A DNA stretch of 55,364 nucleotides. It comes from a virus. Below are positions 1 to 55,364 of the stretch, one piece after another. The position numbers and the translations under genes are program-made. Every line of letters begins with the position of its first letter. The stretch's first letter is position 1. The notes beneath the pieces were generated by a model. The model had not been told where the DNA came from. It did not search any database and was given only the letters and a program-made list of their open reading frames with translations. The stretch covers positions 1-55,364 of IMG/VR virus record IMGVR_UViG_3300032073_000039. One strand, written 5' to 3'.

Positions 1-556
1 CTTCAAATTCATTATAAACACTAAGTTTATCTTTGTCTATTTTTTTATTATACAAATGAGCTACTTTATATTTATTCTTCATAAATACATATTTTTGCCA
101 ATTTTTTGGATATTCCTTTGCAACTGTTCTTTTAAAATCTCTTATTGCTGTAAATGTCCATAGTTCTCTATTTTTAAATCTATATTTAGTTGACCAATTT
201 GTATAAAATATTTTTCCTATATTACCATCAGTTTCCCAGTTTTTATTTTGTAAAACTTTTCCGTACTGTTTAGATAGTGCATAATTAGTATTTATGTTAT
301 TACTTGGTTTACATGTACCTATAAATAAATAACCTAAAGAATCAGGTAATTCAACTCCATCTCTATATTCAATTACACCTTTCCATAATTTTTTGTTATA
401 AATCTTTATAATACTTTTTAATTTATTATTGTCTATATTTTTATAAGCCGGGTATTTTTCCTTAAACTCATTAATTAAGTCAGAATTTAATAACCCTAGT
501 TTCTTTTCTCTATATCTAGGTGCATTTAAATCTGGCTTCTTAAAATTATTTATCAT
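1..556 (-). CDS. Conserved phage protein, C-terminus cut off by window edge
   Basis: Reading leftwards from the ATG at 554-556 there is an uninterrupted frame of 185 codons that runs off the window, so the stop lies outside. The protein starts MINNFKKPDLNAPRYREK and is basic and rich in Lys, Asn, Tyr and Trp. It has an aromatic segment LWTFTAIRDFKR followed by NWQKYVFMKNKYK. I recognise no enzyme motif. It is the last gene visible downstream of the fibre and metallophosphoesterase genes and is probably a late gene. Proteins of this look occur in Bacteroidota phages, but I cannot name a function. Confidence 0.7.
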   Translation of the reverse strand, partial: MINNFKKPDLNAPRYREKKLGLLNSDLINEFKEKYPAYKNIDNNKLKSIIKIYNKKLWKGVIEYRDGVELPDSLGYLFIGTCKPSNNINTNYALSKQYGKVLQNKNWETDGNIGKIFYTNWSTKYRFKNRELWTFTAIRDFKRTVAKEYPKNWQKYVFMKNKYKVAHLYNKKIDKDKLSVYNEFE

Positions 557-565
557 AGCTACATT

Positions 566-577
566 TATAATTTACAA
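566..577 (-). promoter_or_regulatory. Weak copy of the late promoter-like motif
   Basis: On the minus strand the site reads TTGTAAATTATA, one base different from the TTGTATATTATA found before other late genes. It sits only about 10 bases from the start codon of the partial gene, closer than the other copies, so it may be chance in AT-rich DNA. Confidence 0.25.
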
Positions 578-616
578 AAAAAACATCACTTATAAAAGTT
601 AAATTGATAATGTTTA

Positions 617-1822
617 TCATGGGGAAAAAGTTAATTCACAAATATTACCTTTTATAGGATCTTGAAGTTCTAATTTTCCTGATCTTTTATTTCCAACAAA
701 CTTATTATGTGTATGCCAATAATCTGATCTTGAAAGACTTGGTAAAGTTTTATGTATAAAACCTGTATTTTCATTAGCAGTTATATATTCAACTCTTTTA
801 TTACTATGAAAATGCCCAGTAAATAATGTTCTATTTTTAGACTTTCCCCATTTCATAGGAAACTCAGTTGCATAAACTAAAGGTGTATTTTTCTTATTAA
901 CGTCTCCATGTTCAAAAGCATTAAAGTTTTCACCATATGTATGAACCTTTCTTTCTCCATATTCTACATCCCATTCTATCTTATCACTTTTAATTGTTTT
1001 AGACAATGCATGTGCAAGATGAAATGAAGATAATCTATCATGATTACCTGGAATATAAACTACTGTAAGTTTTTCACAATATTCATTAAGATAATTTATA
1101 GACCAATGTATTGCATCAAATGCTTGAATATATGCTTCCGGAGCAGTAGAACTATTATCAACAAAAGTACCACTTGTTGTTGTACCATTAAAAGTATCCA
1201 TGTTAATAAGATCACCACCAACAACATAAAATAAATTTTCAATATAGTGAGATGCAGAGGCTCTTGTAATAAGACTTATAATTGTATCTTCAAAATCTTT
1301 ATCTATTGTATAGTTACCTTCTTTACCAAAATGTATGTCTTGTAATGACAATACACCACAAACTTTTATTTTATCATTTGAGTGTAGTTTTACTTTAGGT
1401 AGTTTATAACTTTTAGGTTTCCATTTGTCAATTAACTCTTGGATTAAAGTTTCATTATCAAATCTTTTCCTTGTTACTAATGCAGAAACTCTCCAATGAT
1501 CTCCCATTTGTTTATTCCAATAACTGGAAAGCTTCCAAATATTTGTATCAATTTTTAAAAGTTTTACTATCTCATCTGCACTTTTTGGTTCTTTATCTGT
1601 TTTAGCTTGAAATCTTGCTTCTCCAGCTTCTATGTTTACAGCTTGTGTATAATCACCGTCTTCTTCTAATTTTTGAATTTCTCTTTTTCTACCGGCTTCA
1701 TCTCTTAATTCTTTTCTTATCTCTAGCCATTTTTCAACTGATATACCACATCTTTTAGCTGAAATTTCAGGAGATTTTTTTTGTTTTAGTGACTCCTCCA
1801 CTAATTGTTTTAGACTCTTCAT
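617..1822 (-). CDS. Calcineurin-like metallophosphoesterase with N-terminal helical region
   Basis: A 401-residue protein. The C-terminal two thirds carry the metallophosphoesterase motif series in the correct order: LQDIHFGK (about residue 160, DxH), GGDLINMD (about 203, GD), GNHDR (about 256, GNHD) and GHFHSNK (about 334, GHxH). These ligate two metal ions for phosphodiester or phosphomonoester hydrolysis. The first ~150 residues are helical and charged and include an HTH-like stretch around ISAKRCGISVEKW, as in phage proteins that touch DNA. Its place at the end of the virion gene block suggests packaged or late expression. The substrate cannot be told. It is transcribed after a TTGTATATTA motif 25 bases upstream. 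Confidence 0.85.
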   Translation of the reverse strand: MKSLKQLVEESLKQKKSPEISAKRCGISVEKWLEIRKELRDEAGRKREIQKLEEDGDYTQAVNIEAGEARFQAKTDKEPKSADEIVKLLKIDTNIWKLSSYWNKQMGDHWRVSALVTRKRFDNETLIQELIDKWKPKSYKLPKVKLHSNDKIKVCGVLSLQDIHFGKEGNYTIDKDFEDTIISLITRASASHYIENLFYVVGGDLINMDTFNGTTTSGTFVDNSSTAPEAYIQAFDAIHWSINYLNEYCEKLTVVYIPGNHDRLSSFHLAHALSKTIKSDKIEWDVEYGERKVHTYGENFNAFEHGDVNKKNTPLVYATEFPMKWGKSKNRTLFTGHFHSNKRVEYITANENTGFIHKTLPSLSRSDYWHTHNKFVGNKRSGKLELQDPIKGNICELTFSP

Positions 1823-1845
1823 GGATAATTTTATTTATCAGGACA

Positions 1846-1857
1846 CGTAATATACAA
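1846..1857 (-). promoter_or_regulatory. Late promoter-like motif TTGTATATTA
   Basis: Minus-strand reading TTTTTGTATATTAC, ending about 25 bases before the ATG of the metallophosphoesterase gene. The same core occurs before the genes starting at 6596, 7645 and 9055 and, in weaker form, 15122. The terminator at 1894-1919 lies directly upstream, so this would restart transcription. Confidence 0.5.
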
Positions 1858-1884
1858 AAATATTTTAACAATTTTTTTACTAAA

Positions 1885-1919
1885 AATAAAAAAGGGAGCT
1901 CTAGATTACTAAAGCTCCC
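1885..1919 (-). terminator. Intrinsic terminator after the fibre gene block
   Basis: A 7-bp GC-rich stem (1894-1900 gggagct with 1913-1919 agctccc) has a 12-base loop and is followed on the minus strand by TTTTTTATTTTT. It lies 47 bases past the stop of the coiled-coil/FN3 gene and 70 bases before the next start, so it separates two late transcription units. Confidence 0.8.
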
Positions 1920-1965
1920 CCAACGTTTGTGATAGAAAACCAACAAACCATCACTTGTTGTTATA

Positions 1966-2490
1966 TTATTTAAGTGTTGTAAATTTTACTGCAACACTTG
2001 TACATTCCGCGCCTGTAGTACTACTAGCAACTATTCTTACAGAATATTCATGCAATGGATATAAACCTGTTAATACTTCTTGAAATTCAGATTCTACAGC
2101 ATTACTATAAATCTGATACTGAGTTTCACCCGCTGTAATATCTAATATTTGAACTTGGAAACCACCTGCATTCTGAACAGCATATTGTGACCAAACTAAC
2201 CTTGCAGATTCAGCTCCAATTTCAATAACATTTAATCCTAAAGGAGCATGAAATTGATCTGTATATGCACAATCATTCCCTGATACAGCTATTTGTACTA
2301 ACTTCTGCATGGTAACTAACATATTTTCACCTTTTTCAACAGTAATACATTGACTGTTTGCAGATGTACTATTTATTAAATTTTGTATTGAAGCTTTTTG
2401 TTCTTCAAGAATATTTATTTGCTGTGTACTAGCATCAATTTGATCTGTTAAATTTTGGATCTCTAAAATTAATTCTTCACATGTTGCCAT
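1966..2490 (-). CDS. Virion protein with N-terminal coiled coil and fibronectin-III-like domain
   Basis: 174 residues. Residues 1-45 form a heptad-like coiled coil (ILEIQNLTDQIDASTQQINI). After residue ~85 a fibronectin type III-like beta domain follows, recognisable by ARLVWSQY, FQVQILDITAGETQYQ, LTGLYPLHEYSVRIVA and CTSVAVKF. FN3 folds are common in phage tail and fibre proteins and bind surfaces or carbohydrate. The gene lies 23 bases after the cysteine-rich gene and ends at a terminator, so it is the last gene of the fibre unit. It is likely a trimeric fibre accessory or receptor-contact protein. The function is inferred from fold and place. Confidence 0.65.
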   Translation of the reverse strand: MATCEELILEIQNLTDQIDASTQQINILEEQKASIQNLINSTSANSQCITVEKGENMLVTMQKLVQIAVSGNDCAYTDQFHAPLGLNVIEIGAESARLVWSQYAVQNAGGFQVQILDITAGETQYQIYSNAVESEFQEVLTGLYPLHEYSVRIVASSTTGAECTSVAVKFTTLK

Positions 2491-2513
2491 TTTACTTCAT
2501 TTATTAATTTATA

Positions 2514-2825
2514 CTATGATTCTGCTCCACATTGTTTTTGATATATTGCTTGCACTTCTTGTAAATTTGCTACAAGCTCTTTTATTTCTACAGAAAGCAC
2601 TTCTATTTGTGAGTCAATTTCTTCTATTTGTTTTTCATATTGTGCAATTAATACTTCACCATAACAAAAAGTATAAGTTTCTCCACAGTGTATTACACAT
2701 TCTTCACATATAACTTCTGAACATTGTGTACCTTGTGAACACTCTGTATATGAACATGGGGTGTTTAAAGCACTATCTTGACATCCGCAAGGTTTATTAT
2801 TACATTTTGAACAATTACAACTCAT
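2514..2825 (-). CDS. Cysteine-rich small protein with C-terminal coiled coil
   Basis: 103 residues. The first half is extremely cysteine-rich (MSCNCSKCNNKPCGCQ, then CSYTECSQGTQCSEVICEEC). The second half is a helical coiled coil (QYEKQIEEIDSQIEVLSVEI). It sits between the 1249-residue fibre-like protein and the coiled-coil/FN3 protein with about 21-23 base gaps, which suggests a shared transcript and a common structural role. The cysteines could bind zinc or form disulphides after release from the cell. The family is unknown to me. Confidence 0.7.
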   Translation of the reverse strand: MSCNCSKCNNKPCGCQDSALNTPCSYTECSQGTQCSEVICEECVIHCGETYTFCYGEVLIAQYEKQIEEIDSQIEVLSVEIKELVANLQEVQAIYQKQCGAES

Positions 2826-2846
2826 TTTAATTTATTTTAATTTATT

Positions 2847-5800
2847 TTATCCTGGGCAAGCAGTTTCAGGTAAACCACATGTTGTATAACCTAATGCATT
2901 TAATAATCTTATTACTACTGGGTTATCTTCATTTCCTGCACTTCTTAATTGAGCCAAATAATTATTTAAGTGATATACAACTCTTCCGTTTCCAGACATG
3001 CTTTTATATAAACCTTCTATTTGTGTACCACCGGCAGTTGCAGCACCAAAATATGGATTCACTCCTGTTGCAACACCAGATAATAAATTACCTGTAACAT
3101 CAGTAGATGTTTGTACACCATAATTAGCTGCAGGAATCATATTACCTGCATAAGCCGCTAAACCATGTAATATAAAGGCTTGATCTTTACTAGCACCTGC
3201 ATCACCAAGGTTTGGATTTGTTACTGAATCATAATTAGCTAAACTAACAACATGATGAACTATTCCTTGAGTATATTCCATTTGACCTAACGCAAAACCT
3301 CCACTCACTAGATTTTGAGCCCATGCACTAACTTGTGAGTTGGTGGTACATACATCATGTAAAGTTTCATAATCATCTTTATACTCTGTAGTAGGTTGTA
3401 ATGGTGGACCATTAAATCCAGTTGCCAATGAGTCCGCATGATAGTCACCTCCTGTTGCATTTCCAGTAAGAACAATTACAGCTGCATAATCTATAGTATC
3501 ACTTACAGCTGGCCCTTGTCCAGCTGCAGGTACACCCCAATTACCAGGTACCGTAGATATAGTATCCCATGCAGGATTATGTGCATAACTTTGACCCTCA
3601 TCTCTTATTGCTCTATGATATCCTAAATATCTACCACTTGTTGTAGGTAATACATACCAGTTAGCTGGATTTATTGATCCTATCCCACTAGGAGGGTTTC
3701 CACAAGCATTTTTTAGACGTACAATCATTGTATTAATTTGATTCTGCAAAGTTGCTAGAGAATCATATAAATTATCATTAAATGAACCTGTATCAATAAA
3801 TACAAAAACAGGAACATCTTGACATTCTAAGTTTGTATCTGGATGTTGTAATTGCAATGGTACAGTATAAGTATTACCGTAACTTGCATTATAACATGCT
3901 GCACTTCCTGCCGGAGAAACTTTTAAATCAAATGTAACACCAAATGTATCTGTACCATCTGATGTATATACAAATTCATTACCTGGATTAGTTGGATTTA
4001 AAGTTTGAGTTTTTACAAGTTGACCAAATGCAGGTGTACTATCTATAGATATAGTTGGACCACCTTGACCTAAAATATAAGGAACTTGGAATCTAAGTAT
4101 AGATCCAGACTCAGTACATCCAAGTAAATTTAAATCATCTACAAGTAAAAATGATGGACATTCACATGATAATAAAATTCTTTTAATTACATATTTTTGC
4201 GTAGTTGCAGCTGTATTAGGATTTCTTTCCCATAAAGCATAAAGGTATTTTTTTACACCTATTACTTCATATTCTCCTAAATAAAACCAGTATGAATCTG
4301 TTGTTGAACCCAGATATGACTGACCATTACTCTCTAAACTATGTTTTGATACTAACTGACCTGCAGGAGCCATAGATCCAACATCATAAAATGCAGAACC
4401 TAATGAAGAATTTGTATTTATATTTTGTCTTCCCATTTGATCTGCTATTACAGTTATAACTTTTGTAGCATAATCATATCTTAAAATTAAGGGAGACGAA
4501 TAAATACTACCTGTTGTAGACGCATTTGTAGTATTTACAACTTCAAGTTTCAAATATGTTGATTCCATATTAGCACCTAATGCGGTTATTTCTGAATAAT
4601 TAGTAATATCCACTGCTCCAGAATTATATTGTAATTTTTTAGATAAAAATCCTGCACTATTAGGGTTGTTTGCATCATCAGATATAAGAGAAGGATTCTG
4701 CCAATTTCTGCCATCTTCACTTACAGATGCTTTTATTTCTATGTCTGCAACACTCTCAAAATAACCACCATTAAGAACTTTATATGTAGCTCCTAATCCT
4801 GTAGGATTAATATTTTCCCATGAACCAGCTCCTGAAGAAGCATTAAATTCTACAAAGCTCTGTGGGGATGATGGAACTAAAGGCATTGTCAATGGACGAA
4901 CATTATCTGCACCTGCTGTAGGAGTATCATTATTAGTAATTTCTTGATATATATCAGTAACTGAAAAACCAGGATTTCCACTACCGTCATCATTAGTTCT
5001 AATAAAAACTCTATTGTTTTGATTACCACCTTCTTCTGTAATTATACCACCTGCGTATATTAATATACCAGAACCTGCTTGTTGATTATATGATGCAATA
5101 TTTTCTGCTACATCATTACATAAAGCACCTTGACCTTGAATTTGAGCTTCATCACAATCACTGTATGGAGCTGATCCAGTACCACTTGCTTTTAACTGAA
5201 TTTTATAAGCTATGCCTGGTGATAATCCTCCTATAGTTATTGAATTTGCACCAAGTGTTGGCGTGTAAGTTTGTGTACTAACTGTTGCACCAGTTTGCAT
5301 ATTTATTAATAGGATCTGGTAATTAAAGTTAGGTGAACTTGCTGTATGATTAAAACCAACAACGGCATCTCCGCCAGGTGTAGCAGTTACAGTGAAGTTT
5401 GAAGGACAATATACATTAGATGCCGTTACAGCTGTTTTAACTACTTCACAGTTTGAACTTCCATCTGAAGCTTCTACTCTAGCAGTAACTGTAACAGTTA
5501 ATGGAACCCCACTTACATCCAAAGTACCAAGCGGTGCTATATTAAATGTAGCGTTATTAAGAAAGGAGTTTACAAAATTAAAATTTGAATTAATTTGATT
5601 AACACCATCAGTAACAACGTAACTTGAACCATTATCAACAAAATTTGCTGGTAATTGTGAACCTACAAGACTCACATCAATAGATAAAACAGTACCATTA
5701 GGATCAGTATTAACTTGAGGATTTATAAATAAATCAAAACCGTCACAGGAAGCACTATCACAACAATTATTTTGAATATTAGTTATTGCAGTATGCATAT

Positions 5801-6596
5801 CACATATTGCAATCCATTGATTTTGATTTATTTGAGCTAACGTTGAGGCATTACTTTGCCATCCTGGTATAGAACCGTAATTACCTGCTGTACCTGATAA
5901 TACTGAAGTTGTACCAGTTATACATTGAGCAGATATTGCACTATTTATTTGTTGTACAGTTCCAACTACAGATCTATAACTACAAAAATCTTGTTCTAAA
6001 GCAGATAACAATGTAGAAGTTGGAACAAGTGTTCCTTGACCTTGACCATCTACAAATAAACATGAAGATAATATATCTGGATCAGAACTACCTGCTGGTG
6101 TACATGGAAGTACGCATGCTTCTAAAATATCAACTCTTGTTTCAAGATTTAAAATATTTTGATTTAATAAACTTATGCTTGCTATATTATCACATATTTT
6201 ATTACCAATTAATGTTGCCCACTCATATACCGGAAGTTGAACAACTAAATCACCTAAAGGATCTGCATATTGTAAACATGTGGGAAGAGGTAAATCAGGA
6301 ATAGTTCCACCACCACCAGATTGGTTACAAATATGATCAACAATTGCTTGAATTGTTTGGGTTAATGTTTCTGGAGTAGCTTCAGGTTGAATACATTTTA
6401 AATCTAAACCACTTAAATCTGGTTCACAACATGCTGCTTCGGCTAAATCACATATTTCTTTTGCAAGTCTTGCAATAACGTCACTTACCGTATCACCTGT
6501 ACATAAATCAATACAGTCTAAATTAGGACCTTGCCATACAACACAATTAGATGAAATTGGTGAACAAGGTGATGTATTTCCGTTAACTGGTATCAT
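2847..6596 (-). CDS. Large fibre/adhesin-like virion protein with FN3 domain and VWA-like segment
   Basis: 1249 residues, Asn/Thr/Ser/Gly rich, with many cysteines concentrated in the N-terminal third (for example CDLAEAACCEPDLSGL, CDMHTAITNIQNNCC). A fibronectin-III-like domain starts at YCPSNFTVTATPGGDAVVGF, about residue 397. Further on, beta-rich modules precede a C-terminal region with VFVFIDTGSFNDNLYDSL, which resembles the first strand and MIDAS-like D-x-G-S of von Willebrand A domains. No chaperone-type cleavage motif was seen. Size, composition and position after the virion genes point to a receptor-binding fibre or adhesin. An own promoter motif lies 40 bases upstream. The VWA assignment is weak. 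Confidence 0.65.
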   Translation of the reverse strand: MIPVNGNTSPCSPISSNCVVWQGPNLDCIDLCTGDTVSDVIARLAKEICDLAEAACCEPDLSGLDLKCIQPEATPETLTQTIQAIVDHICNQSGGGGTIPDLPLPTCLQYADPLGDLVVQLPVYEWATLIGNKICDNIASISLLNQNILNLETRVDILEACVLPCTPAGSSDPDILSSCLFVDGQGQGTLVPTSTLLSALEQDFCSYRSVVGTVQQINSAISAQCITGTTSVLSGTAGNYGSIPGWQSNASTLAQINQNQWIAICDMHTAITNIQNNCCDSASCDGFDLFINPQVNTDPNGTVLSIDVSLVGSQLPANFVDNGSSYVVTDGVNQINSNFNFVNSFLNNATFNIAPLGTLDVSGVPLTVTVTARVEASDGSSNCEVVKTAVTASNVYCPSNFTVTATPGGDAVVGFNHTASSPNFNYQILLINMQTGATVSTQTYTPTLGANSITIGGLSPGIAYKIQLKASGTGSAPYSDCDEAQIQGQGALCNDVAENIASYNQQAGSGILIYAGGIITEEGGNQNNRVFIRTNDDGSGNPGFSVTDIYQEITNNDTPTAGADNVRPLTMPLVPSSPQSFVEFNASSGAGSWENINPTGLGATYKVLNGGYFESVADIEIKASVSEDGRNWQNPSLISDDANNPNSAGFLSKKLQYNSGAVDITNYSEITALGANMESTYLKLEVVNTTNASTTGSIYSSPLILRYDYATKVITVIADQMGRQNINTNSSLGSAFYDVGSMAPAGQLVSKHSLESNGQSYLGSTTDSYWFYLGEYEVIGVKKYLYALWERNPNTAATTQKYVIKRILLSCECPSFLLVDDLNLLGCTESGSILRFQVPYILGQGGPTISIDSTPAFGQLVKTQTLNPTNPGNEFVYTSDGTDTFGVTFDLKVSPAGSAACYNASYGNTYTVPLQLQHPDTNLECQDVPVFVFIDTGSFNDNLYDSLATLQNQINTMIVRLKNACGNPPSGIGSINPANWYVLPTTSGRYLGYHRAIRDEGQSYAHNPAWDTISTVPGNWGVPAAGQGPAVSDTIDYAAVIVLTGNATGGDYHADSLATGFNGPPLQPTTEYKDDYETLHDVCTTNSQVSAWAQNLVSGGFALGQMEYTQGIVHHVVSLANYDSVTNPNLGDAGASKDQAFILHGLAAYAGNMIPAANYGVQTSTDVTGNLLSGVATGVNPYFGAATAGGTQIEGLYKSMSGNGRVVYHLNNYLAQLRSAGNEDNPVVIRLLNALGYTTCGLPETACPG

Positions 6597-6634
6597 AAAT
6601 AAATTTTTATTTTGCTATTTCATTGTGTGTACAA

Positions 6635-6646
6635 TATAATATACAA
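6635..6646 (-). promoter_or_regulatory. Late promoter-like motif before the large fibre gene
   Basis: Minus-strand reading AAAAATTGTATATTATATTG, about 40 bases upstream of the start of the 1249-residue gene. It is identical to the core found before the genes starting at 7645 and 9055. Confidence 0.55.
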
Positions 6647-6674
6647 TTTTTTTAATAATCTAACAAGTAGTATT

Positions 6675-6902
6675 TCAATTACATGTTATAAGTTTACTTT
6701 TAAATTCTTCTTTGTTTTCATATGATTTACTTTTTAAATCTTGCCAATCACATAAATATTTTTTTATAGTAGCAGATTGAGTATCTTGATAACAACATTT
6801 TGATATACCAAACCTATCTGCTTTAAAGTCTTTATATATTGCATCAGCAAAAACTCTTTCCGTTTCTATTTTTTTTACTAGATCAATTTCTTCTGATGCC
6901 AT
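6675..6902 (-). CDS. Small helical protein of unknown function
   Basis: 75 residues, starting [19 protein letters not shown] and containing several cysteines ([17 protein letters not shown]). It overlaps the 3' end of the cysteine-rich 62-residue gene by 20 bases, which is typical of translational coupling. It sits within the fibre gene region. No family is recognised. Confidence 0.65.
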
Positions 6903-7071
6903 TTTTTCTTGCTATTTGGATATTTTTAGTTAAACTACTATTAAATCCTGTTTTTTTATTTTTGCTATTATACTTTGTTAAACATGTTTTGTGAACTAAA
7001 GAACCATCTGCTGCAGTTGTTTTTTGACATCCGCAAGAAAATCCTTTACTACATTCTTTACATTTACTCAT
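6883..7071 (-). CDS. Small cysteine-rich, probably zinc-binding protein
   Basis: 62 residues, beginning [18 protein letters not shown] and containing a further cysteine in [10 protein letters not shown]. The rest is basic. The CxxC...CxC pattern suggests a small metal-binding knuckle. Similar short proteins with SCGCQKT occur in flavobacterial genomes and phages, but no function is known to me. It lies 19 bases after the 184-residue gene and overlaps the next gene by 20 bases. Confidence 0.65.
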
Positions 7072-7090
7072 TTTTTTTGGTTTTTAAATA

Positions 7091-7645
7091 TTAACATCCT
7101 TTTGTTAAACAAGTTAATTTATTTAATTTTTTTAATGCGTAATTATATAAATCCATACCTTTTGATGGTGAGTTACAATACTCAACATTTGCTACTGCAG
7201 CATCAATTAACGTCTTTATAAAATGCATTTCATCTAATAATTCTTTTTTAGTAAAGTCAGGTTCACAAGGATGTACATCAATATTACATAAAACATCATA
7301 ATAAATACACATAATTTTACAAATTCTTAGGGTGTTGTATTCTACATATACTTTATCATTTGGTGAAACACTGTATTTTACTATATATACACCATCAGGT
7401 AATGAAACATTTTTTGTACCGCAATCTTGTGTTTGATATTTTAAATCACATCCATTTAAATGTAAACTAAAATTTGTAGTAGTAGGTTCTATTAGTACAG
7501 GAGCATTAAATCCCGGTACTGTAATTAAAATTTCAGGACAATCAACAGGTATCAATGAAGAGTATTGACTAGTGTCTAAAATTGACAGAACATCACAGTT
7601 TGCCGTCTTGGGAATTTCTAAACTTAAGATATGTTTATCAGCCAT
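7091..7645 (-). CDS. Probable virion-associated protein, conserved in Bacteroidota phages
   Basis: 184 residues. The first two thirds are beta-rich with segments PEILITVPGFNAPVLIEP, LNGCDLKYQTQDCGT and LPDGVYIVKYSVSPNDKVYV. A helical tail follows (KKELLDEMHFIKTLIDAAVA) and conserved-looking cysteines are spread through it. The beta-sandwich-plus-helix layout and the place between the major 432-residue virion protein and the fibre genes suggest a tail or fibre-attachment component. It has its own promoter motif and a terminator upstream of it. Function is inferred from context only. Confidence 0.55.
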   Translation of the reverse strand: MADKHILSLEIPKTANCDVLSILDTSQYSSLIPVDCPEILITVPGFNAPVLIEPTTTNFSLHLNGCDLKYQTQDCGTKNVSLPDGVYIVKYSVSPNDKVYVEYNTLRICKIMCIYYDVLCNIDVHPCEPDFTKKELLDEMHFIKTLIDAAVANVEYCNSPSKGMDLYNYALKKLNKLTCLTKGC

Positions 7646-7672
7646 GGAATATGGGTTATATTATATTACAAT

Positions 7673-7684
7673 TATAATATACAA
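7673..7684 (-). promoter_or_regulatory. Late promoter-like motif before the 184-residue gene
   Basis: Minus-strand reading TTTTTTTTGTATATTATAATT, ending 27 bases before the start codon at 7645. It lies just downstream of the terminator at 7709-7727, so it would restart transcription for the fibre unit. Confidence 0.55.
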
Positions 7685-7691
7685 AAAAAAC

Positions 7692-7727
7692 TAGGTATAA
7701 AAAAGAAAAGGTGGACAAAATCCACCT
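7692..7727 (-). terminator. Intrinsic terminator after the 432-residue virion gene
   Basis: A 7-bp stem (7709-7715 aggtgga with 7721-7727 tccacct) has a 5-base loop and is followed on the minus strand by TTTTCTTTTTTATACC. It starts 30 bases past the stop codon of the 432-residue gene. Confidence 0.85.
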
Positions 7728-7756
7728 CTTCTATAATTTATGATATTTAAGAATTA

Positions 7757-9055
7757 TTACTTTTCTTGTTCCTTTTCACCTTGGCATAGGAATCTTTCAA
7801 TTTCTATACCTGTACCCATTTCATTTAATAGATCTCCTAGTTTTGAAAATGAATCATTCATAAAGTCATCTCCATCACTTCCTTGCTCAACAAAGAAATT
7901 GTATATGTACTGATCATTATCAAATACTCCTGTTGGGTTATTAAACCTTGGAACAGAATGTTGAAGAGTATATACTTTGTATAAAGAACTTCTATCAACT
8001 GCATTAATAATATCAGAGCTATGCTCAATTTCTCTCATTCTAGAAGAATCTTTAGCACCTTGACTTAATGGATTTTGTCCATATCTTTCAGTCATTATTA
8101 ATTCTCTAAGAACTGTTTCTCCTGATGTAGTAGCCATTCTTCCTGGTGTTCCAACAAAAACTCCACAGTCGTTACATGGATCTCCTGTTTCATCAAGAAC
8201 TGACATTATAATACTGATTGGTTCTAATTCATAATGATCTCTAGTATCAAAAGAACAGTTACCAAATTTAGTATCTACATATCCACTTACTACTTTTAAT
8301 GTAGCAGTCATGTTAACATCAGTTTCTGGAGAATCAGTAGGAGTGTAAGTTCCATCTAATACTTCAGCAATTGTAAATACTGTACCACCTGGGTTAGCTG
8401 TTGTAACAACAACAATTCCACCATTTGGATCTTCTTTTACAAAAGGAGAAATTAATGGATCTCTAAGTAGCATATCAGCAGCCTTAGCTAATGCAACAGC
8501 TGGATCTAAATATTCTTGTTCTGATCCTGGAGTTCCATCACCTGGGCTACAACATAAAGAAGGAACATCTCCTGCAGCAGCATCACCTGAGCTATCACCG
8601 ATTGCATAAGCATTATGATTTAAAAATCTTAAAGCTGGAGATCCTTTGATATCCATTCTTAAGAATAAATTTTCACCACATGGTGCACATTTGTGACCTA
8701 CAGTAATTTGTGCACTTGGTAAAGCACCTTCATCTATTTCTGTAATTCTTAAACCAGTAACGTATCTTGCATTGATACCTTTAGTTTTAGCTGTTTCAGT
8801 ATAACCACCATGACCTGGGTTATTACCAATTTTATCTTTTGTAGATGTTAAAATGGTAGCACCTGGTTCAAGGTGTAAAGAACCTACAGCAAAATAACCT
8901 GGCCCTCTGTCTCTAAAAGACGCTGGGACATCATTTGCTATCCAGTTTTTTTCGTAAACTCCAACTTGTCCAGCTGTTAATTGTTCAGTTGCGGTTTCTT
9001 CAGATCCTTTTAATACAAGGAAACTTTTTTTAAACGCATGATTAAAATATGACAT
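7757..9055 (-). CDS. Abundant virion protein candidate (tail or head structural)
   Basis: 432 residues. The N-terminus MSYFNHAFKKSFLVLKGSEE is followed by GQVGVYEKNW, FRDRGPGYFAVGSLHLEPG and a beta-rich body with a CxxC (HKCAPCGENL) and CCSPGDG. The end is helical and acidic. The gene has a private promoter motif, a long A/T-rich leader and its own terminator. That monocistronic arrangement is typical for a highly expressed virion component. Sheath or tube, head decoration, or major tail protein are all possible. I do not recognise a named family. Proteomics of particles would decide. Confidence 0.55.
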   Translation of the reverse strand: MSYFNHAFKKSFLVLKGSEETATEQLTAGQVGVYEKNWIANDVPASFRDRGPGYFAVGSLHLEPGATILTSTKDKIGNNPGHGGYTETAKTKGINARYVTGLRITEIDEGALPSAQITVGHKCAPCGENLFLRMDIKGSPALRFLNHNAYAIGDSSGDAAAGDVPSLCCSPGDGTPGSEQEYLDPAVALAKAADMLLRDPLISPFVKEDPNGGIVVVTTANPGGTVFTIAEVLDGTYTPTDSPETDVNMTATLKVVSGYVDTKFGNCSFDTRDHYELEPISIIMSVLDETGDPCNDCGVFVGTPGRMATTSGETVLRELIMTERYGQNPLSQGAKDSSRMREIEHSSDIINAVDRSSLYKVYTLQHSVPRFNNPTGVFDNDQYIYNFFVEQGSDGDDFMNDSFSKLGDLLNEMGTGIEIERFLCQGEKEQEK

Positions 9056-9098
9056 AATAATTTGTTTTTTTTGTTAATAAATAAAAATTGTACTATTC

Positions 9099-9146
9099 AT
9101 TTGTATAATACATATATAATATACAAATATTTTTAATATATACAAA
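9099..9146 (-). promoter_or_regulatory. Duplicated late promoter-like motif with a 9-bp inverted repeat
   Basis: On the minus strand TTTGTATATATTA (9135-9146) and TTTGTATATTATA (9115-9127) are spaced 19 bases apart. The second is also part of a 9-bp inverted repeat, ATTTGTATA at 9099-9107 with TATACAAAT at 9120-9128. It stands 60 bases before the start of the 432-residue virion gene. The double motif fits a strong late promoter, with the inverted repeat as a possible factor site. Confidence 0.5.
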
Positions 9147-9148
9147 CA

Positions 9149-9856
9149 TTAATTTGATCTTTCTGCAGCTTGCTGATCTCTTTGAGATTGACTAAATTCA
9201 CTATAGTCACCTGCAAGTATAGCTGCTGTTTCATCAATTATCAATTCTACAACATCATCCTTAAAATCAGATTCAACATCTACCGGAGGAATTATACCTG
9301 TATAAGGATTAGCAATTCCAGCAAATTCTATATAAGTTGGTCTTTTATAGTATGTTAAAATTGGTTTTACAATTGTAAAATCTTTGTTTTTGTATATTCT
9401 AATTTTGTTATCTAATATTGTACAAAAAGTTTCAGCCCAAGTAAAATCAGGTCTTTTAAGAGGATCTCTCATAATAAGATTAACGTTTGCTTCTTCTGAT
9501 AAGTATACTGTCATAACTCTAGGTTCTGGACAGCATTCATCTTTTGCATGTGCTGTTACTCTTTTAAATTCAAGATATTCATCAACTGGAAAATTTGTGG
9601 TCTCAAAATAATCATCTTCTTGAATACCGTTTAATTCTAATTCTCTAAGAAGCGTTTGCATATCATCAATTCTTCTTTTAGAATATTCATCACCTTCCTT
9701 ATAGATATTTCCTCCATGAAGCTGCCTTCTTGACCATTCAACTTGAGCTTTATTGAAAGCTTCAACTATTTGCCAAGTTTCAATATTATCATAGTCATTA
9801 CTAGCTAACTTATTTAATCTTTGTTTTACTTTTAATTGTACAGTTTGATTATTCAT
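9149..9856 (-). CDS. Probable head-tail connector / portal-ring protein
   Basis: 235 residues. The helical N-terminus (VKQRLNKLASNDYDNIETWQ) has the IVEAFNKAQVEW pattern seen at the start of P22 gp4-like and crAss ring proteins. A beta-rich middle follows (RVMTVYLSEEANVNLIMRD, KIRIYKNKDFTIVKPILTYY) and a helical end (VVELIIDETAAILAGDYSEF). It lies downstream of the terminase-portal-capsid genes, 3 bases after the previous gene, which is where connectors are found in tailed phages. The tail tip QSQRDQQAAERSN is polar. The family is inferred from layout and the N-terminal pattern. Confidence 0.5.
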   Translation of the reverse strand: MNNQTVQLKVKQRLNKLASNDYDNIETWQIVEAFNKAQVEWSRRQLHGGNIYKEGDEYSKRRIDDMQTLLRELELNGIQEDDYFETTNFPVDEYLEFKRVTAHAKDECCPEPRVMTVYLSEEANVNLIMRDPLKRPDFTWAETFCTILDNKIRIYKNKDFTIVKPILTYYKRPTYIEFAGIANPYTGIIPPVDVESDFKDDVVELIIDETAAILAGDYSEFSQSQRDQQAAERSN

Positions 9857-9859
9857 ATC

Positions 9860-10885
9860 TTATGACCAGTATGGTTCAACTTTTTTCATTATTGAATTTA
9901 AAGTTTCTTCATGTTCTGGGTTTTTTAAAAATGTTAAAACTTCCGCTGGTCTTTTTCCTAATTTTATTGCACTATCAAGTGTTTCAATCCATCCACTTTG
10001 TTTTGGTGTAATAAATCTATAAAACATTGCATCTTTTATAAGGGCTCTTATTTTTAAATCTTCCATGTCTGATTTACAGGCTTCTAAAAAAGATTCTGCA
10101 CATCTCTTTTTATTTGATTCACCACCTTCACCGTTTATAAATAAATCCATATTTTCATATAAAACATCTACCGGAGTACCTTTAGTGTATTGTGTGCTAT
10201 CAATATCAACAACTTTAGCAACATAAAATAATTTATTATTATTTTTTTCATATAAATTTTCAAGTTTAGATAATGCTTTATTTCTTAACTTTTTATATTC
10301 AGTTCTTGTTGATACTGTTTCTTCTAATTGATCAAGATAAAACTTCTGTGGATTTGGACTTTTTTGTAAATCTTTAAATGATTTTGCAACAATTGAAAAA
10401 CCACCTGCTTTTATTGCATAAAGTTTAATTAAATCATAAGGATCTTTAACAGGATCTAAAAATACAGGTTCATTACCACATCTAATACTAATCTTAGACC
10501 AAAACTTATGATTATCAGGTTTTAATAATGTAAGCTTATTCCAAAATTCTTTATCTTCAGGATCAACTATATTAGCTGCTAATTCTGCTTCTAATTGTGA
10601 AACAGCTTTTCTAATTGCTTTTATAGCTATTTCTTTTTCACCTGGAGGTAGTAATTTAATTTCAGGAGCAAATTCATTTAGACCAGTTACGTATCTTTTT
10701 ACTCCATTCATTTCTAAACATGCTAAATTCTCTTCATGCCATACTCCATCATGCAAAGCCATTCCATAATTTTCTAATCCCATATTTTGTTTATCAGAAT
10801 TAAAATAAGGACGTATTGCTAAGGTACTGTCTTTTCCTTGCTGGTATTTTTCTACTATTGTGTAATCTTCTATTGTGCTTTTCAT
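9860..10885 (-). CDS. Structural-region protein of unknown function
   Basis: 341 residues, mostly helical, without membrane segments. Notable are YIRPYF-like and KPDNHKFWSKISIRCGNEP segments, and a Lys/Asn-rich helical middle (KLRNKALSKLENLYEKNNNK). It lies between the coiled-coil protein and the connector and is 3 bases from the latter, so the two are co-transcribed. The 114-base gap before it holds the nested palindromes at 10912-10999. It may be a head-tail or internal virion protein. No motif supports anything more specific. Confidence 0.6.
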   Translation of the reverse strand: MKSTIEDYTIVEKYQQGKDSTLAIRPYFNSDKQNMGLENYGMALHDGVWHEENLACLEMNGVKRYVTGLNEFAPEIKLLPPGEKEIAIKAIRKAVSQLEAELAANIVDPEDKEFWNKLTLLKPDNHKFWSKISIRCGNEPVFLDPVKDPYDLIKLYAIKAGGFSIVAKSFKDLQKSPNPQKFYLDQLEETVSTRTEYKKLRNKALSKLENLYEKNNNKLFYVAKVVDIDSTQYTKGTPVDVLYENMDLFINGEGGESNKKRCAESFLEACKSDMEDLKIRALIKDAMFYRFITPKQSGWIETLDSAIKLGKRPAEVLTFLKNPEHEETLNSIMKKVEPYWS

Positions 10886-10911
10886 TTTTATTTGGTTTTT
10901 AAATTATTAAT

Positions 10912-10999
10912 TTAACTCAAAAGTACATAATTATGTACATTTATTATATTAATATTTCTATTAGTAAGTTTTACCTTACTAATAAGTTATTTGAGTTAA
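10912..10999. repeat. Nested palindrome element between two late genes
   Basis: A 10-bp perfect inverted repeat (10912-10921 ttaactcaaa with 10990-10999 tttgagttaa) encloses a perfect 16-bp palindrome (10923-10938) and a 9-bp hairpin (10960-10968 with 10975-10983, loop ttttac). As RNA this would fold as a three-way junction with two arms. It fills the gap between the stop at 11000 and the start at 10885. It may protect the mRNA 3' end, pause transcription or bind a protein. Confidence 0.65.
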
Positions 11000-12097
11000 C
11001 TATTTGGGTTCCTCTGAATTTTCTTGCATAACTTGATCAAAAGTAACATATGTTTGAAAAATAGTAGACATAGCTGCTTCAAGTGCCGCTTCATTCAATC
11101 CTATTTTGTTATAATAGACCGCTGAATAATTTACAACACAGTCTCTAATATCGGCTGCTTTACTTTCTAATTCTTCAGCAGCAACTTTAAGTTGACTAAC
11201 CGCATCTTGTCTTGATTGAATTCTATTATCAAGAGAATCTAACTGCTGCTGTAACTCAGCAGATCTAGCTTCATAAACTTCAAGTAATTTATTTAGAGCA
11301 TCTATCTCAAGTTGCAAACTTGCTAGTTCTCGTTGATATTCATCTATACTTGCTTGTACACTCGCAATGTCATTTCTTAAACCTTCAGCTTCTTTAATTG
11401 CTTGTTGACAGTCTTCATTTGGTTCAGCTTGTTCTGCACAACCAAGTTTTTCTTGTAAAGATTTGTTTTCATCTAAAGCTTTATTCAGACTAACTAATTC
11501 TTCAGAGGCAGTTTGCAAACTTTCTGATACAGATTGATAATCACTCTCTTTATCTTTCAATTCTGACTTTGTATCGGCTACCTGATTCACACTTTGTTTA
11601 TAATCATCAGTTACACTATCCCTTTCTTTTTCAAGAGGAGGTAGTGAATTTTCTAAACTTTTCTGTTCAACTTTAGCGTCAGAAGATTGAACCAACGCTA
11701 GACCAAACGCATATAGCTCTGGTCCTATTGTAACTTCATGATTTGAGCTAATAATTAAAGCAGGTCCTTCAAAACCTTCAGTACCACATAAGTCAGCATT
11801 TGGAGATCTTAAAGTTTCTAAGCACTCATTTTCTTCACTGCAAAATACAGGAATACCAATGACATACTTAAAACCAACGCTTGCACCATGTGCTATTGCT
11901 TGATCTACTGAAACGTAAGTTGGAACATTCATTGCTCCACCACCAACGTTATTCACATTTATTAAATTTGCAGGTGCATATTGACCTTTCGGTTTATTAC
12001 TGAAAGTTCCTATTCCTGGATTTCCTTGATTTATGGCTTTTTTTCCTGTTAGATATTTATAAGCCGGTCCTCTGTTATATTTTGGATTTTTTGGCAT
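11000..12097 (-). CDS. Coiled-coil virion protein, gene directly behind the capsid gene
   Basis: 365 residues. Residues 1-60 are basic and Gly/Asn rich (MPKNPKYNRGPAYKYLTGKK). A compact region follows with two CxxxxCL-like elements (VFCSEENECLETL). Residues ~145-320 are a long coiled coil with continuous heptads (LASLQLEIDALNKLLEVYEA and neighbours). A short globular end follows. It starts 32 bases past the capsid terminator and ends in TAG. Possible roles are head fibre, capsid-attached spike or internal protein. The long rod argues for an elongated trimer. No family name is possible. Confidence 0.6.
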   Translation of the reverse strand: MPKNPKYNRGPAYKYLTGKKAINQGNPGIGTFSNKPKGQYAPANLINVNNVGGGAMNVPTYVSVDQAIAHGASVGFKYVIGIPVFCSEENECLETLRSPNADLCGTEGFEGPALIISSNHEVTIGPELYAFGLALVQSSDAKVEQKSLENSLPPLEKERDSVTDDYKQSVNQVADTKSELKDKESDYQSVSESLQTASEELVSLNKALDENKSLQEKLGCAEQAEPNEDCQQAIKEAEGLRNDIASVQASIDEYQRELASLQLEIDALNKLLEVYEARSAELQQQLDSLDNRIQSRQDAVSQLKVAAEELESKAADIRDCVVNYSAVYYNKIGLNEAALEAAMSTIFQTYVTFDQVMQENSEEPK

Positions 12098-12121
12098 AGT
12101 TTCTAAGTTTTAAATATTAAT

Positions 12122-12149
12122 AAAAAAAAGGGGAGAAGTTAATCTCCCC
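12122..12149 (-). terminator. Intrinsic terminator after the capsid gene
   Basis: A 7-bp G/C-rich stem (12130-12136 ggggaga with 12143-12149 tctcccc) has a 6-base loop and runs on the minus strand into CTTTTTTTTATTAATA. It lies 15 bases past the capsid stop. The genes further downstream must depend on read-through, since I see no promoter motif in the 32 bases before 12097. Confidence 0.85.
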
Positions 12150-12163
12150 CTAATTAAGATTTG

Positions 12164-13783
12164 TTAGAATGATCCTCCAGTAACTGGATTTCTCATTACA
12201 ATTTTTAAAACCTTAGTTGGATCTTTCACCCATATAGCAGGCATGGTTTGTGTCATCATAACACGGTATCCATTAAAGTTGCCTGATGATGCAAATCCTT
12301 GAGTTCTTCCCATGTAGTCCATAGTACCATTTTGGTAGAACCATTTCAATGCATTATCCCATGATAACTTCAATAAGAAAATGTTGTCATTTCCTTCATC
12401 GGTTACATCAAAAATGATAAAGCTAAATGAGCTTAATGGTCTTCCATCAATTAATGGATTCTCAATATCATTTGTATGTAAGTTATCAAAAGCAGGGTTA
12501 AGTACAAACTTAACGTTAGCTAAGAAAGGAATAGTAAAGCTAGTATAAGCAAAACCAAAGTCTAAGTCCATTCCTTGCCCAGTAACTGCACCAATGTCAG
12601 TTGCATTCTGAGTTAAACCTGAACCGTATACTTCATTAGCAATAGCTTTATTAATCATTTGCATACCACCAATACCTGTTTGAACAACAAGTTTTCTCTG
12701 TGGGTCTGGACCTTTAAATTCAACTTTACCTTGGTAAAAGTTATAAAGTTCAGACTTAAACATATCAAGAGAAAAAGATGATTTGTTATATACTCTTTTA
12801 AATGAGTTATCAAGCTGTGACCAAAGACCAACAGATAATCTGATATCATCTGGACCATCTTGCTTAATTCTACCACCTTTACCCCACATAAGGTAAGTCT
12901 CAATATCATTTGCAATTTTAGATAAATGAGCTGCTTCCATGTTTGTTAAGAATGTACGTGTTAACGTTCCATTTTCAAACGCATCTCTAGCACCTGATTT
13001 ACCCATGCTTCCTACTAAATCTTCAATTGAAGATACAGAAGGATTATTAGGATCTTGGTCAAAATTTCTCCAGATCTCTGTTACAGGAACAGTACCATCT
13101 GCATTCATTCCACCTTTAATCATTAGATCAGCTCTAGAAGAAATTGAATAATGTACGTGAGCTTCAGCACCACCAACATAGTTATAGAATTCTCTGAATC
13201 CAGAACCTGTTTCAATGTCACTAAATCTTTCACCATACTCACCTCTTGCAGAACCTTTTCTAAAGTATTTAGTTCCTTCTTTTAAGTATAAAGATGCATC
13301 TAAAGTAGCTGCACTATTATTGTTTACTAACTGTACAGTATATACCCATCCGTCACCAGCTTGGATAATATCATCAGCAGTAATATACAATTCTAATCCA
13401 TTGTATTTGTCATAGGTGATAATATCACCATGACCAAATGCTCTTTTAGATAATTTAATTTTAAATGTTGTACCATCTATACCAAGATTTTCTGATCCTT
13501 CAATGTTACAAACTACGAATGGTAAATCTTGAGCAACAGGTGTCTGCCATTTGTATTCACCTCTTGCATTATCTACCAAAATTGTATTCTTTCCACCAAA
13601 TGAAGCCATTTGATATAGAGGCATTTCAACTTTTTGAGTCATTGCCCATAAATCAACAGGTCCCATGTCCATAGGCTCGGCAGAACCAAGCATATTAGTC
13701 AAGTGATAAGAATCAACATGAGAACTAGCTTTGTAACTAGTGTCTCTTAGGAATATTCCATTATTTAAAACTGGAGTTGCCAT
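12164..13783 (-). CDS. Major capsid protein (probable, HK97-fold)
   Basis: 539 residues, starting MATPVLNNGIFLRDTSYKAS. The call rests on several things: position two genes after the portal and directly after an acidic scaffold-like gene, the size, the alpha/beta composition, a dedicated terminator, and segments such as RKLVVQTGIGGMQMINKAIA and FAYTSFTIPFLANVKFVLNP. The latter fit the A-domain/P-domain region of capsid proteins of crAss-like and related Bacteroidota phages. No HK97-type protease gene is seen nearby, so assembly probably uses the separate scaffold-like protein. G+C is slightly higher than in the neighbours, as expected for a highly expressed gene. Structure prediction would confirm the fold. 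Confidence 0.75.
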   Translation of the reverse strand: MATPVLNNGIFLRDTSYKASSHVDSYHLTNMLGSAEPMDMGPVDLWAMTQKVEMPLYQMASFGGKNTILVDNARGEYKWQTPVAQDLPFVVCNIEGSENLGIDGTTFKIKLSKRAFGHGDIITYDKYNGLELYITADDIIQAGDGWVYTVQLVNNNSAATLDASLYLKEGTKYFRKGSARGEYGERFSDIETGSGFREFYNYVGGAEAHVHYSISSRADLMIKGGMNADGTVPVTEIWRNFDQDPNNPSVSSIEDLVGSMGKSGARDAFENGTLTRTFLTNMEAAHLSKIANDIETYLMWGKGGRIKQDGPDDIRLSVGLWSQLDNSFKRVYNKSSFSLDMFKSELYNFYQGKVEFKGPDPQRKLVVQTGIGGMQMINKAIANEVYGSGLTQNATDIGAVTGQGMDLDFGFAYTSFTIPFLANVKFVLNPAFDNLHTNDIENPLIDGRPLSSFSFIIFDVTDEGNDNIFLLKLSWDNALKWFYQNGTMDYMGRTQGFASSGNFNGYRVMMTQTMPAIWVKDPTKVLKIVMRNPVTGGSF

Positions 13784-13838
13784 AATTGATTGTTTTTAGT
13801 TATTAATTGTTTATTTGTTGTTTATATTTAATTGTTAA

Positions 13839-15122
13839 TTAAATGCGTTTAAATATGTTTGTTGCTCTTGGTATCTTTCTTTTAGATGACTTAGAATTTT
13901 TTTCTTCTTGTTGAACACCTAAAGAATTTCCACCAGTATTTGACTGTTCTGTTTTTAGTTTACGTACAGTTTTTTCTACAGCTCCTTGTGCACCTTTTTC
14001 CATAACCTTTGCCTTATATCCATTAGGATCAGACAATAACCATAGTGCTTCTGATATCAATGTGTAATTTGGTTCTACAAATTGATATTTTTCTAACAGG
14101 TGACCTAATAAGTTAGTGTTTTTTCCACTTACTGATGGATATGATGGTTGAACTAAACCGTTATATAACATAGACTGTGTTTTTTTATCTAGTTTAATTT
14201 CACCTAATGTTCCTTCTTTTAAAGTTTCATAAACACTATGCATGTATTGTTTAGATGCGTTTTCTTGTTGTGCTTTTCTCATTTCTTGTTCTTGCAATTT
14301 TCTAGCAACAACCTTTTCTTGCATCTTATCTAACTTAGGTTTAAACTTTGAAGCTTGTTTTTCAAGATTTCCTAAATCAGCCCAAACTTCAATTTCTTCT
14401 CTAATTTCTTCATCATTCCCAAAGCCTGTAGCTTTTAGATATTCTGTAATAATTTTTACTTGATCTCTTTCACTTTTAACATCTAATGCTCTGCTTTCTT
14501 CAACACTTGCTAAAGTTGCAAATAGACCTTTCATATCCTGACCTCCATCAGCAACATATCTTGCTGCTATCTGTAATTCAGTTGGTAAACTTTCAAAGAA
14601 CTGTCTTGGAGTTTCATTTCTAACTTGATTTGCTTTTTCTTCCAGGTTAGCTTCTATCAACTCCTCAAAATCTTTTGCTGAGTATTCTTCAAGAGGTTTG
14701 TCATCATCAAAAGGAACAATTTTATCCTCTTTTATTAATTTAGAAAAAACATCAGATATTCCACTAATTGTTTTTCTACCTCTTTTAGGTTTATCCTCTT
14801 TTTCTTCTTTAGGCTCCTCATTTAATGCTTCAAATACTTCATTTACTGCTTCAGCAGTTTCAGTTTTTGATTCTTTTACATCTTCAGCAGCTTCTGTAAC
14901 ATCTGTAACTTCTTCAGATACTACTTTAGTTTCTTCTTTGGTTTCTTCTGTAGTAGGTTCAGTAAATGAAAAATCTACTTTATCCTGTCTGGTAAACATA
15001 TTTGGTTTTTTTTCAGATTCATCTGGTACCGTTATGCTACTAGCATCTGCTCCAAATATCTCATCAATATCAATGTTTACTGTTTCTACTTTTGTATCCA
15101 CGGTTGCGTTTTCTGTACTCAT
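13839..15122 (-). CDS. Acidic scaffold-like protein
   Basis: 427 residues, very acidic in the first 130 (runs rich in Glu, Val and Thr such as TEETKEETKVVSEEVTDVTE). Then comes a KRGRKTISGISDVFSKLI segment, a helical middle with GFGNDEEIREEIEVWADLGN and QASKFKPKLDKMQEKVVARK, and a basic C-terminal tail ending RATNIFKRI. Acidic disordered start, coiled middle and basic end are typical of phage scaffolding proteins whose basic tail binds the capsid protein. The gene sits between portal and capsid genes, the usual scaffold position. No protease motif was found. Confidence 0.6.
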   Translation of the reverse strand: MSTENATVDTKVETVNIDIDEIFGADASSITVPDESEKKPNMFTRQDKVDFSFTEPTTEETKEETKVVSEEVTDVTEAAEDVKESKTETAEAVNEVFEALNEEPKEEKEDKPKRGRKTISGISDVFSKLIKEDKIVPFDDDKPLEEYSAKDFEELIEANLEEKANQVRNETPRQFFESLPTELQIAARYVADGGQDMKGLFATLASVEESRALDVKSERDQVKIITEYLKATGFGNDEEIREEIEVWADLGNLEKQASKFKPKLDKMQEKVVARKLQEQEMRKAQQENASKQYMHSVYETLKEGTLGEIKLDKKTQSMLYNGLVQPSYPSVSGKNTNLLGHLLEKYQFVEPNYTLISEALWLLSDPNGYKAKVMEKGAQGAVEKTVRKLKTEQSNTGGNSLGVQQEEKNSKSSKRKIPRATNIFKRI

Positions 15123-15154
15123 AATATTTAGTTGGTTTTATTATTAAACAATGT

Positions 15155-15166
15155 TTACATATACAA
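15155..15166 (-). promoter_or_regulatory. Divergent copy of the late promoter-like motif
   Basis: Minus-strand reading TTGTATATGTAA, 33 bases before the scaffold-like gene, matching 9 of the 12 bases of the form at 6635. It lies in the 128-base gap between portal and scaffold genes, which also contains the 12-mer aaaaaatctttt twice (15169-15180 and 15208-15219). Confidence 0.4.
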
Positions 15167-15250
15167 TATAAAAAATCTTTTCTAAATTAAACTTATTTAA
15201 TTTTAATTAAAAAATCTTTTTGTGCAGTATATAGCTATAATTCTAAAGGG

Positions 15251-18010
15251 TTATTTCTTTTTGTCTTTTTTATCCTTTGGAACATCATATTTATTTTTAT
15301 TTTCTCTTGCTATTTCTAAGTTTTTATTAGCTACATCTCTTTGTGCTAAAATCTTTTCTCTTTCAATTTGCATTTTATCTTTATCTAAAGAACTTTTTAT
15401 AGCAAACTGATCTCTTTTCATATTCATTTGATCTTGATACTGTTCACTTTTTTGAATTTTTTCAAGACTATCCATATAATCAGACTGTTTATTTTCATTA
15501 ATATCTTGCATTGCTCCATATCCAGCAGATCTAATTTCTGCAACAGTTATTTTATTTTGTCTTTCTTTATCAGCTTCCTGTTGTTGCATTTGAAGTTTCA
15601 TTTGCTCTTCTTGCTGTTTAGCTTGAATTTGCTGTTGTTGCATTTGCTCTTGTTGTTGCATTTGCTGCTGCCTTTGCATTTCTTGCTTCATTTCAGCATC
15701 TTTAAGAATATCACTAACTTCAGCTATTGACTCTGCTTTTATAATATTACCTAGATCATAAATACTAGCACCTGTTGTATTATTTGTAAGTGCCATTTGT
15801 TTTAATTGATCTAAAATAGCTCTATGATTTGTTCTAGTTGTTGCAAATACATTAAAATCTCTAAGTAGTAAGTCTGTACCATTTATAGTAAAGTTTACTT
15901 TTTCAGCTTCAGAAGATATATATTGTAATCTTACACTTGGATTAGTGCTATAATAAAATTGTGCTAGATCTGTTCTCATCTGGTGAACTCTAGGCATTAG
16001 ATTATCTGAGTGATTATTAAAATAAGTCTCTGTTTGTGCATATGATTGATTCATTGCTTGAACAACTCCTGTAGCCGTTTGCTGTGCTACAGGTGCTCCA
16101 AGTCTTTGTGGATTTACACCTATTGCATCAAAAGCTTGTTGTTTAAAGTAATTAGCAAGTTGTATTCTTGACATTAATCTACCACTCTGCTCCATATTAA
16201 GAGTTTGATAGTGATTAAAATTAGTAGCGTTTTCTGTATTGGTAATAGAAGTATCTAAAGGTAGCATTTGGAAGTCTTTCATTGCTACATAAGCTTTAGC
16301 ATAATTTGATTTACCCCAATCTTCACCCATTGAATGACGTGGTAAAGCATTTTGATCAAACATGATTACTGTACCTAATTCATCAACTAATATGTCAGCT
16401 ATTTGATTATTTACCATATTGTATCCAACTTGATAAGCTTTCATTAAATCAACTAATGATGTTGATTTAGTATTTCTATCTGAAAACACTCTACCTTCTA
16501 CAGGTAATTTGCAACCGTATAAGTTATTATCTCCTTTAAATTGGAAAGGAACTCTTCCTGGTACTGTTCTATTAATTCCTACATATATAGGATTTACATT
16601 GTCTCCTACATTTGTTCTCCAAAACCCAGGTAAATTTGGACCAATCTTTACACCACCCCACACTTCATTTATCCAAATCCAATCAATATGTTCTCCTTGT
16701 AATAAATTTTCCTTCTTTTTATTTTTAAATATTGATGTGTCATAAACAGGCTTTTCTGTCACCTTATAAGTTTCATCTATAATTTCTTGTATGATTTCTC
16801 CATCTTCTTTAATTCTTGTAAGATGTCCTACTTTTCTTTGAGTTTTCCAATATACTGTTGTAACTCTCATTAGTTCTCCATCACCCCATGTTCCAACATC
16901 TTGACCTTCATCTAATATTTGATTTAGTATATCACCACCTCTTGCTGGATCATTTGACCAATTACTTACATATTGTCTATAAGGTAATCCAGGCATATTA
17001 GTATTCCATTCATGAGATTTAGAAGGATCATAATATGTACCATCATTTTGATATCCATTTACTTGATACATTGCTGATTTAGCAGGATAAATCTTCTGTA
17101 AAGACTTTAATTGCTTTTCATCCATTAAGTATCCATATTTATCTATGACATCCGCTACAGTCATTAAATCAACTTTACCTACATAGTTACCATCAGCAAT
17201 ATATCTTACATCTGGTGATTTTTGATAAAATGTTAATACAGGATTCCATAATTCAATATCATAGTCATCTTCCATCATTTTAAAATGCCAAAACTCTCTA
17301 TCAGTAATAAGCATATCACGGAATGCTCTTTCTTCAAGTTCATGCATTTTGAATCTTTCTTCATCAACATTTAATTGATGAGACGCCCACTCTTCAACCA
17401 TACTTCTATAGTCTTTACTAAAAAAGTCTTCTATTTCTGGTAATGATTTAATTTTATCAGGGCTAAGTTCTTGTTGTGCTTGCTCAGATTCTAAAGAAAC
17501 ACCCATCTGAAGCATTTTAGCAACAATCTTTGCTGATGCATCTGCCAATAAATTTTCTTCAACCATGGCTCTTTTCTGCTCTAGCATTTCATTATATGAT
17601 AAATCATCAACAGCTCTAAACTGAACTTTTGTAAATCTTTTAGAAAATTCACCACATAATACATTTACAACGTTAGGTATAATAGGATAGAATTTTAATT
17701 CTAATGCTGATTCATCTTCTTTAGTAAGCACATCCATTAAATTGGACATTTCATTTGCTTCATCAATTATATAATCTGATTTATCAATTATACCTTTTGC
17801 TAATTTGTAATTTTTTAAAAGTTTTCTGGCATTAAGTTTTAAAAACTCCATTCCTTGTAGTTCAAGCCAATCTATATTCCAAGCTGCCCAATCTGCATTT
17901 TTCTTCTTACTAGGTAAAAACTGTATGGGTTGTGTTAAGCTTGATGTAGTAGGGTAACCTTTCTCTGCTTTAGCACCACCTTTTAATTGCATTGCGTTTA
18001 ATACTTTCAT
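15251..18010 (-). CDS. Portal protein (probable)
   Basis: 919 residues, immediately after the terminase gene (2-base gap). The N-terminal half is alpha/beta with YSLMDEKQLKSLQ-type helices. A central region runs GVNPQRLGAPVAQQTATGVV followed by QSYAQTETYFNNHSDNLMPR, as in portal helical stems and wings. The last ~170 residues are a Gln/Met-rich coiled coil (QMQQQEQMQQQQIQAKQQEE) ending in a Lys-rich tail KDKKDKKK. Such long portals with a Gln-rich extension occur in crAss-like and related Bacteroidota phages. The dodecameric portal is the DNA gate at one capsid vertex and docks the terminase. The call rests on order, size and composition. Confidence 0.75.
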   Translation of the reverse strand: MKVLNAMQLKGGAKAEKGYPTTSSLTQPIQFLPSKKKNADWAAWNIDWLELQGMEFLKLNARKLLKNYKLAKGIIDKSDYIIDEANEMSNLMDVLTKEDESALELKFYPIIPNVVNVLCGEFSKRFTKVQFRAVDDLSYNEMLEQKRAMVEENLLADASAKIVAKMLQMGVSLESEQAQQELSPDKIKSLPEIEDFFSKDYRSMVEEWASHQLNVDEERFKMHELEERAFRDMLITDREFWHFKMMEDDYDIELWNPVLTFYQKSPDVRYIADGNYVGKVDLMTVADVIDKYGYLMDEKQLKSLQKIYPAKSAMYQVNGYQNDGTYYDPSKSHEWNTNMPGLPYRQYVSNWSNDPARGGDILNQILDEGQDVGTWGDGELMRVTTVYWKTQRKVGHLTRIKEDGEIIQEIIDETYKVTEKPVYDTSIFKNKKKENLLQGEHIDWIWINEVWGGVKIGPNLPGFWRTNVGDNVNPIYVGINRTVPGRVPFQFKGDNNLYGCKLPVEGRVFSDRNTKSTSLVDLMKAYQVGYNMVNNQIADILVDELGTVIMFDQNALPRHSMGEDWGKSNYAKAYVAMKDFQMLPLDTSITNTENATNFNHYQTLNMEQSGRLMSRIQLANYFKQQAFDAIGVNPQRLGAPVAQQTATGVVQAMNQSYAQTETYFNNHSDNLMPRVHQMRTDLAQFYYSTNPSVRLQYISSEAEKVNFTINGTDLLLRDFNVFATTRTNHRAILDQLKQMALTNNTTGASIYDLGNIIKAESIAEVSDILKDAEMKQEMQRQQQMQQQEQMQQQQIQAKQQEEQMKLQMQQQEADKERQNKITVAEIRSAGYGAMQDINENKQSDYMDSLEKIQKSEQYQDQMNMKRDQFAIKSSLDKDKMQIEREKILAQRDVANKNLEIARENKNKYDVPKDKKDKKK

Positions 18011-18012
18011 AA

Positions 18013-20196
18013 TTATCTTAAGTTTTTAAATCCAGATCTTTTAACTTTTTTGTGCGTACTTGTTTTACGTCCAAGGTTTTTAAAGGGACTATATTTTAAT
18101 TTATACAAATTTTGTGAATTTTCCAAAGAAATCTTAGTATCAGATTCTTTTCTTTTACTATATCCTCTATTTGCTTGTTGAATCTTTGAAAATGCAACTA
18201 ATGCAGAAAATGCAACCAATCTATCTACATTGACTCCAGGTTGATAAGCTAACATTTCTTTTAGTAACATTGGATCCGGTATTCTATCAATACCTAATAC
18301 TTTTTCTACGGTATCTCCATTATCATCCATTTTCTCATCAATCTCTTCTCTTAAAAATTCAATAGCATATGATATTAAATGACTCTTAAATAAAGTTCCT
18401 GTATTTTTCCAACCATATTCTTGAAACACATTAGAGTTAGATCCTAAATCTTTTAAAAATACCATTTGCTGTCTAGGAACTAAATACTTTTGTTTCTTTT
18501 TTGATATCATATAGTTTATAAAATGAGATATATTATTTTCCACAACGGTCCATGCGTTATACCATTCTATAATTTTTTCTAATTGCTCATGTGTCTTGTT
18601 GATATCATCATATCTACCACACCATGCAGCAACAATTTTATCTTTCTCTACAAATGTTTCTATTTCCCCATAACTTTCTTTAGTTACTTCAACTGGATTT
18701 TTATATACAAAAATACTACATAATGAATCAGATGTTGTAGTCTTACCTTCTGATACGGGGTCAATAGATGCATAATACATTGAAAACTCTGGATTTTTTA
18801 CAGGTCTTTCCCATACAACCAAGCATCCAGTTTTATCATGCATTTTTTTATCTACAGGAAATCTACTTATAGGTAGTTTATTAGTTCTTTTTGCTACTAT
18901 ACCCTTCTCATCTCTATCTAAAGTTAAATGTTCAAATGAGTATTCTTTTCTTTCTATTTTTTTTAATTGTTTAGATATAATTGCTTGTGGAAATATAGAT
19001 TCTTTTCTATATGCAAATGCTTCTGAAATATTTGTTGGCTTTTGAGATATTCTTAATTGATATTGTTCTGGAGTAAGTTCATTCTTCCATCTTTCCCTTT
19101 CAACACGTATAGCATCTAAAGCCTCTTCTATTTTGGAATTACCATAATCATCTATATAAGGTGGCATTGACCATTGCTCTGGTATAAAAAGCCCAGCATT
19201 TGCAATAGTCCCATCAGCATCCATAAGATCAGTTTCCACTTGATATATATCATTAGCTTTGGGATTTAATATCATTTCTTTTAGTGGATTACATTGATCT
19301 AAATCACCCACAGATCCGGCAGCTATAAAAACACCAGTAGTCATCATTCCTGAACTCATTGCTGGTCTAAGATATTCATAGGTATCCATCATTTTAGGTG
19401 CTATACCGGCTTCCTCATGGAAAAAGAGAGTTGTTGGACCACCAACACCAGTAGTTGCATTTTTTTCAAATGAAGCTCCTTGTATCTTTGATTTTAATCC
19501 TCTTGTTGTTTTTCTATTACCAACCCTTACTTCAATTTGTTGTTGCCATAATAAAACTTTTTCTGGATTACTTGGCCTATACCAAGCTGTATGCTCATTT
19601 AAAAAATCCCTATACTCATTTAAAAATTTCCATGAACCTTTATCATTTATATAATCTTTTAATGAAGCTCCTATCTTACAAACGCTACCTTCTTCAAACC
19701 AATACTGATTTATTATTTTAGCCATATGAAAATAAGATGATGCAATCTGTCTTTTCTTTAATATGGCACAATGTTTATTTTTAAGTTCTGCTAATATTTC
19801 ATATAATGCCATATGATATTGAGCATCTCTTACTTTTGCAAAACCATATTTTTTTTCTTCTTTGTCATAGATAGGTAAAAAGTTTAACCACATATAATAG
19901 TCTCTTGTCAAATACCATGTTACTTTACCATGTGTATATATGACTCCATTTATACATTTTTCTTTTTCTTTATTCCAGTACTTTAAAAAATCTTTTGATT
20001 TAAAAGGACTTGAGCAATAGTAACCATCTGTATTAAAGTTTCTAGCTTCTTGGTTAAACTTAAATGCGTAATCATCAAATTTATACTTTCCAGGTTCTTT
20101 GAATAAATCTAATAAAAAATCAACAAAGCTTTCGTCAGATTGAAATGTAGTATAATCCCATTCACCATCTTTATATGTTGGTATTTTTCTTATCAT
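18013..20196 (-). CDS. terL: Terminase large subunit
   Basis: 727 residues. The ATPase half has a degenerate Walker A region (AILKKRQIASSYFHMAK), a Walker B with catalytic glutamate LFFHEEAG (about residue 255) and a coupling-motif candidate FIAAGSVGDL. The C-terminal RNase H-like nuclease shows the acidic series SIDPVSEGKTTTSDSL (about 475), VVENN (about 552) and a late Asp in GVNVDRLVAFSALVAF. The enzyme cuts concatemeric DNA and pumps it through the portal. No small terminase is recognised; one of the small upstream proteins may serve. The start overlaps the GroES-like gene by 4 bases. Confidence 0.92.
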   Translation of the reverse strand: MIRKIPTYKDGEWDYTTFQSDESFVDFLLDLFKEPGKYKFDDYAFKFNQEARNFNTDGYYCSSPFKSKDFLKYWNKEKEKCINGVIYTHGKVTWYLTRDYYMWLNFLPIYDKEEKKYGFAKVRDAQYHMALYEILAELKNKHCAILKKRQIASSYFHMAKIINQYWFEEGSVCKIGASLKDYINDKGSWKFLNEYRDFLNEHTAWYRPSNPEKVLLWQQQIEVRVGNRKTTRGLKSKIQGASFEKNATTGVGGPTTLFFHEEAGIAPKMMDTYEYLRPAMSSGMMTTGVFIAAGSVGDLDQCNPLKEMILNPKANDIYQVETDLMDADGTIANAGLFIPEQWSMPPYIDDYGNSKIEEALDAIRVERERWKNELTPEQYQLRISQKPTNISEAFAYRKESIFPQAIISKQLKKIERKEYSFEHLTLDRDEKGIVAKRTNKLPISRFPVDKKMHDKTGCLVVWERPVKNPEFSMYYASIDPVSEGKTTTSDSLCSIFVYKNPVEVTKESYGEIETFVEKDKIVAAWCGRYDDINKTHEQLEKIIEWYNAWTVVENNISHFINYMISKKKQKYLVPRQQMVFLKDLGSNSNVFQEYGWKNTGTLFKSHLISYAIEFLREEIDEKMDDNGDTVEKVLGIDRIPDPMLLKEMLAYQPGVNVDRLVAFSALVAFSKIQQANRGYSKRKESDTKISLENSQNLYKLKYSPFKNLGRKTSTHKKVKRSGFKNLR

Positions 20197-20459
20197 TCAT
20201 CTGATAATATTGCAAATATCATATCATTAGAAATAATAAAATGTTCTTCATCATTATGCTTCATTGGAATTAAATTAGCATTTTCTGAATACTTGACTGT
20301 ATCACCAATATTAATATGATTTACAGCATCTCCAACAGCTATTACATGTGCAATATGTTCTTTGTTAATTGTGGTTTTTACAATATTAGTTCCAGGAAAA
20401 TATTTACTTACTTCTTTTTCCTTTATTAATAACTTGTTCCCTATTGGTTTTACTTTCAT
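20193..20459 (-). CDS. GroES-like co-chaperonin
   Basis: 88 residues with the Cpn10 layout: VKPIGNKLLIKEKEV as the first strand pair, a polar mobile-loop region (FPGTNIVKTTINKE), then HVIAVGDAV (family AVG), INIGDTVKYSENA (family vGDkVly) and HFIISNDMIFAIL (family DilAi). It is slightly shorter than bacterial GroES. Like T4 gp31 it could replace host GroES on GroEL to fold the phage capsid protein. It lies just upstream of terL in the same transcript, overlapping by 4 bases. The fold is clear; the capsid role is inferred. Confidence 0.8.
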   Translation of the reverse strand: MKVKPIGNKLLIKEKEVSKYFPGTNIVKTTINKEHIAHVIAVGDAVNHINIGDTVKYSENANLIPMKHNDEEHFIISNDMIFAILSDE

Positions 20460-20515
20460 TTTTTTTATTTTTTAAGGTTTCTAAATCTTCCCAGTATATA
20501 AATATATAGTCTCTA

Positions 20516-21013
20516 TTATTTGACATAAACTCTAAAATAATTTTTTTCCGCCCAACTTGATGATAGTATTAGTTTAGATTTATTTTCAATTTTAGAATGT
20601 GCTGTATTATGTACAAATATAGTTCCAGGATTTATATATCTTACCATTTTTTCAGGAAATGTTTGCGGAAATAATAGAGAATTACTAAATATATAGTCTG
20701 CTTCTTTTACTAAATTCATGTGATCAAATATATCCCCATGTACAATCTTATATTTATCTCTAAATTTCTTTTTTGTAACATCTATTTTGTTACATATTTC
20801 AAATCTTTCTAAATTTTTTTCAATACCTGTAACTTTTACAGGAAAACCTGTTTCTCTAAAATATTCATCTATACCACGTGCAATTAAACCATAACCACTG
20901 CCTATATCAAGAAATGATTTCTTTTTATGTTTTTTCATGTGCTCAGCAATTCTAATTATAGAAGGTGCTGTCATTTCACCATATACATCAGATTTATCTT
21001 GTTTTGTTTTCAT
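20516..21013 (-). CDS. SAM-dependent class I methyltransferase, DOT1-like pattern
   Basis: 165 residues. Motif I is FLDIGSGYGLIARG (about residue 37). The acidic post-I strand is KVTGIEKNLERFEI. A motif II-like element is IVHGDIFDH and motif IV is ADYIFSNSLLFPQ, followed by a KMVRYINPGTIFVHN strand. GSGYG with F-S-N-S-x-x-F resembles the SAM pocket of DOT1-type lysine methyltransferases (FxDLGSGxG and NNxxF). There is no DPPY or Cys-loop, so DNA adenine or cytosine methylation is unlikely. The substrate may be a protein. It lies between a nuclease operon and the GroES-like gene. Confidence 0.7.
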   Translation of the reverse strand: MKTKQDKSDVYGEMTAPSIIRIAEHMKKHKKKSFLDIGSGYGLIARGIDEYFRETGFPVKVTGIEKNLERFEICNKIDVTKKKFRDKYKIVHGDIFDHMNLVKEADYIFSNSLLFPQTFPEKMVRYINPGTIFVHNTAHSKIENKSKLILSSSWAEKNYFRVYVK

Positions 21014-21025
21014 AATTTTAATAAT

Positions 21026-21544
21026 TTACATTTGATCATATGCTAAACCTTGACCTCCTCTAACAGAACTTTCTTGTTCATCTTGTAGATCTTTATAAGC
21101 CCCTTTAAAAGACTGCCTTATTGCATCAAAATCTTTTGCTACTGCCCTTATTTGACTAATATTACCATCTCTCCCATCAGTAATTTGTGTATTTGCCATA
21201 TAAGTAGCCATATTATCTAATGCTTTTTTTAAACCTAAATATGCACGATGGGTTGGTGTTTCATATAAAGCTTCACATCTATCTAAAGCAAATCTAATTT
21301 TAGGATCTTCTGGTGATTCTTCTAAACCACACTCTTCAATTATTATATCTTCTTTATCTGCTTCTGGTAAATGAAAAAAAGGATTCATATCCGGATTAGG
21401 ACACGTCATATAAAATAAATAAGTATATATAGACATATGTGTATTGGGATATTCATCCATGATATCTTTTAAAAAATTTAAGGTATAACAATGCTCAGTT
21501 GGTATAACTTTTTCATTTTGAATATCAAACAGTTTTGTTATCAT
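21026..21544 (-). CDS. Packaging-region protein of unknown function
   Basis: 172 residues, acidic and mainly helical (LRNFLKDIMDEYP-type start, PFFHLPEADKEDIIIEECGL, RFALDRCEALYETPTHRAYL). The C-terminus SSVRGGQGLAYDQM is flexible. It is separated from the nuclease gene by 2 bases and from the methyltransferase gene by 12. Similar proteins are often found just upstream of terL in Bacteroidota phages, so a small-terminase or packaging-accessory role is possible but not shown. Confidence 0.6.
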   Translation of the reverse strand: MITKLFDIQNEKVIPTEHCYTLNFLKDIMDEYPNTHMSIYTYLFYMTCPNPDMNPFFHLPEADKEDIIIEECGLEESPEDPKIRFALDRCEALYETPTHRAYLGLKKALDNMATYMANTQITDGRDGNISQIRAVAKDFDAIRQSFKGAYKDLQDEQESSVRGGQGLAYDQM

Positions 21545-21546
21545 TG

Positions 21547-22356
21547 TTATTTATTTTTAAACCATTTTATAAGTGTATTTACTTCATCTTTTAAGTAAGG
21601 TAACTTATATATTTTAATTTCTTCTATAACTGGCTCTCCATCAATATGTTCATTTATTGGATATCCATTTTTATCTTCACCTAATTTTTTAAATCTAACA
21701 TGTTGTATTTTTAACTCTCCTATTTTAAATTTAGGATTATGTTTTTTTATAATATATGCATATATACTTAATTGAAGATTATAATGATTTAAATTACAAT
21801 CATCTAAATGATTAACCGGTGAAAACATTTTAGATGTAATACCTTCCCAGTTTTTAAAACCTTTTTCTTTTATTTCTTTATTAGTTTTATAATCAGTAAT
21901 ATTTATACTACCGTTAATTATTTCAACTAAATCTGCTTGACCACATAAACCAATTGATTTTAAATAAACCAAATGTTCAGGGTATAAACCATTTTCTAAT
22001 TTTTGATCAGAGGCTATTTTTATACCATTTTGATCTATTATTGGTTTTATTATAGGTAATTCAATACCGTTTCTTTCAATTGTGTTACAATCTAGAATAT
22101 CACGCTCTCTTTGATTATGATACCAATTACCTAATGTAATTGCTCTATTGGTTTCACCATCCCAAGCAGCTAATATATCTTTTTCAGACATTTTATACCA
22201 TTTAGATCTTTTATTTTTTGAAGATTTTTTTGCTTGTGATTTTGCATTAAACTTAGGTTTGAACATGCTTATAAATGAAGTAACACTAGTCCAATCTATG
22301 CTATCCTCATTTATACTTTCATAAATATGACCTTCTTCTTTAAATAATATTGACAT
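21547..22356 (-). CDS. PD-(D/E)XK superfamily nuclease
   Basis: 269 residues. The nuclease core is visible as GLCGQADLVEII with the catalytic Asp, then SINITDYKTNK (family D/E-x-K strand) and a following helix HYNLQLSIYAYIIKKH, which carries the QxxxY motif of RecB/Cas4-like nucleases. An upstream helix, GNWYHNQRERDIL, fits the G-x-x-x-H element of this family. It is found next to terminase-related genes and may trim DNA ends or degrade host DNA. It overlaps the preceding small gene by 17 bases. A second nuclease of the same superfamily is at 46907-47893. Confidence 0.8.
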   Translation of the reverse strand: MSILFKEEGHIYESINEDSIDWTSVTSFISMFKPKFNAKSQAKKSSKNKRSKWYKMSEKDILAAWDGETNRAITLGNWYHNQRERDILDCNTIERNGIELPIIKPIIDQNGIKIASDQKLENGLYPEHLVYLKSIGLCGQADLVEIINGSINITDYKTNKEIKEKGFKNWEGITSKMFSPVNHLDDCNLNHYNLQLSIYAYIIKKHNPKFKIGELKIQHVRFKKLGEDKNGYPINEHIDGEPVIEEIKIYKLPYLKDEVNTLIKWFKNK

Positions 22357-22579
22357 CTTTTAAATATTTTCTTAGGTTATATCCAAATTCTTGATCATTT
22401 GGATAATCAATATGCAGCTTTTTGATTTCCACTATTAAATCTTTTTCTTCATAAGAAACAAGTTTAGTTTTATCATCTATAACAATTCCAGTTTTAGGTT
22501 TTTTAGGTATGGTATAATGTTTTTTATACCCATAATCTTTATTCTGTCTATATTCATTCAGGGTTCTCTTCTTTACCAT
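22340..22579 (-). CDS. Small protein of unknown function
   Basis: 79 residues, basic start MVKKRTLNEYRQNKDYGYKK, then alternating charged segments. It overlaps the genes on both sides by 17 and 26 bases, as expected in a compact phage operon. No domain is recognised. Confidence 0.6.
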   Translation of the reverse strand: MVKKRTLNEYRQNKDYGYKKHYTIPKKPKTGIVIDDKTKLVSYEEKDLIVEIKKLHIDYPNDQEFGYNLRKYLKDVNII

Positions 22580-22904
22580 TTTCTATTAATTGTTGTGTTA
22601 ATAAATCTTCTTCTTCTTCAGTTAATAATGCATGCCACTTACCTTGAGGGCAATCTGATGATAAACTCCTGGTTTTTAAACCTAAAGTGCATCCACAATC
22701 TCCACAACAAGGTTGTGTTCCAGGCATTAAGCAATGTGTTCCTACAGTATCTAAAAAAGAACATTTTTTACATATACTCATTCTTAGCTCCGCTTCTGCT
22801 TCAATATGCTCTTGCTTAAAGATTTTATTTTTAAAGCCTTCAAGGATCTGTTTACTTGATTTTATTGCATTAAGATATTTCTTCAACGTCAAAATATTTT
22901 TCAA
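22554..22904 (-). CDS. Zinc-ribbon protein
   Basis: 116 residues. A helical basic N-terminus is followed by SICKKCSFLDTVG, CLMPGTQPCCGDCGCTLGL and SSDCPQGKWH. That is two CxxC pairs plus further cysteines, a zinc-ribbon pattern ending in the CPxGKW box seen in a Bacteroidota phage family. The end is acidic (LLTEEEEDLLTQQLIENG). It probably binds DNA, RNA or a polymerase. The chosen ATG at 22904 gives a 35-base overlap with the upstream gene. Confidence 0.7.
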   Translation of the reverse strand: MKNILTLKKYLNAIKSSKQILEGFKNKIFKQEHIEAEAELRMSICKKCSFLDTVGTHCLMPGTQPCCGDCGCTLGLKTRSLSSDCPQGKWHALLTEEEEDLLTQQLIENGKEENPE

Positions 22905-23094
22905 GTGTATCTAATCTATCATCTGCATCTGCTAATAGATTAAGAGCAGTTGTTGCATCTTCCATAAAATCATTTGCAGTATGATCTCCAATACCAACTG
23001 CTTGATTTTCTAAAAGATCTAATGCCATTAATGCTTTTTCTTTATCTGCTATAGCTTGAGCTGATAATGCATTTATTATTCTACTTTTTTTCAT
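22870..23094 (-). CDS. Small acidic helical protein
   Basis: 74 residues, Ala/Leu/Asp-rich, entirely helical by composition (SAQAIADKEKALMALDLLEN, TALNLLADADDRLDTLEKYF). It overlaps neighbours by 14 and 35 bases. No family is recognised. A four-helix or oligomeric accessory protein is possible. Confidence 0.6.
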   Translation of the reverse strand: MKKSRIINALSAQAIADKEKALMALDLLENQAVGIGDHTANDFMEDATTALNLLADADDRLDTLEKYFDVEEIS

Positions 23095-23440
23095 TTTTAA
23101 ATTTCTTTTTTTCTTTAATTAAATTATTTGATATGGATAATATATTTTCCATTTTATTTATTTTATCTTTTATAGCTAAATGTTTTTCATATCCGTTTAT
23201 TGTATTTTTTTCTAAATTACCTAAATTACTTTTACTTTTCTTTATAGATTTTTCTAATCTTGTTTTTCTAATAGTAAAAGTTCCTAATCCTGTTATATTA
23301 ATATTAGGATATGTTAAATCTGATAAATTTTTTCTAACCTTGGAGTAAAAAAAAGTTATAAAATCATCTACAACTTGATCATGCACTCCTACTTCAGTTC
23401 CAATATCTTTTTTAAATATTTTATAGCTCTTGGGTTTCAC
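23081..23440 (-). CDS. HU/IHF-like DNA-binding protein
   Basis: 119 residues. The first ~65 follow the HU/IHF layout: a helix pair IFKKDIGTEVGVHDQVVDDF and FFYSKVRKNLSD, then the strand turn NINITGLGTFTIRKTRLEK, matching the family I-x-G-F-G-x-F-x-(V/I)-R. The tail is Lys/Asn-rich and helical instead of a long beta arm. IHF-like subunits near the packaging genes are a hallmark of crAss-like phages, which is one basis for the lineage suggested here. It would bend DNA in replication, transcription or packaging. Confidence 0.65.
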   Translation of the reverse strand: MKPKSYKIFKKDIGTEVGVHDQVVDDFITFFYSKVRKNLSDLTYPNINITGLGTFTIRKTRLEKSIKKSKSNLGNLEKNTINGYEKHLAIKDKINKMENILSISNNLIKEKKKFKNEKK

Positions 23441-23792
23441 GTCCTAATATTTTATAATCTAATAATACAATACCATCAGTTTGAATATTAATATCATCAT
23501 TTATTTTTATTGTTTTTTTATTCTTTCCTACTTTAATAACTAATTTTTTTCTTGTTGCTTTTGTTATAGCATTTCTAGCAGATTGACAACTCTTAAATAT
23601 ATTTTTAGATGTTGCTAATTCACAAAATTTAGTAATTTCTATATCATTGTTTTTTGCTAACTCCGATAAGCATTTTAAATCTGAATTGCTTATTTGTATG
23701 TCATTAAAAAAACAGTAGGTTAATATTTGATACTGTATTGTAGTATCAATAGTTGATTTAATTCTTTTATCTACTTTTTTAACTTCAGTCAT
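23421..23792 (-). CDS. HTH-like small protein of unknown function
   Basis: 123 residues. The helical first half (TIQYQILTYCFFNDIQISNS, LKCLSELAKNN) resembles a winged-helix or replication/transcription regulator. KSCQSARNAITKATRKKLVI is a plausible recognition helix and wing, like phage two-domain regulators. It is followed by a beta hairpin KIGKNKKTIKIND-like segment. It overlaps the HU/IHF-like gene by 20 bases. No catalytic residue is seen. Confidence 0.55.
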   Translation of the reverse strand: MTEVKKVDKRIKSTIDTTIQYQILTYCFFNDIQISNSDLKCLSELAKNNDIEITKFCELATSKNIFKSCQSARNAITKATRKKLVIKVGKNKKTIKINDDINIQTDGIVLLDYKILGRETQEL

Positions 23793-23794
23793 AA

Positions 23795-24718
23795 TTAAAT
23801 ACTTAAAATCATATCAATGAATCTTTCATCTGGATAACAATCCATTTTATCTTTTCTAACATTGGTATGAGTTAATAATCCTTTTACTTTGCCATAATAA
23901 GCATCTTCTTGAAAAGCAAATGCTTTAGTAGGCCCATATTTTTTAATCCACTGTTGAAGACCTAATCTCATATCTATACTATCTCTTTCACCAATATATT
24001 GAATTAGCTTTTTAGTTTCTTCTATTTGCTTATCAGAATATTTATGCCAAAATTGTTTACCTTTAAATGGTTCATCTAAAGTTTGTACTTGAGATTCATG
24101 TGCTTTTTTTCCAACATAACTTTTATGGTCATCATCTAGATAACCAATAGAGCATATTTCTAAACCAACAGATCTTTTTACCATATGGCTAGATCCAGTT
24201 TTACCTAAATGCCAACCATAGCCCGTTCTTGGAAAAGCTTGAACCATAATACCGTCATGTTCATCATCACCAGTTCTATAGTTTTGCCCTCCTAAGACAA
24301 ATTCAGTGGCTACACGCCCCCTGGAATCTCTATTCCAATGATCTATACATCTGTATGGATTAGATCCACCTGCAGTATGATGTAAAAAGAAATATTCATT
24401 CTTACCATACTTTTTGCTAACGTATTGACCCTCAGATAAATAATACCTATGAATAGTCTGATTAAATTCAGTATTAAAGTAACTTTCATTTGCATCAGTT
24501 GATTCATCTGTAGCTTCTTTAGAAATGTGAGGCGTATGCATAAGTGAGTGCCATGTTTCAGCACCCACTATACCATCAGGTTTTAATGAATATAATAATT
24601 GGAATCTTATAACTGCTTTTTTAGTAAGCGGTCCAAAATCTCCATCTACATGAATTTTTAATCTACGTTGAACTTCCTTTACGTCATTACCTGTAGATCC
24701 TTCTTTTAGTAATCTCAT
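23795..24718 (-). CDS. Endolysin: peptidoglycan-binding domain plus N-acetylmuramoyl-L-alanine amidase
   Basis: 307 residues. Residues 1-60 form a peptidoglycan-binding domain of type 1 (GSTGNDVKEVQRRLKIHVDG, then DGIVGAETW). From about residue 105 an Amidase_2 domain follows with the zinc ligand segment FLHHTAGG (about 112), the SVGLEICSIG strand, and LLTHTNVRKDKMDCYP (about 280) carrying the second His and the conserved D-K-x-D. It cleaves the amide bond between muramic acid and the stem peptide to release virions. No signal peptide is seen, so export needs a holin; candidates are the small membrane proteins just upstream. Confidence 0.9.
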   Translation of the reverse strand: MRLLKEGSTGNDVKEVQRRLKIHVDGDFGPLTKKAVIRFQLLYSLKPDGIVGAETWHSLMHTPHISKEATDESTDANESYFNTEFNQTIHRYYLSEGQYVSKKYGKNEYFFLHHTAGGSNPYRCIDHWNRDSRGRVATEFVLGGQNYRTGDDEHDGIMVQAFPRTGYGWHLGKTGSSHMVKRSVGLEICSIGYLDDDHKSYVGKKAHESQVQTLDEPFKGKQFWHKYSDKQIEETKKLIQYIGERDSIDMRLGLQQWIKKYGPTKAFAFQEDAYYGKVKGLLTHTNVRKDKMDCYPDERFIDMILSI

Positions 24719-24719
24719 T

Positions 24720-25037
24720 TTATGTTCTTTTTAAAGTTCTAGCTGGTTTTTCAGCTTGAGCCATTGCAGTGTTAAAATCTGCTTCTTCTTCTGACTCTGC
24801 TTCAGGACCATATGCTTGAGCCATAAAGGCTTGTGCTTGTAATCTTTTTGCACGTGTTTCATCTATTTCAGTTAGTAATTTTTCATATTCCAACTGTACT
24901 TTTAGATGTTTTATATTGTCTTTGTAAAAATTGCTTACCTCTACTCTACGCTTTGCAATTTCTTCTTTTGATAATTGTACATTATCATTTTCTTCAGTCA
25001 TAGGCGCTTCTTTAACTGCCTCTTTTACTTTAGTCAT
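24720..25037 (-). CDS. Acidic helical protein next to the endolysin
   Basis: 105 residues, no membrane segment. It is helical throughout (LSKEEIAKRRVEVSNFYKDN, KHLKVQLEYEKLLTEIDETR, KRLQAQAFMAQAYGPEAESE) with an acidic Ala-rich end. The gene stops 1 base before the endolysin start. Coiled-coil accessory or chaperone for a virion protein is possible. No family is named. Confidence 0.6.
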   Translation of the reverse strand: MTKVKEAVKEAPMTEENDNVQLSKEEIAKRRVEVSNFYKDNIKHLKVQLEYEKLLTEIDETRAKRLQAQAFMAQAYGPEAESEEEADFNTAMAQAEKPARTLKRT

Positions 25038-25104
25038 TTTATTTGGTTTAAAATTAATACTTAAGCTAATTTAATAAAAAAGGTTTAAACAATCAAGGTT
25101 TATT

Positions 25105-25482
25105 CTATTTAGTTGTATTTGATAGGTCATCATTTATTGAATTCTTACAATGATCTTTATCAATGAAGTCTAAAATAATTCTTAATGTCTTTCCAGCTCT
25201 AGTAAGAGTATTTGTTCTCTGATTCTTACCCATTACGGAAGATATGGTCTCTTGTCTGTTACCAAACTTATAACCACCCTTTTTTATTAAGGTGTCATTA
25301 AATAGTTCTTGAGCTTCTACATTTGCAAACACATCAATAGATCTTGCGGTTTTGCAAGCCCAAGTTTTAATCATTCTTTTATCTGAGGTAAAAAAGTATT
25401 TAAATAATGTATAGAAACAAGCTATTGGTAATAATACCAGTAGTAATACTACGGCTATTAGCAGTAACAATAATTCTATCAT
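25105..25482 (-). CDS. Membrane-anchored protein of the lysis region
   Basis: 125 residues. Residues 2-30 are a strongly hydrophobic helix (MIELLLLLIAVVLLLVLLPI then FYTLFKYFF), followed by a ~90-residue basic soluble domain. A single N-terminal anchor with a soluble tail would suit an inner-membrane spanin or pinholin. The partner candidate would be the lipoprotein at 25807-26019. Context only supports this. Confidence 0.55.
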   Translation of the reverse strand: MIELLLLLIAVVLLLVLLPIACFYTLFKYFFTSDKRMIKTWACKTARSIDVFANVEAQELFNDTLIKKGGYKFGNRQETISSVMGKNQRTNTLTRAGKTLRIILDFIDKDHCKNSINDDLSNTTK

Positions 25483-25490
25483 TTTTAATT

Positions 25491-25787
25491 TTACTTTTTA
25501 AGGTCATGGTCTATTCTATCCCACCAGTTCATTCTTTTAAGTTTTCTATATATGTTATAGGGTTGTAGGGTAATACCCAATAAAAACCCCCATATAGTTA
25601 AATACATTAGGATAACTGGAAATAAAGGTATCCACCCTCCATAATATTCTTCTAAAACAATTGGCGGTACATAAATAACTTGAAATATGCCATATAGCAT
25701 ACCTATAAATTTTCCAATACCCCTTCCATTATTAAAGTAATGGTCTGTGAATACCCAATGTAAATAGTTTTTTGGTTCTTTTTTCAT
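25491..25787 (-). CDS. Small two-helix membrane protein, holin candidate
   Basis: 98 residues with two hydrophobic stretches (FIGMLYGIFQVIYVPPIVLE, and WIPLFPVILMYLTIWGFLLG) and charged ends (MKKEPKN start, WWDRIDHDLKK end). A size under 100 residues, two membrane spans and a place three genes upstream of the endolysin fit a class II holin. It is unproven because similar membrane proteins of other function occur in phages. Confidence 0.5.
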   Translation of the reverse strand: MKKEPKNYLHWVFTDHYFNNGRGIGKFIGMLYGIFQVIYVPPIVLEEYYGGWIPLFPVILMYLTIWGFLLGITLQPYNIYRKLKRMNWWDRIDHDLKK

Positions 25788-25806
25788 TTTCTTATAAAGA
25801 TAAAAA

Positions 25807-26019
25807 TTATTTTTTATATTGGTTTTCTGGATTCAATATATTTATATCTTTCATTTTATACCAATCATTTATTTTCAGTTTGTCTGGTGTAAATACAATA
25901 ACTACACCATCTTTAGCATTGTACATATGATACATATTTACATCTAACTCTTGCACTACTTGATATTTAGGTGCACATGCTGTAATAAACATTGTAGCTA
26001 TTATAATTAATTTTTTCAT
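25807..26019 (-). CDS. Small lipoprotein
   Basis: 70 residues. The signal MKKLIIIATMFITACAPKYQ ends in a lipobox (ITAC), so mature protein would start at Cys15 and be lipid-anchored. The rest is polar (YHMYNAKDGVVIVFTPDKLK). It overlaps the next upstream gene by 4 bases. In the lysis region it could be an outer-membrane spanin or a superinfection-exclusion lipoprotein. Confidence 0.65.
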   Translation of the reverse strand: MKKLIIIATMFITACAPKYQVVQELDVNMYHMYNAKDGVVIVFTPDKLKINDWYKMKDINILNPENQYKK

Positions 26020-26555
26020 TCCTTTATTTTTATTTTAATATCATGTGGTGCTTTTTCATCACCACCAAAGTACGGATACAAGTAATACTTATTATACGCT
26101 AGGCCACACCCTCTAGGAACTGCTACTGTAGTCCCATCCACACTAATAATATAATCATCCTGTTCAAATATTATCTCACTTTCAAACGGTACGCCTATTT
26201 CCACCTCACATATCTTTCCAAACGAAAACTGCCCTCCCACATGTCTAAACCAATGTATTTCTAAACTATCATTATACCATCTCCAACCCAATCTTATAGA
26301 TGAGTTCATATGATTATCACCACAATCACTTAGACCATACAGCTTATTGATATCCGCTTGATTAACGGGATCCTCCGTCTCATACTTAGCACTATTATCA
26401 AAAATACAACTAAATTTAACTACATCATCCCACGTTCTCTTATACCCGAATGTGGAACGATGACTCCCCTTCCTAATCACATAAGTCTTATACCCCTGGT
26501 CATCTATCTTCTTACAACTAAAAATAGATAACAAAATCAATAACCAACGTTTCAT
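26016..26555 (-). CDS. Bacteroidota-type lipoprotein with GWRW motif
   Basis: 179 residues. A short signal MKRWLLILLSIFSCKK with an S-I-F-S-C lipobox is followed by a beta-rich domain containing IRKGSHRSTFGYK, INKLYGLSDCGDNHMNSSIR, LGWRWYNDSLEIHWF and IFEQDDYIISVDGTTVAVPR. I recognise this as a lipoprotein type frequent in Bacteroidota genomes, with unknown function. The coding strand is richer in G+C than the surrounding genes, which suggests recent acquisition from a host. It might mask receptors or block superinfection. Confidence 0.6.
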   Translation of the reverse strand: MKRWLLILLSIFSCKKIDDQGYKTYVIRKGSHRSTFGYKRTWDDVVKFSCIFDNSAKYETEDPVNQADINKLYGLSDCGDNHMNSSIRLGWRWYNDSLEIHWFRHVGGQFSFGKICEVEIGVPFESEIIFEQDDYIISVDGTTVAVPRGCGLAYNKYYLYPYFGGDEKAPHDIKIKIKE

Positions 26556-26872
26556 TCTGTTACAGGATACTTCTCATCCATAATTTTCTTAAGTGCCCCG
26601 CATCTCTCATACTCCTCTTCCTCTACATAATACTCTATCATATTCTCAAGCTCATGTGCTTTTGGCCCTGCAGTAGGATCATACGCCATTAAAGCTGAAT
26701 AACCAAAGTCAGTCTCTGCTGCAGTAGGTCTATCCATAAGATCTTCAAACGTCACTTCCTTTGTCAACACTCTATATGAATTCTCATAAGCTATTTGTAG
26801 TATTGCCTTTTCAATCTTCATTTTTTCTACTTCTGACATGTTCTCCCCATGCTCTAGTCCTTCTGAATCCAT
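26552..26872 (-). CDS. First leftward gene; small protein with UVR-like helix pair
   Basis: 106 residues. The C-terminal part ELENMIEYYVEEEEYERCGA followed by LKKIMDEKYP matches the UVR (UvrB/UvrC interaction-type) helical hairpin pattern. The middle (TAAETDFGYSALMAYDPTAG) is unknown. The chosen start is the ATG at 26872, 15 bases from the predicted transcript start. An internal ATG at 26839 (MSEVEKMK) is possible too. As in the next gene, base use is richer in G+C than the phage average. Confidence 0.65.
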   Translation of the reverse strand: MDSEGLEHGENMSEVEKMKIEKAILQIAYENSYRVLTKEVTFEDLMDRPTAAETDFGYSALMAYDPTAGPKAHELENMIEYYVEEEEYERCGALKKIMDEKYPVTE

Positions 26873-26892
26873 TGCGTGTTTTTTAAGTTAGA

Positions 26893-26921
26893 CAAATTTA
26901 TCTTATATAATAATATACCAA
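26893..26921 (-). promoter_or_regulatory. Bacteroidota-type promoter for the leftward early/lysis unit
   Basis: Minus strand: TTGG (26918-26921), 17 bases, TAAATTTG (26893-26900). This agrees with the Bacteroidota housekeeping consensus TTTG / 17-23 bases / TAnnTTTG. A start near 26887 would give a leader of about 15 bases. The spacer begins TATATTA, as in the late motif. Confidence 0.65.
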
Positions 26922-27040
26922 TTTTTACAATCAATTGAAAAGTTTACCTATAAAAAATTTATTCATGCATTGCATTGTAATAGGGTCCTAGCATTTGACT
27001 TCCCGGCTAAAAACTGCAGAGGGTGTACCCCCCTGTTGAG
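26922..27040. other. Divergent control region
   Basis: Between the leftward and rightward units. It holds a TGCATTGCATTG direct repeat near 26965-26977, a stretch of unusually high G+C (27001-27035) and a short hairpin GGG-TGTA-CCC at 27021-27030. No gene fits. It may be an operator or an origin region. Confidence 0.4.
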
Positions 27041-27069
27041 TTGACAGAGTGTTGACTTATGTATACAAA
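27041..27069 (+). promoter_or_regulatory. Candidate rightward early promoter
   Basis: TTGACA at 27041-27046 and TATACAAA at 27062-27069. There are 18 bases between TTG and TATACAAA, and the next start codon is 18 bases downstream at 27088. A second TTGAC stands at 27052. Neither is a perfect host consensus. Confidence 0.4.
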
Positions 27070-27087
27070 TTTACTAAATTAAAAACT

Positions 27088-27618
27088 ATGAATAGTAAAG
27101 TAATGGTGTCTGCAGATGACAAAGGAAATGTGATCAGACAGACTAAAAATGAAGAGTGGTCTAATATCATTCTGAAACAAAACAAGTCCACGTTTGGTAC
27201 TAATAATGTGGTCAACAACAAGTCTTTAAGCGTACTGATTTTAGGTAGAACTGAAGACTTAAAAGCTATGAGCTTGCAAGCAGGTCAAGAGCTTGACGGT
27301 CATATCTATATTAAAGAGCAGACAATGCCTTTTAATGATAATGACCCAGACAGAGACTTAAAGATAGCTGGTGATACAGGTATTGTTTGTGCTACTGCTG
27401 ATGGAGAACCTATATACAGAAAGGCTTTCTATGATCCAAGTGGTACACTTAAGGATGAGTTTGTTCCTCACGCTAATGGTGCTGAGATTAAAAGTGCATT
27501 AGGACTTGAGACTAAGGTTGAGCCTAAAGCAGAAACTAAGCAAGTAGACCTTGAAGACTCTATTGCTGAGGTAGAATCAGAAGAGCAAGATGAAATGGTA
27601 GATGAATTTGAGCTGTAA
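27088..27618 (+). CDS. First rightward early protein; acidic C-terminal tip
   Basis: 176 residues from the ATG at 27088; a GTG at 27049 in frame lies inside the promoter and is not used here. The protein has a beta-rich body (VSADDKGNVIRQ, SLSVLILGRTEDLK, GHIYIKEQTMPF, GDTGIVCATADGEPIYRKAF) and a long acidic tail ending DEMVDEFEL. The acidic-aromatic tip resembles that of single-strand DNA-binding proteins, and the SSB-like protein at 39102 ends DDFDL. A DNA-binding OB-type role is a guess. It is followed by two hairpins, so it is a monocistronic early gene. Confidence 0.75.
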   Translation: MNSKVMVSADDKGNVIRQTKNEEWSNIILKQNKSTFGTNNVVNNKSLSVLILGRTEDLKAMSLQAGQELDGHIYIKEQTMPFNDNDPDRDLKIAGDTGIVCATADGEPIYRKAFYDPSGTLKDEFVPHANGAEIKSALGLETKVEPKAETKQVDLEDSIAEVESEEQDEMVDEFEL

Positions 27619-27628
27619 GATAGATAAT

Positions 27629-27656
27629 GTGCACTGTACGTAACAGTATGGTGCAC
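27629..27656 (+). terminator. Hairpin after the first early gene
   Basis: An 11-bp stem (27629-27639 with 27646-27656, two G-T pairs) has a 6-base loop and starts 10 bases past the stop codon. The following bases are ttattaaaa, a poor T-run, so it may stabilise the mRNA end instead of terminating. Confidence 0.5.
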
Positions 27657-27723
27657 TTATTAAAATGAATTAGCAGTCAACAGTCTAGGTATAGGCATAA
27701 GATAAGTCCTATATAACTGTAAT

Positions 27724-27763
27724 CCTGCATCAGAAAGCTACTGGTGCAGGTATTTATTTTTTT
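27724..27763 (+). terminator. Intrinsic terminator
   Basis: A 10-bp stem (27724-27733 with 27741-27750, one T-G pair) has a 7-base loop and is followed by tatttattttttt. The 67 bases between this and the preceding hairpin hold no gene. Confidence 0.8.
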
Positions 27764-28065
27764 ATAGGCATTAAAAAGAAATACAACCTATCTTTTAGAA
27801 AAAAATACAACAGATCTTATAAAAAGTCTGTGCAAATTTTATTTTTTGTACGTGTGTCACAAAAAAAGTGAATCATCATAGTACACTTTCTTACTTAATT
27901 ACAATCTTTAAGAAAACAAACAACAGTATTATATACATAGCTATAGCCACAACTATACAGATCATAATGACAAAATAAACTCTCTTATGTTCTCTTATAG
28001 TCTCTTATAGGCTTCTTATGTATTAAATAGAATAAGATTAACCGCAAATACCTAAATCAATAACC
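27764..28065 (+). other. Gene-free control stretch with repeats
   Basis: No frame of note. The stretch holds a direct repeat pair starting AAATACAAC at 27779 and 27803 (spacing 24 bases, continuing with similar atctt) and the tandem repeat at 27981-28020. It is the largest gene-free DNA in the window and could include an origin or a regulatory array. Confidence 0.45.
27981..28020 (+). repeat. Tandem 10-bp repeat (iteron-like)
   Basis: Four consecutive 10-mers: tctcttatgt, tctcttatag, tctcttatag, gcttcttatg. The 10-bp period places each copy on the same face of the helix. It lies 46 bases upstream of the first small ORF of the next unit, so it may bind an initiator or regulator. Confidence 0.65.
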
Positions 28066-28167
28066 ATGAAATCAATAGAAGAGTGCAAGGCATACTGGGA
28101 CAACTTTAACCAGGATCTTTACATTGAATACCTAATCAAAAAACAACAACATGAAAAAGATAATTAA
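28066..28167 (+). CDS. Tiny hydrophilic protein
   Basis: 33 residues, MKSIEECKAYWDNFNQDLYI plus a polar end. It is preceded by an A/T-rich leader and overlaps the next start by 17 bases. It is short, but the dense arrangement and early position make expression plausible. Function unknown. Confidence 0.45.
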   Translation: MKSIEECKAYWDNFNQDLYIEYLIKKQQHEKDN

Positions 28168-28285
28168 CAAAGTATACAATACCGTCAAAGAATATGACGT
28201 AGAACTAATGGCAGTACTTATGACAACTGTATTTATGATGACATTTGCTTATGTTATTTCATACACAATTGAGACTGCATTTTAA
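28151..28285 (+). CDS. Tiny single-span membrane protein
   Basis: 44 residues with a polar start (MKKIINKVYNTVKEYDVEL) and one hydrophobic helix (MAVLMTTVFMMTFAYVISYT). Overlap with the preceding mini-gene suggests coupling. Typical of early phage membrane proteins that modify the host envelope; no family. Confidence 0.5.
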   Translation: MKKIINKVYNTVKEYDVELMAVLMTTVFMMTFAYVISYTIETAF

Positions 28286-28306
28286 TAACCATATAAATCT
28301 ATAACA

Positions 28307-28456
28307 ATGAAAACAATAGTACCATATGTAATAGCCTCATTAGGATTGGGCTTGTTTATGAGCTTACTAACTGGAATCAGTATAGTAACCTTTTTAATAT
28401 TCACATTATTTTGGGCAGGCATGCTTGCACCAATGATAACAATGAAGGAGTCATGA
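28307..28456 (+). CDS. Small two-span membrane protein
   Basis: 49 residues, nearly all hydrophobic (IVPYVIASLGLGLFMSLLTG, then IVTFLIFTLFWAGMLAPMIT). The stop overlaps the next start as ATGA. Function unknown. Confidence 0.5.
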   Translation: MKTIVPYVIASLGLGLFMSLLTGISIVTFLIFTLFWAGMLAPMITMKES

Positions 28457-28791
28457 AATATGTCTTTAACTTTATTCTTAAACTATTCTATGTAATCGTG
28501 TTACCAACCGTTGCATCGTTAGTCTGCTTTCATATCGTATCTAGTCATGAACTGGGTACATATGAAATGACAGGTTTGTTCACTCTATTAGTAAGCATCT
28601 ATATAGCTGCTTTCGTTCTTAATAGTAAGATCAAATCTGTAAAACTTCTACCTAATTTTAAAACTGAACTTGTAATATCGTTATCAATAGGCCTACTTAT
28701 TCATGAAGGTGAGATAATAATATTACTTCCATTTCTTATAATGAGAGTAAAACCTGTAACCAGGATACGTAAAACAACTTATTATAATTAA
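28453..28791 (+). CDS. Membrane protein with about three spans
   Basis: 112 residues from the ATG at 28453, which overlaps the previous stop (ATGA); an in-frame TTG further upstream is discarded. Hydrophobic stretches: FNFILKLFYVIVLPTVASLV, LFTLLVSIYIAAFVLN and LVISLSIGLLIHEGEIIILL. The basic end is RVKPVTRIRKTTYYN. Probably inserted in the inner membrane. No family is recognised. Confidence 0.55.
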   Translation: MKYVFNFILKLFYVIVLPTVASLVCFHIVSSHELGTYEMTGLFTLLVSIYIAAFVLNSKIKSVKLLPNFKTELVISLSIGLLIHEGEIIILLPFLIMRVKPVTRIRKTTYYN

Positions 28792-28891
28792 GATCCGGAC
28801 GTTTGTAAGAGTACGTTATAAACTTACCGTGCTAATCAAGGATTGTAGTCATGAATACAATAGAGCGTAATATAACATAACAAGAAAGAAT

Positions 28892-28916
28892 GAAGTAGGC
28901 TGCCTTGGTCTACTTC
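28892..28916 (+). terminator. Hairpin between early units
   Basis: A 9-bp stem (28892-28900 gaagtaggc with 28908-28916 gtctacttc) has a 7-base loop and is followed by gttt. The 147-base gap around it (28792-28938) otherwise shows no gene. The T-run is weak. Confidence 0.45.
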
Positions 28917-28938
28917 GTTTAACCTAAAACCTAAAACC

Positions 28939-29220
28939 ATGAACATAGAAATTTTAAACGCAACACCATTCGTAAAATATAAAAGAGAAATGGGCTTGCT
29001 ATCACATTACTACAGTAAAACAGGAGAAATATTATTTATGCACTCTACTGGAGATACAGAAATAATAAATGAATCTGATGTAGTTAAACCATTAGAAGCA
29101 GAAATAGAAGCTGAATTATTAACTAATGATAATTTAAGATCAATAGCCAGAGATGCTGGATACATATTCGTAAGAGATTACTATACTGTATATCTTAATT
29201 ATTGTAAATCTTATTCGTAA
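28939..29220 (+). CDS. Small early protein of unknown function
   Basis: 93 residues, soluble, with a beta-rich first half (FVKYKREMGLLSHYYSKTGE, ILFMHSTGDTEIINESD) and helical second half. It follows an ACCTAAAACCTAAAACC leader with a duplicated cctaaaa. Its stop codon overlaps the next ATG (TAATG). No domain is recognised. Confidence 0.6.
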   Translation: MNIEILNATPFVKYKREMGLLSHYYSKTGEILFMHSTGDTEIINESDVVKPLEAEIEAELLTNDNLRSIARDAGYIFVRDYYTVYLNYCKSYS

Positions 29221-29378
29221 TGAAAAAATGGATTAACATACCAAATATTATAGTAGCTGGGTGGTTTGTAATAATAACAACCTTAGCAATACTAATGACA
29301 TCATGCTCAACACAGCATGAATGTATGGCATATGGCAATAAAAATGTGCAATATGCTGCCAACAAACATTACAAGTAA
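29220..29378 (+). CDS. Tiny lipoprotein
   Basis: 52 residues. A signal with a long hydrophobic core (IIVAGWFVIITTLAILMTSC) ends in an LMTSC lipobox, and the mature part would be STQHECMAYGNKN plus a short tail. It is a second early-side lipoprotein besides the ones in the leftward block. Envelope modification or superinfection exclusion is possible. Confidence 0.55.
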   Translation: MKKWINIPNIIVAGWFVIITTLAILMTSCSTQHECMAYGNKNVQYAANKHYK

Positions 29379-29450
29379 TTAATATACTAATACATTACTT
29401 GAATACAATAGTCAGACATACCGTGTTTGGTTAGGTAAAGTGGAAGAAGA

Positions 29451-29486
29451 AGAGGTAGGCTCTTATTATTAATCCTGCCTCTTTTT
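29451..29486 (+). terminator. Intrinsic terminator
   Basis: A 9-bp stem (29451-29459 agaggtagg with 29474-29482 cctgcctct, one T-G pair) has a 14-base loop and is followed by ttttta. It precedes the next start at 29502 by 15 bases, so it may also attenuate the following gene. Confidence 0.7.
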
Positions 29487-29501
29487 ATTTAATAATACAT
29501 T

Positions 29502-30011
29502 ATGACAAGAATTTATAAAGAAACCCAAATTAACATACTATCTGAGTTAATGGCTAAAAGTAACATTAATGATCCTAATAAGAATGCAATACTTAATGCA
29601 CTTGTAGATAACTTAGATACTGACACTAAACAATTTATTATTGATAGAATATTTAGTAAATCAGATTATATACCAGTAACAAAAAACTGTTACTTCAAAA
29701 TACATAAAGATAATGCTTCCATACAACAGCATAGAAACACAGAGTATATGGAAGACATTATGAATGATATTGGTTTAATGGAAGATGATTATGTCTTTGG
29801 TCAAGTTGTTAGCTCAAAAAACTGGACTGATGAATTTGTTACACATTATAATCAATTTAGTACAGAGCTATTTTATCATGATAAGAAAAATAAGATCAAA
29901 AGATATGGTCTTGCTTTATCAATAAATGATATATTAGTAATTGAAAAAAACACAATACCTTACTTTAAAACAATAGAACATGGCAGCATACATATCCAAG
30001 GCGTTACTTGA
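29502..30011 (+). CDS. Early protein of unknown function
   Basis: 169 residues, soluble, acidic/basic mix. The start MTRIYKETQINILSELMAKS is followed by helices; then NCYFKIHKDNASIQQHRNTE and a beta-rich end. It overlaps the next gene by 32 bases. No motif recognised. Confidence 0.6.
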   Translation: MTRIYKETQINILSELMAKSNINDPNKNAILNALVDNLDTDTKQFIIDRIFSKSDYIPVTKNCYFKIHKDNASIQQHRNTEYMEDIMNDIGLMEDDYVFGQVVSSKNWTDEFVTHYNQFSTELFYHDKKNKIKRYGLALSINDILVIEKNTIPYFKTIEHGSIHIQGVT

Positions 30012-30186
30012 AAAAGAATATAATGAACATAAATCAGGACTCAACATAGTCCCAATTGGAATGCCTTACACAACATTTGGAAAAATGATGAATGAAAAAT
30101 ATAGATTTAATGATAAAGAACTTGATGATCTTAACTTAAAAGAATCATTTAATCACATAAAAATTCATCATACTAAAAAAACATGA
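29980..30186 (+). CDS. Small early protein
   Basis: 68 residues, MAAYISKALLEKEYNEHKSG then IVPIGMPYTTFGKMMNE. It overlaps the genes on both sides (32 and 4 bases). The helix content and the PYTTFGKM segment could mean a DNA-binding HTH, but this is uncertain. Confidence 0.55.
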   Translation: MAAYISKALLEKEYNEHKSGLNIVPIGMPYTTFGKMMNEKYRFNDKELDDLNLKESFNHIKIHHTKKT

Positions 30187-30422
30187 AGCAATTTGGAATA
30201 GTTAACAAAGATATAATTACAGACCCTGAACTATCAGTTCAAGCAAAAGGACTTTACAGTTTATTATGTTGTTACTGCAACAGTAGTAGAAGATGTTATC
30301 CATCTATTAGTACATTAGCAGATTACAGTAACAAGAGCGTAAGATCCATAAGTCAATATATTAAAGAGTTAAAATCTAAAGGGTATATTACTAAATCTGG
30401 ACATTATTATTTTGTTAAATAG
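30183..30422 (+). CDS. HTH_36-type winged-helix DNA-binding protein
   Basis: 79 residues. QFGIVNKDIITDPELSVQAK starts the domain, then LYSLLCCYCNSSRRCYPSIS, TLADYSNKSVRSISQYIKEL and KSKGYITKSGHYYF. This is the HTH_36 (replication initiator/RepA N-terminal-like) layout with PS-x-x-TLA...S-x-x-(S/T)-I. It would bind DNA as a regulator or initiation factor. It overlaps the previous gene by 4 bases. Confidence 0.75.
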   Translation: MKQFGIVNKDIITDPELSVQAKGLYSLLCCYCNSSRRCYPSISTLADYSNKSVRSISQYIKELKSKGYITKSGHYYFVK

Positions 30423-30505
30423 TTATAGCTATATAACTACTATTTATTTTTCTTAGATGTGTTTTTGAGCTATAAATTCTGATTTATATTATGTAATTTT
30501 AGTTC

Positions 30506-30769
30506 ATGATTTACCAATTATCTGATGGTCGTATAGTTGAGCTCTCTGTAGAGACATTTTTAGAACTTACTGATGAAGAAATTCATGAGTTAATTGGTCT
30601 AAGTTCTGTCTATACTAAAAATGTAGCAAGTCCTTTCTATGCACCATACAATCAAGGTAAAAAAACAAACATTATAGAAGAATTACCGGATGAATCAGAA
30701 ATAGAATTACCTGATCTAGATCCTCAAATATTACTGGATGATAATTACTTTCATCCTGATGATGAATAA
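30506..30769 (+). CDS. Acidic protein of unknown function
   Basis: 87 residues. VELSVETFLELTDEEIHELI is a likely helix pair; ASPFYAPYNQGKKTNI is a linker; the end is very acidic (LPDLDPQILLDDNYFHPDDE). It is followed by a terminator, so the gene stands as its own unit after an 83-base A/T-rich gap that may hold a promoter. A peptide-like adaptor role is possible. Confidence 0.65.
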   Translation: MIYQLSDGRIVELSVETFLELTDEEIHELIGLSSVYTKNVASPFYAPYNQGKKTNIIEELPDESEIELPDLDPQILLDDNYFHPDDE

Positions 30770-30787
30770 TTTATAATAAAACAAAGG

Positions 30788-30815
30788 AAAAAGGGGCTTT
30801 AGGGCCTCTTTTTTT
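30788..30815 (+). terminator. Intrinsic terminator before the replication block
   Basis: A 10-bp stem (30788-30797 with 30804-30813, one G-T pair) has a 6-base loop and runs into a stretch of T. It separates the early small genes from the replication block. Confidence 0.8.
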
Positions 30816-30844
30816 ATATATACTAACCACTAAAAACCAACATT

Positions 30845-31390
30845 ATGTTATCAAAAGAACAAAAACAACAATTAGAAAGACAAAAAAATATAGAATTACT
30901 TAAGAAAAGAGAAGAAAGATACATGTTTTATGGTATTTATGAAGAATACACTAAAACTAGAGAGTTGGTACAAGTAATTGATTATACAAAACTAAACCCA
31001 CATCAGCATTTTTTATTTAAAAGAGTGTTACACGGTTTAAATATGTACACAAAACAAGAAGTTAATACTATGCACAGAGATAAGAAAAGAAGAATTATTA
31101 AAGTCTGGAAGCGTGGTCAAGCTGTTATCAATAAATGGAAACAGATAATTTCTAACAAAAAAATAAATCACTATCTTTATAAGACTTTTGGTGAAAATGA
31201 AAACGCAAAAGCATTATTAGAGATATCAGAGACAGATTATTTACCAGATTATACTAGTAGAGTTTCACTAAAAGATTTAGGAGTAAGGTATGAAGACCTT
31301 ATTCTTATGTTTATGAGAGAGAAATTATTACCAAATAACTATTTTGAATTAAAAAATGAGTATAAAAAAGGTATCAAAAAAAATGTCTAA
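30845..31390 (+). CDS. Basic helical protein of unknown function
   Basis: 181 residues, Lys-rich and helical (SKEQKQQLERQKNIELLKKR; RDKKRRIIKVWKRGQAVINK). The end VRYEDLILMFMREKLLPNNY overlaps the HNH gene. It may bind nucleic acid. It is the first gene of the long plus-strand replication operon. No family is recognised. Confidence 0.65.
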   Translation: MLSKEQKQQLERQKNIELLKKREERYMFYGIYEEYTKTRELVQVIDYTKLNPHQHFLFKRVLHGLNMYTKQEVNTMHRDKKRRIIKVWKRGQAVINKWKQIISNKKINHYLYKTFGENENAKALLEISETDYLPDYTSRVSLKDLGVRYEDLILMFMREKLLPNNYFELKNEYKKGIKKNV

Positions 31391-31628
31391 AATAAATTCT
31401 GAGTATTCTAAGTTAAGAAAAGAATTTTTACAAAATCATCCAATGTGCCATGCAAAGATCCATAAGTGTTCTTTGCGGGCAACGGATGTACATCACAAAA
31501 AAGGACGTGGCATTCATCATCTTGATATAAACACCTGGTTACCAGTGTGTAGAAGTTGTCACATGTGGATAGAAGTTCATCCACTTGAAGCAAGTGAACT
31601 TGGTTTTTCAGAATCTAAAATAAATTAA
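31383..31628 (+). CDS. HNH endonuclease-like protein
   Basis: 81 residues from the ATG at 31383 (an in-frame ATG at 31356 lies inside the upstream gene). HPMCHAKIHKCSLRATDVHH gives the first zinc knuckle and the HH of the beta-beta-alpha-metal fold; WLPVCRSCHMWIEVHP gives the second CxxC and the final histidine. This is the short phage HNH type found in replication operons. It may nick recombination intermediates or host DNA. Confidence 0.8.
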   Translation: MSKINSEYSKLRKEFLQNHPMCHAKIHKCSLRATDVHHKKGRGIHHLDINTWLPVCRSCHMWIEVHPLEASELGFSESKIN

Positions 31629-31630
31629 TT

Positions 31631-32014
31631 ATGAAATGGGATAAAAGTGAATGGCAAGGACGTACAAAAAGTAATGTAGAATTTTCTACTGGAGTAGCAG
31701 GTATAAGTATTATAGTATTTTTAGTATTATTGTTATATGCTGCAGCTGTAAGTGGTCAATCTTATTATAAACATGAATCAAGTACACCAACTGCTGATTT
31801 ATGGAAAAACTCTAGTACTACTAAACAACAAAGGTTTAAACCTCAATCTTATTTATATTTAAATAATCATAGGATGCAAGTAGTAATGTTACCTGTTAAC
31901 AGACAAGTATATAATTTTTATAACCCAACAGTTTACAGATTTATACCAAATAATAACATATACTATGTTCCTAATACTAACTTAATTAATTATGGATATT
32001 ATTTACAGAGATGA
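31631..32014 (+). CDS. Single-span membrane protein with Tyr/Asn-rich tail
   Basis: 127 residues. One hydrophobic helix (VAGISIIVFLVLLLYAAAVS) at about residues 22-41, then a ~85-residue tail rich in Tyr, Asn and Pro (NNHRMQVVMLPVNRQVYNFY), which is probably outside the inner membrane. It overlaps the helicase start by 23 bases. Its place inside a replication operon is unusual; it could tether the replisome. Confidence 0.65.
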   Translation: MKWDKSEWQGRTKSNVEFSTGVAGISIIVFLVLLLYAAAVSGQSYYKHESSTPTADLWKNSSTTKQQRFKPQSYLYLNNHRMQVVMLPVNRQVYNFYNPTVYRFIPNNNIYYVPNTNLINYGYYLQR

Positions 32015-33149
32015 TATACAGAAAAAAGCATTAGATATTGCCTATATAAATAGTAGATGTGGTTTAGGTATATCTATGGGTGTTGGTAAAACAAGGATTG
32101 GACTACAACATATGATGAAATTCTACAATTCTTTGTCAGAGTTTCTTGTTGTAGCACCAAAAAGATCTATATTTCAAGCTTGGCTTGATGAAATAGAAAA
32201 GCTTAATTATCATGTTCTTATACCACATATTACTTTTAGCACTTATTTATCATTAAATAAACAGGATCCAAAAAAATATGATTGTGTTTACTTAGATGAG
32301 TGTCATAGTTTAAAATATACTCATCAAGAGTTTCTTAAAAATTATAATGATAGAATATTAGGCTTAACAGGCACACCGCCTGCATACAAGAAAAGTGAAA
32401 AGTATAACATGGTAGAAAAGTTTTGCCCAATAATGTATACATTTTCTGTTGATGATGCTGCAGAAGGTAATATTCTTAATGATTATAAAATATATATACA
32501 CCATCTTAGATTAAGTAAAGAAAAAAACGTAAAGAAAAAAGGAAAGAATAATGGTGTGTGGTATACAAGTGAACTTAATGACTACAATTATAATTGTGAT
32601 AGAGTTATTCTTAAAAATGATAGATTATCCAAGATTATGAGGATGAAATCTATGATGGAATATCCAACTAAAGAAAAATATGCAAAGTTTCTTATAAATT
32701 TAGCAACAGATGATAAAAAAGTAATTGTATTTGCTAACACAACAAAACAAGCAGATAGATTATGTAAATATAGTTTTCATTCTAAAAATATGGACTCTGC
32801 AGATAATCTTGAATACTTTTCAGATGGTAGAATTAATAAGTTATCCTGTGTGTTACAGTTATCAGAGGGTGTTACAATACCAAATCTTACAACTGGTATA
32901 ATAATGCATGCTTATGGTAACAATAGAACATCAGCACAACGTATTGGTAGGCTATTAAGATTAAATCCAACAATGACGGCTAATTGTCATATACTATGTT
33001 ATGCAGATACTATTGATCAAAGATGGGTAACTAATGCTATTAAAGACTTTTCTATTGATAAAATTTATCATGTACCTGTTATTAATGGCAAACCTGGATC
33101 ACCAATTAAACAAGAAGGTTTGTATAGTAATTGGCCTAAATTTATATAA
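31992..33149 (+). CDS. Superfamily 2 DNA helicase
   Basis: 385 residues. SF2 motifs in order: Walker A SMGVGKTRIG (about residue 28), Ia FLVVAPKRS, II YLDECHSL (about 100), III LGLTGTPPAY, IV KVIVFANTTKQADRL, V LSEGVTIPNLTTGII and VI SAQRIGRLLRLNP. It is a compact two-RecA-domain enzyme without large insertions. SF2 helicases of this size are common in crAss-like phage replication operons, acting at forks or in recombination. The start overlaps the membrane-protein gene by 23 bases. Confidence 0.9.
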   Translation: MDIIYRDDIQKKALDIAYINSRCGLGISMGVGKTRIGLQHMMKFYNSLSEFLVVAPKRSIFQAWLDEIEKLNYHVLIPHITFSTYLSLNKQDPKKYDCVYLDECHSLKYTHQEFLKNYNDRILGLTGTPPAYKKSEKYNMVEKFCPIMYTFSVDDAAEGNILNDYKIYIHHLRLSKEKNVKKKGKNNGVWYTSELNDYNYNCDRVILKNDRLSKIMRMKSMMEYPTKEKYAKFLINLATDDKKVIVFANTTKQADRLCKYSFHSKNMDSADNLEYFSDGRINKLSCVLQLSEGVTIPNLTTGIIMHAYGNNRTSAQRIGRLLRLNPTMTANCHILCYADTIDQRWVTNAIKDFSIDKIYHVPVINGKPGSPIKQEGLYSNWPKFI

Positions 33150-33424
33150 TGAGAATAGATATTAAAACTTTAAATAAAATACAAAAAGAAATAGGTGAGT
33201 TTCAAGTTGGTGCAGAAGCACATATTAGAAAGTGGAATGATGAACGCCAACTTGTAACAAGCACATTGTCTCTTAGATTTGGATACTGGCAAATTATTGA
33301 TGTTGATAAATTAAACTCTATATTGCCAAAATATGTTAAATTAGTGGAAGAACTCGTTGATGAAGATGAATTTGGTAAACCATTAGTTTATTACAAACTT
33401 ATAGAAAATAGAAAATTAGAATGA
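33149..33424 (+). CDS. Small protein of unknown function
   Basis: 91 residues, beta/alpha mixed (RIDIKTLNKIQKEIGEFQVG; VTSTLSLRFGYWQIIDVDKL) with an acidic helical middle. It overlaps the helicase stop by one base and the next start by 4. No family. Confidence 0.6.
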   Translation: MRIDIKTLNKIQKEIGEFQVGAEAHIRKWNDERQLVTSTLSLRFGYWQIIDVDKLNSILPKYVKLVEELVDEDEFGKPLVYYKLIENRKLE

Positions 33425-33597
33425 TTGATGCTGTATTTAAAAAGACTTATGTGTTATTATCTTGGGATGAATCTCAAGTTTATATAAGAAAGAAATGGTT
33501 TTATAAAGAAGCCATAAGACATAATGATTCCTTTTTTGTGCCAATAAAATATATTTATAATGTACAAAAAGGATATAAAATTGAACCAAATGGGTAA
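33421..33597 (+). CDS. Small basic protein
   Basis: 58 residues, MIDAVFKKTYVLLSWDESQV and a basic aromatic end. ATGA overlap with the previous stop. Soluble; no family is recognised. Confidence 0.5.
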   Translation: MIDAVFKKTYVLLSWDESQVYIRKKWFYKEAIRHNDSFFVPIKYIYNVQKGYKIEPNG

Positions 33598-33826
33598 GAT
33601 GAAAGAATTATTTATGGAAACAAGGATGCATCACTATGAAGGTGATAATGATCCACATATACAGGAATTGGCTAATCAATCAATTGAAGAATTTATTTTT
33701 CATATGGAAGATGTACCTTGTCCTAACTGTAATCAAATAGGTTTAATCCGCAATAAAGATGAAGGAAGATGTGAGTATTGTGCTCAAGAATTTGTTTTTA
33801 TTGATAAAACAATAAGATTTAAATGA
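33590..33826 (+). CDS. Zinc-ribbon protein
   Basis: 78 residues from ATG 33590. Helical acidic first part, then VPCPNCNQIGLIR and GRCEYCAQEF, two CxxC knuckles spaced as in zinc ribbons. It may bind DNA or RNA polymerase. Upstream ATG 33560 is possible but overlaps the previous gene by 38 bases. Confidence 0.65.
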   Translation: MGKMKELFMETRMHHYEGDNDPHIQELANQSIEEFIFHMEDVPCPNCNQIGLIRNKDEGRCEYCAQEFVFIDKTIRFK

Positions 33827-33885
33827 TTATAATATCAGATCCAGGTGATGAACAACCTGGTACACATGTGTATTCAAAAAAATGA
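33823..33885 (+). CDS. Twenty-residue mini-ORF
   Basis: MIIISDPGDEQPGTHVYSKK, with ATGA overlaps on both sides. Its start overlaps the preceding stop and its stop overlaps the next start, so it bridges two genes. This chain makes coupled translation plausible, but the peptide may be just a ribosome relay. Confidence 0.35.
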   Translation: MIIISDPGDEQPGTHVYSKK

Positions 33886-34025
33886 TAGTGATGTTTGAAA
33901 ATATAAATATAACTCAGTCTGAACCTACAGAATGGAGTGAACCAGATACAACATTAGAAAATATAATTTTTAACTATATATATACAGAAGATATGAAACC
34001 TTATATATTTCCGCATGAAAGATAA
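33882..34025 (+). CDS. Tiny acidic protein
   Basis: 47 residues, MIVMFENINITQSEPTEWSE and an aromatic end. It overlaps the mini-ORF by 4 bases and the next gene by 11. No family. Confidence 0.45.
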   Translation: MIVMFENINITQSEPTEWSEPDTTLENIIFNYIYTEDMKPYIFPHER

Positions 34026-34398
34026 TATATTTTTAAAGCTCTCTGTTAAAGATGGAGAGCTTGATTTTCCTGCAAAAATTAATAAAACTAGATTAAATAC
34101 ATTTTTAAAATCTTTACCTGATGGTGCAAGATTAGAAATGTTTATAAGTGCATCTGATGACAATGGTACAAATGCACAGTTAGCAAGATTACATGCAATG
34201 ATAAGAGAAATTGCAAATGATCTAGGTTATACTTTTCAAGAAATAAAATTAATGGTCAAAAGAGAAACAGGTTTATGTTTTATGAAAAACAAAACAGAAT
34301 ATTGTAAATCTTTTGCAGATTGTGATAAAAGTGAACTAAACTTATGCATTCAAGAATGTGTAAGATTAGGTGATTTTAATGGGATACAATTAAGATAA
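34015..34398 (+). CDS. NinB-like recombination mediator candidate
   Basis: 127 residues. An N-terminal beta layer (KLSVKDGELDFPAKINKTRL, GARLEMFISA) is followed by a helical NAQLARLHAMIREIANDLGY segment and FQEIKLMVKRETGLCF. The order strand-strand-helix with Q-x-x-x-(L/H)-H-A-x-(I/L) resembles lambda NinB/Orf, which helps load recombinases on SSB-coated DNA. Its neighbours (UDG, HNH, SF2 helicase) support recombination/repair. It overlaps the minus-strand gene by 9 bases at its 3' end. Confidence 0.4.
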   Translation: MKDNIFLKLSVKDGELDFPAKINKTRLNTFLKSLPDGARLEMFISASDDNGTNAQLARLHAMIREIANDLGYTFQEIKLMVKRETGLCFMKNKTEYCKSFADCDKSELNLCIQECVRLGDFNGIQLR

Positions 34399-34854
34399 TT
34401 GTTGTGGATCGTAGATTTTCATAATTTCTTTTGCAAGATCTGTTGCTCCGGCTACATCACCTTTTTCTACTTGTTTAGACCAATCTTTAAGTAATCTTGA
34501 ATCAACCATTTTGTTTTCATCAATAATATGACCATCTTTTTCAGCTTCAAATGATAATATATTAATAAGCATGAATAAAGTAAAAAGCTTTTTTGTTTCA
34601 TGGTTCCAATCTTGGGCCAGTTCTTGTTGTTTTTTACTATCTTCAAGTTTTATATATTCATCAAAGTTTTGAAATATACTAGTTGCAGAACCTGCTTCTT
34701 TTTCATTAATTTGAAGTATTAACTCTACATATATTTCATGTAGACCATGTAAAAAACTTAAATGAATTGTAGGAGTAACAGTTTTAGTAAAGTCAAACCT
34801 CTTCATTGGTACTTGCTCTAGTGAATCTTTTGTTGCTTTTTCTTTCTTTGACAT
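34390..34854 (-). CDS. Lone minus-strand gene in the replication block
   Basis: 154 residues. TIHLSFLHGLHEIYVELILQ starts a helical domain; an acidic middle follows (EYIKLEDSKKQQELAQDWNH) and KEIMKIYDPQQLS ends it. No motif is recognised. It is convergent with the previous gene (9-base overlap) and divergent from UDG (23-base gap), the only such gene in 30845-53054. It must have its own promoter and may be expressed at a different time, for instance late. Confidence 0.7.
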   Translation of the reverse strand: MSKKEKATKDSLEQVPMKRFDFTKTVTPTIHLSFLHGLHEIYVELILQINEKEAGSATSIFQNFDEYIKLEDSKKQQELAQDWNHETKKLFTLFMLINILSFEAEKDGHIIDENKMVDSRLLKDWSKQVEKGDVAGATDLAKEIMKIYDPQQLS

Positions 34855-34877
34855 AATATAAAATTTATATAAAAATA

Positions 34878-35579
34878 ATGAATAAAATTAATATAGACAT
34901 AAATAACATTAAAAAAAAATTTAAGAACAGATTATTAGATACAGGCTGGGAAGATGTTTTCTATCCTTTTATAGATAGTGATCTATTTCAAGAAATTATA
35001 TACAAACTAAAAGCTGAAGTTGAAGATGAACGCAGATTTACTCCTAAACTTAATTTTATATTTAGAGCTTTTGAAACTTGCCCATTAGATAAATTAAAAG
35101 TTATTATAATTGGTCAAGATCCTTATCCACAACTTGGAGTTGCTGATGGAATATCTTTTAGCTGTTCTTTTACTGATAAAGAACAACCATCCCTTAAATA
35201 TATATTTAATGAATTAGGAAATCAATATCCAAAAATCAAAAGAGATCCTGATTTAGAAAGATGGTCACAACAAGGCGTGCTTATGCTTAATACTGCATAT
35301 ACAGTGCAAATTGGTAAAATTGGTAGTCACTATGATTTATGGAAACCTTTTACACATCATGTATTACAATACATAAATAGAATTAAAAAAGATATGCCTG
35401 TTGCATTATTAGGTAAAAAAGCAGAAGAATGGCAGATAAGGCTTGATAATCAGAATATTATGAAAGTACCTCATCCTGCATCTGCAGCGTATAGAGGTGG
35501 TAATTGGGACTCCAAAAATTTATTTATAAACATAAATGATGCACTAAAAGCTCAAGGTAAAACTTTAATATCTTGGTAA
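34878..35579 (+). CDS. ung: Uracil-DNA glycosylase (family 1)
   Basis: 233 residues. IIGQDPYPQLGVADGISFS (about residue 76) is the water-activating loop with the catalytic Asp and the Tyr that excludes thymine; the family GQDPYH-P-GQAxGL form is altered to QLGVAD. MLNTAYTVQ has the uracil-reading Asn. VPHPASAAYRGG (about 197) corresponds to the HPSPLS loop with the catalytic His. It removes uracil from DNA, starting base excision repair. UDGs are typical of crAss-like phages. It is read away from the minus-strand gene at 34854. Confidence 0.9.
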   Translation: MNKINIDINNIKKKFKNRLLDTGWEDVFYPFIDSDLFQEIIYKLKAEVEDERRFTPKLNFIFRAFETCPLDKLKVIIIGQDPYPQLGVADGISFSCSFTDKEQPSLKYIFNELGNQYPKIKRDPDLERWSQQGVLMLNTAYTVQIGKIGSHYDLWKPFTHHVLQYINRIKKDMPVALLGKKAEEWQIRLDNQNIMKVPHPASAAYRGGNWDSKNLFININDALKAQGKTLISW

Positions 35580-35609
35580 TTTTTTGTACATTTATAAACA
35601 TTATTAGAG

Positions 35610-36050
35610 ATGAGAAAAAAAGATGAATTTGAGATTATAGAGAATGAAATACATAAGTTTAAGAGTAAGATAAATACCAAATATAAACAAGAAGTTTATG
35701 TTATAATCAGAAATTATATACACTTAGATTCATTGTATGATTGTGTGCTTATGTCATGCAATGAGAATGATAATCAAATATATGATATATTAAAAGATAA
35801 AGGTGTATCATCTAGGACAACACTTGTTTGTAATTATATACATAGTTTTTATCATATTGCAAATAAATTAGGTTTTCCAAAATTAAGGATTGCAAAGTTT
35901 ATGGGTAAAAATCATGCAACAATAATAAATGGTATTAAAAAAGCACAGAATAGACTTGATTTAGAAGATGATAATGATTTTTTATTTATATATGATAACA
36001 TAAAACAAAAAGTAAATATATATGTGGGAACTATTTCAGAAGATACTTAA
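35610..36050 (+). CDS. DnaA domain IV-like HTH protein
   Basis: 146 residues. The C-terminal part reads SRTTLVCNYIHSFYHIANKL, then GFPKLRIAKFMGKNHATIIN and GIKKAQNRL. This resembles the DnaA DNA-binding domain, where the signature is G-x-x-F-x-G-(R/K)-(D/N)-H-(S/A)-T-(V/I)-x-x-(A/G). It may act as the phage origin-binding initiator without the AAA+ domain. It is followed by a coupled gene (29-base overlap) and by the helicase. Confidence 0.7.
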   Translation: MRKKDEFEIIENEIHKFKSKINTKYKQEVYVIIRNYIHLDSLYDCVLMSCNENDNQIYDILKDKGVSSRTTLVCNYIHSFYHIANKLGFPKLRIAKFMGKNHATIINGIKKAQNRLDLEDDNDFLFIYDNIKQKVNIYVGTISEDT

Positions 36051-36603
36051 TTATAAATTAACTCCAAATCAATGTTGGATATTATTTTCTTTTAAAGAAG
36101 GTGTATCTCCAAATGTGATTAGTGAAGATGATATAAATGATTTAATTAAAGAAGGTTATTTAGATAATAATAATAATATTACAGTAGATGGTGATATGCT
36201 AATTACTGTATTAGATGGTTATTTTAAAACTCAAAAGAGTAAAACAACCAAAAATTTATTAGGTAAATCTGGAGCACTTAATGTAGATCAATATAGAAAG
36301 ATTTTTCCAGCAGGTAAATTACCTTCAGGAGTTCCGTCTAGGAATAATGTAAAAATTCTTACAGAAAATTTTAGATGGTTTTTCAGTGAATATGATTATA
36401 CCTGGGAAGAAATAATGTCAGCAACTAAAATGTATGTTAATGAGTATAGAAATAATAACTATATGTACATGCAAAATAGTCAATACTTTATATCAAAGCA
36501 AGATAAACATAGAGTAAAAAGATCACAACTAGCTGATTATTGTGATATGATACGTGAAGGTATAGAGCCTGATGATAAACACTTTGAAGAAAAAGTAGTA
36601 TGA
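36022..36603 (+). CDS. Replication-region protein with winged-helix start
   Basis: 193 residues. An N-terminal PNQCWILFSFKEGVSPNVIS segment, then DINDLIKEGYLDNNNNITVD, looks like a winged helix. The second half, WFFSEYDYTWEEIMSATKMY and YMYMQNSQYFISKQDKHRVK, is a helical domain typical of phage helicase loaders or DnaD-like proteins in crAss-like genomes. It sits between the DnaA-like protein and DnaB-like helicase, where a loader is expected. Confidence 0.55.
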   Translation: MWELFQKILNYKLTPNQCWILFSFKEGVSPNVISEDDINDLIKEGYLDNNNNITVDGDMLITVLDGYFKTQKSKTTKNLLGKSGALNVDQYRKIFPAGKLPSGVPSRNNVKILTENFRWFFSEYDYTWEEIMSATKMYVNEYRNNNYMYMQNSQYFISKQDKHRVKRSQLADYCDMIREGIEPDDKHFEEKVV

Positions 36604-36788
36604 AACCAATGAACATTAAAAAAAAAGATAGATTACATGGAAATGATTTTTTAAGAATTGGCAATGAATATCAATCTATTAATGATTGGATAAGAAATGA
36701 TTCAGAAAAATTATTTAAAACATTAAATGATAGAAAGATTTATCTTGAATACAAAAGTTATAAAGATTTATTAGAAAAAGTAATATGA
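36600..36788 (+). CDS. Small basic protein
   Basis: 62 residues, MKPMNIKKKDRLHGNDFLRI with a helical end. It overlaps the genes on each side by 4 bases (ATGA). Its neighbours suggest a replisome accessory; no domain seen. Confidence 0.55.
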   Translation: MKPMNIKKKDRLHGNDFLRIGNEYQSINDWIRNDSEKLFKTLNDRKIYLEYKSYKDLLEKVI

Positions 36789-36925
36789 AAAAATATAAGT
36801 TTGATGAACTAAGTGATGAAGAAAAAAAAGCAATATATGATTACTGCAAGGTTGAAGATCTTATGGGTCAAGAGCTTGTTATTTCAAATTCATATAAATT
36901 AAAAGAGCTAAAAGAAAATGAGTAA
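36785..36925 (+). CDS. Tiny helical protein
   Basis: 46 residues, MKKYKFDELSDEEKKAIYDY and a charged end. It is chained by ATGA overlap with the previous gene and by 8 bases with the helicase. No family. Confidence 0.5.
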   Translation: MKKYKFDELSDEEKKAIYDYCKVEDLMGQELVISNSYKLKELKENE

Positions 36926-37877
36926 AAAATCAGAACCGTCATGGGAAGGTCAATATGCTGCATTTAATGAAGCATTAAAATATATGTACAAAAGACAAAC
37001 CGGTGAGGAAAAGTCAATATATACACCATGGCCTAAATTCAATGATGCTACTACTGATGGTTTAGAGTGGAATACTCTTACTGTTATGGGTGGTAGACCT
37101 GGTTCTGGTAAAACTCTAATAAAAGATCAAATAATAAGAGAATCTTTTGAGCTTAATCCAAATGATGATTTTAGAGTATTAGAATTTCAATTTGAGATGG
37201 TTGGTAGAACATCTGCTATTAGAGAGTTTAGTTCTATTACTGGTAAAACATATAAAGAGTTATGCTCTGCTGGAAGTGTATTAAGTCCTGATATTATTAC
37301 TGAATGCCATGACTATGCTAAAGGTAGAGTTAAATATCCTGTTGATATTGTGAGTACACCAATGACTGTAAATCAAATGCGTGAGCAAGTTGATATGTAC
37401 ATGAATGAACATAAAGGTGCAAAAACAATAATAACGTTAGATCATACTATACTTGTTAAAAGAGCACCCTATCAAAATAATAGATTAGATATGTTATTTG
37501 AACTTGGTGAGTTTTTTACACAAGTAAAACGTGAATATCCATGTTTATTTATAGCTTTATCACAACTCAATAGAAATATTGATAATCCTGATAGAGCTGT
37601 TGATGGTAAGTATGGTAATTATGTATTAGAATCAGATATTTTTGGATCAGATGCTATGTTACAGCATGCTGATACTTTAATTGGTATTAACCGTCCAGCT
37701 AAACAAAAGATAAAATATTATGGTCCTGATAGATATGTAATTGAAAATGATAGAACTTTGGTTTTACATTTTCTTAAGGCAAGAAACGGTGATGCAAGAA
37801 TGAGTTTTTTCAAAGCTGAATTTGAGAAAATGGAAATTTCTGAAATGCAAACTCCACCTCAACAACAAAGAAGATAA
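36918..37877 (+). CDS. DnaB-type replicative helicase
   Basis: 319 residues. Walker A VMGGRPGSGKTL (about residue 57), the catalytic-Glu helix VLEFQFEMVGR, Walker B KTIITLDHTILVK (about 175) and motif LFIALSQLNRN (H3) followed by a SDAMLQHADTLIGI strand. It lacks the N-terminal DnaG-interacting domain of cellular DnaB, as in T7-like and crAss-type versions, so it is the RecA core only. It unwinds DNA 5' to 3' on the lagging strand. The primase is separate at 39846. Confidence 0.88.
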   Translation: MSKKSEPSWEGQYAAFNEALKYMYKRQTGEEKSIYTPWPKFNDATTDGLEWNTLTVMGGRPGSGKTLIKDQIIRESFELNPNDDFRVLEFQFEMVGRTSAIREFSSITGKTYKELCSAGSVLSPDIITECHDYAKGRVKYPVDIVSTPMTVNQMREQVDMYMNEHKGAKTIITLDHTILVKRAPYQNNRLDMLFELGEFFTQVKREYPCLFIALSQLNRNIDNPDRAVDGKYGNYVLESDIFGSDAMLQHADTLIGINRPAKQKIKYYGPDRYVIENDRTLVLHFLKARNGDARMSFFKAEFEKMEISEMQTPPQQQRR

Positions 37878-37878
37878 A

Positions 37879-38394
37879 ATGATAACAACAACAAAAGTAA
37901 AAAAAATGAGCCCTGAAGAAAGAAAAACAAAAGTTAATGATTTAAGAAAGCAACATGCTTCTCTTAACTCAGATGATTTATATATACCTAAAATGGCTTA
38001 TAGACCATCAGGTAAAGATGAATTATATGTTTCATTCTTTCCAAGTGAGTTACAAAAGAATAAAGATATATATACAGAGTTCGTTAGTATTGAATATGAT
38101 TCAGAAGATCCTAAAAGAACATTATATTTATGGGAACATAATCCTAACTGGAAAGAAGACTATGAATTAGTTGTATCTAATTCTGGTTTTGAAAGACATA
38201 TAATTCCTGTTTCTGATTTAAAAATTATTAGTGATATTAATACTAAGAAAAAAGAAGAGCAGATAATTAAATTAGATGAGCTAGCTAATCTACCAAATCC
38301 AGATGATAAAAATCAAATGGAAGTATATTTAGGTAGGATTGCAAATGCTCTTGAGAATATACATGAACAATTAACAATTAATAATTTAAAATAA
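37879..38394 (+). CDS. Replication-region protein of unknown function
   Basis: 171 residues from ATG 37879, one base after the helicase stop. The N-terminus is basic and helical (VKKMSPEERKTKVNDLRKQH), then a beta-rich section (YVSFFPSELQKNKDIYTEFV; PKRTLYLWEHNPNW) and an acidic helical end. It is coupled to the RecA-like gene by one base. Possibly a helicase partner; no motif recognised. Confidence 0.6.
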   Translation: MITTTKVKKMSPEERKTKVNDLRKQHASLNSDDLYIPKMAYRPSGKDELYVSFFPSELQKNKDIYTEFVSIEYDSEDPKRTLYLWEHNPNWKEDYELVVSNSGFERHIIPVSDLKIISDINTKKKEEQIIKLDELANLPNPDDKNQMEVYLGRIANALENIHEQLTINNLK

Positions 38395-39077
38395 TGGCAC
38401 AAAGTATATTAGTTATTGCTGATTCAGGTACTGGTAAATCAACATCTATCAGAACTTTGGATCCTAAAGAAACGTTTATTGTAAATATTGCAAATAAACC
38501 ATTACCTTTTAAAGGTTGGAAAGGAAATTACACTATGATTTCTAAAGATAACCCTAAAGGTAATATGACAGGTGCTTCATCTGCTAATGGTATTATAAAA
38601 GCAATTAAACATGTAAATGATAATATGTCACACATCAAAAATTTAATTATTGATGACTGGCAGTATATGTCTAGCTTTGAATATTTTGACAGAGCAAATG
38701 AAAAAGGTTATGATAAGTTTACTCAGATTGCATCTAATTTAGCGCAAGTTGCTAAGATGCCTAAAGATCTAAGAGATGACTTATATGTATTTTTCTTAAC
38801 TCATTCAGAAGAATCAACAGATATTAATGGACATAGAAAAGTTAAAGCTAAAACTATTGGTAAAATGATAGATAATACTTTAACTCTAGAAGGCTTATTC
38901 TCTATTGTGCTTTTCGGTAGAGTAATAAAAGAGGAGGATGGTAAACTTAACTATGGTTTTGAAACACAAAACAATGGTGAGAATACTTGTAAATCTCCAA
39001 TGGGTATGTTTGATGATGAATTTATAGATAACAATCTACAATACGTCAGAGAATGTATTCAAAAGTATGAAGAGTAA
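38394..39077 (+). CDS. RecA-like P-loop ATPase, Sak4-type
   Basis: 227 residues. Walker A LVIADSGTGKSTSIRTL (about residue 6), Walker B HIKNLIIDDWQYMSS (about 80) and a polar sensor strand LYVFFLTHSEES. Small single-domain RecA-core ATPases of this form (Sak4 and related) anneal or mediate recombination on SSB-coated single strands. It directly precedes the SSB-like gene, a frequent pairing in phage operons. Confidence 0.75.
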   Translation: MAQSILVIADSGTGKSTSIRTLDPKETFIVNIANKPLPFKGWKGNYTMISKDNPKGNMTGASSANGIIKAIKHVNDNMSHIKNLIIDDWQYMSSFEYFDRANEKGYDKFTQIASNLAQVAKMPKDLRDDLYVFFLTHSEESTDINGHRKVKAKTIGKMIDNTLTLEGLFSIVLFGRVIKEEDGKLNYGFETQNNGENTCKSPMGMFDDEFIDNNLQYVRECIQKYEE

Positions 39078-39101
39078 ATGTTAAATTAAAAGTAAATAAA
39101 T

Positions 39102-39773
39102 ATGTTAAATACCAAAGAAATGAATGCTAATTCTGGTAAAATAAAACCAGTAATTAGTGTAGGAAATAATGTTGTAAAAATTAATAGTATTAATTTAAAT
39201 CAAACTCCTTATGATAAAGAAGCTTATAATGTAACTTTAAATGTAGAGACTAAACCAGTGACTGGTGATTTTCAAGGTTTCTTAAAAGATACAGCTGATC
39301 CAAATGGACCAAGATATGAAGGTCAAGTTGGTAGAGTAAGAATCTCTCAATATGCATTTAAGGATACAACATTACCTTCAGGTACAGAAATTAAAAGAGA
39401 TACGGAAATTCTTAGATCTCTTATTACATTATCTGAAGCTCTTGGTAAAAGAGATGACCTGGATTCTATTGAAGCAGATAACATAGATGATTTTGTTAAA
39501 TCAGCTGGTAATGTTTTATGTGATGATACATACATTAACGTATGTGTAGGTGGTAGAGAATGGGAAAATAATGATGGTTATATTAACTATGATTTATATT
39601 TACCAAAAATAACAAGAGAAGGTACACCAGTAGAATCTCTTGATGTAGAAAATTCAAATCTACTTAAATTTGATGAAGCTAAACATGTAAGAAAATTACA
39701 GAAAAAAGAGCAAAAATCAGTAGCTTCTTTTGAGCCTGCATCAAATGGAGTAGCTGATGACTTTGATTTATAA
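39102..39773 (+). CDS. SSB-like single-stranded DNA-binding protein
   Basis: 223 residues. A beta-rich body (IKPVISVGNNVVKINSINLN; EAYNVTLNVETKPVTG; GQVGRVRISQYAF; YINVCVGGREWENNDGYINY) with an OB-type strand pattern, helical inserts, and an acidic tip SNGVADDFDL. The tip matches SSB C-termini that bind partners. It lies directly after the Sak4-type ATPase and is closed by a strong terminator, fitting high expression. Sequence identity to host SSB is not visible, so the call rests on pattern and place. Confidence 0.65.
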   Translation: MLNTKEMNANSGKIKPVISVGNNVVKINSINLNQTPYDKEAYNVTLNVETKPVTGDFQGFLKDTADPNGPRYEGQVGRVRISQYAFKDTTLPSGTEIKRDTEILRSLITLSEALGKRDDLDSIEADNIDDFVKSAGNVLCDDTYINVCVGGREWENNDGYINYDLYLPKITREGTPVESLDVENSNLLKFDEAKHVRKLQKKEQKSVASFEPASNGVADDFDL

Positions 39774-39797
39774 TATATAGATAGTCTAGTTTTAACA

Positions 39798-39831
39798 AGA
39801 GAGCTGTCATTATGATGGCTCTCTTTTTTTT
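39798..39831 (+). terminator. Intrinsic terminator after the SSB-like gene
   Basis: A 12-bp stem (39798-39809 with 39813-39824, two wobble pairs) has a very short loop and is followed by a run of T. It starts about 24 bases past the stop codon. Confidence 0.85.
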
Positions 39832-39845
39832 ATTACATTTGATTG

Positions 39846-40817
39846 ATGATAAGCACTAAAAATATTGTTATAGATATTAATAATGTGCCTAGCTATTGGA
39901 TTTTTGAATACTTTTTAAATTTACCAGAAAAACTAATAGGACAAGATATAAAGATTAAATCTATATGGAATCCTAAAGAGAGAACGGCAAGTATGAGCAT
40001 CTATGTTTGTAAAAAAACAAGAACTTATAAATATAAAGATTTCTCTACTGGTAAATCTGGTGGTAAAGTTAATCTAGTTGCAGAACTTTATGGTATAAAC
40101 GTAAAGCAAGCAGTTCCTTTAATTATAGATATATATAATAAACATGCAGATAAAGAAAATTTAACTACTATTACTCCTCAGAGTAAGTGGGAAGTTGATT
40201 TTGTTCAAACACGTGATTGGTGTCAACATGATGCAGATTATTGGTTAAAATTTAGAATTGGTAAAAAGTTATTAACGGAATATAATGTAAAACCTGTTGA
40301 GTATTTTAATTTTATTAAAGTAAATAACAATGAAACACAAAAAAATACCATTAAAGGAGATAGTATGTATGCATACTATAATAATGATGGTAAACCAATA
40401 AAAATATATCAACCTCATAATAAGAAATTAAAGTTCTTAAATCTTGAAGTTTATTTACAAGGATTAGATCAGTTAACTTATAAACAACCATATTTAATTA
40501 TATGTTCTTCATTAAAAGATGCAATGTGTCTTAGAAGCTTTGGATATAATGTAGATGTTATTGCTCCTAGTAGTGAAAACAGTCTAATTAAACCTTATAT
40601 AATTAAAAATTTACAATCAAAATATAAAAAGTGCATAACCTTCTTTGATAATGATGAAGCAGGTCAAAAAGCAATAGATAAGTACAAATCAGTATATAAT
40701 ATAAATGGATTTTATTTACCAATATGTAAAGATTTATCAGATGCTGTTAGTCAGCATGATTTTATGGAGATTCATAAGACATTAAAACCTTTACTGAAAC
40801 AAACACTACAATTATGA
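39846..40817 (+). CDS. TOPRIM primase (DnaG-type) without zinc ligands
   Basis: 323 residues from ATG 39846 (an in-frame TTG at 39843 is next to the terminator and discarded). The N-terminus keeps the CHC2-like order WNPKERTASMSIYVC and YKYKDFSTGKSGGKVNLVAE, but the zinc cysteines and histidine are lost. The TOPRIM part has IICSSLKDAMCLRSFG and CITFFDNDEAGQKA with the D-x-D motif. It makes RNA primers for the DnaB-like helicase and PolB. Loss of the zinc knuckle is common in phage primases. Confidence 0.82.
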   Translation: MISTKNIVIDINNVPSYWIFEYFLNLPEKLIGQDIKIKSIWNPKERTASMSIYVCKKTRTYKYKDFSTGKSGGKVNLVAELYGINVKQAVPLIIDIYNKHADKENLTTITPQSKWEVDFVQTRDWCQHDADYWLKFRIGKKLLTEYNVKPVEYFNFIKVNNNETQKNTIKGDSMYAYYNNDGKPIKIYQPHNKKLKFLNLEVYLQGLDQLTYKQPYLIICSSLKDAMCLRSFGYNVDVIAPSSENSLIKPYIIKNLQSKYKKCITFFDNDEAGQKAIDKYKSVYNINGFYLPICKDLSDAVSQHDFMEIHKTLKPLLKQTLQL

Positions 40818-41185
40818 AATGGTTTATACCAGGTAATGTACCTTCTAGTAAGAATGGTAGACGTTGGACAGGCAAGTACTTTATAGCAAGTAAAACTGTT
40901 ATGAAATATAGGAAAGATACAAACTCCTATTATGATAAATTTTCAAAACCCTTTAAGAAAGAGTTTGATAAGCATAAACTACCTGTTAAAGTTGCATTTA
41001 CATTTATACGTGGTACAAAACATAAATTTGATTACATCAATCCTGCACAAACAGTGCAAGATGATATGGTTAAACACGGATGGATTGAAGATGATAATAT
41101 GAATTACATAATACCAGTGTTTAAAGAATATAAATATGACAAAAAAGATCCAGGAGTAATAATAGAAATAATAAAAGATGAGTGA
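40814..41185 (+). CDS. rusA: RusA-family Holliday junction resolvase
   Basis: 123 residues, typical RusA size. VPSSKNGRRWTGKYFIASK is the N-terminal substrate segment; FDYINPAQTVQDDMVKHGWI with EDDNMNY (about residues 70-95) carries the metal-binding aspartates in the family order D-x-N...D-x-(L/M)...DD. It cleaves four-way junctions symmetrically as a dimer, for debranching before packaging. It overlaps the primase by 4 bases and the next gene by 8. Confidence 0.88.
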   Translation: MKWFIPGNVPSSKNGRRWTGKYFIASKTVMKYRKDTNSYYDKFSKPFKKEFDKHKLPVKVAFTFIRGTKHKFDYINPAQTVQDDMVKHGWIEDDNMNYIIPVFKEYKYDKKDPGVIIEIIKDE

Positions 41186-41540
41186 AGTAATTTATAGAAA
41201 ACTAAGTAAAATAATATTACAACTAAGAGATAAAAATATACCACAAGTAGAAATATACTTTGACGGATCAGGTGATAGTGGTCAAATAGAAGAAATAGAA
41301 CCATGTACTGATGGAGATGATAAAGATATGGGTACAATTGATTCAAACCTACATTCATTAATTGAAGACTATGCATATGATAAAATATGTGAAAAAGTAG
41401 ATGGAGTTGGTGATTGGGTAAACAATGATGGTGGTTATGGATATATGTATATTAATGCAGATACTAGAAAAGTAAGCATACAATACTACCAAAGAACTAC
41501 AGAAGAACATGACTGGTCAGATTTAGATGTATTTAAATAA
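41178..41540 (+). CDS. DUF6878-like protein
   Basis: 120 residues. KIILQLRDKNIPQVEIYFDG then SGDSGQIEEIEP and VDGVGDWVNNDGGYGYMYIN fit a family of bacterial and phage proteins of unknown role that share a GDSG motif and W-x-NNDGG-x-G. It is adjacent to a DUF6915-like gene, one base overlap. The number is from memory of the family pattern, not searched. No catalytic triad is apparent. Confidence 0.5.
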   Translation: MSEVIYRKLSKIILQLRDKNIPQVEIYFDGSGDSGQIEEIEPCTDGDDKDMGTIDSNLHSLIEDYAYDKICEKVDGVGDWVNNDGGYGYMYINADTRKVSIQYYQRTTEEHDWSDLDVFK

Positions 41541-41887
41541 TGGCACATCCTGAACTTCATTCTAAAAGTTCTGTAAGAAAATGGGGCGGTGATATTCAAG
41601 ATTATATAAAGATTCATCAATGGTTTGATGAAACTAAATCATGGATTGGACACTCTACACATAGAATGTTTAGACATCATTCTGAAGGTATATTTCAGTC
41701 TGAGAAAATATTTGGAAAAAGTTTTACAAATTCTGATGGTAAAACTGTATATACAAGATATGTTGGTGAACAGCATGTAAAAGAAGATTGCAATAATTAT
41801 ATTCCTTCTGCTAAAGAATGGATGGTTGCTATTAATTCTAGTAATAAACCTAAATGGATGTTAAAAACAATAAAAATAGAAGACTAA
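41540..41887 (+). CDS. DUF6915-like protein
   Basis: 115 residues. MAHPELHSKSSVRKWGGDIQ, DYIKIHQWFDETKSWIG, RMFRHHSEGIFQSEKIFG and RYVGEQHVKEDCNNYIPS form a histidine-rich pattern known in bacterial proteins of unknown function (family number recalled, unsearched). Many His/Asp/Glu suggest metal binding and maybe catalysis. It overlaps both neighbours by one base, so it is translated in chain with them. Confidence 0.6.
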   Translation: MAHPELHSKSSVRKWGGDIQDYIKIHQWFDETKSWIGHSTHRMFRHHSEGIFQSEKIFGKSFTNSDGKTVYTRYVGEQHVKEDCNNYIPSAKEWMVAINSSNKPKWMLKTIKIED

Positions 41888-42288
41888 TGGAAAAATTAAA
41901 ATTAGAAAAACTAGATGACTTTAAAAATTTAGTAACAATGCTTGAAGCAAGTAAAGAAGATTTTGAAGTTGCAATAAAAATTATAGAAAACTTAAATATA
42001 GATCCAATATTTCATGCTTTATTTATGAAATGTTTAACTTTTGATAAAAGGGGTAAATATTCAACTTACTTCTTTGAGCATGTATTTCAAACAAAAGATA
42101 AAAAAAGAAATTTTTTTACAGATTATAAAGAGTTAGAACTAAAGGAGCTATATATAAAAGTAAAGATTCTAAATAATCAATTATGTAAAGATATATTTGA
42201 TCATGTAATGATGACTTTACTTAATGCAACATTTGAAGACTATGATTTCATAGATTCAGAAAAAACTAAAATGACAATAAAATGGTAG
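41887..42288 (+). CDS. Helical protein opening the VWA/MoxR cluster
   Basis: 133 residues from ATG 41887 (TAATG overlap). Helical (EKLKLEKLDDFKNLVTMLEA; SKEDFEVAIKIIENLNIDPI; DIFDHVMMTLLNATFEDYDF), no catalytic motif. It overlaps the VWA gene by 7 bases, so it is probably a cluster member, perhaps an adaptor or substrate. Confidence 0.6.
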   Translation: MEKLKLEKLDDFKNLVTMLEASKEDFEVAIKIIENLNIDPIFHALFMKCLTFDKRGKYSTYFFEHVFQTKDKKRNFFTDYKELELKELYIKVKILNNQLCKDIFDHVMMTLLNATFEDYDFIDSEKTKMTIKW

Positions 42289-43436
42289 CAGATTTAATAT
42301 CAAAAGCAACTAAAACATTAATATTCAAGGAGCCCTTTTACGGGCTCTTTTTGATTGGCCTTAATAAGGTTTATATAAAGAGTATACCAACAGCAGGTGT
42401 TAGTAAACACGGTGTTGGCGTACAGCTTGCAATTAATCCTGATTTTGTATTAACACTGTCTGATAAACATAAAATTGGTTTATTAAAACATGAGTTATTA
42501 CATATATCATTTGGTCACCTATTAGTTAGAGATTTATATTCTAATAAAAAGTTATTTAATATAGCTGCTGATCTTGAAATTAATCAATACATAGATAATG
42601 AATATTTACCAGAAGGTGGATTAACATTAGATATGTTTAAAGAATTAAATCTTAAAGAAAAAGCAGGTACAAAATACTATTATGATGAATTATCAAAAGC
42701 TCAAGAAGATGGGACATGTGATACACTTGAAAGCTTACTGAATCAAATGGACGGTACAAGTGAATATTGTCATCAAACATGGGATGAGGTTGAAGAGTTA
42801 CCGGAATCTGCTAAAAAACTTATTCAGAAACAGATTGAACATCAGCTAAAAGAAACAGCTGAACAAACTGAAAAAAGATGTGGTAATATACCAGGTGAAT
42901 TAGCAGACTTAATTAGAAAACTAACTCATATTGAACCTCCTAAATTTGATTGGAAAGGATATCTTAAAAGATTTGTTGGTAATTCTAGTATTGTATATAC
43001 AAAAAAAATGAGACGTAAATACAATAAAAGATATAGTGCAAATCCAGGACTTAAAATTAAATTCAAAAATCATATACTTGTTGGTGTTGATACATCAGGA
43101 TCTGTATGTAATGAAGAACTTCAAGAGTTTATGAATGAAATTACACATATGCATAAAACAGGTCATAAGATTACCGTTGCACAGTGTGATACACAAATAA
43201 ATTCTATTGAAGATTTTAATCCAAAAAAAGATTGGGAAATTAAAGGTAGAGGTGGTACATACTTTCAACCTGTAATTGATCATTACAACAAACACGGGCG
43301 TTATACAGCTCTTATATATTTAACAGATGGTGAAGCTAGTGCTCCAAATGATTGTCCTATTAATTCATTATGGGTACACAGTTCTAAGAGTAGAATAAAT
43401 GAAGACTTACCAGGTAAAAAAATACAATTAAACTAA
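42282..43436 (+). CDS. Zinc-metallopeptidase-like plus VWA-domain protein (DUF2201 type)
   Basis: 384 residues. The N-terminal half has EPFYGLFLIG, PTAGVSKHGVGVQLAINPDF and the HExxH element LKHELLHISFGHLL (residues 70-74), followed by LFNIAADLEINQYI. The C-terminal half is a VWA domain with MIDAS start ILVGVDTSGSVCNEEL (Asp about 270) and KGRGGTYFQPVIDH. This is the DUF2201 pattern, usually coded next to a MoxR AAA+ ATPase, as here 5 bases downstream. Together they are thought to remodel or mature other proteins. No signal peptide. Confidence 0.82.
   Translation: MVADLISKATKTLIFKEPFYGLFLIGLNKVYIKSIPTAGVSKHGVGVQLAINPDFVLTLSDKHKIGLLKHELLHISFGHLLVRDLYSNKKLFNIAADLEINQYIDNEYLPEGGLTLDMFKELNLKEKAGTKYYYDELSKAQEDGTCDTLESLLNQMDGTSEYCHQTWDEVEELPESAKKLIQKQIEHQLKETAEQTEKRCGNIPGELADLIRKLTHIEPPKFDWKGYLKRFVGNSSIVYTKKMRRKYNKRYSANPGLKIKFKNHILVGVDTSGSVCNEELQEFMNEITHMHKTGHKITVAQCDTQINSIEDFNPKKDWEIKGRGGTYFQPVIDHYNKHGRYTALIYLTDGEASAPNDCPINSLWVHSSKSRINEDLPGKKIQLN
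42327..42352 (+). terminator. Terminator-like hairpin inside the VWA gene
   Basis: A 9-bp stem (42327-42335 with 42342-42350, one G-T pair) with loop TTTTAC and T-run, located 45 bases after the start codon. It encodes the residues KEPFYGLF. It could attenuate the cluster or just reflect codon choice. Confidence 0.5.
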
Positions 43437-43441
43437 AAATT

Positions 43442-44701
43442 ATGGCAGAAGTAAATTTAAATATTGATGAATTAAAAGGTTTTGTAAACCACATAATAAA
43501 GAATAATAGATTCTTACAAGAATCAGGTAAAAATCCGGTTGCTGTTGAAGTACTTGGTGAATCAGGTATTGGTAAAACATCAACCATTATAGAATTAGCA
43601 CAAGAAAATAATTTACATTTTGTAAAGCTTAATCTATCTCAAATAGAAGAGCTTGGTGACTTAGTTGGTTTTCCAACACGTCAATTTCAAATGTTTAAAG
43701 AAAAGAAAGTTTCCATACCACATAATAGTTTATCATATGGGTCTACCGCTGCTGCTGCTGCAGATGTTGCTAAAATGAAAACTGTAACAAAAAAAGTAGG
43801 TACATGGGTAAATGAGTTAGCTGTGCAAGAATATCTAAAAAATGGATATCAAATGACAGGTAAGAATAGAATGTCTTATTGTGCACCTGAATGGATTGCA
43901 GATGTTAAGGATGGTGGTATACTATTACTTGATGACTGGAACCGTGCAGACGTAAGATTTATTCAAGCTGTTATGGAATTAGTTGATAGACAAGAATATG
44001 TTTCTTGGAAATTACCTAAAGACTGGCATATTATATTAACCGCAAATCCAGATAATGGTGACTATATGGTTAATTCAATAGATGCAGCTCAAAAGACAAG
44101 ATATATTACAGCAAATCTAAAGTTTGATGTAGATGTATGGGCTCGTTGGGCAGAAAGTGCAGGTATTGATTCAAGATGTATTAACTTTTTATTGTTGCAT
44201 CCTGAGCTTGTAACACAAGAAACTAATGCAAGATCAATAACTACATTTTTTAACTCTATCTCTAGTTTTGAATCATTTCAAGATAACTTACCATTAATTC
44301 AGTTAATTGGTGAAGGATCAGTAGGTGATGCATTTGCATCTATGTTTACCACCTTTATTAATAACAAACTGGATAAACTGGTAACTCCTAAAGATTTATT
44401 AACTCATGATAATGAGCAATATATTCTTGGTGAATTAACATCTTGTATTGGTAAAGGAGATGCATATCGTGCAGATATTGCATCAACACTTGCAACAAGA
44501 CTTGCTAACTTTTCTGTAGTATATTCTAAAGAAAATACAGTTAGTCAAAAAATTACAGATAGACTTGAAGCATTATGTACTAAAGATATATTTACTAATG
44601 ATCTTAAGTATTTAATAGTAAGAACTATATTCAATGGCAACAAGAGTAAGTTTAATAAACTTATGATGAAGCCAGAGATTATTAAAATGACAATGAAATA
44701 A
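43442..44701 (+). CDS. MoxR-type AAA+ ATPase
   Basis: 419 residues. Walker A EVLGESGIGKTSTIIEL (about residue 37), Walker B GGILLLDDWNRADVR (about 158), a sensor-I strand WHIILTANPDNGDY with its Asn, and an arginine-finger/sensor-II region near DAAQKTRYITANLK. Additional helical part of ~200 residues at the C-terminus. MoxR ATPases pair with VWA proteins to insert metals or activate complexes (CobS/CobT, BchI/BchD types). It sits 5 bases after the VWA/metallopeptidase gene and 1 base before the next gene. Confidence 0.88.
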   Translation: MAEVNLNIDELKGFVNHIIKNNRFLQESGKNPVAVEVLGESGIGKTSTIIELAQENNLHFVKLNLSQIEELGDLVGFPTRQFQMFKEKKVSIPHNSLSYGSTAAAAADVAKMKTVTKKVGTWVNELAVQEYLKNGYQMTGKNRMSYCAPEWIADVKDGGILLLDDWNRADVRFIQAVMELVDRQEYVSWKLPKDWHIILTANPDNGDYMVNSIDAAQKTRYITANLKFDVDVWARWAESAGIDSRCINFLLLHPELVTQETNARSITTFFNSISSFESFQDNLPLIQLIGEGSVGDAFASMFTTFINNKLDKLVTPKDLLTHDNEQYILGELTSCIGKGDAYRADIASTLATRLANFSVVYSKENTVSQKITDRLEALCTKDIFTNDLKYLIVRTIFNGNKSKFNKLMMKPEIIKMTMK

Positions 44702-44702
44702 A

Positions 44703-45743
44703 ATGGCAAATAAATCAATATATCAAGATTATAATAATGATGCATTGAAACATTTTTCATTAGAGAATGAGCCCTTCTATGGGCTCTACTCTAGTGGAAT
44801 TGATGATGTGCTTATAACAGAAGATTCTGATGATTATAACAAGATTGCTAATATTTTAGAAAAAGAAACAATCAATGTTGATCAGAATTTTAAAAAAAGT
44901 AAATATAAAAGAGCATTTATTCTACCTGGATCAGGATTGACACAAGAAAGAATAAAAGCATTGTGTAAAGAACATAATATTACAGTTACTAATGATTATG
45001 AGAAAGCTGATGTTATTATAACAAATTATAATGTTAATGAAACTTTTAATGATTCAGAAAACATAAATCTTAAAAGACTAATGTATAGTTTAGATAACTA
45101 CTATGCTTATGGTGATACTAATGGAGGTTTTCCTGCTATAGATAAATATCATAATAAAGTTATTTATACACCTAAATGGGATTTCGTAAACCAATATAGG
45201 TGTACTGATGAAGTTGATCTTTATGATGTTTATGCTATATCAGGTTTAGCTTTAAATATTGCTTATTTAGTTGATACTGGAGTTTTAGATGTAGTTCATG
45301 AAGACACAATTGTAATCTGTTCATCATCTAATACTATATTAACTGAAGATTTAGTTGAAGAGTTATCAGATTGGTTATCATCTGGAGAAGAAAATAGAAA
45401 TCTAGCAGGTAAAATATTACCTACAATAGATTATAGTAAAAATCATCACTTGCTTTGGAGATTATCTCAAAGGATAAATAACAATCTTTGGCCTTTTAGA
45501 AGAGATAAAGATGTACAATATTGGTTAGAACAGTCACAACTTGAAGATTATTATCACATGAATGCTCAAGATATGATTGAACATTTAGAAAAATTAGATT
45601 TGTTAAATGCAGAAAACTTTAAGTATTTAGAGCCTGAAGTTAGAAAAACAATTAGTATTTCTAATAGAGATCTTTATGTAGTTAAAGTGGCAGTTAAAAA
45701 AAAATATAGAAAATTTTATGAAAAAAATAGTGAAATTAGTTAA
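44703..45743 (+). CDS. VWA/MoxR cluster protein with BRCT-like segment
   Basis: 346 residues. ENEPFYGLYSSG at the start repeats the EPFYGL seen in the VWA protein. YKRAFILPGSGLTQERIKAL then ITVTNDYEKADVIITNYN resembles a BRCT-like alpha/beta unit. The middle is acidic (CTDEVDLYDVYAISGLALNI) and the end helical and basic. A hairpin gene segment lies 60-90 bases downstream of the start. It may be the cluster's substrate-recognition part. No known family is certain. Confidence 0.6.
   Translation: MANKSIYQDYNNDALKHFSLENEPFYGLYSSGIDDVLITEDSDDYNKIANILEKETINVDQNFKKSKYKRAFILPGSGLTQERIKALCKEHNITVTNDYEKADVIITNYNVNETFNDSENINLKRLMYSLDNYYAYGDTNGGFPAIDKYHNKVIYTPKWDFVNQYRCTDEVDLYDVYAISGLALNIAYLVDTGVLDVVHEDTIVICSSSNTILTEDLVEELSDWLSSGEENRNLAGKILPTIDYSKNHHLLWRLSQRINNNLWPFRRDKDVQYWLEQSQLEDYYHMNAQDMIEHLEKLDLLNAENFKYLEPEVRKTISISNRDLYVVKVAVKKKYRKFYEKNSEIS
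44761..44793 (+). other. Hairpin near the start of the third cluster gene
   Basis: Two stacked stems: 44761-44765 with 44789-44793 (tagag/ctcta) and 44769-44774 with 44781-44786 (gagccc/gggctc), loop ttctat. It codes for EPFYGLYS as in the VWA gene, but here there is no T-run. Confidence 0.5.
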
Positions 45744-46818
45744 TGTTATAATATCTAATGAATTTAACAATAACGCAGAATTTAATAAAATAGAAATTAA
45801 TGATAATATAAAATTTGGATTTATAAATGAACTAAGTGGTAGTTGGAGTAAATATCATGTTTATGATTTATTTAAAATTATTAAACCAAATGCACAAGAT
45901 AAATCATTTTATAGATATCCAAAACTTACATTACCAAGGGATAAGTTTTCAATTATTAAAGAAAAATATAATTCTACTATTACAAGAAAAAAAGATACAG
46001 CAGATTATAAAATTATATCTGATAAATTTGTAAGTAGTTTATATGAAGGTAGTTGGAATAAATATAAGTCCTATGATGATTTAGTTGAATTTTATAAAAA
46101 GGTCAATAGTTTTTTTGATGAAAATGTTAAACATGTAATTGAAAATCTTATAGAAAAAGGTAATCATACATATGTATATAATATAGCTGGTTTTAGTGGA
46201 TATTATAATTACACTAATTTTTCAACAAAAGAAAAGGCAGCAATTAAATTTATCATAGATCATATAAATCATGAAAATGATAAAAGTTATTTTCATATAA
46301 AAGAACTAGAGTTATTCAAAGAACTATATATGTCAAATAATTTAGTCCTTGATGAAGATGTATTAGATTTTGCAACTGAAGATTCAGTGGTACTTGATGA
46401 AGAAGCATTTAAAACTCTTGAATCAATGTGTACAAGTGAAGATTCTGCAAATCTTGCAATTGCTTTAGAAATGATGGCTAATTGTAATATAAAAAAATCA
46501 TATGATATAATAGCATATATGTTTTGGTTTTATACTGATCATATTAAATATGCTAAAAATTGGCAAAGTGTAAATGTTAAATCATTAAAAAAAGTTTTTA
46601 ATAGTTATGATAGATCTCCTGATCATAGAAGATCACATGGGTATCAGAAGCTTGTTAGAAACTTATTAAAAGATTCAGCATGCACAGAGTTTATAAAAGA
46701 TAAAATTAAAATTAAATACTTTAATATGGTAATTAAACATTGGATTACAGAACATGGTCCTTTTGATGTTAGCATTGAAAGTTTAGTTTTTAAAGATCTT
46801 GATAAAATAGAAGTATAA
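45718..46818 (+). CDS. Last gene of the VWA/MoxR cluster; unknown function
   Basis: 366 residues from ATG 45718, overlapping the previous gene by 26 bases. Mostly helical, Lys/Asn/Tyr-rich (WSKYHVYDLFKIIKPNAQDK; SANLAIALEMMANCNIKKSY; WFYTDHIKYAKNWQSVNVKS) with two acidic stretches around VLDEDVLDFATEDSV. Repeated helices with Tyr/Trp are reminiscent of HEAT-like scaffolds. No catalytic motif. A structured RNA follows its stop by 3 bases. Confidence 0.6.
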   Translation: MKKIVKLVNVIISNEFNNNAEFNKIEINDNIKFGFINELSGSWSKYHVYDLFKIIKPNAQDKSFYRYPKLTLPRDKFSIIKEKYNSTITRKKDTADYKIISDKFVSSLYEGSWNKYKSYDDLVEFYKKVNSFFDENVKHVIENLIEKGNHTYVYNIAGFSGYYNYTNFSTKEKAAIKFIIDHINHENDKSYFHIKELELFKELYMSNNLVLDEDVLDFATEDSVVLDEEAFKTLESMCTSEDSANLAIALEMMANCNIKKSYDIIAYMFWFYTDHIKYAKNWQSVNVKSLKKVFNSYDRSPDHRRSHGYQKLVRNLLKDSACTEFIKDKIKIKYFNMVIKHWITEHGPFDVSIESLVFKDLDKIEV

Positions 46819-46820
46819 TA

Positions 46821-46890
46821 AAGGAGGAATGCCATAATTGATTGTTAGGGTGTATGTTCTTAGACTCACATGCATCCTGCTTCCTCCCTT
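46821..46890 (+). ncRNA. Structured intergenic RNA element
   Basis: Nested stems: outer 46823-46829 (ggaggaa) with 46881-46887 (ttcctcc), inner 46848-46857 with 46868-46877, a 10-bp stem with two wobbles. The outer left arm contains AAAGGAGGAATG, a very strong Shine-Dalgarno-like sequence, directly at a start-stop mini-ORF. It could act as a terminator, RNA-stability element or regulatory leader of the nuclease gene, whose start is 17 bases further on. Confidence 0.55.
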
Positions 46891-46906
46891 TAAAAAATAA
46901 CAAAGA

Positions 46907-47893
46907 ATGACTGATAAACAAATGGAAGAAAAGTTTTATACTAAAGATTTTAGTTTTAGCTATTCTTCATTAAATAAATTATTATTTTCACCATCCTTAT
47001 TTTATAAGGACTATATACTTCTTGATAAAGAAATAAAAACAGATAAACACCTTATTGAAGGTAGGCTTGTACACTGTTTGTTATTTGAACCAGATGAGGT
47101 TAAAAATAAATTTAATATTGTACCTGGTAAAACACCAAGTGATAATATTAGAAAAGTAATGAAAGATATGTCATTATACACAGATGAAAAGCATCTTAGT
47201 AAAGTTGAAGACCGAATAATACTAAGTTCTTTAATGCATATGAATCTTTATCAATCTCTTAAAACAGATGAGCAAAGAATAGCTAAAGTAAGAATTGAAG
47301 ATAATGAACCTTATTGGAATTTCTTAGGTAACAGTGCTATAGATGTTATAGATCAAGATACTTTAACTAAATGTACAGAGTATGTTAATATAATTCAATC
47401 TAATGATGATGTTATGAAGTTATTTTCTAATGAATCTGAAACAGATTTTGAATTAGATCCTATATCTATACATTGTGAGAAACCATTATCTTGTAAATTA
47501 GAAAATTATAATTTTGGTTTAAAAGGTATCATTGATTTCTATAAAGTAGATAAGCAAAAGAAGGTTGTTACAATATGTGATTTAAAAACAACCAGTAAGA
47601 CTATTGCTGATTTTAAAGAGACAGTTGAATTCTATAATTATTGGCTTCAGGCCGCCATATATTCCAAATTAGTTTATGAAAATTTAGATGAAGATGCTGA
47701 AATGTATGAAATTTTATTTAAATTTGTTGTTATAGACAAGTACAACCAAGTGTATGTATTTGATGTAAGAGAGGAAACACTAGGGATTTGGGCAAATGGA
47801 CTAGAAAACGTAATTAAGAGAGCAAATTATCATTATACAAAGAAAGAATACCACCTTCCCTATGATTTTCTTATAGAAAAAGTTAAATTATAG
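46907..47893 (+). CDS. RecE-like PD-(D/E)XK exonuclease
   Basis: 328 residues. SYSSLNKLLFSPSLFYKDYI then HLIEGRLVHCLLFEPDEV is the N-terminal element of the PDDEXK/DUF3799 exonuclease family. FGLKGIIDFYKVDKQKKVVT with TICDLKTTSK supplies the catalytic D...D/E-x-K, and YNYWLQAAIYSKLV the Q-x-x-x-Y helix. It would resect double-strand ends for single-strand annealing with the Sak4/SSB set. Second superfamily member of the window. Confidence 0.8.
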   Translation: MTDKQMEEKFYTKDFSFSYSSLNKLLFSPSLFYKDYILLDKEIKTDKHLIEGRLVHCLLFEPDEVKNKFNIVPGKTPSDNIRKVMKDMSLYTDEKHLSKVEDRIILSSLMHMNLYQSLKTDEQRIAKVRIEDNEPYWNFLGNSAIDVIDQDTLTKCTEYVNIIQSNDDVMKLFSNESETDFELDPISIHCEKPLSCKLENYNFGLKGIIDFYKVDKQKKVVTICDLKTTSKTIADFKETVEFYNYWLQAAIYSKLVYENLDEDAEMYEILFKFVVIDKYNQVYVFDVREETLGIWANGLENVIKRANYHYTKKEYHLPYDFLIEKVKL

Positions 47894-47894
47894 T

Positions 47895-48485
47895 ATGGAC
47901 ACAGTGTATACAAAGTATTTCCAAAAGAGTAAAGTATTTTTATATCCTTTACTTGGTATAAAGAAAGGTGCAGAGTTTGTCCCAGCAGAAACATATATCT
48001 GTTGGGATGGTCTCTATGAACCAAAAGACCAAAAATATATATTAGTATATAATGAAGAAAGATCAGATAAGTTTATATTATTTGAGGGTAGACAAATAAA
48101 AAAGAATCCTCATTATCATGATTGTTATTACATAAATAATAAAAAACATATTTATGTTTTTGATCTAAGTGATAAAGCTCATGATTATGATATGTTTATT
48201 AAAGGTTATTTTTCTAAGTTTAGTTTAGAAACTAAAAACAAAATATTAAATTATTTTGGTAATATTGGTAGAATATCTGATTACATTAAAAGTTTTATTG
48301 AACCAGATGAATACCACACAGAATATGCTAAAGAATTAGATGTAAGTCTAGATTTAGTTAAAGAAGTATATGAATTATGTTCACCTCCAGATTTAGTTAA
48401 AGAAACATTAAATGAAAAAATTCCAGAAGAAATAACATTGCTAGATAATAAATCACTATATTTGGATAAAATCAACAAAAAATAA
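47895..48485 (+). CDS. Protein of unknown function between nuclease and PolB
   Basis: 196 residues. Beta-rich start (YFQKSKVFLYPLLGIKKGAE; TYICWDGLYEPKDQKYILVY), then an alpha-helical acidic end with a duplicated DLVKEVYELCS / DLVKETLNEK-like element. Starts one base after the nuclease stop. Its cysteines and the DCYYINNKKHIYVF strand are unassigned. Replication accessory likely. Confidence 0.6.
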   Translation: MDTVYTKYFQKSKVFLYPLLGIKKGAEFVPAETYICWDGLYEPKDQKYILVYNEERSDKFILFEGRQIKKNPHYHDCYYINNKKHIYVFDLSDKAHDYDMFIKGYFSKFSLETKNKILNYFGNIGRISDYIKSFIEPDEYHTEYAKELDVSLDLVKEVYELCSPPDLVKETLNEKIPEEITLLDNKSLYLDKINKK

Positions 48486-48488
48486 ATT

Positions 48489-48905
48489 ATGAGTGTAGGA
48501 CAAAACATGATGTTAATGACATCAGCATTTAGAAATGTAAAATCATTTTCTTTATTTCCAGTTAGTAATGACTGCCCATACGTTGAAGCAATGTATGACC
48601 CAACATCAGGCATTTTAGCCGTTATATCAAAAAATAAGAAGCAATCTTTTCACATGCTTCCTAGATTAAGTGAAGATGGACAACCTCAAAGATTGAGGAC
48701 TCCGGATAAAGCCACAGGTAAAACAGTAAAAGAACAAAGAGTAAGTATGGAAACTTTTTCAGAATTTTATATTACAGAAAAAGATGAAATTGAGAACTTT
48801 GTAAATATCTTTGGTATTAATGCTGAATCTTTTGATTATCAACAGTTTACAAAAATAGAAGAAAAGGAAACAAAAGTTTCCAATCTTATATTAGATGCTA
48901 AGTAG
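48489..48905 (+). CDS. Conserved phage protein of unknown function
   Basis: 138 residues. MSVGQNMMLMTSAFRNVKSF, then SPVEAMYDPTSGILAVISK-type strands and LPRLSEDGQPQRLRTPDKAT, with a helical end. Looks like a small conserved phage replication-region protein. It is followed by a terminator before polB. Confidence 0.6.
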   Translation: MSVGQNMMLMTSAFRNVKSFSLFPVSNDCPYVEAMYDPTSGILAVISKNKKQSFHMLPRLSEDGQPQRLRTPDKATGKTVKEQRVSMETFSEFYITEKDEIENFVNIFGINAESFDYQQFTKIEEKETKVSNLILDAK

Positions 48906-48952
48906 GAGATCTTACAACTCTCGCTTATCTCTTATTCCTATTTAGTATCTAT

Positions 48953-48979
48953 AAGGTGGTTTTTACCACCTTTTTTTTT
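48953..48979 (+). terminator. Intrinsic terminator before the DNA polymerase gene
   Basis: An 8-bp stem (48953-48960 with 48965-48972) with a 4-base loop and a run of T to 48979. PolB starts only 23 bases later, so the polymerase either has a promoter inside this region or is made by read-through. Confidence 0.88.
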
Positions 48980-49001
48980 GACAATTTTTAAAATTAATAA
49001 T

Positions 49002-50993
49002 ATGAATCACTATGTAATGGATTATGAAACTCTTAGTAATTGTTTTGTTGCAGTATTTGAACATTACAAAACAGAAGAAACTAAGATTTTTGTAATACAT
49101 GATTTAAAAAATGATTATGATTCCTTTATAGAATTTCTTGAGCAAAATGAACAAAATAAAGAATGGCATATATCTTATAATGGATTAGCCTTTGATGCTC
49201 AAGTTACTCACTATATTATTAAAAACCGTGATATGTTTAAAAACTTAAGCGGATGTGCTATAGCAGAAGTTATATATCAATATGCACAACAATGTATTGA
49301 TAGATCTAATAAAAATGAGTTTGCTGAGTTTCCTTTATGGGAAATGTGCATTGGTCAAATAGATTTGTTTAAAATGCATCATTGGGATAACCCAGCTAAA
49401 AGATCTAGTCTTAAGTGGATTCAATATAGTATGGATTGGAATAACATATTAGATATGCCTATTCATCATGAAACTGAAATTAAAACACAAGAACAAATAG
49501 ATACAATAATTGAATATTGCGTTAATGATGTAAAATCAACTAAAAACATATTCATTCAGTCTGAATCACAAATAAAACTACGTAAAGAACTTACGTCCAA
49601 GTATAATATTAATTTATTTAGTGCTTCAGAACCAAGAATAAGTAAAGAGTTATTTGCATATTACATGTCTAAAAAGTTAAATATATCTAAAGGAGAAATA
49701 AAAAGACTTAGGACATATAGAAACACCATAAAATTAAAAGATATACTTCTTCCTTATATAAACTTTAAATCTAAAGAGTTTAAAGGTTTAATGGAAAGAG
49801 TTAAAACAGTTGAACTAAATTCAGAAAGTTTAAAAGGTAGTTTTAAATATTCAGTAGAATATAAAAATGTTAAAACTCACTTTGGTTTAGGCGGTGTGCA
49901 TGGTGCAATTAAGTCTGGAGTTTATAAATCAGATGAAGATAATATAATAATGTCTTCAGATGTTACCAGTTTCTACCCTAATTTAGTAATTAGGAATAGA
50001 TGGGCTCCAGGACATTTTCCAGCTGAGGAGTTTTGTGATCAGTATGAATGGTTTTTTGAAGAAAGAAAGAAAATTCCTAAGAGCAACCCTATGAATTATG
50101 TATATAAAATTATACTTAATTCTACATTTGGTCTTAGTAATGATGCTAATAGTTTCTTTTATGACCCTGAATTATGTATGCGTATAACCGTTAATGGTCA
50201 ACTTAGTTTGATGATGTTATATGAAATGATTATGGAAAATATACCAAATTCTTATTCATTAATGCACAACACGGATGGTATGGAAATAATAATACCAAGA
50301 TCTGAACAAGAAAATTACTTAGCAATATGTAAAAAGTGGGAAGACATAACTAATTTAAATCTAGAACATGATAGTTATCAAAAACTTATCATTGGAGATG
50401 TAAATAATTATATTGGTGTTAATGAATTCCAAGAAGTTGATATAAGTAACTGGAGAAAGATTAAAAAAGATAATCCACATTATGTTTTTAAAGTTAATAA
50501 AGATAAATTTCTTTATGCACCTGTAAAACTTAAAGGTAGGTTTGACTTTAACAATCTAGCTCTTCACAAAAACAAATCTAAACTTATAGTACCAAAAGGT
50601 ATCTTTAACTATTTTGTGCATGATGTATTACCAGAAGTTTATTTAACGTCTAACAGAAATATTATTGATTATTGCATTGGTGGTAAATCCAAAGGTAATT
50701 GGCAGCAAGTTGCTAAGTCAATTAAAAATGGTGAATATCAACAAGTTAACTTACAGAAAATAAATAGATATTATATATCTAATTCTGGAGTTAAAATTGT
50801 AAAAATTAATAAAAAAGATGGTAGAGAAATACAATTAGAATCTGGCAAGTGGTTACAAACACTTTATAATAAATTAAGAGTTGAACGTAAATGGGATAAT
50901 TATGATGTGAATACTAGGTATTACTTAAGTGCAATAGAATCAGAAATTGATAAGATCTTATCATGTTCAATGAATCAATTAGAATTATTTTAA
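49002..50993 (+). CDS. Family B DNA polymerase with 3'-5' exonuclease
   Basis: 663 residues from ATG 49002 (TTG 48978 lies in the terminator T-run and is discarded). ExoI MDYETL (Asp7, Glu9), ExoII YNGLAFDAQ (Asn60-Asp64) and ExoIII YCVNDVKS (about 172) form the proofreading site. Polymerase motif A SSDVTSFYPNLV (about 319), motif B KIILNSTFGLS (about 368) and motif C HNTDGMEII (about 423), where the family D-T-D is N-T-D; the second Asp, catalytic in this family, is kept. A short, lean member without a large fingers domain. Confidence 0.9.
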   Translation: MNHYVMDYETLSNCFVAVFEHYKTEETKIFVIHDLKNDYDSFIEFLEQNEQNKEWHISYNGLAFDAQVTHYIIKNRDMFKNLSGCAIAEVIYQYAQQCIDRSNKNEFAEFPLWEMCIGQIDLFKMHHWDNPAKRSSLKWIQYSMDWNNILDMPIHHETEIKTQEQIDTIIEYCVNDVKSTKNIFIQSESQIKLRKELTSKYNINLFSASEPRISKELFAYYMSKKLNISKGEIKRLRTYRNTIKLKDILLPYINFKSKEFKGLMERVKTVELNSESLKGSFKYSVEYKNVKTHFGLGGVHGAIKSGVYKSDEDNIIMSSDVTSFYPNLVIRNRWAPGHFPAEEFCDQYEWFFEERKKIPKSNPMNYVYKIILNSTFGLSNDANSFFYDPELCMRITVNGQLSLMMLYEMIMENIPNSYSLMHNTDGMEIIIPRSEQENYLAICKKWEDITNLNLEHDSYQKLIIGDVNNYIGVNEFQEVDISNWRKIKKDNPHYVFKVNKDKFLYAPVKLKGRFDFNNLALHKNKSKLIVPKGIFNYFVHDVLPEVYLTSNRNIIDYCIGGKSKGNWQQVAKSIKNGEYQQVNLQKINRYYISNSGVKIVKINKKDGREIQLESGKWLQTLYNKLRVERKWDNYDVNTRYYLSAIESEIDKILSCSMNQLELF

Positions 50994-51824
50994 ATGATTA
51001 AGCAGAAAACCAAAACTCTTAAAACAAAAGACAATAACAATAGTGCCAATTGCATTGCCCCTAACTTAATTTATGGCTGTTATGGAAAATGCGTTGACAC
51101 TTATTGTTATATGGCAAGATATAATGGTAAACGTGTATATGTAAATACTAATGTAGATGATATATTTAACTCTGTATTAGATTGGGAAAAGACATTTACT
51201 AAATATCCAGATCAACAAGATCCTATATACACTATGGTAGATATAGCATGTAACACTGATTTAGTGCTTATGCAAAAGTTTTTACCAGAAAGTTTACATG
51301 ACTATTTAAAGAGATATGATGATCACCCAAGGCTTAATACAACAATGGCCACAAAGTATCCTAAACTCCTTAAATTAGATGTAACACACTTTAATAAAGA
51401 ACCTAGAGTTAGGGTTAGTTTGATGCCTCAGAAGTATTCTAAGGTTTTAGAACCCAAAATGCAGTCTATTAAATCAAGAATAGATGATGTAAATAGACTT
51501 AAAAACTTGGGCTGGGAAGTTCATCTTAATTTTAGCCCTTTGGTATTTTATAAAGGATGGCAAAAAGAATATGATTCATTATTTAAAAAAGTTAAAGAAA
51601 AAACAGGTGAAAACCTATGTGAAGTAATTGCTTTAACTAATCATGCTAATCAAATGGCTAAAACTACAGATGAAGCACGAGAATTAATGAAATATTCATA
51701 TGAAGTTAAAAACAAATCTGGTGTCATGAGATACCCTATACAACATAAATCTAGATTACTTAATGAATTTAAAGAATTATATTCTAATTATTTTAATCTA
51801 AATACAATCAGATATATATTTTAA
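50994..51824 (+). CDS. Spore-photoproduct-lyase-like radical SAM protein
   Basis: 276 residues. YGCYGKCVDTYCYMARYNGK has cysteines 29, 33 and 38 (C-x3-C-x4-C; the family has C-x3-C-x2-C) for the 4Fe-4S cluster and SAM. YVNTNVDDIF, MVDIACNTDLVLMQK, MATKYPKLLKL, RVRVSLMPQKYSKVLEP, RIDDVNRLKNLGWEVHLNFS and FYKGWQKEYDSLF follow spore photoproduct lyase in order. Cys86 lies in the ACxTD box that holds the H-donor Cys of SplB. It would repair a 5-thyminyl dihydrothymine type UV lesion or a modified pyrimidine. It starts directly after polB. Confidence 0.8.
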   Translation: MIKQKTKTLKTKDNNNSANCIAPNLIYGCYGKCVDTYCYMARYNGKRVYVNTNVDDIFNSVLDWEKTFTKYPDQQDPIYTMVDIACNTDLVLMQKFLPESLHDYLKRYDDHPRLNTTMATKYPKLLKLDVTHFNKEPRVRVSLMPQKYSKVLEPKMQSIKSRIDDVNRLKNLGWEVHLNFSPLVFYKGWQKEYDSLFKKVKEKTGENLCEVIALTNHANQMAKTTDEARELMKYSYEVKNKSGVMRYPIQHKSRLLNEFKELYSNYFNLNTIRYIF

Positions 51825-51825
51825 T

Positions 51826-52083
51826 ATGAAAACTCAAAGAATACTTATAACTATACTTTTAGTAATGTGCACTGCATCTATATTACACAACTTTTATCTA
51901 CAACGTAGTATTAAAAAAACAGAAATAGAAAAATCAGAAATTATAGATCAGTTTTTTGATTTAAAACGTGAGTATGAAACAATGTTTGATGACTATATGT
52001 TATTAGAAGAAGCGCATTTTATAATGTCTGAAGAACATGATATACTTGCATCATGTTGTTCTAACTCAGGTTTGCAAGAATAA
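51826..52083 (+). CDS. Small membrane-anchored coiled-coil protein
   Basis: 85 residues. A hydrophobic start (RILITILLVMCTASILHNFY) is followed by a heptad-like coiled coil (IKKTEIEKSEIIDQFFDLKR) and a CC pair near the end. Looks like a spanin-type or membrane tether. It starts one base after the radical SAM gene, at the end of the replication operon. Confidence 0.6.
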   Translation: MKTQRILITILLVMCTASILHNFYLQRSIKKTEIEKSEIIDQFFDLKREYETMFDDYMLLEEAHFIMSEEHDILASCCSNSGLQE

Positions 52084-52094
52084 AAAATAATTAT

Positions 52095-52103
52095 TATATT
52101 TAC
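52095..52103 (+). promoter_or_regulatory. Possible host-type promoter -7 box
   Basis: TATATTTAC matches TAnnTTTG closely (one base off). The start codon at 52122 is 18 bases downstream, and the preceding gene ends just upstream, so a separate promoter for the DUF932 gene is plausible. Confidence 0.4.
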
Positions 52104-52121
52104 ACTTAAAAAGTTTAAACA

Positions 52122-52958
52122 ATGAGAGTTGATAGATCATCATCAAATAAAGAGTACTTAATAAATGCCCCATTACCAGACCATGGGGAATCATATACTG
52201 TAATATCACATGAAGATGTGATAAATACAACACAAAATCTAATAAAAAAATCTAACTTCAGAATCATAAGTGAAAACTATAGATGTAATACAAATGCTCA
52301 AGCAGCATCTGGTATATACTTTATAGAGCATGTTACAGAAGATCCGGATCTAAGAGATACTGATCTTGGTTTAATGTTTGCATGGACTAATTCATATGAT
52401 AAAAGTATTAGATTTCAATGTTCATTGGGAGCATATGTATTTGCATGTCATAATGGTATGATATGTGGAGAATTAAACTATGCCAGAAAACATACTGGTA
52501 ATGCTAATAATGAGTATAGCACTCAGATACACAGTCAATTAAATAATGCTAAAAGAGTATTTAAAAAAGTCATAGATGATAAAGATGCTTTAAAAAACAT
52601 GAAGTTATCACATGAAAAACAAGCAGAAATAGCTGCTAAAATGTTTTTCACTGAGAATTTATTATCTCCTCATCAAATATCTTGTGTAAGAGATGAAATG
52701 AATAAACCATCTTATGACTATAAATCTGATCAAGAAACAGCATGGTCATTTTACAATCACGTAACTCATGCTTATAAAACTATTCACCCAAGAGATTGGA
52801 TGAAGAATAGTAAAAAGTTTCATGATTTTATTATGACTGAAATTAATAACATTAACGGAGTCACTAATGTAGATGCTCAATTTTTTCACAATATACATAA
52901 AGCACAGCTTGCTGAAGATATATTTGAGATTGAGGATTCATATATAAACTTCATATAA
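52122..52958 (+). CDS. DUF932 family protein
   Basis: 278 residues. TWNSYDKSIRFQCSLG-type core (AWTNSYDKSIRFQCSLGAYV) and FACHNGMICGEL are the family signature N-S-x-D-x-S...C-x-NGM found in phage and plasmid DUF932 (LagC/YafZ-like) proteins. An acidic/helical second half follows (KLSHEKQAEIAAKMFFTENL). Function is unknown; often near recombination genes. It appears to have its own promoter and ends before a small membrane gene. Confidence 0.8.
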   Translation: MRVDRSSSNKEYLINAPLPDHGESYTVISHEDVINTTQNLIKKSNFRIISENYRCNTNAQAASGIYFIEHVTEDPDLRDTDLGLMFAWTNSYDKSIRFQCSLGAYVFACHNGMICGELNYARKHTGNANNEYSTQIHSQLNNAKRVFKKVIDDKDALKNMKLSHEKQAEIAAKMFFTENLLSPHQISCVRDEMNKPSYDYKSDQETAWSFYNHVTHAYKTIHPRDWMKNSKKFHDFIMTEINNINGVTNVDAQFFHNIHKAQLAEDIFEIEDSYINFI

Positions 52959-53054
52959 ATGCTTACAACCCTTCTTGGCATACTAATTTGTATATTAGTT
53001 TTATATTATTGTAGATATAACGCTGAGGAGGATTATAAGAAAAAAAACTACTGA
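52959..53054 (+). CDS. Tiny single-span membrane protein
   Basis: 31 residues. MLTTLLGILICILVLYYCRY is a membrane helix, then NAEEDYKKKNY. It starts at the DUF932 stop (TAAATG) and ends 20 bases before the terminator. Short but credible given the spacing. Confidence 0.45.
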   Translation: MLTTLLGILICILVLYYCRYNAEEDYKKKNY

Positions 53055-53074
53055 GTTCATTGCAACAAACCAAC

Positions 53075-53105
53075 ACCATCAGTTTAGTAGTTCTGATGGT
53101 TTTTT
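53075..53105 (+). terminator. Terminator between convergent units
   Basis: An 8-bp stem (53075-53082 accatcag with 53093-53100 ctgatggt) has a 10-base loop and a run of T. It overlaps the stop of the minus-strand gene at 53104. It closes the plus-strand replication region. Confidence 0.8.
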
Positions 53106-53325
53106 ATTCAGGCCATTCTGCAAAAACAAACGGAACTTTTTCTTTGTATTCACTGTAAAAAACAGGATAAGCATCCCTTATTTCAGATAATGTATCTAAA
53201 ATACCACCTTCTTCTGCTTCAAAATCTTCTGTGTAAGAATCTAACTGATCATCATAAGGAGATATAAGTTCTATAGAACTATTTGTAAACTCATCCTCAC
53301 CATTAAAATATACATATAATTTCAT
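53104..53325 (-). CDS. Small acidic protein
   Basis: 73 residues, acidic. MKLYVYFNGEDEFTNSSIEL, EDFEAEEGGILDTLSEIRDA and YPVFYSEYKEKVPF. No family. It lies 10 bases after the large adhesin gene on the same strand, so it is likely co-transcribed with it as a virion or chaperone protein. Confidence 0.6.
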   Translation of the reverse strand: MKLYVYFNGEDEFTNSSIELISPYDDQLDSYTEDFEAEEGGILDTLSEIRDAYPVFYSEYKEKVPFVFAEWPE

Positions 53326-53335
53326 AATTTAAATT

Positions 53336-55364
53336 TTAAGTACAAGGAGGTAAACCTACTGACCAACCTAGTTGACTAGTAAAGAAATCAAGTGCATCTT
53401 GTACATTAGTTATATCTGCAGGTACAGTGTAAGGTCCTCCAGGATTAACTGCAGCAGGTAAACAGCTTGGACTATTATACCCAGCATTAGTTTCAACCCA
53501 TCCAGTTTGTCCACCTAGTGGTTGAAAGTTTACTGCTAACATTTCTTTAGCCCAACCAATTAATGTATCATCTATTTGTTGAGTAGTCCAATATGCAGCA
53601 ATATTTGAACCCATTACACCACCCGGCTGTGGACAAGGGGGTATCCATCCTCCAATATCATGTGTGAAAACAGCTGGTTGAGCATTAGTAGTATTAAACA
53701 TACCACCAAGAGTAAAATCTTTATCAAATCTTCTTAAATCTCCCCAACTATTAACAGATTGATTAAAAGAATAACATCTATTAAACATAGCTGTAAAACC
53801 TCCTTTAGGAGCTACTGTATTAGCAGTAGTCATAAAAGTACCTGTAAAAGTTAAAGGATTTCCACTTGCACCAGGTATTTCTCCATTATTAAAGACTTCA
53901 TTATAATAGAAAAATTCTTCAAATGTATTGAATTTGCTTATATTCCAATTATTTAAGTCTCTATTAAACGCCCTACAAAATAGGAACATACCATAAGGAT
54001 ATATGTAATCAACATTAGCATTTGTAGGCCAACTCCACGTTTCTATTCCATTAGGTATTGTACTATTATTATAACCATAAGCAAACATATAGTCAGCTTT
54101 AAGTTCTAATCCTTGTGCTGGTGTTGAACCAGGTGCAAATGGTTGAAGAGCATCTATTGATGTTTTCCAAGTAGATAAATTTACCATTACAGCACCTGCA
54201 GTTGGTAATTGACCATTAGCAAACATATTACTCATCCTACTAACATAATTAAAAGTCCAATTATCTAACGGTGGAATATTCTTTGTACCTTGAAACATAG
54301 AAGTCCACAAAACAGATTGATTGGTTCCTGCTGGTAAATTTGAACCCCATGTTTTATTAGTAAGTGTAGTTGAGTAATTAGGAGCACTAGGATCCCATTT
54401 ACTATAAGCAAACATATACTGTGCATCAGTTGCTGTATTAAAATCCCACGTACTAAGATCTAAATCCATACCATTAGTAGAATTTACACCACAAAAATAA
54501 AACATAAAAGTTAAATAAACCTGTGTACTATTACTTAAAGGCTCTAATTGATTAATTTTTGATCCCCAGCCAGATATATTATAACCTGATTCACCAAAAT
54601 ATATAATGTTATTATTGTTTGAAAAGAAACTTGTAAGATTAAGCTTATTACTTGCTGTATTATTTATATCAAAATATTTTATTCCAACACCAGTAAAATT
54701 ACCTTGAATCTGCTGCATAAAACTCGTAAAGTTAATATCTGCATTTGAATTAGTATTAAAAGTCCAACCACTCATATCAGCTTTAATAGTAAAAAAACCT
54801 ACTTGACCAATTCTTGAAGAAGCAAACATTTGATGAAAATCCACACAATTATCCCAACTTATATTTGTCCAAATCAGAGGATAACCATAACCTGCCCAAC
54901 TATTATAAAACGCTCTACTAGCATCTTGAATATTTGTTAGATCCCAATCACTAATTTCTTGCAATGGACCTGCAGTAAGATAATTAGGTTGACTGGGTTG
55001 ATAGTAATTAGTATATGCACGTTTATTGTTTTGAAAAATTTTATGCATACTAACACATTGTGAAAAATCTGGTGTATCATCTGCTGCACAAACAGGAGCA
55101 TATTCATTAAATTGAAAGGTATCACCTGCGTACATACCTATAGTTTGTAACCATTGAGTAGGGCCCCAATGTGTAACTATTGCTGAAGCCGCAACAATAA
55201 CATTACCATTATTATATTCATTATCTGCATCTTCACTATATGCAAATCTAAAGTTATTAAAAGTTGTTCCTGATATTGGAACTATAGAAACATACATTGG
55301 ACTATTATCCCAATTATCATTTCTATTTACAAATAGTTTATGTCTACCTTGTTGAAATGGACCT
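53336..55364 (-). CDS. BspA-like (DUF285) repeat protein, adhesin/fibre candidate, N-terminus outside the window
   Basis: The frame stays open from the stop at 53336 to the right window edge (676 codons), so the start is beyond 55364; an inner ATG at 55297 is not needed. Repeats typical of BspA/DUF285 leucine-rich-like units occur throughout: LDLSTWDFNTATDAQYMFAY, LDNWTFNYVSRMSNMFANG, WNISKFNTFEEFFYYNEVFN and ADMSGWTFNTNSNAD. Each unit has the W-(D/N/T)-(T/F)...MF core. Such proteins bind surfaces; in phages they act as receptor-binding or capsid-decorating proteins. Confidence 0.75.
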   Translation of the reverse strand, partial: GPFQQGRHKLFVNRNDNWDNSPMYVSIVPISGTTFNNFRFAYSEDADNEYNNGNVIVAASAIVTHWGPTQWLQTIGMYAGDTFQFNEYAPVCAADDTPDFSQCVSMHKIFQNNKRAYTNYYQPSQPNYLTAGPLQEISDWDLTNIQDASRAFYNSWAGYGYPLIWTNISWDNCVDFHQMFASSRIGQVGFFTIKADMSGWTFNTNSNADINFTSFMQQIQGNFTGVGIKYFDINNTASNKLNLTSFFSNNNNIIYFGESGYNISGWGSKINQLEPLSNSTQVYLTFMFYFCGVNSTNGMDLDLSTWDFNTATDAQYMFAYSKWDPSAPNYSTTLTNKTWGSNLPAGTNQSVLWTSMFQGTKNIPPLDNWTFNYVSRMSNMFANGQLPTAGAVMVNLSTWKTSIDALQPFAPGSTPAQGLELKADYMFAYGYNNSTIPNGIETWSWPTNANVDYIYPYGMFLFCRAFNRDLNNWNISKFNTFEEFFYYNEVFNNGEIPGASGNPLTFTGTFMTTANTVAPKGGFTAMFNRCYSFNQSVNSWGDLRRFDKDFTLGGMFNTTNAQPAVFTHDIGGWIPPCPQPGGVMGSNIAAYWTTQQIDDTLIGWAKEMLAVNFQPLGGQTGWVETNAGYNSPSCLPAAVNPGGPYTVPADITNVQDALDFFTSQLGWSVGLPPCT

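Follow-up and report, generated by a model that had tools for sequence, protein, structure and literature searches.

Spore photoproduct lyase (SPL) counts as an enzyme of bacterial spores, where it reverts a thymine dimer made by UV light, the spore photoproduct (5-thyminyl-5,6-dihydrothymine), which is mainly known from spore DNA. The radical relay of SPL in B. subtilis comprises Cys141, Tyr99 and Tyr97 (PMC5368176), and an A-like DNA form has been connected with the stereochemistry that the spore photoproduct shows in spores (PMC6268316). In bacteria, genes of the SplB type are predicted to belong to the SOS response and are located together with other repair genes (PMC3323433, PMC3765255). 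Here we describe an SPL-like gene on a viral DNA stretch of 55,364 nucleotides (IMG/VR record IMGVR_UViG_3300032073_000039, in the following called the window). A literature search found neither SPL in phages as a described finding nor a report that links a CX3CX4C motif to radical SAM enzymes.

Two described systems are close to the phage protein. With SplB (TIGR04070/PF20903; PDB 4fhc, 4fhd, 4fhf) it has in common the radical SAM fold, the Y-C-Y box around the third cluster cysteine, an H-donor cysteine within (A/S)C-x-(S/T)-D, and the TK, R-x-R-x-S and C-terminal Y motifs. In contrast to SplB, which has CX3CX2C spacing, the phage protein carries CX3CX4C, is shortened at its N terminus (Table 1), shares about 20% identity and has no spore context. 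The second system is TIGR03886, with proteins from Deinococcus, Alphaproteobacteria and Actinomycetota, which is the best profile match of the phage protein and covers its full length. Both have the motifs SADxIAP, ATK, RVRxSLMP, GxEVHxNFSP and RY-x-F. However, the cellular TIGR03886 members have CX3CX2C spacing, an N-terminal domain and, in all proteins sampled, a Glu at the position of Cys86.

The phage protein belongs to the SPL superfamily

The SPL-like gene is an intact ORF encoding an SPL-family radical SAM protein (Table 1). Its product passed the gathering cut-off of 27 for Pfam PF20903 SPL with 77.8 bits (E=9.5e-22). NCBIfam TIGR03886 was matched over the full length with 141 bits (E=4e-41), below the equivalog cut-off of 437.55, and TIGR04070, the model for SplB proper, with 75 bits (E=4e-21), below the equivalog cut-off of 400. 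We conclude that the protein is an SPL superfamily member that lies outside SplB proper and outside TIGR03886 as defined. Of the two, TIGR03886 is the closer to the protein, which is apparently a phage-specific variant of the SPL family.

Table 1. Position of the SPL-like gene, its active-site motifs and selected neighbours in the window.
Feature	Position	Strand	Basis or remark
SPL-family radical SAM protein, 276 aa	50994..51824	+	without the N-terminal ~90 residues of SPL proper
4Fe-4S motif C29-x3-C33-x4-C38 with Tyr37 (SPL Tyr96 position) and Tyr39 (SPL Tyr98 position)	51078..51110	+	alignments
Cys86 in box VDIACNTD, aligned to H-donor Cys140 (G. thermodenitrificans)/Cys141 (B. subtilis) of SPL	51249..51251	+	alignments
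PolB-type DNA polymerase, stop TAA abuts SPL ATG	48978..50993	+	phrog_1252 E=1.7e-129
DUF932 protein downstream of the SPL-like gene, in a recurrent PolB-SPL-DUF932 block	52122..52958	+	domain search; synteny
Uracil-DNA glycosylase, ~15 kb upstream of the SPL-like gene	34878..35579	+	PF03167 E=1.4e-11

Searches against the PDB gave the same assignment. In the sequence search, only SPL entries reached meaningful E-values (E=5.6e-12), and no other radical SAM family was found. A profile search with a wider alignment matched SPL with E=4e-57. Because this alignment contained a SplB-like row (L272), we also ran the search with the crAss-group rows alone, where SPL was found with 1.5e-10 and the next family with 0.06.

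An AlphaFold2 model built from 66 viral sequences reached a pLDDT of 92.9 and a pTM of 0.91. It superseded an earlier model from 23 close homologues, in which the N-terminal region was weak (pLDDT 67). When the model was compared with the PDB using Foldseek, six SPL structures ranked on top (E 8e-16 to 1e-14, TM by query up to 0.79), and the highest TM was that of 4fhf, an SPL chain with bound dinucleoside spore photoproduct. Pyruvate formate-lyase activase followed as the next family (4.5e-5, TM 0.56). All top matches are radical SAM enzymes, and the predicted structure has the partial TIM barrel of the radical SAM fold. The SplB-like radical SAM identity that had been claimed from the sequence alone (the sequence-only reading) is thus borne out by Pfam, NCBIfam, the PDB sequence and profile searches and Foldseek, and none of these returned a better match to another radical SAM family.

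The SPL relay residues are conserved next to an extended cluster loop

The sequence-only reading had further pointed to a cluster motif two residues longer than that of SPL, and to Cys86 in an ACNTD box as H-donor. We recovered the longer motif in all group members, and Cys86 aligns with the Cys140 site and is invariant among the homologues. Alignment with mutant PDB chains fixed these positions: Cys86 falls on the Ala of a C140A chain and Tyr39 on the Phe of a Y98F chain. Since Tyr39 occupies the Y98F site, Tyr37 corresponds by position to Tyr96. The two added loop residues are situated between the second cluster Cys and the Tyr-Cys-Tyr box.

In an alignment of 82 rows, one of which duplicates the window (81 different sequences), the three cluster cysteines and Cys86 are invariant and Tyr37 and Tyr39 are at least 98% conserved. 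Likewise, all 85 distinct homologues collected in two scans contain C-x3-C-x-x-T-Y-C-Y-M together with the donor Cys. In these 85 proteins C29, C33 and C38 provide the three clustered cysteines expected for a site-differentiated [4Fe-4S] cluster, with x3/x4 instead of the usual x3/x2 spacing. The equivalents of the published SPL relay, Cys86, Tyr39 and Tyr37, are conserved in the phage group. By each catalytic residue that could be checked, the protein would be predicted to work like SPL, and the alignment to Cys140 suggests that Cys86 is placed at the SAM site.

We propose that the product of this phage gene is probably a radical SAM enzyme of the SPL family by which the phage reverts a thymine photolesion in its own DNA. 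A [4Fe-4S] cluster bound by Cys29, Cys33 and Cys38 would cleave SAM reductively, and the 5'-deoxyadenosyl radical would take H6 of a spore-photoproduct-type dimer, which would then split. Cys86 would donate an H atom to the thymine radical, and Tyr39 and Tyr37 would relay the radical back, whereby SAM would be regenerated. The enzyme would presumably be expressed together with PolB and might repair genomes that were damaged inside the virion or while they were being replicated. We infer cluster assembly with the x4 spacing, action on DNA, and the spore photoproduct or a close relative as substrate, all by analogy with SPL. Spore photoproduct might arise in phage DNA once it is packaged.

Viral and cellular relatives differ in cluster spacing and at the donor site

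A search with the cellular TIGR03886 profile revealed at least 305 viral loci with SPL-like genes. The encoded proteins are mostly 284-300 aa long and lack the N-terminal domain, and some are full-length and TIGR03886-like. No family name was found for this wider viral clade; the nearest PHROG is phrog_13321 (unknown function). Its members (IMG/VR loci L192-L271) come from uncultured viruses and are about 26-36% identical to the window protein. Compared with the latter, their cluster spacing is CX3CX2C nearly throughout. Most of them share the donor Cys with the window protein, and eight viral rows of the tree described below have a Glu there. Further spacings occur in L215 and L223 (CX4CX2C) and in L237 (CX3CX3C), suggesting that the cluster loop is tolerant in the viral clade. 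The altered spacing provides a natural test of how much variation the cluster loop of radical SAM enzymes tolerates. The SPL-like protein of L225 is near-identical to that of L205 and has a Tyr where the second cluster Cys would be expected, due to either a sequencing error or decay.

In the cellular TIGR03886 proteins the SPL H-donor position is taken by Glu (GEN[GS]D). This holds for 14 of the 14 proteins sampled from Deinococcota, Pseudomonadota and Actinomycetota (L082, L083, L084, L171-L175 and L273-L278). Therefore, the database name "spore photoproduct lyase family" may misdescribe their activity. The split between viral Cys and cellular Glu makes it testable which "SPL family proteins" are truly SPLs. 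A Roseomonas plasmid (L083:2276-4397) carries a Glu-type (TIGR03886) and a Cys-type (TIGR04070-like) SPL-family gene side by side, and this pair is a natural comparison of Glu-type and Cys-type function. Most Glu-type proteins end with C-x-[IV]RY, exceptions being Streptomyces L275 and Kitasatospora L277 (Leu) as well as L200 (Val). The idea that the H-donor had shifted to this C-terminal Cys in Glu-type proteins was not upheld, given these exceptions and a pattern that is confounded with ancestry. A separate lineage is made up of SPL-like proteins from Fusobacterium and human-gut phage (L086, L087), whose donor position holds Tyr (VSYDTD) and is preceded, three residues earlier, by a Cys.

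In a quick maximum-likelihood tree of 82 rows the CX3CX4C proteins grouped as a single clade (SH-aLRT 99), which sits on a long stem with a weakly supported attachment point. The Cys/Glu trait at the donor site changed at least twice on this tree. Cys is likely the ancestral state, since SPL proper also has Cys. Phage SPL proper was considered as an evident source and rejected: the only viral locus of this type is L272, a 25 kb contig encoding a SplB-like protein of 342 aa.

The long stem of the CX3CX4C clade would also fit an SPL-fold enzyme that uses SPL-like radical chemistry to act on some other DNA lesion or dimer, such as another thymine adduct, and that became specialised by its longer cluster loop and shortened N terminus. 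Such a specialisation would agree with the closer relationship to TIGR03886, for which a substrate is not established, than to SplB, with the absence of the N-terminal domain, and with the varying spacings among viral relatives (CX4CX2C, CX3CX3C and CX3CX4C). However, the phage protein keeps all SPL relay residues, including the donor Cys that is absent from cellular TIGR03886 proteins, and its top structural match is an SPL bound to spore photoproduct. We consider a different lesion unlikely and prefer the reversal of an SPL-type thymine photolesion. As a wider and tentative speculation, a large unnamed viral SPL branch might keep or re-tune the SPL relay outside spores, with the crAss-like CX3CX4C form repairing a lesion or editing a base beyond any characterised SPL.

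Genomic context of the SPL-like gene

The ATG of the SPL-like gene begins at the base that follows the PolB stop, with no gap in between. PolB itself probably starts at an ATG at about 49002 rather than at the TTG at 48978. Just 5' of PolB (48950-49004) we observed an intrinsic-terminator-like hairpin followed by a T-run, AAGGTGG TTTTT ACCACCTT TTTTTTT, which overlaps a TTGACA-like hexamer. Apart from PolB, the region of the SPL-like gene carries genes for a DnaB-like helicase, a Toprim protein, an exonuclease and an AAA ATPase. These PolB, exonuclease, helicase and primase-like genes support the replication-operon setting that had been assumed. The earlier statement that the gene follows directly after PolB is correct for the window and fails as a general rule. 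The nearest tested neighbours were PolB upstream and DUF932 downstream in 43 of 83 loci, other arrangements were found elsewhere, and the SPL-like gene is not tied to PolB across relatives.

In 28 of 87 wider viral and 20 of 83 crAss-group loci, counted among SPL-like-gene loci alone, a uracil-DNA glycosylase gene lay at most 5 kb away on the same strand. It lies upstream of the SPL-like gene in some loci and downstream in others, and its proximity may partly be due to clustering of early genes. In nine crAss-group virus records we found neither a photolyase nor thymidylate synthase or ThyX. Taken together with the SOS link of bacterial SplB-like genes, these data make direct reversal of a thymine photolesion more likely than a role in base modification.

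The sequence-only reading had offered two functions, repair of a UV lesion or action on a modified pyrimidine. The first is favoured by the complete set of SPL relay residues and by the recurrent uracil-DNA glycosylase proximity. The second, an enzyme that modifies or demodifies a pyrimidine in phage DNA, appears improbable. Radical SAM proteins do take part in thymidine hypermodification pathways of other phages, a Mom-family gene (PF25680, E=2.8e-29) at L006:7102-7740 (+) adjoins the SPL-like gene of a crAss-like relative, and L193, L197 and L199 have ThyX in the vicinity of the SPL-like gene. Yet Mom was near the SPL-like gene in one of 83 loci, known pyrimidine-modification genes were not recognised around it, and the nine records free of thymidylate synthase and ThyX disfavour this role.

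The window terminase matches crAss-like phages and phages of Flavobacterium and Cellulophaga, and from this crAss-like terminase a Bacteroidota host is plausible. A relative of 110.5 kb (G004) contains very large ORFs of 4,491 and 1,948 aa, which we take to be the size expected for crAss-like RNA polymerase genes. At 42282-44701 (+) the window encodes a DUF2201 metallopeptidase/VWA protein and, right after it, an AAA ATPase; the pair recurs in relatives and, in L219, directly follows the SPL-like gene. An ORF of 653 aa at 53336-55297 (-) has repeated W...MF-type units that look BspA/DUF285-like by eye, and could possibly encode a receptor-binding or tail protein.

Distribution and conservation of the CX3CX4C group

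At least 209 loci in IMG/VR encode the CX3CX4C subfamily, as counted by a pattern search with patterns including CVDTYCY. Among the 80 matches listed in the first IMG/VR scan, identity to the window protein was 73-79%, a range that is biased upward because the lists hold the closest matches. When 84,980 species genomes were scanned by pattern, only three loci came up, all on MAG contigs. Assigning a host from these bins was rejected, since the taxa conflict (Pseudomonadales, Campylobacteraceae, Sphingomonadaceae) and at least one contig is phage-sized (114.7 kb). Isolate phages did not carry a gene of this group, and among 50,697 annotated phage records the sole plausible match was a gut contig with 23% identity. 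Querying with the SPL-like protein of the gut phage MT835514 gave no viral relatives.

Among the tested genes that matched widely, none was better conserved than the SPL-like gene, which had a median identity of 76% compared to 70% for PolB and 48% for DUF932. For the SPL-like gene, pN was 0.171 and pS 0.697 (PolB 0.193 and 0.699), giving a pN/pS of about 0.25 with synonymous sites near saturation. The gene is under strong purifying selection, tighter than PolB. SPL-like proteins occur by the hundreds in uncultured phages, and one group of them is conserved at the level of PolB and has all SPL catalytic residues, which would imply that viruses use light-independent direct reversal of UV lesions as a strategy. 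The sequences suggest that this crAss-like phage, like hundreds of its uncultured relatives, carries its own light-independent DNA repair. Despite the non-canonical cluster spacing, an SPL relic that has degenerated and lost its activity, or else a protein retained for a structural or regulatory role, is highly improbable, given the conserved three cluster cysteines, donor Cys and both tyrosines, the low pN/pS at near-saturated synonymous sites, and the high median identity over many contigs.
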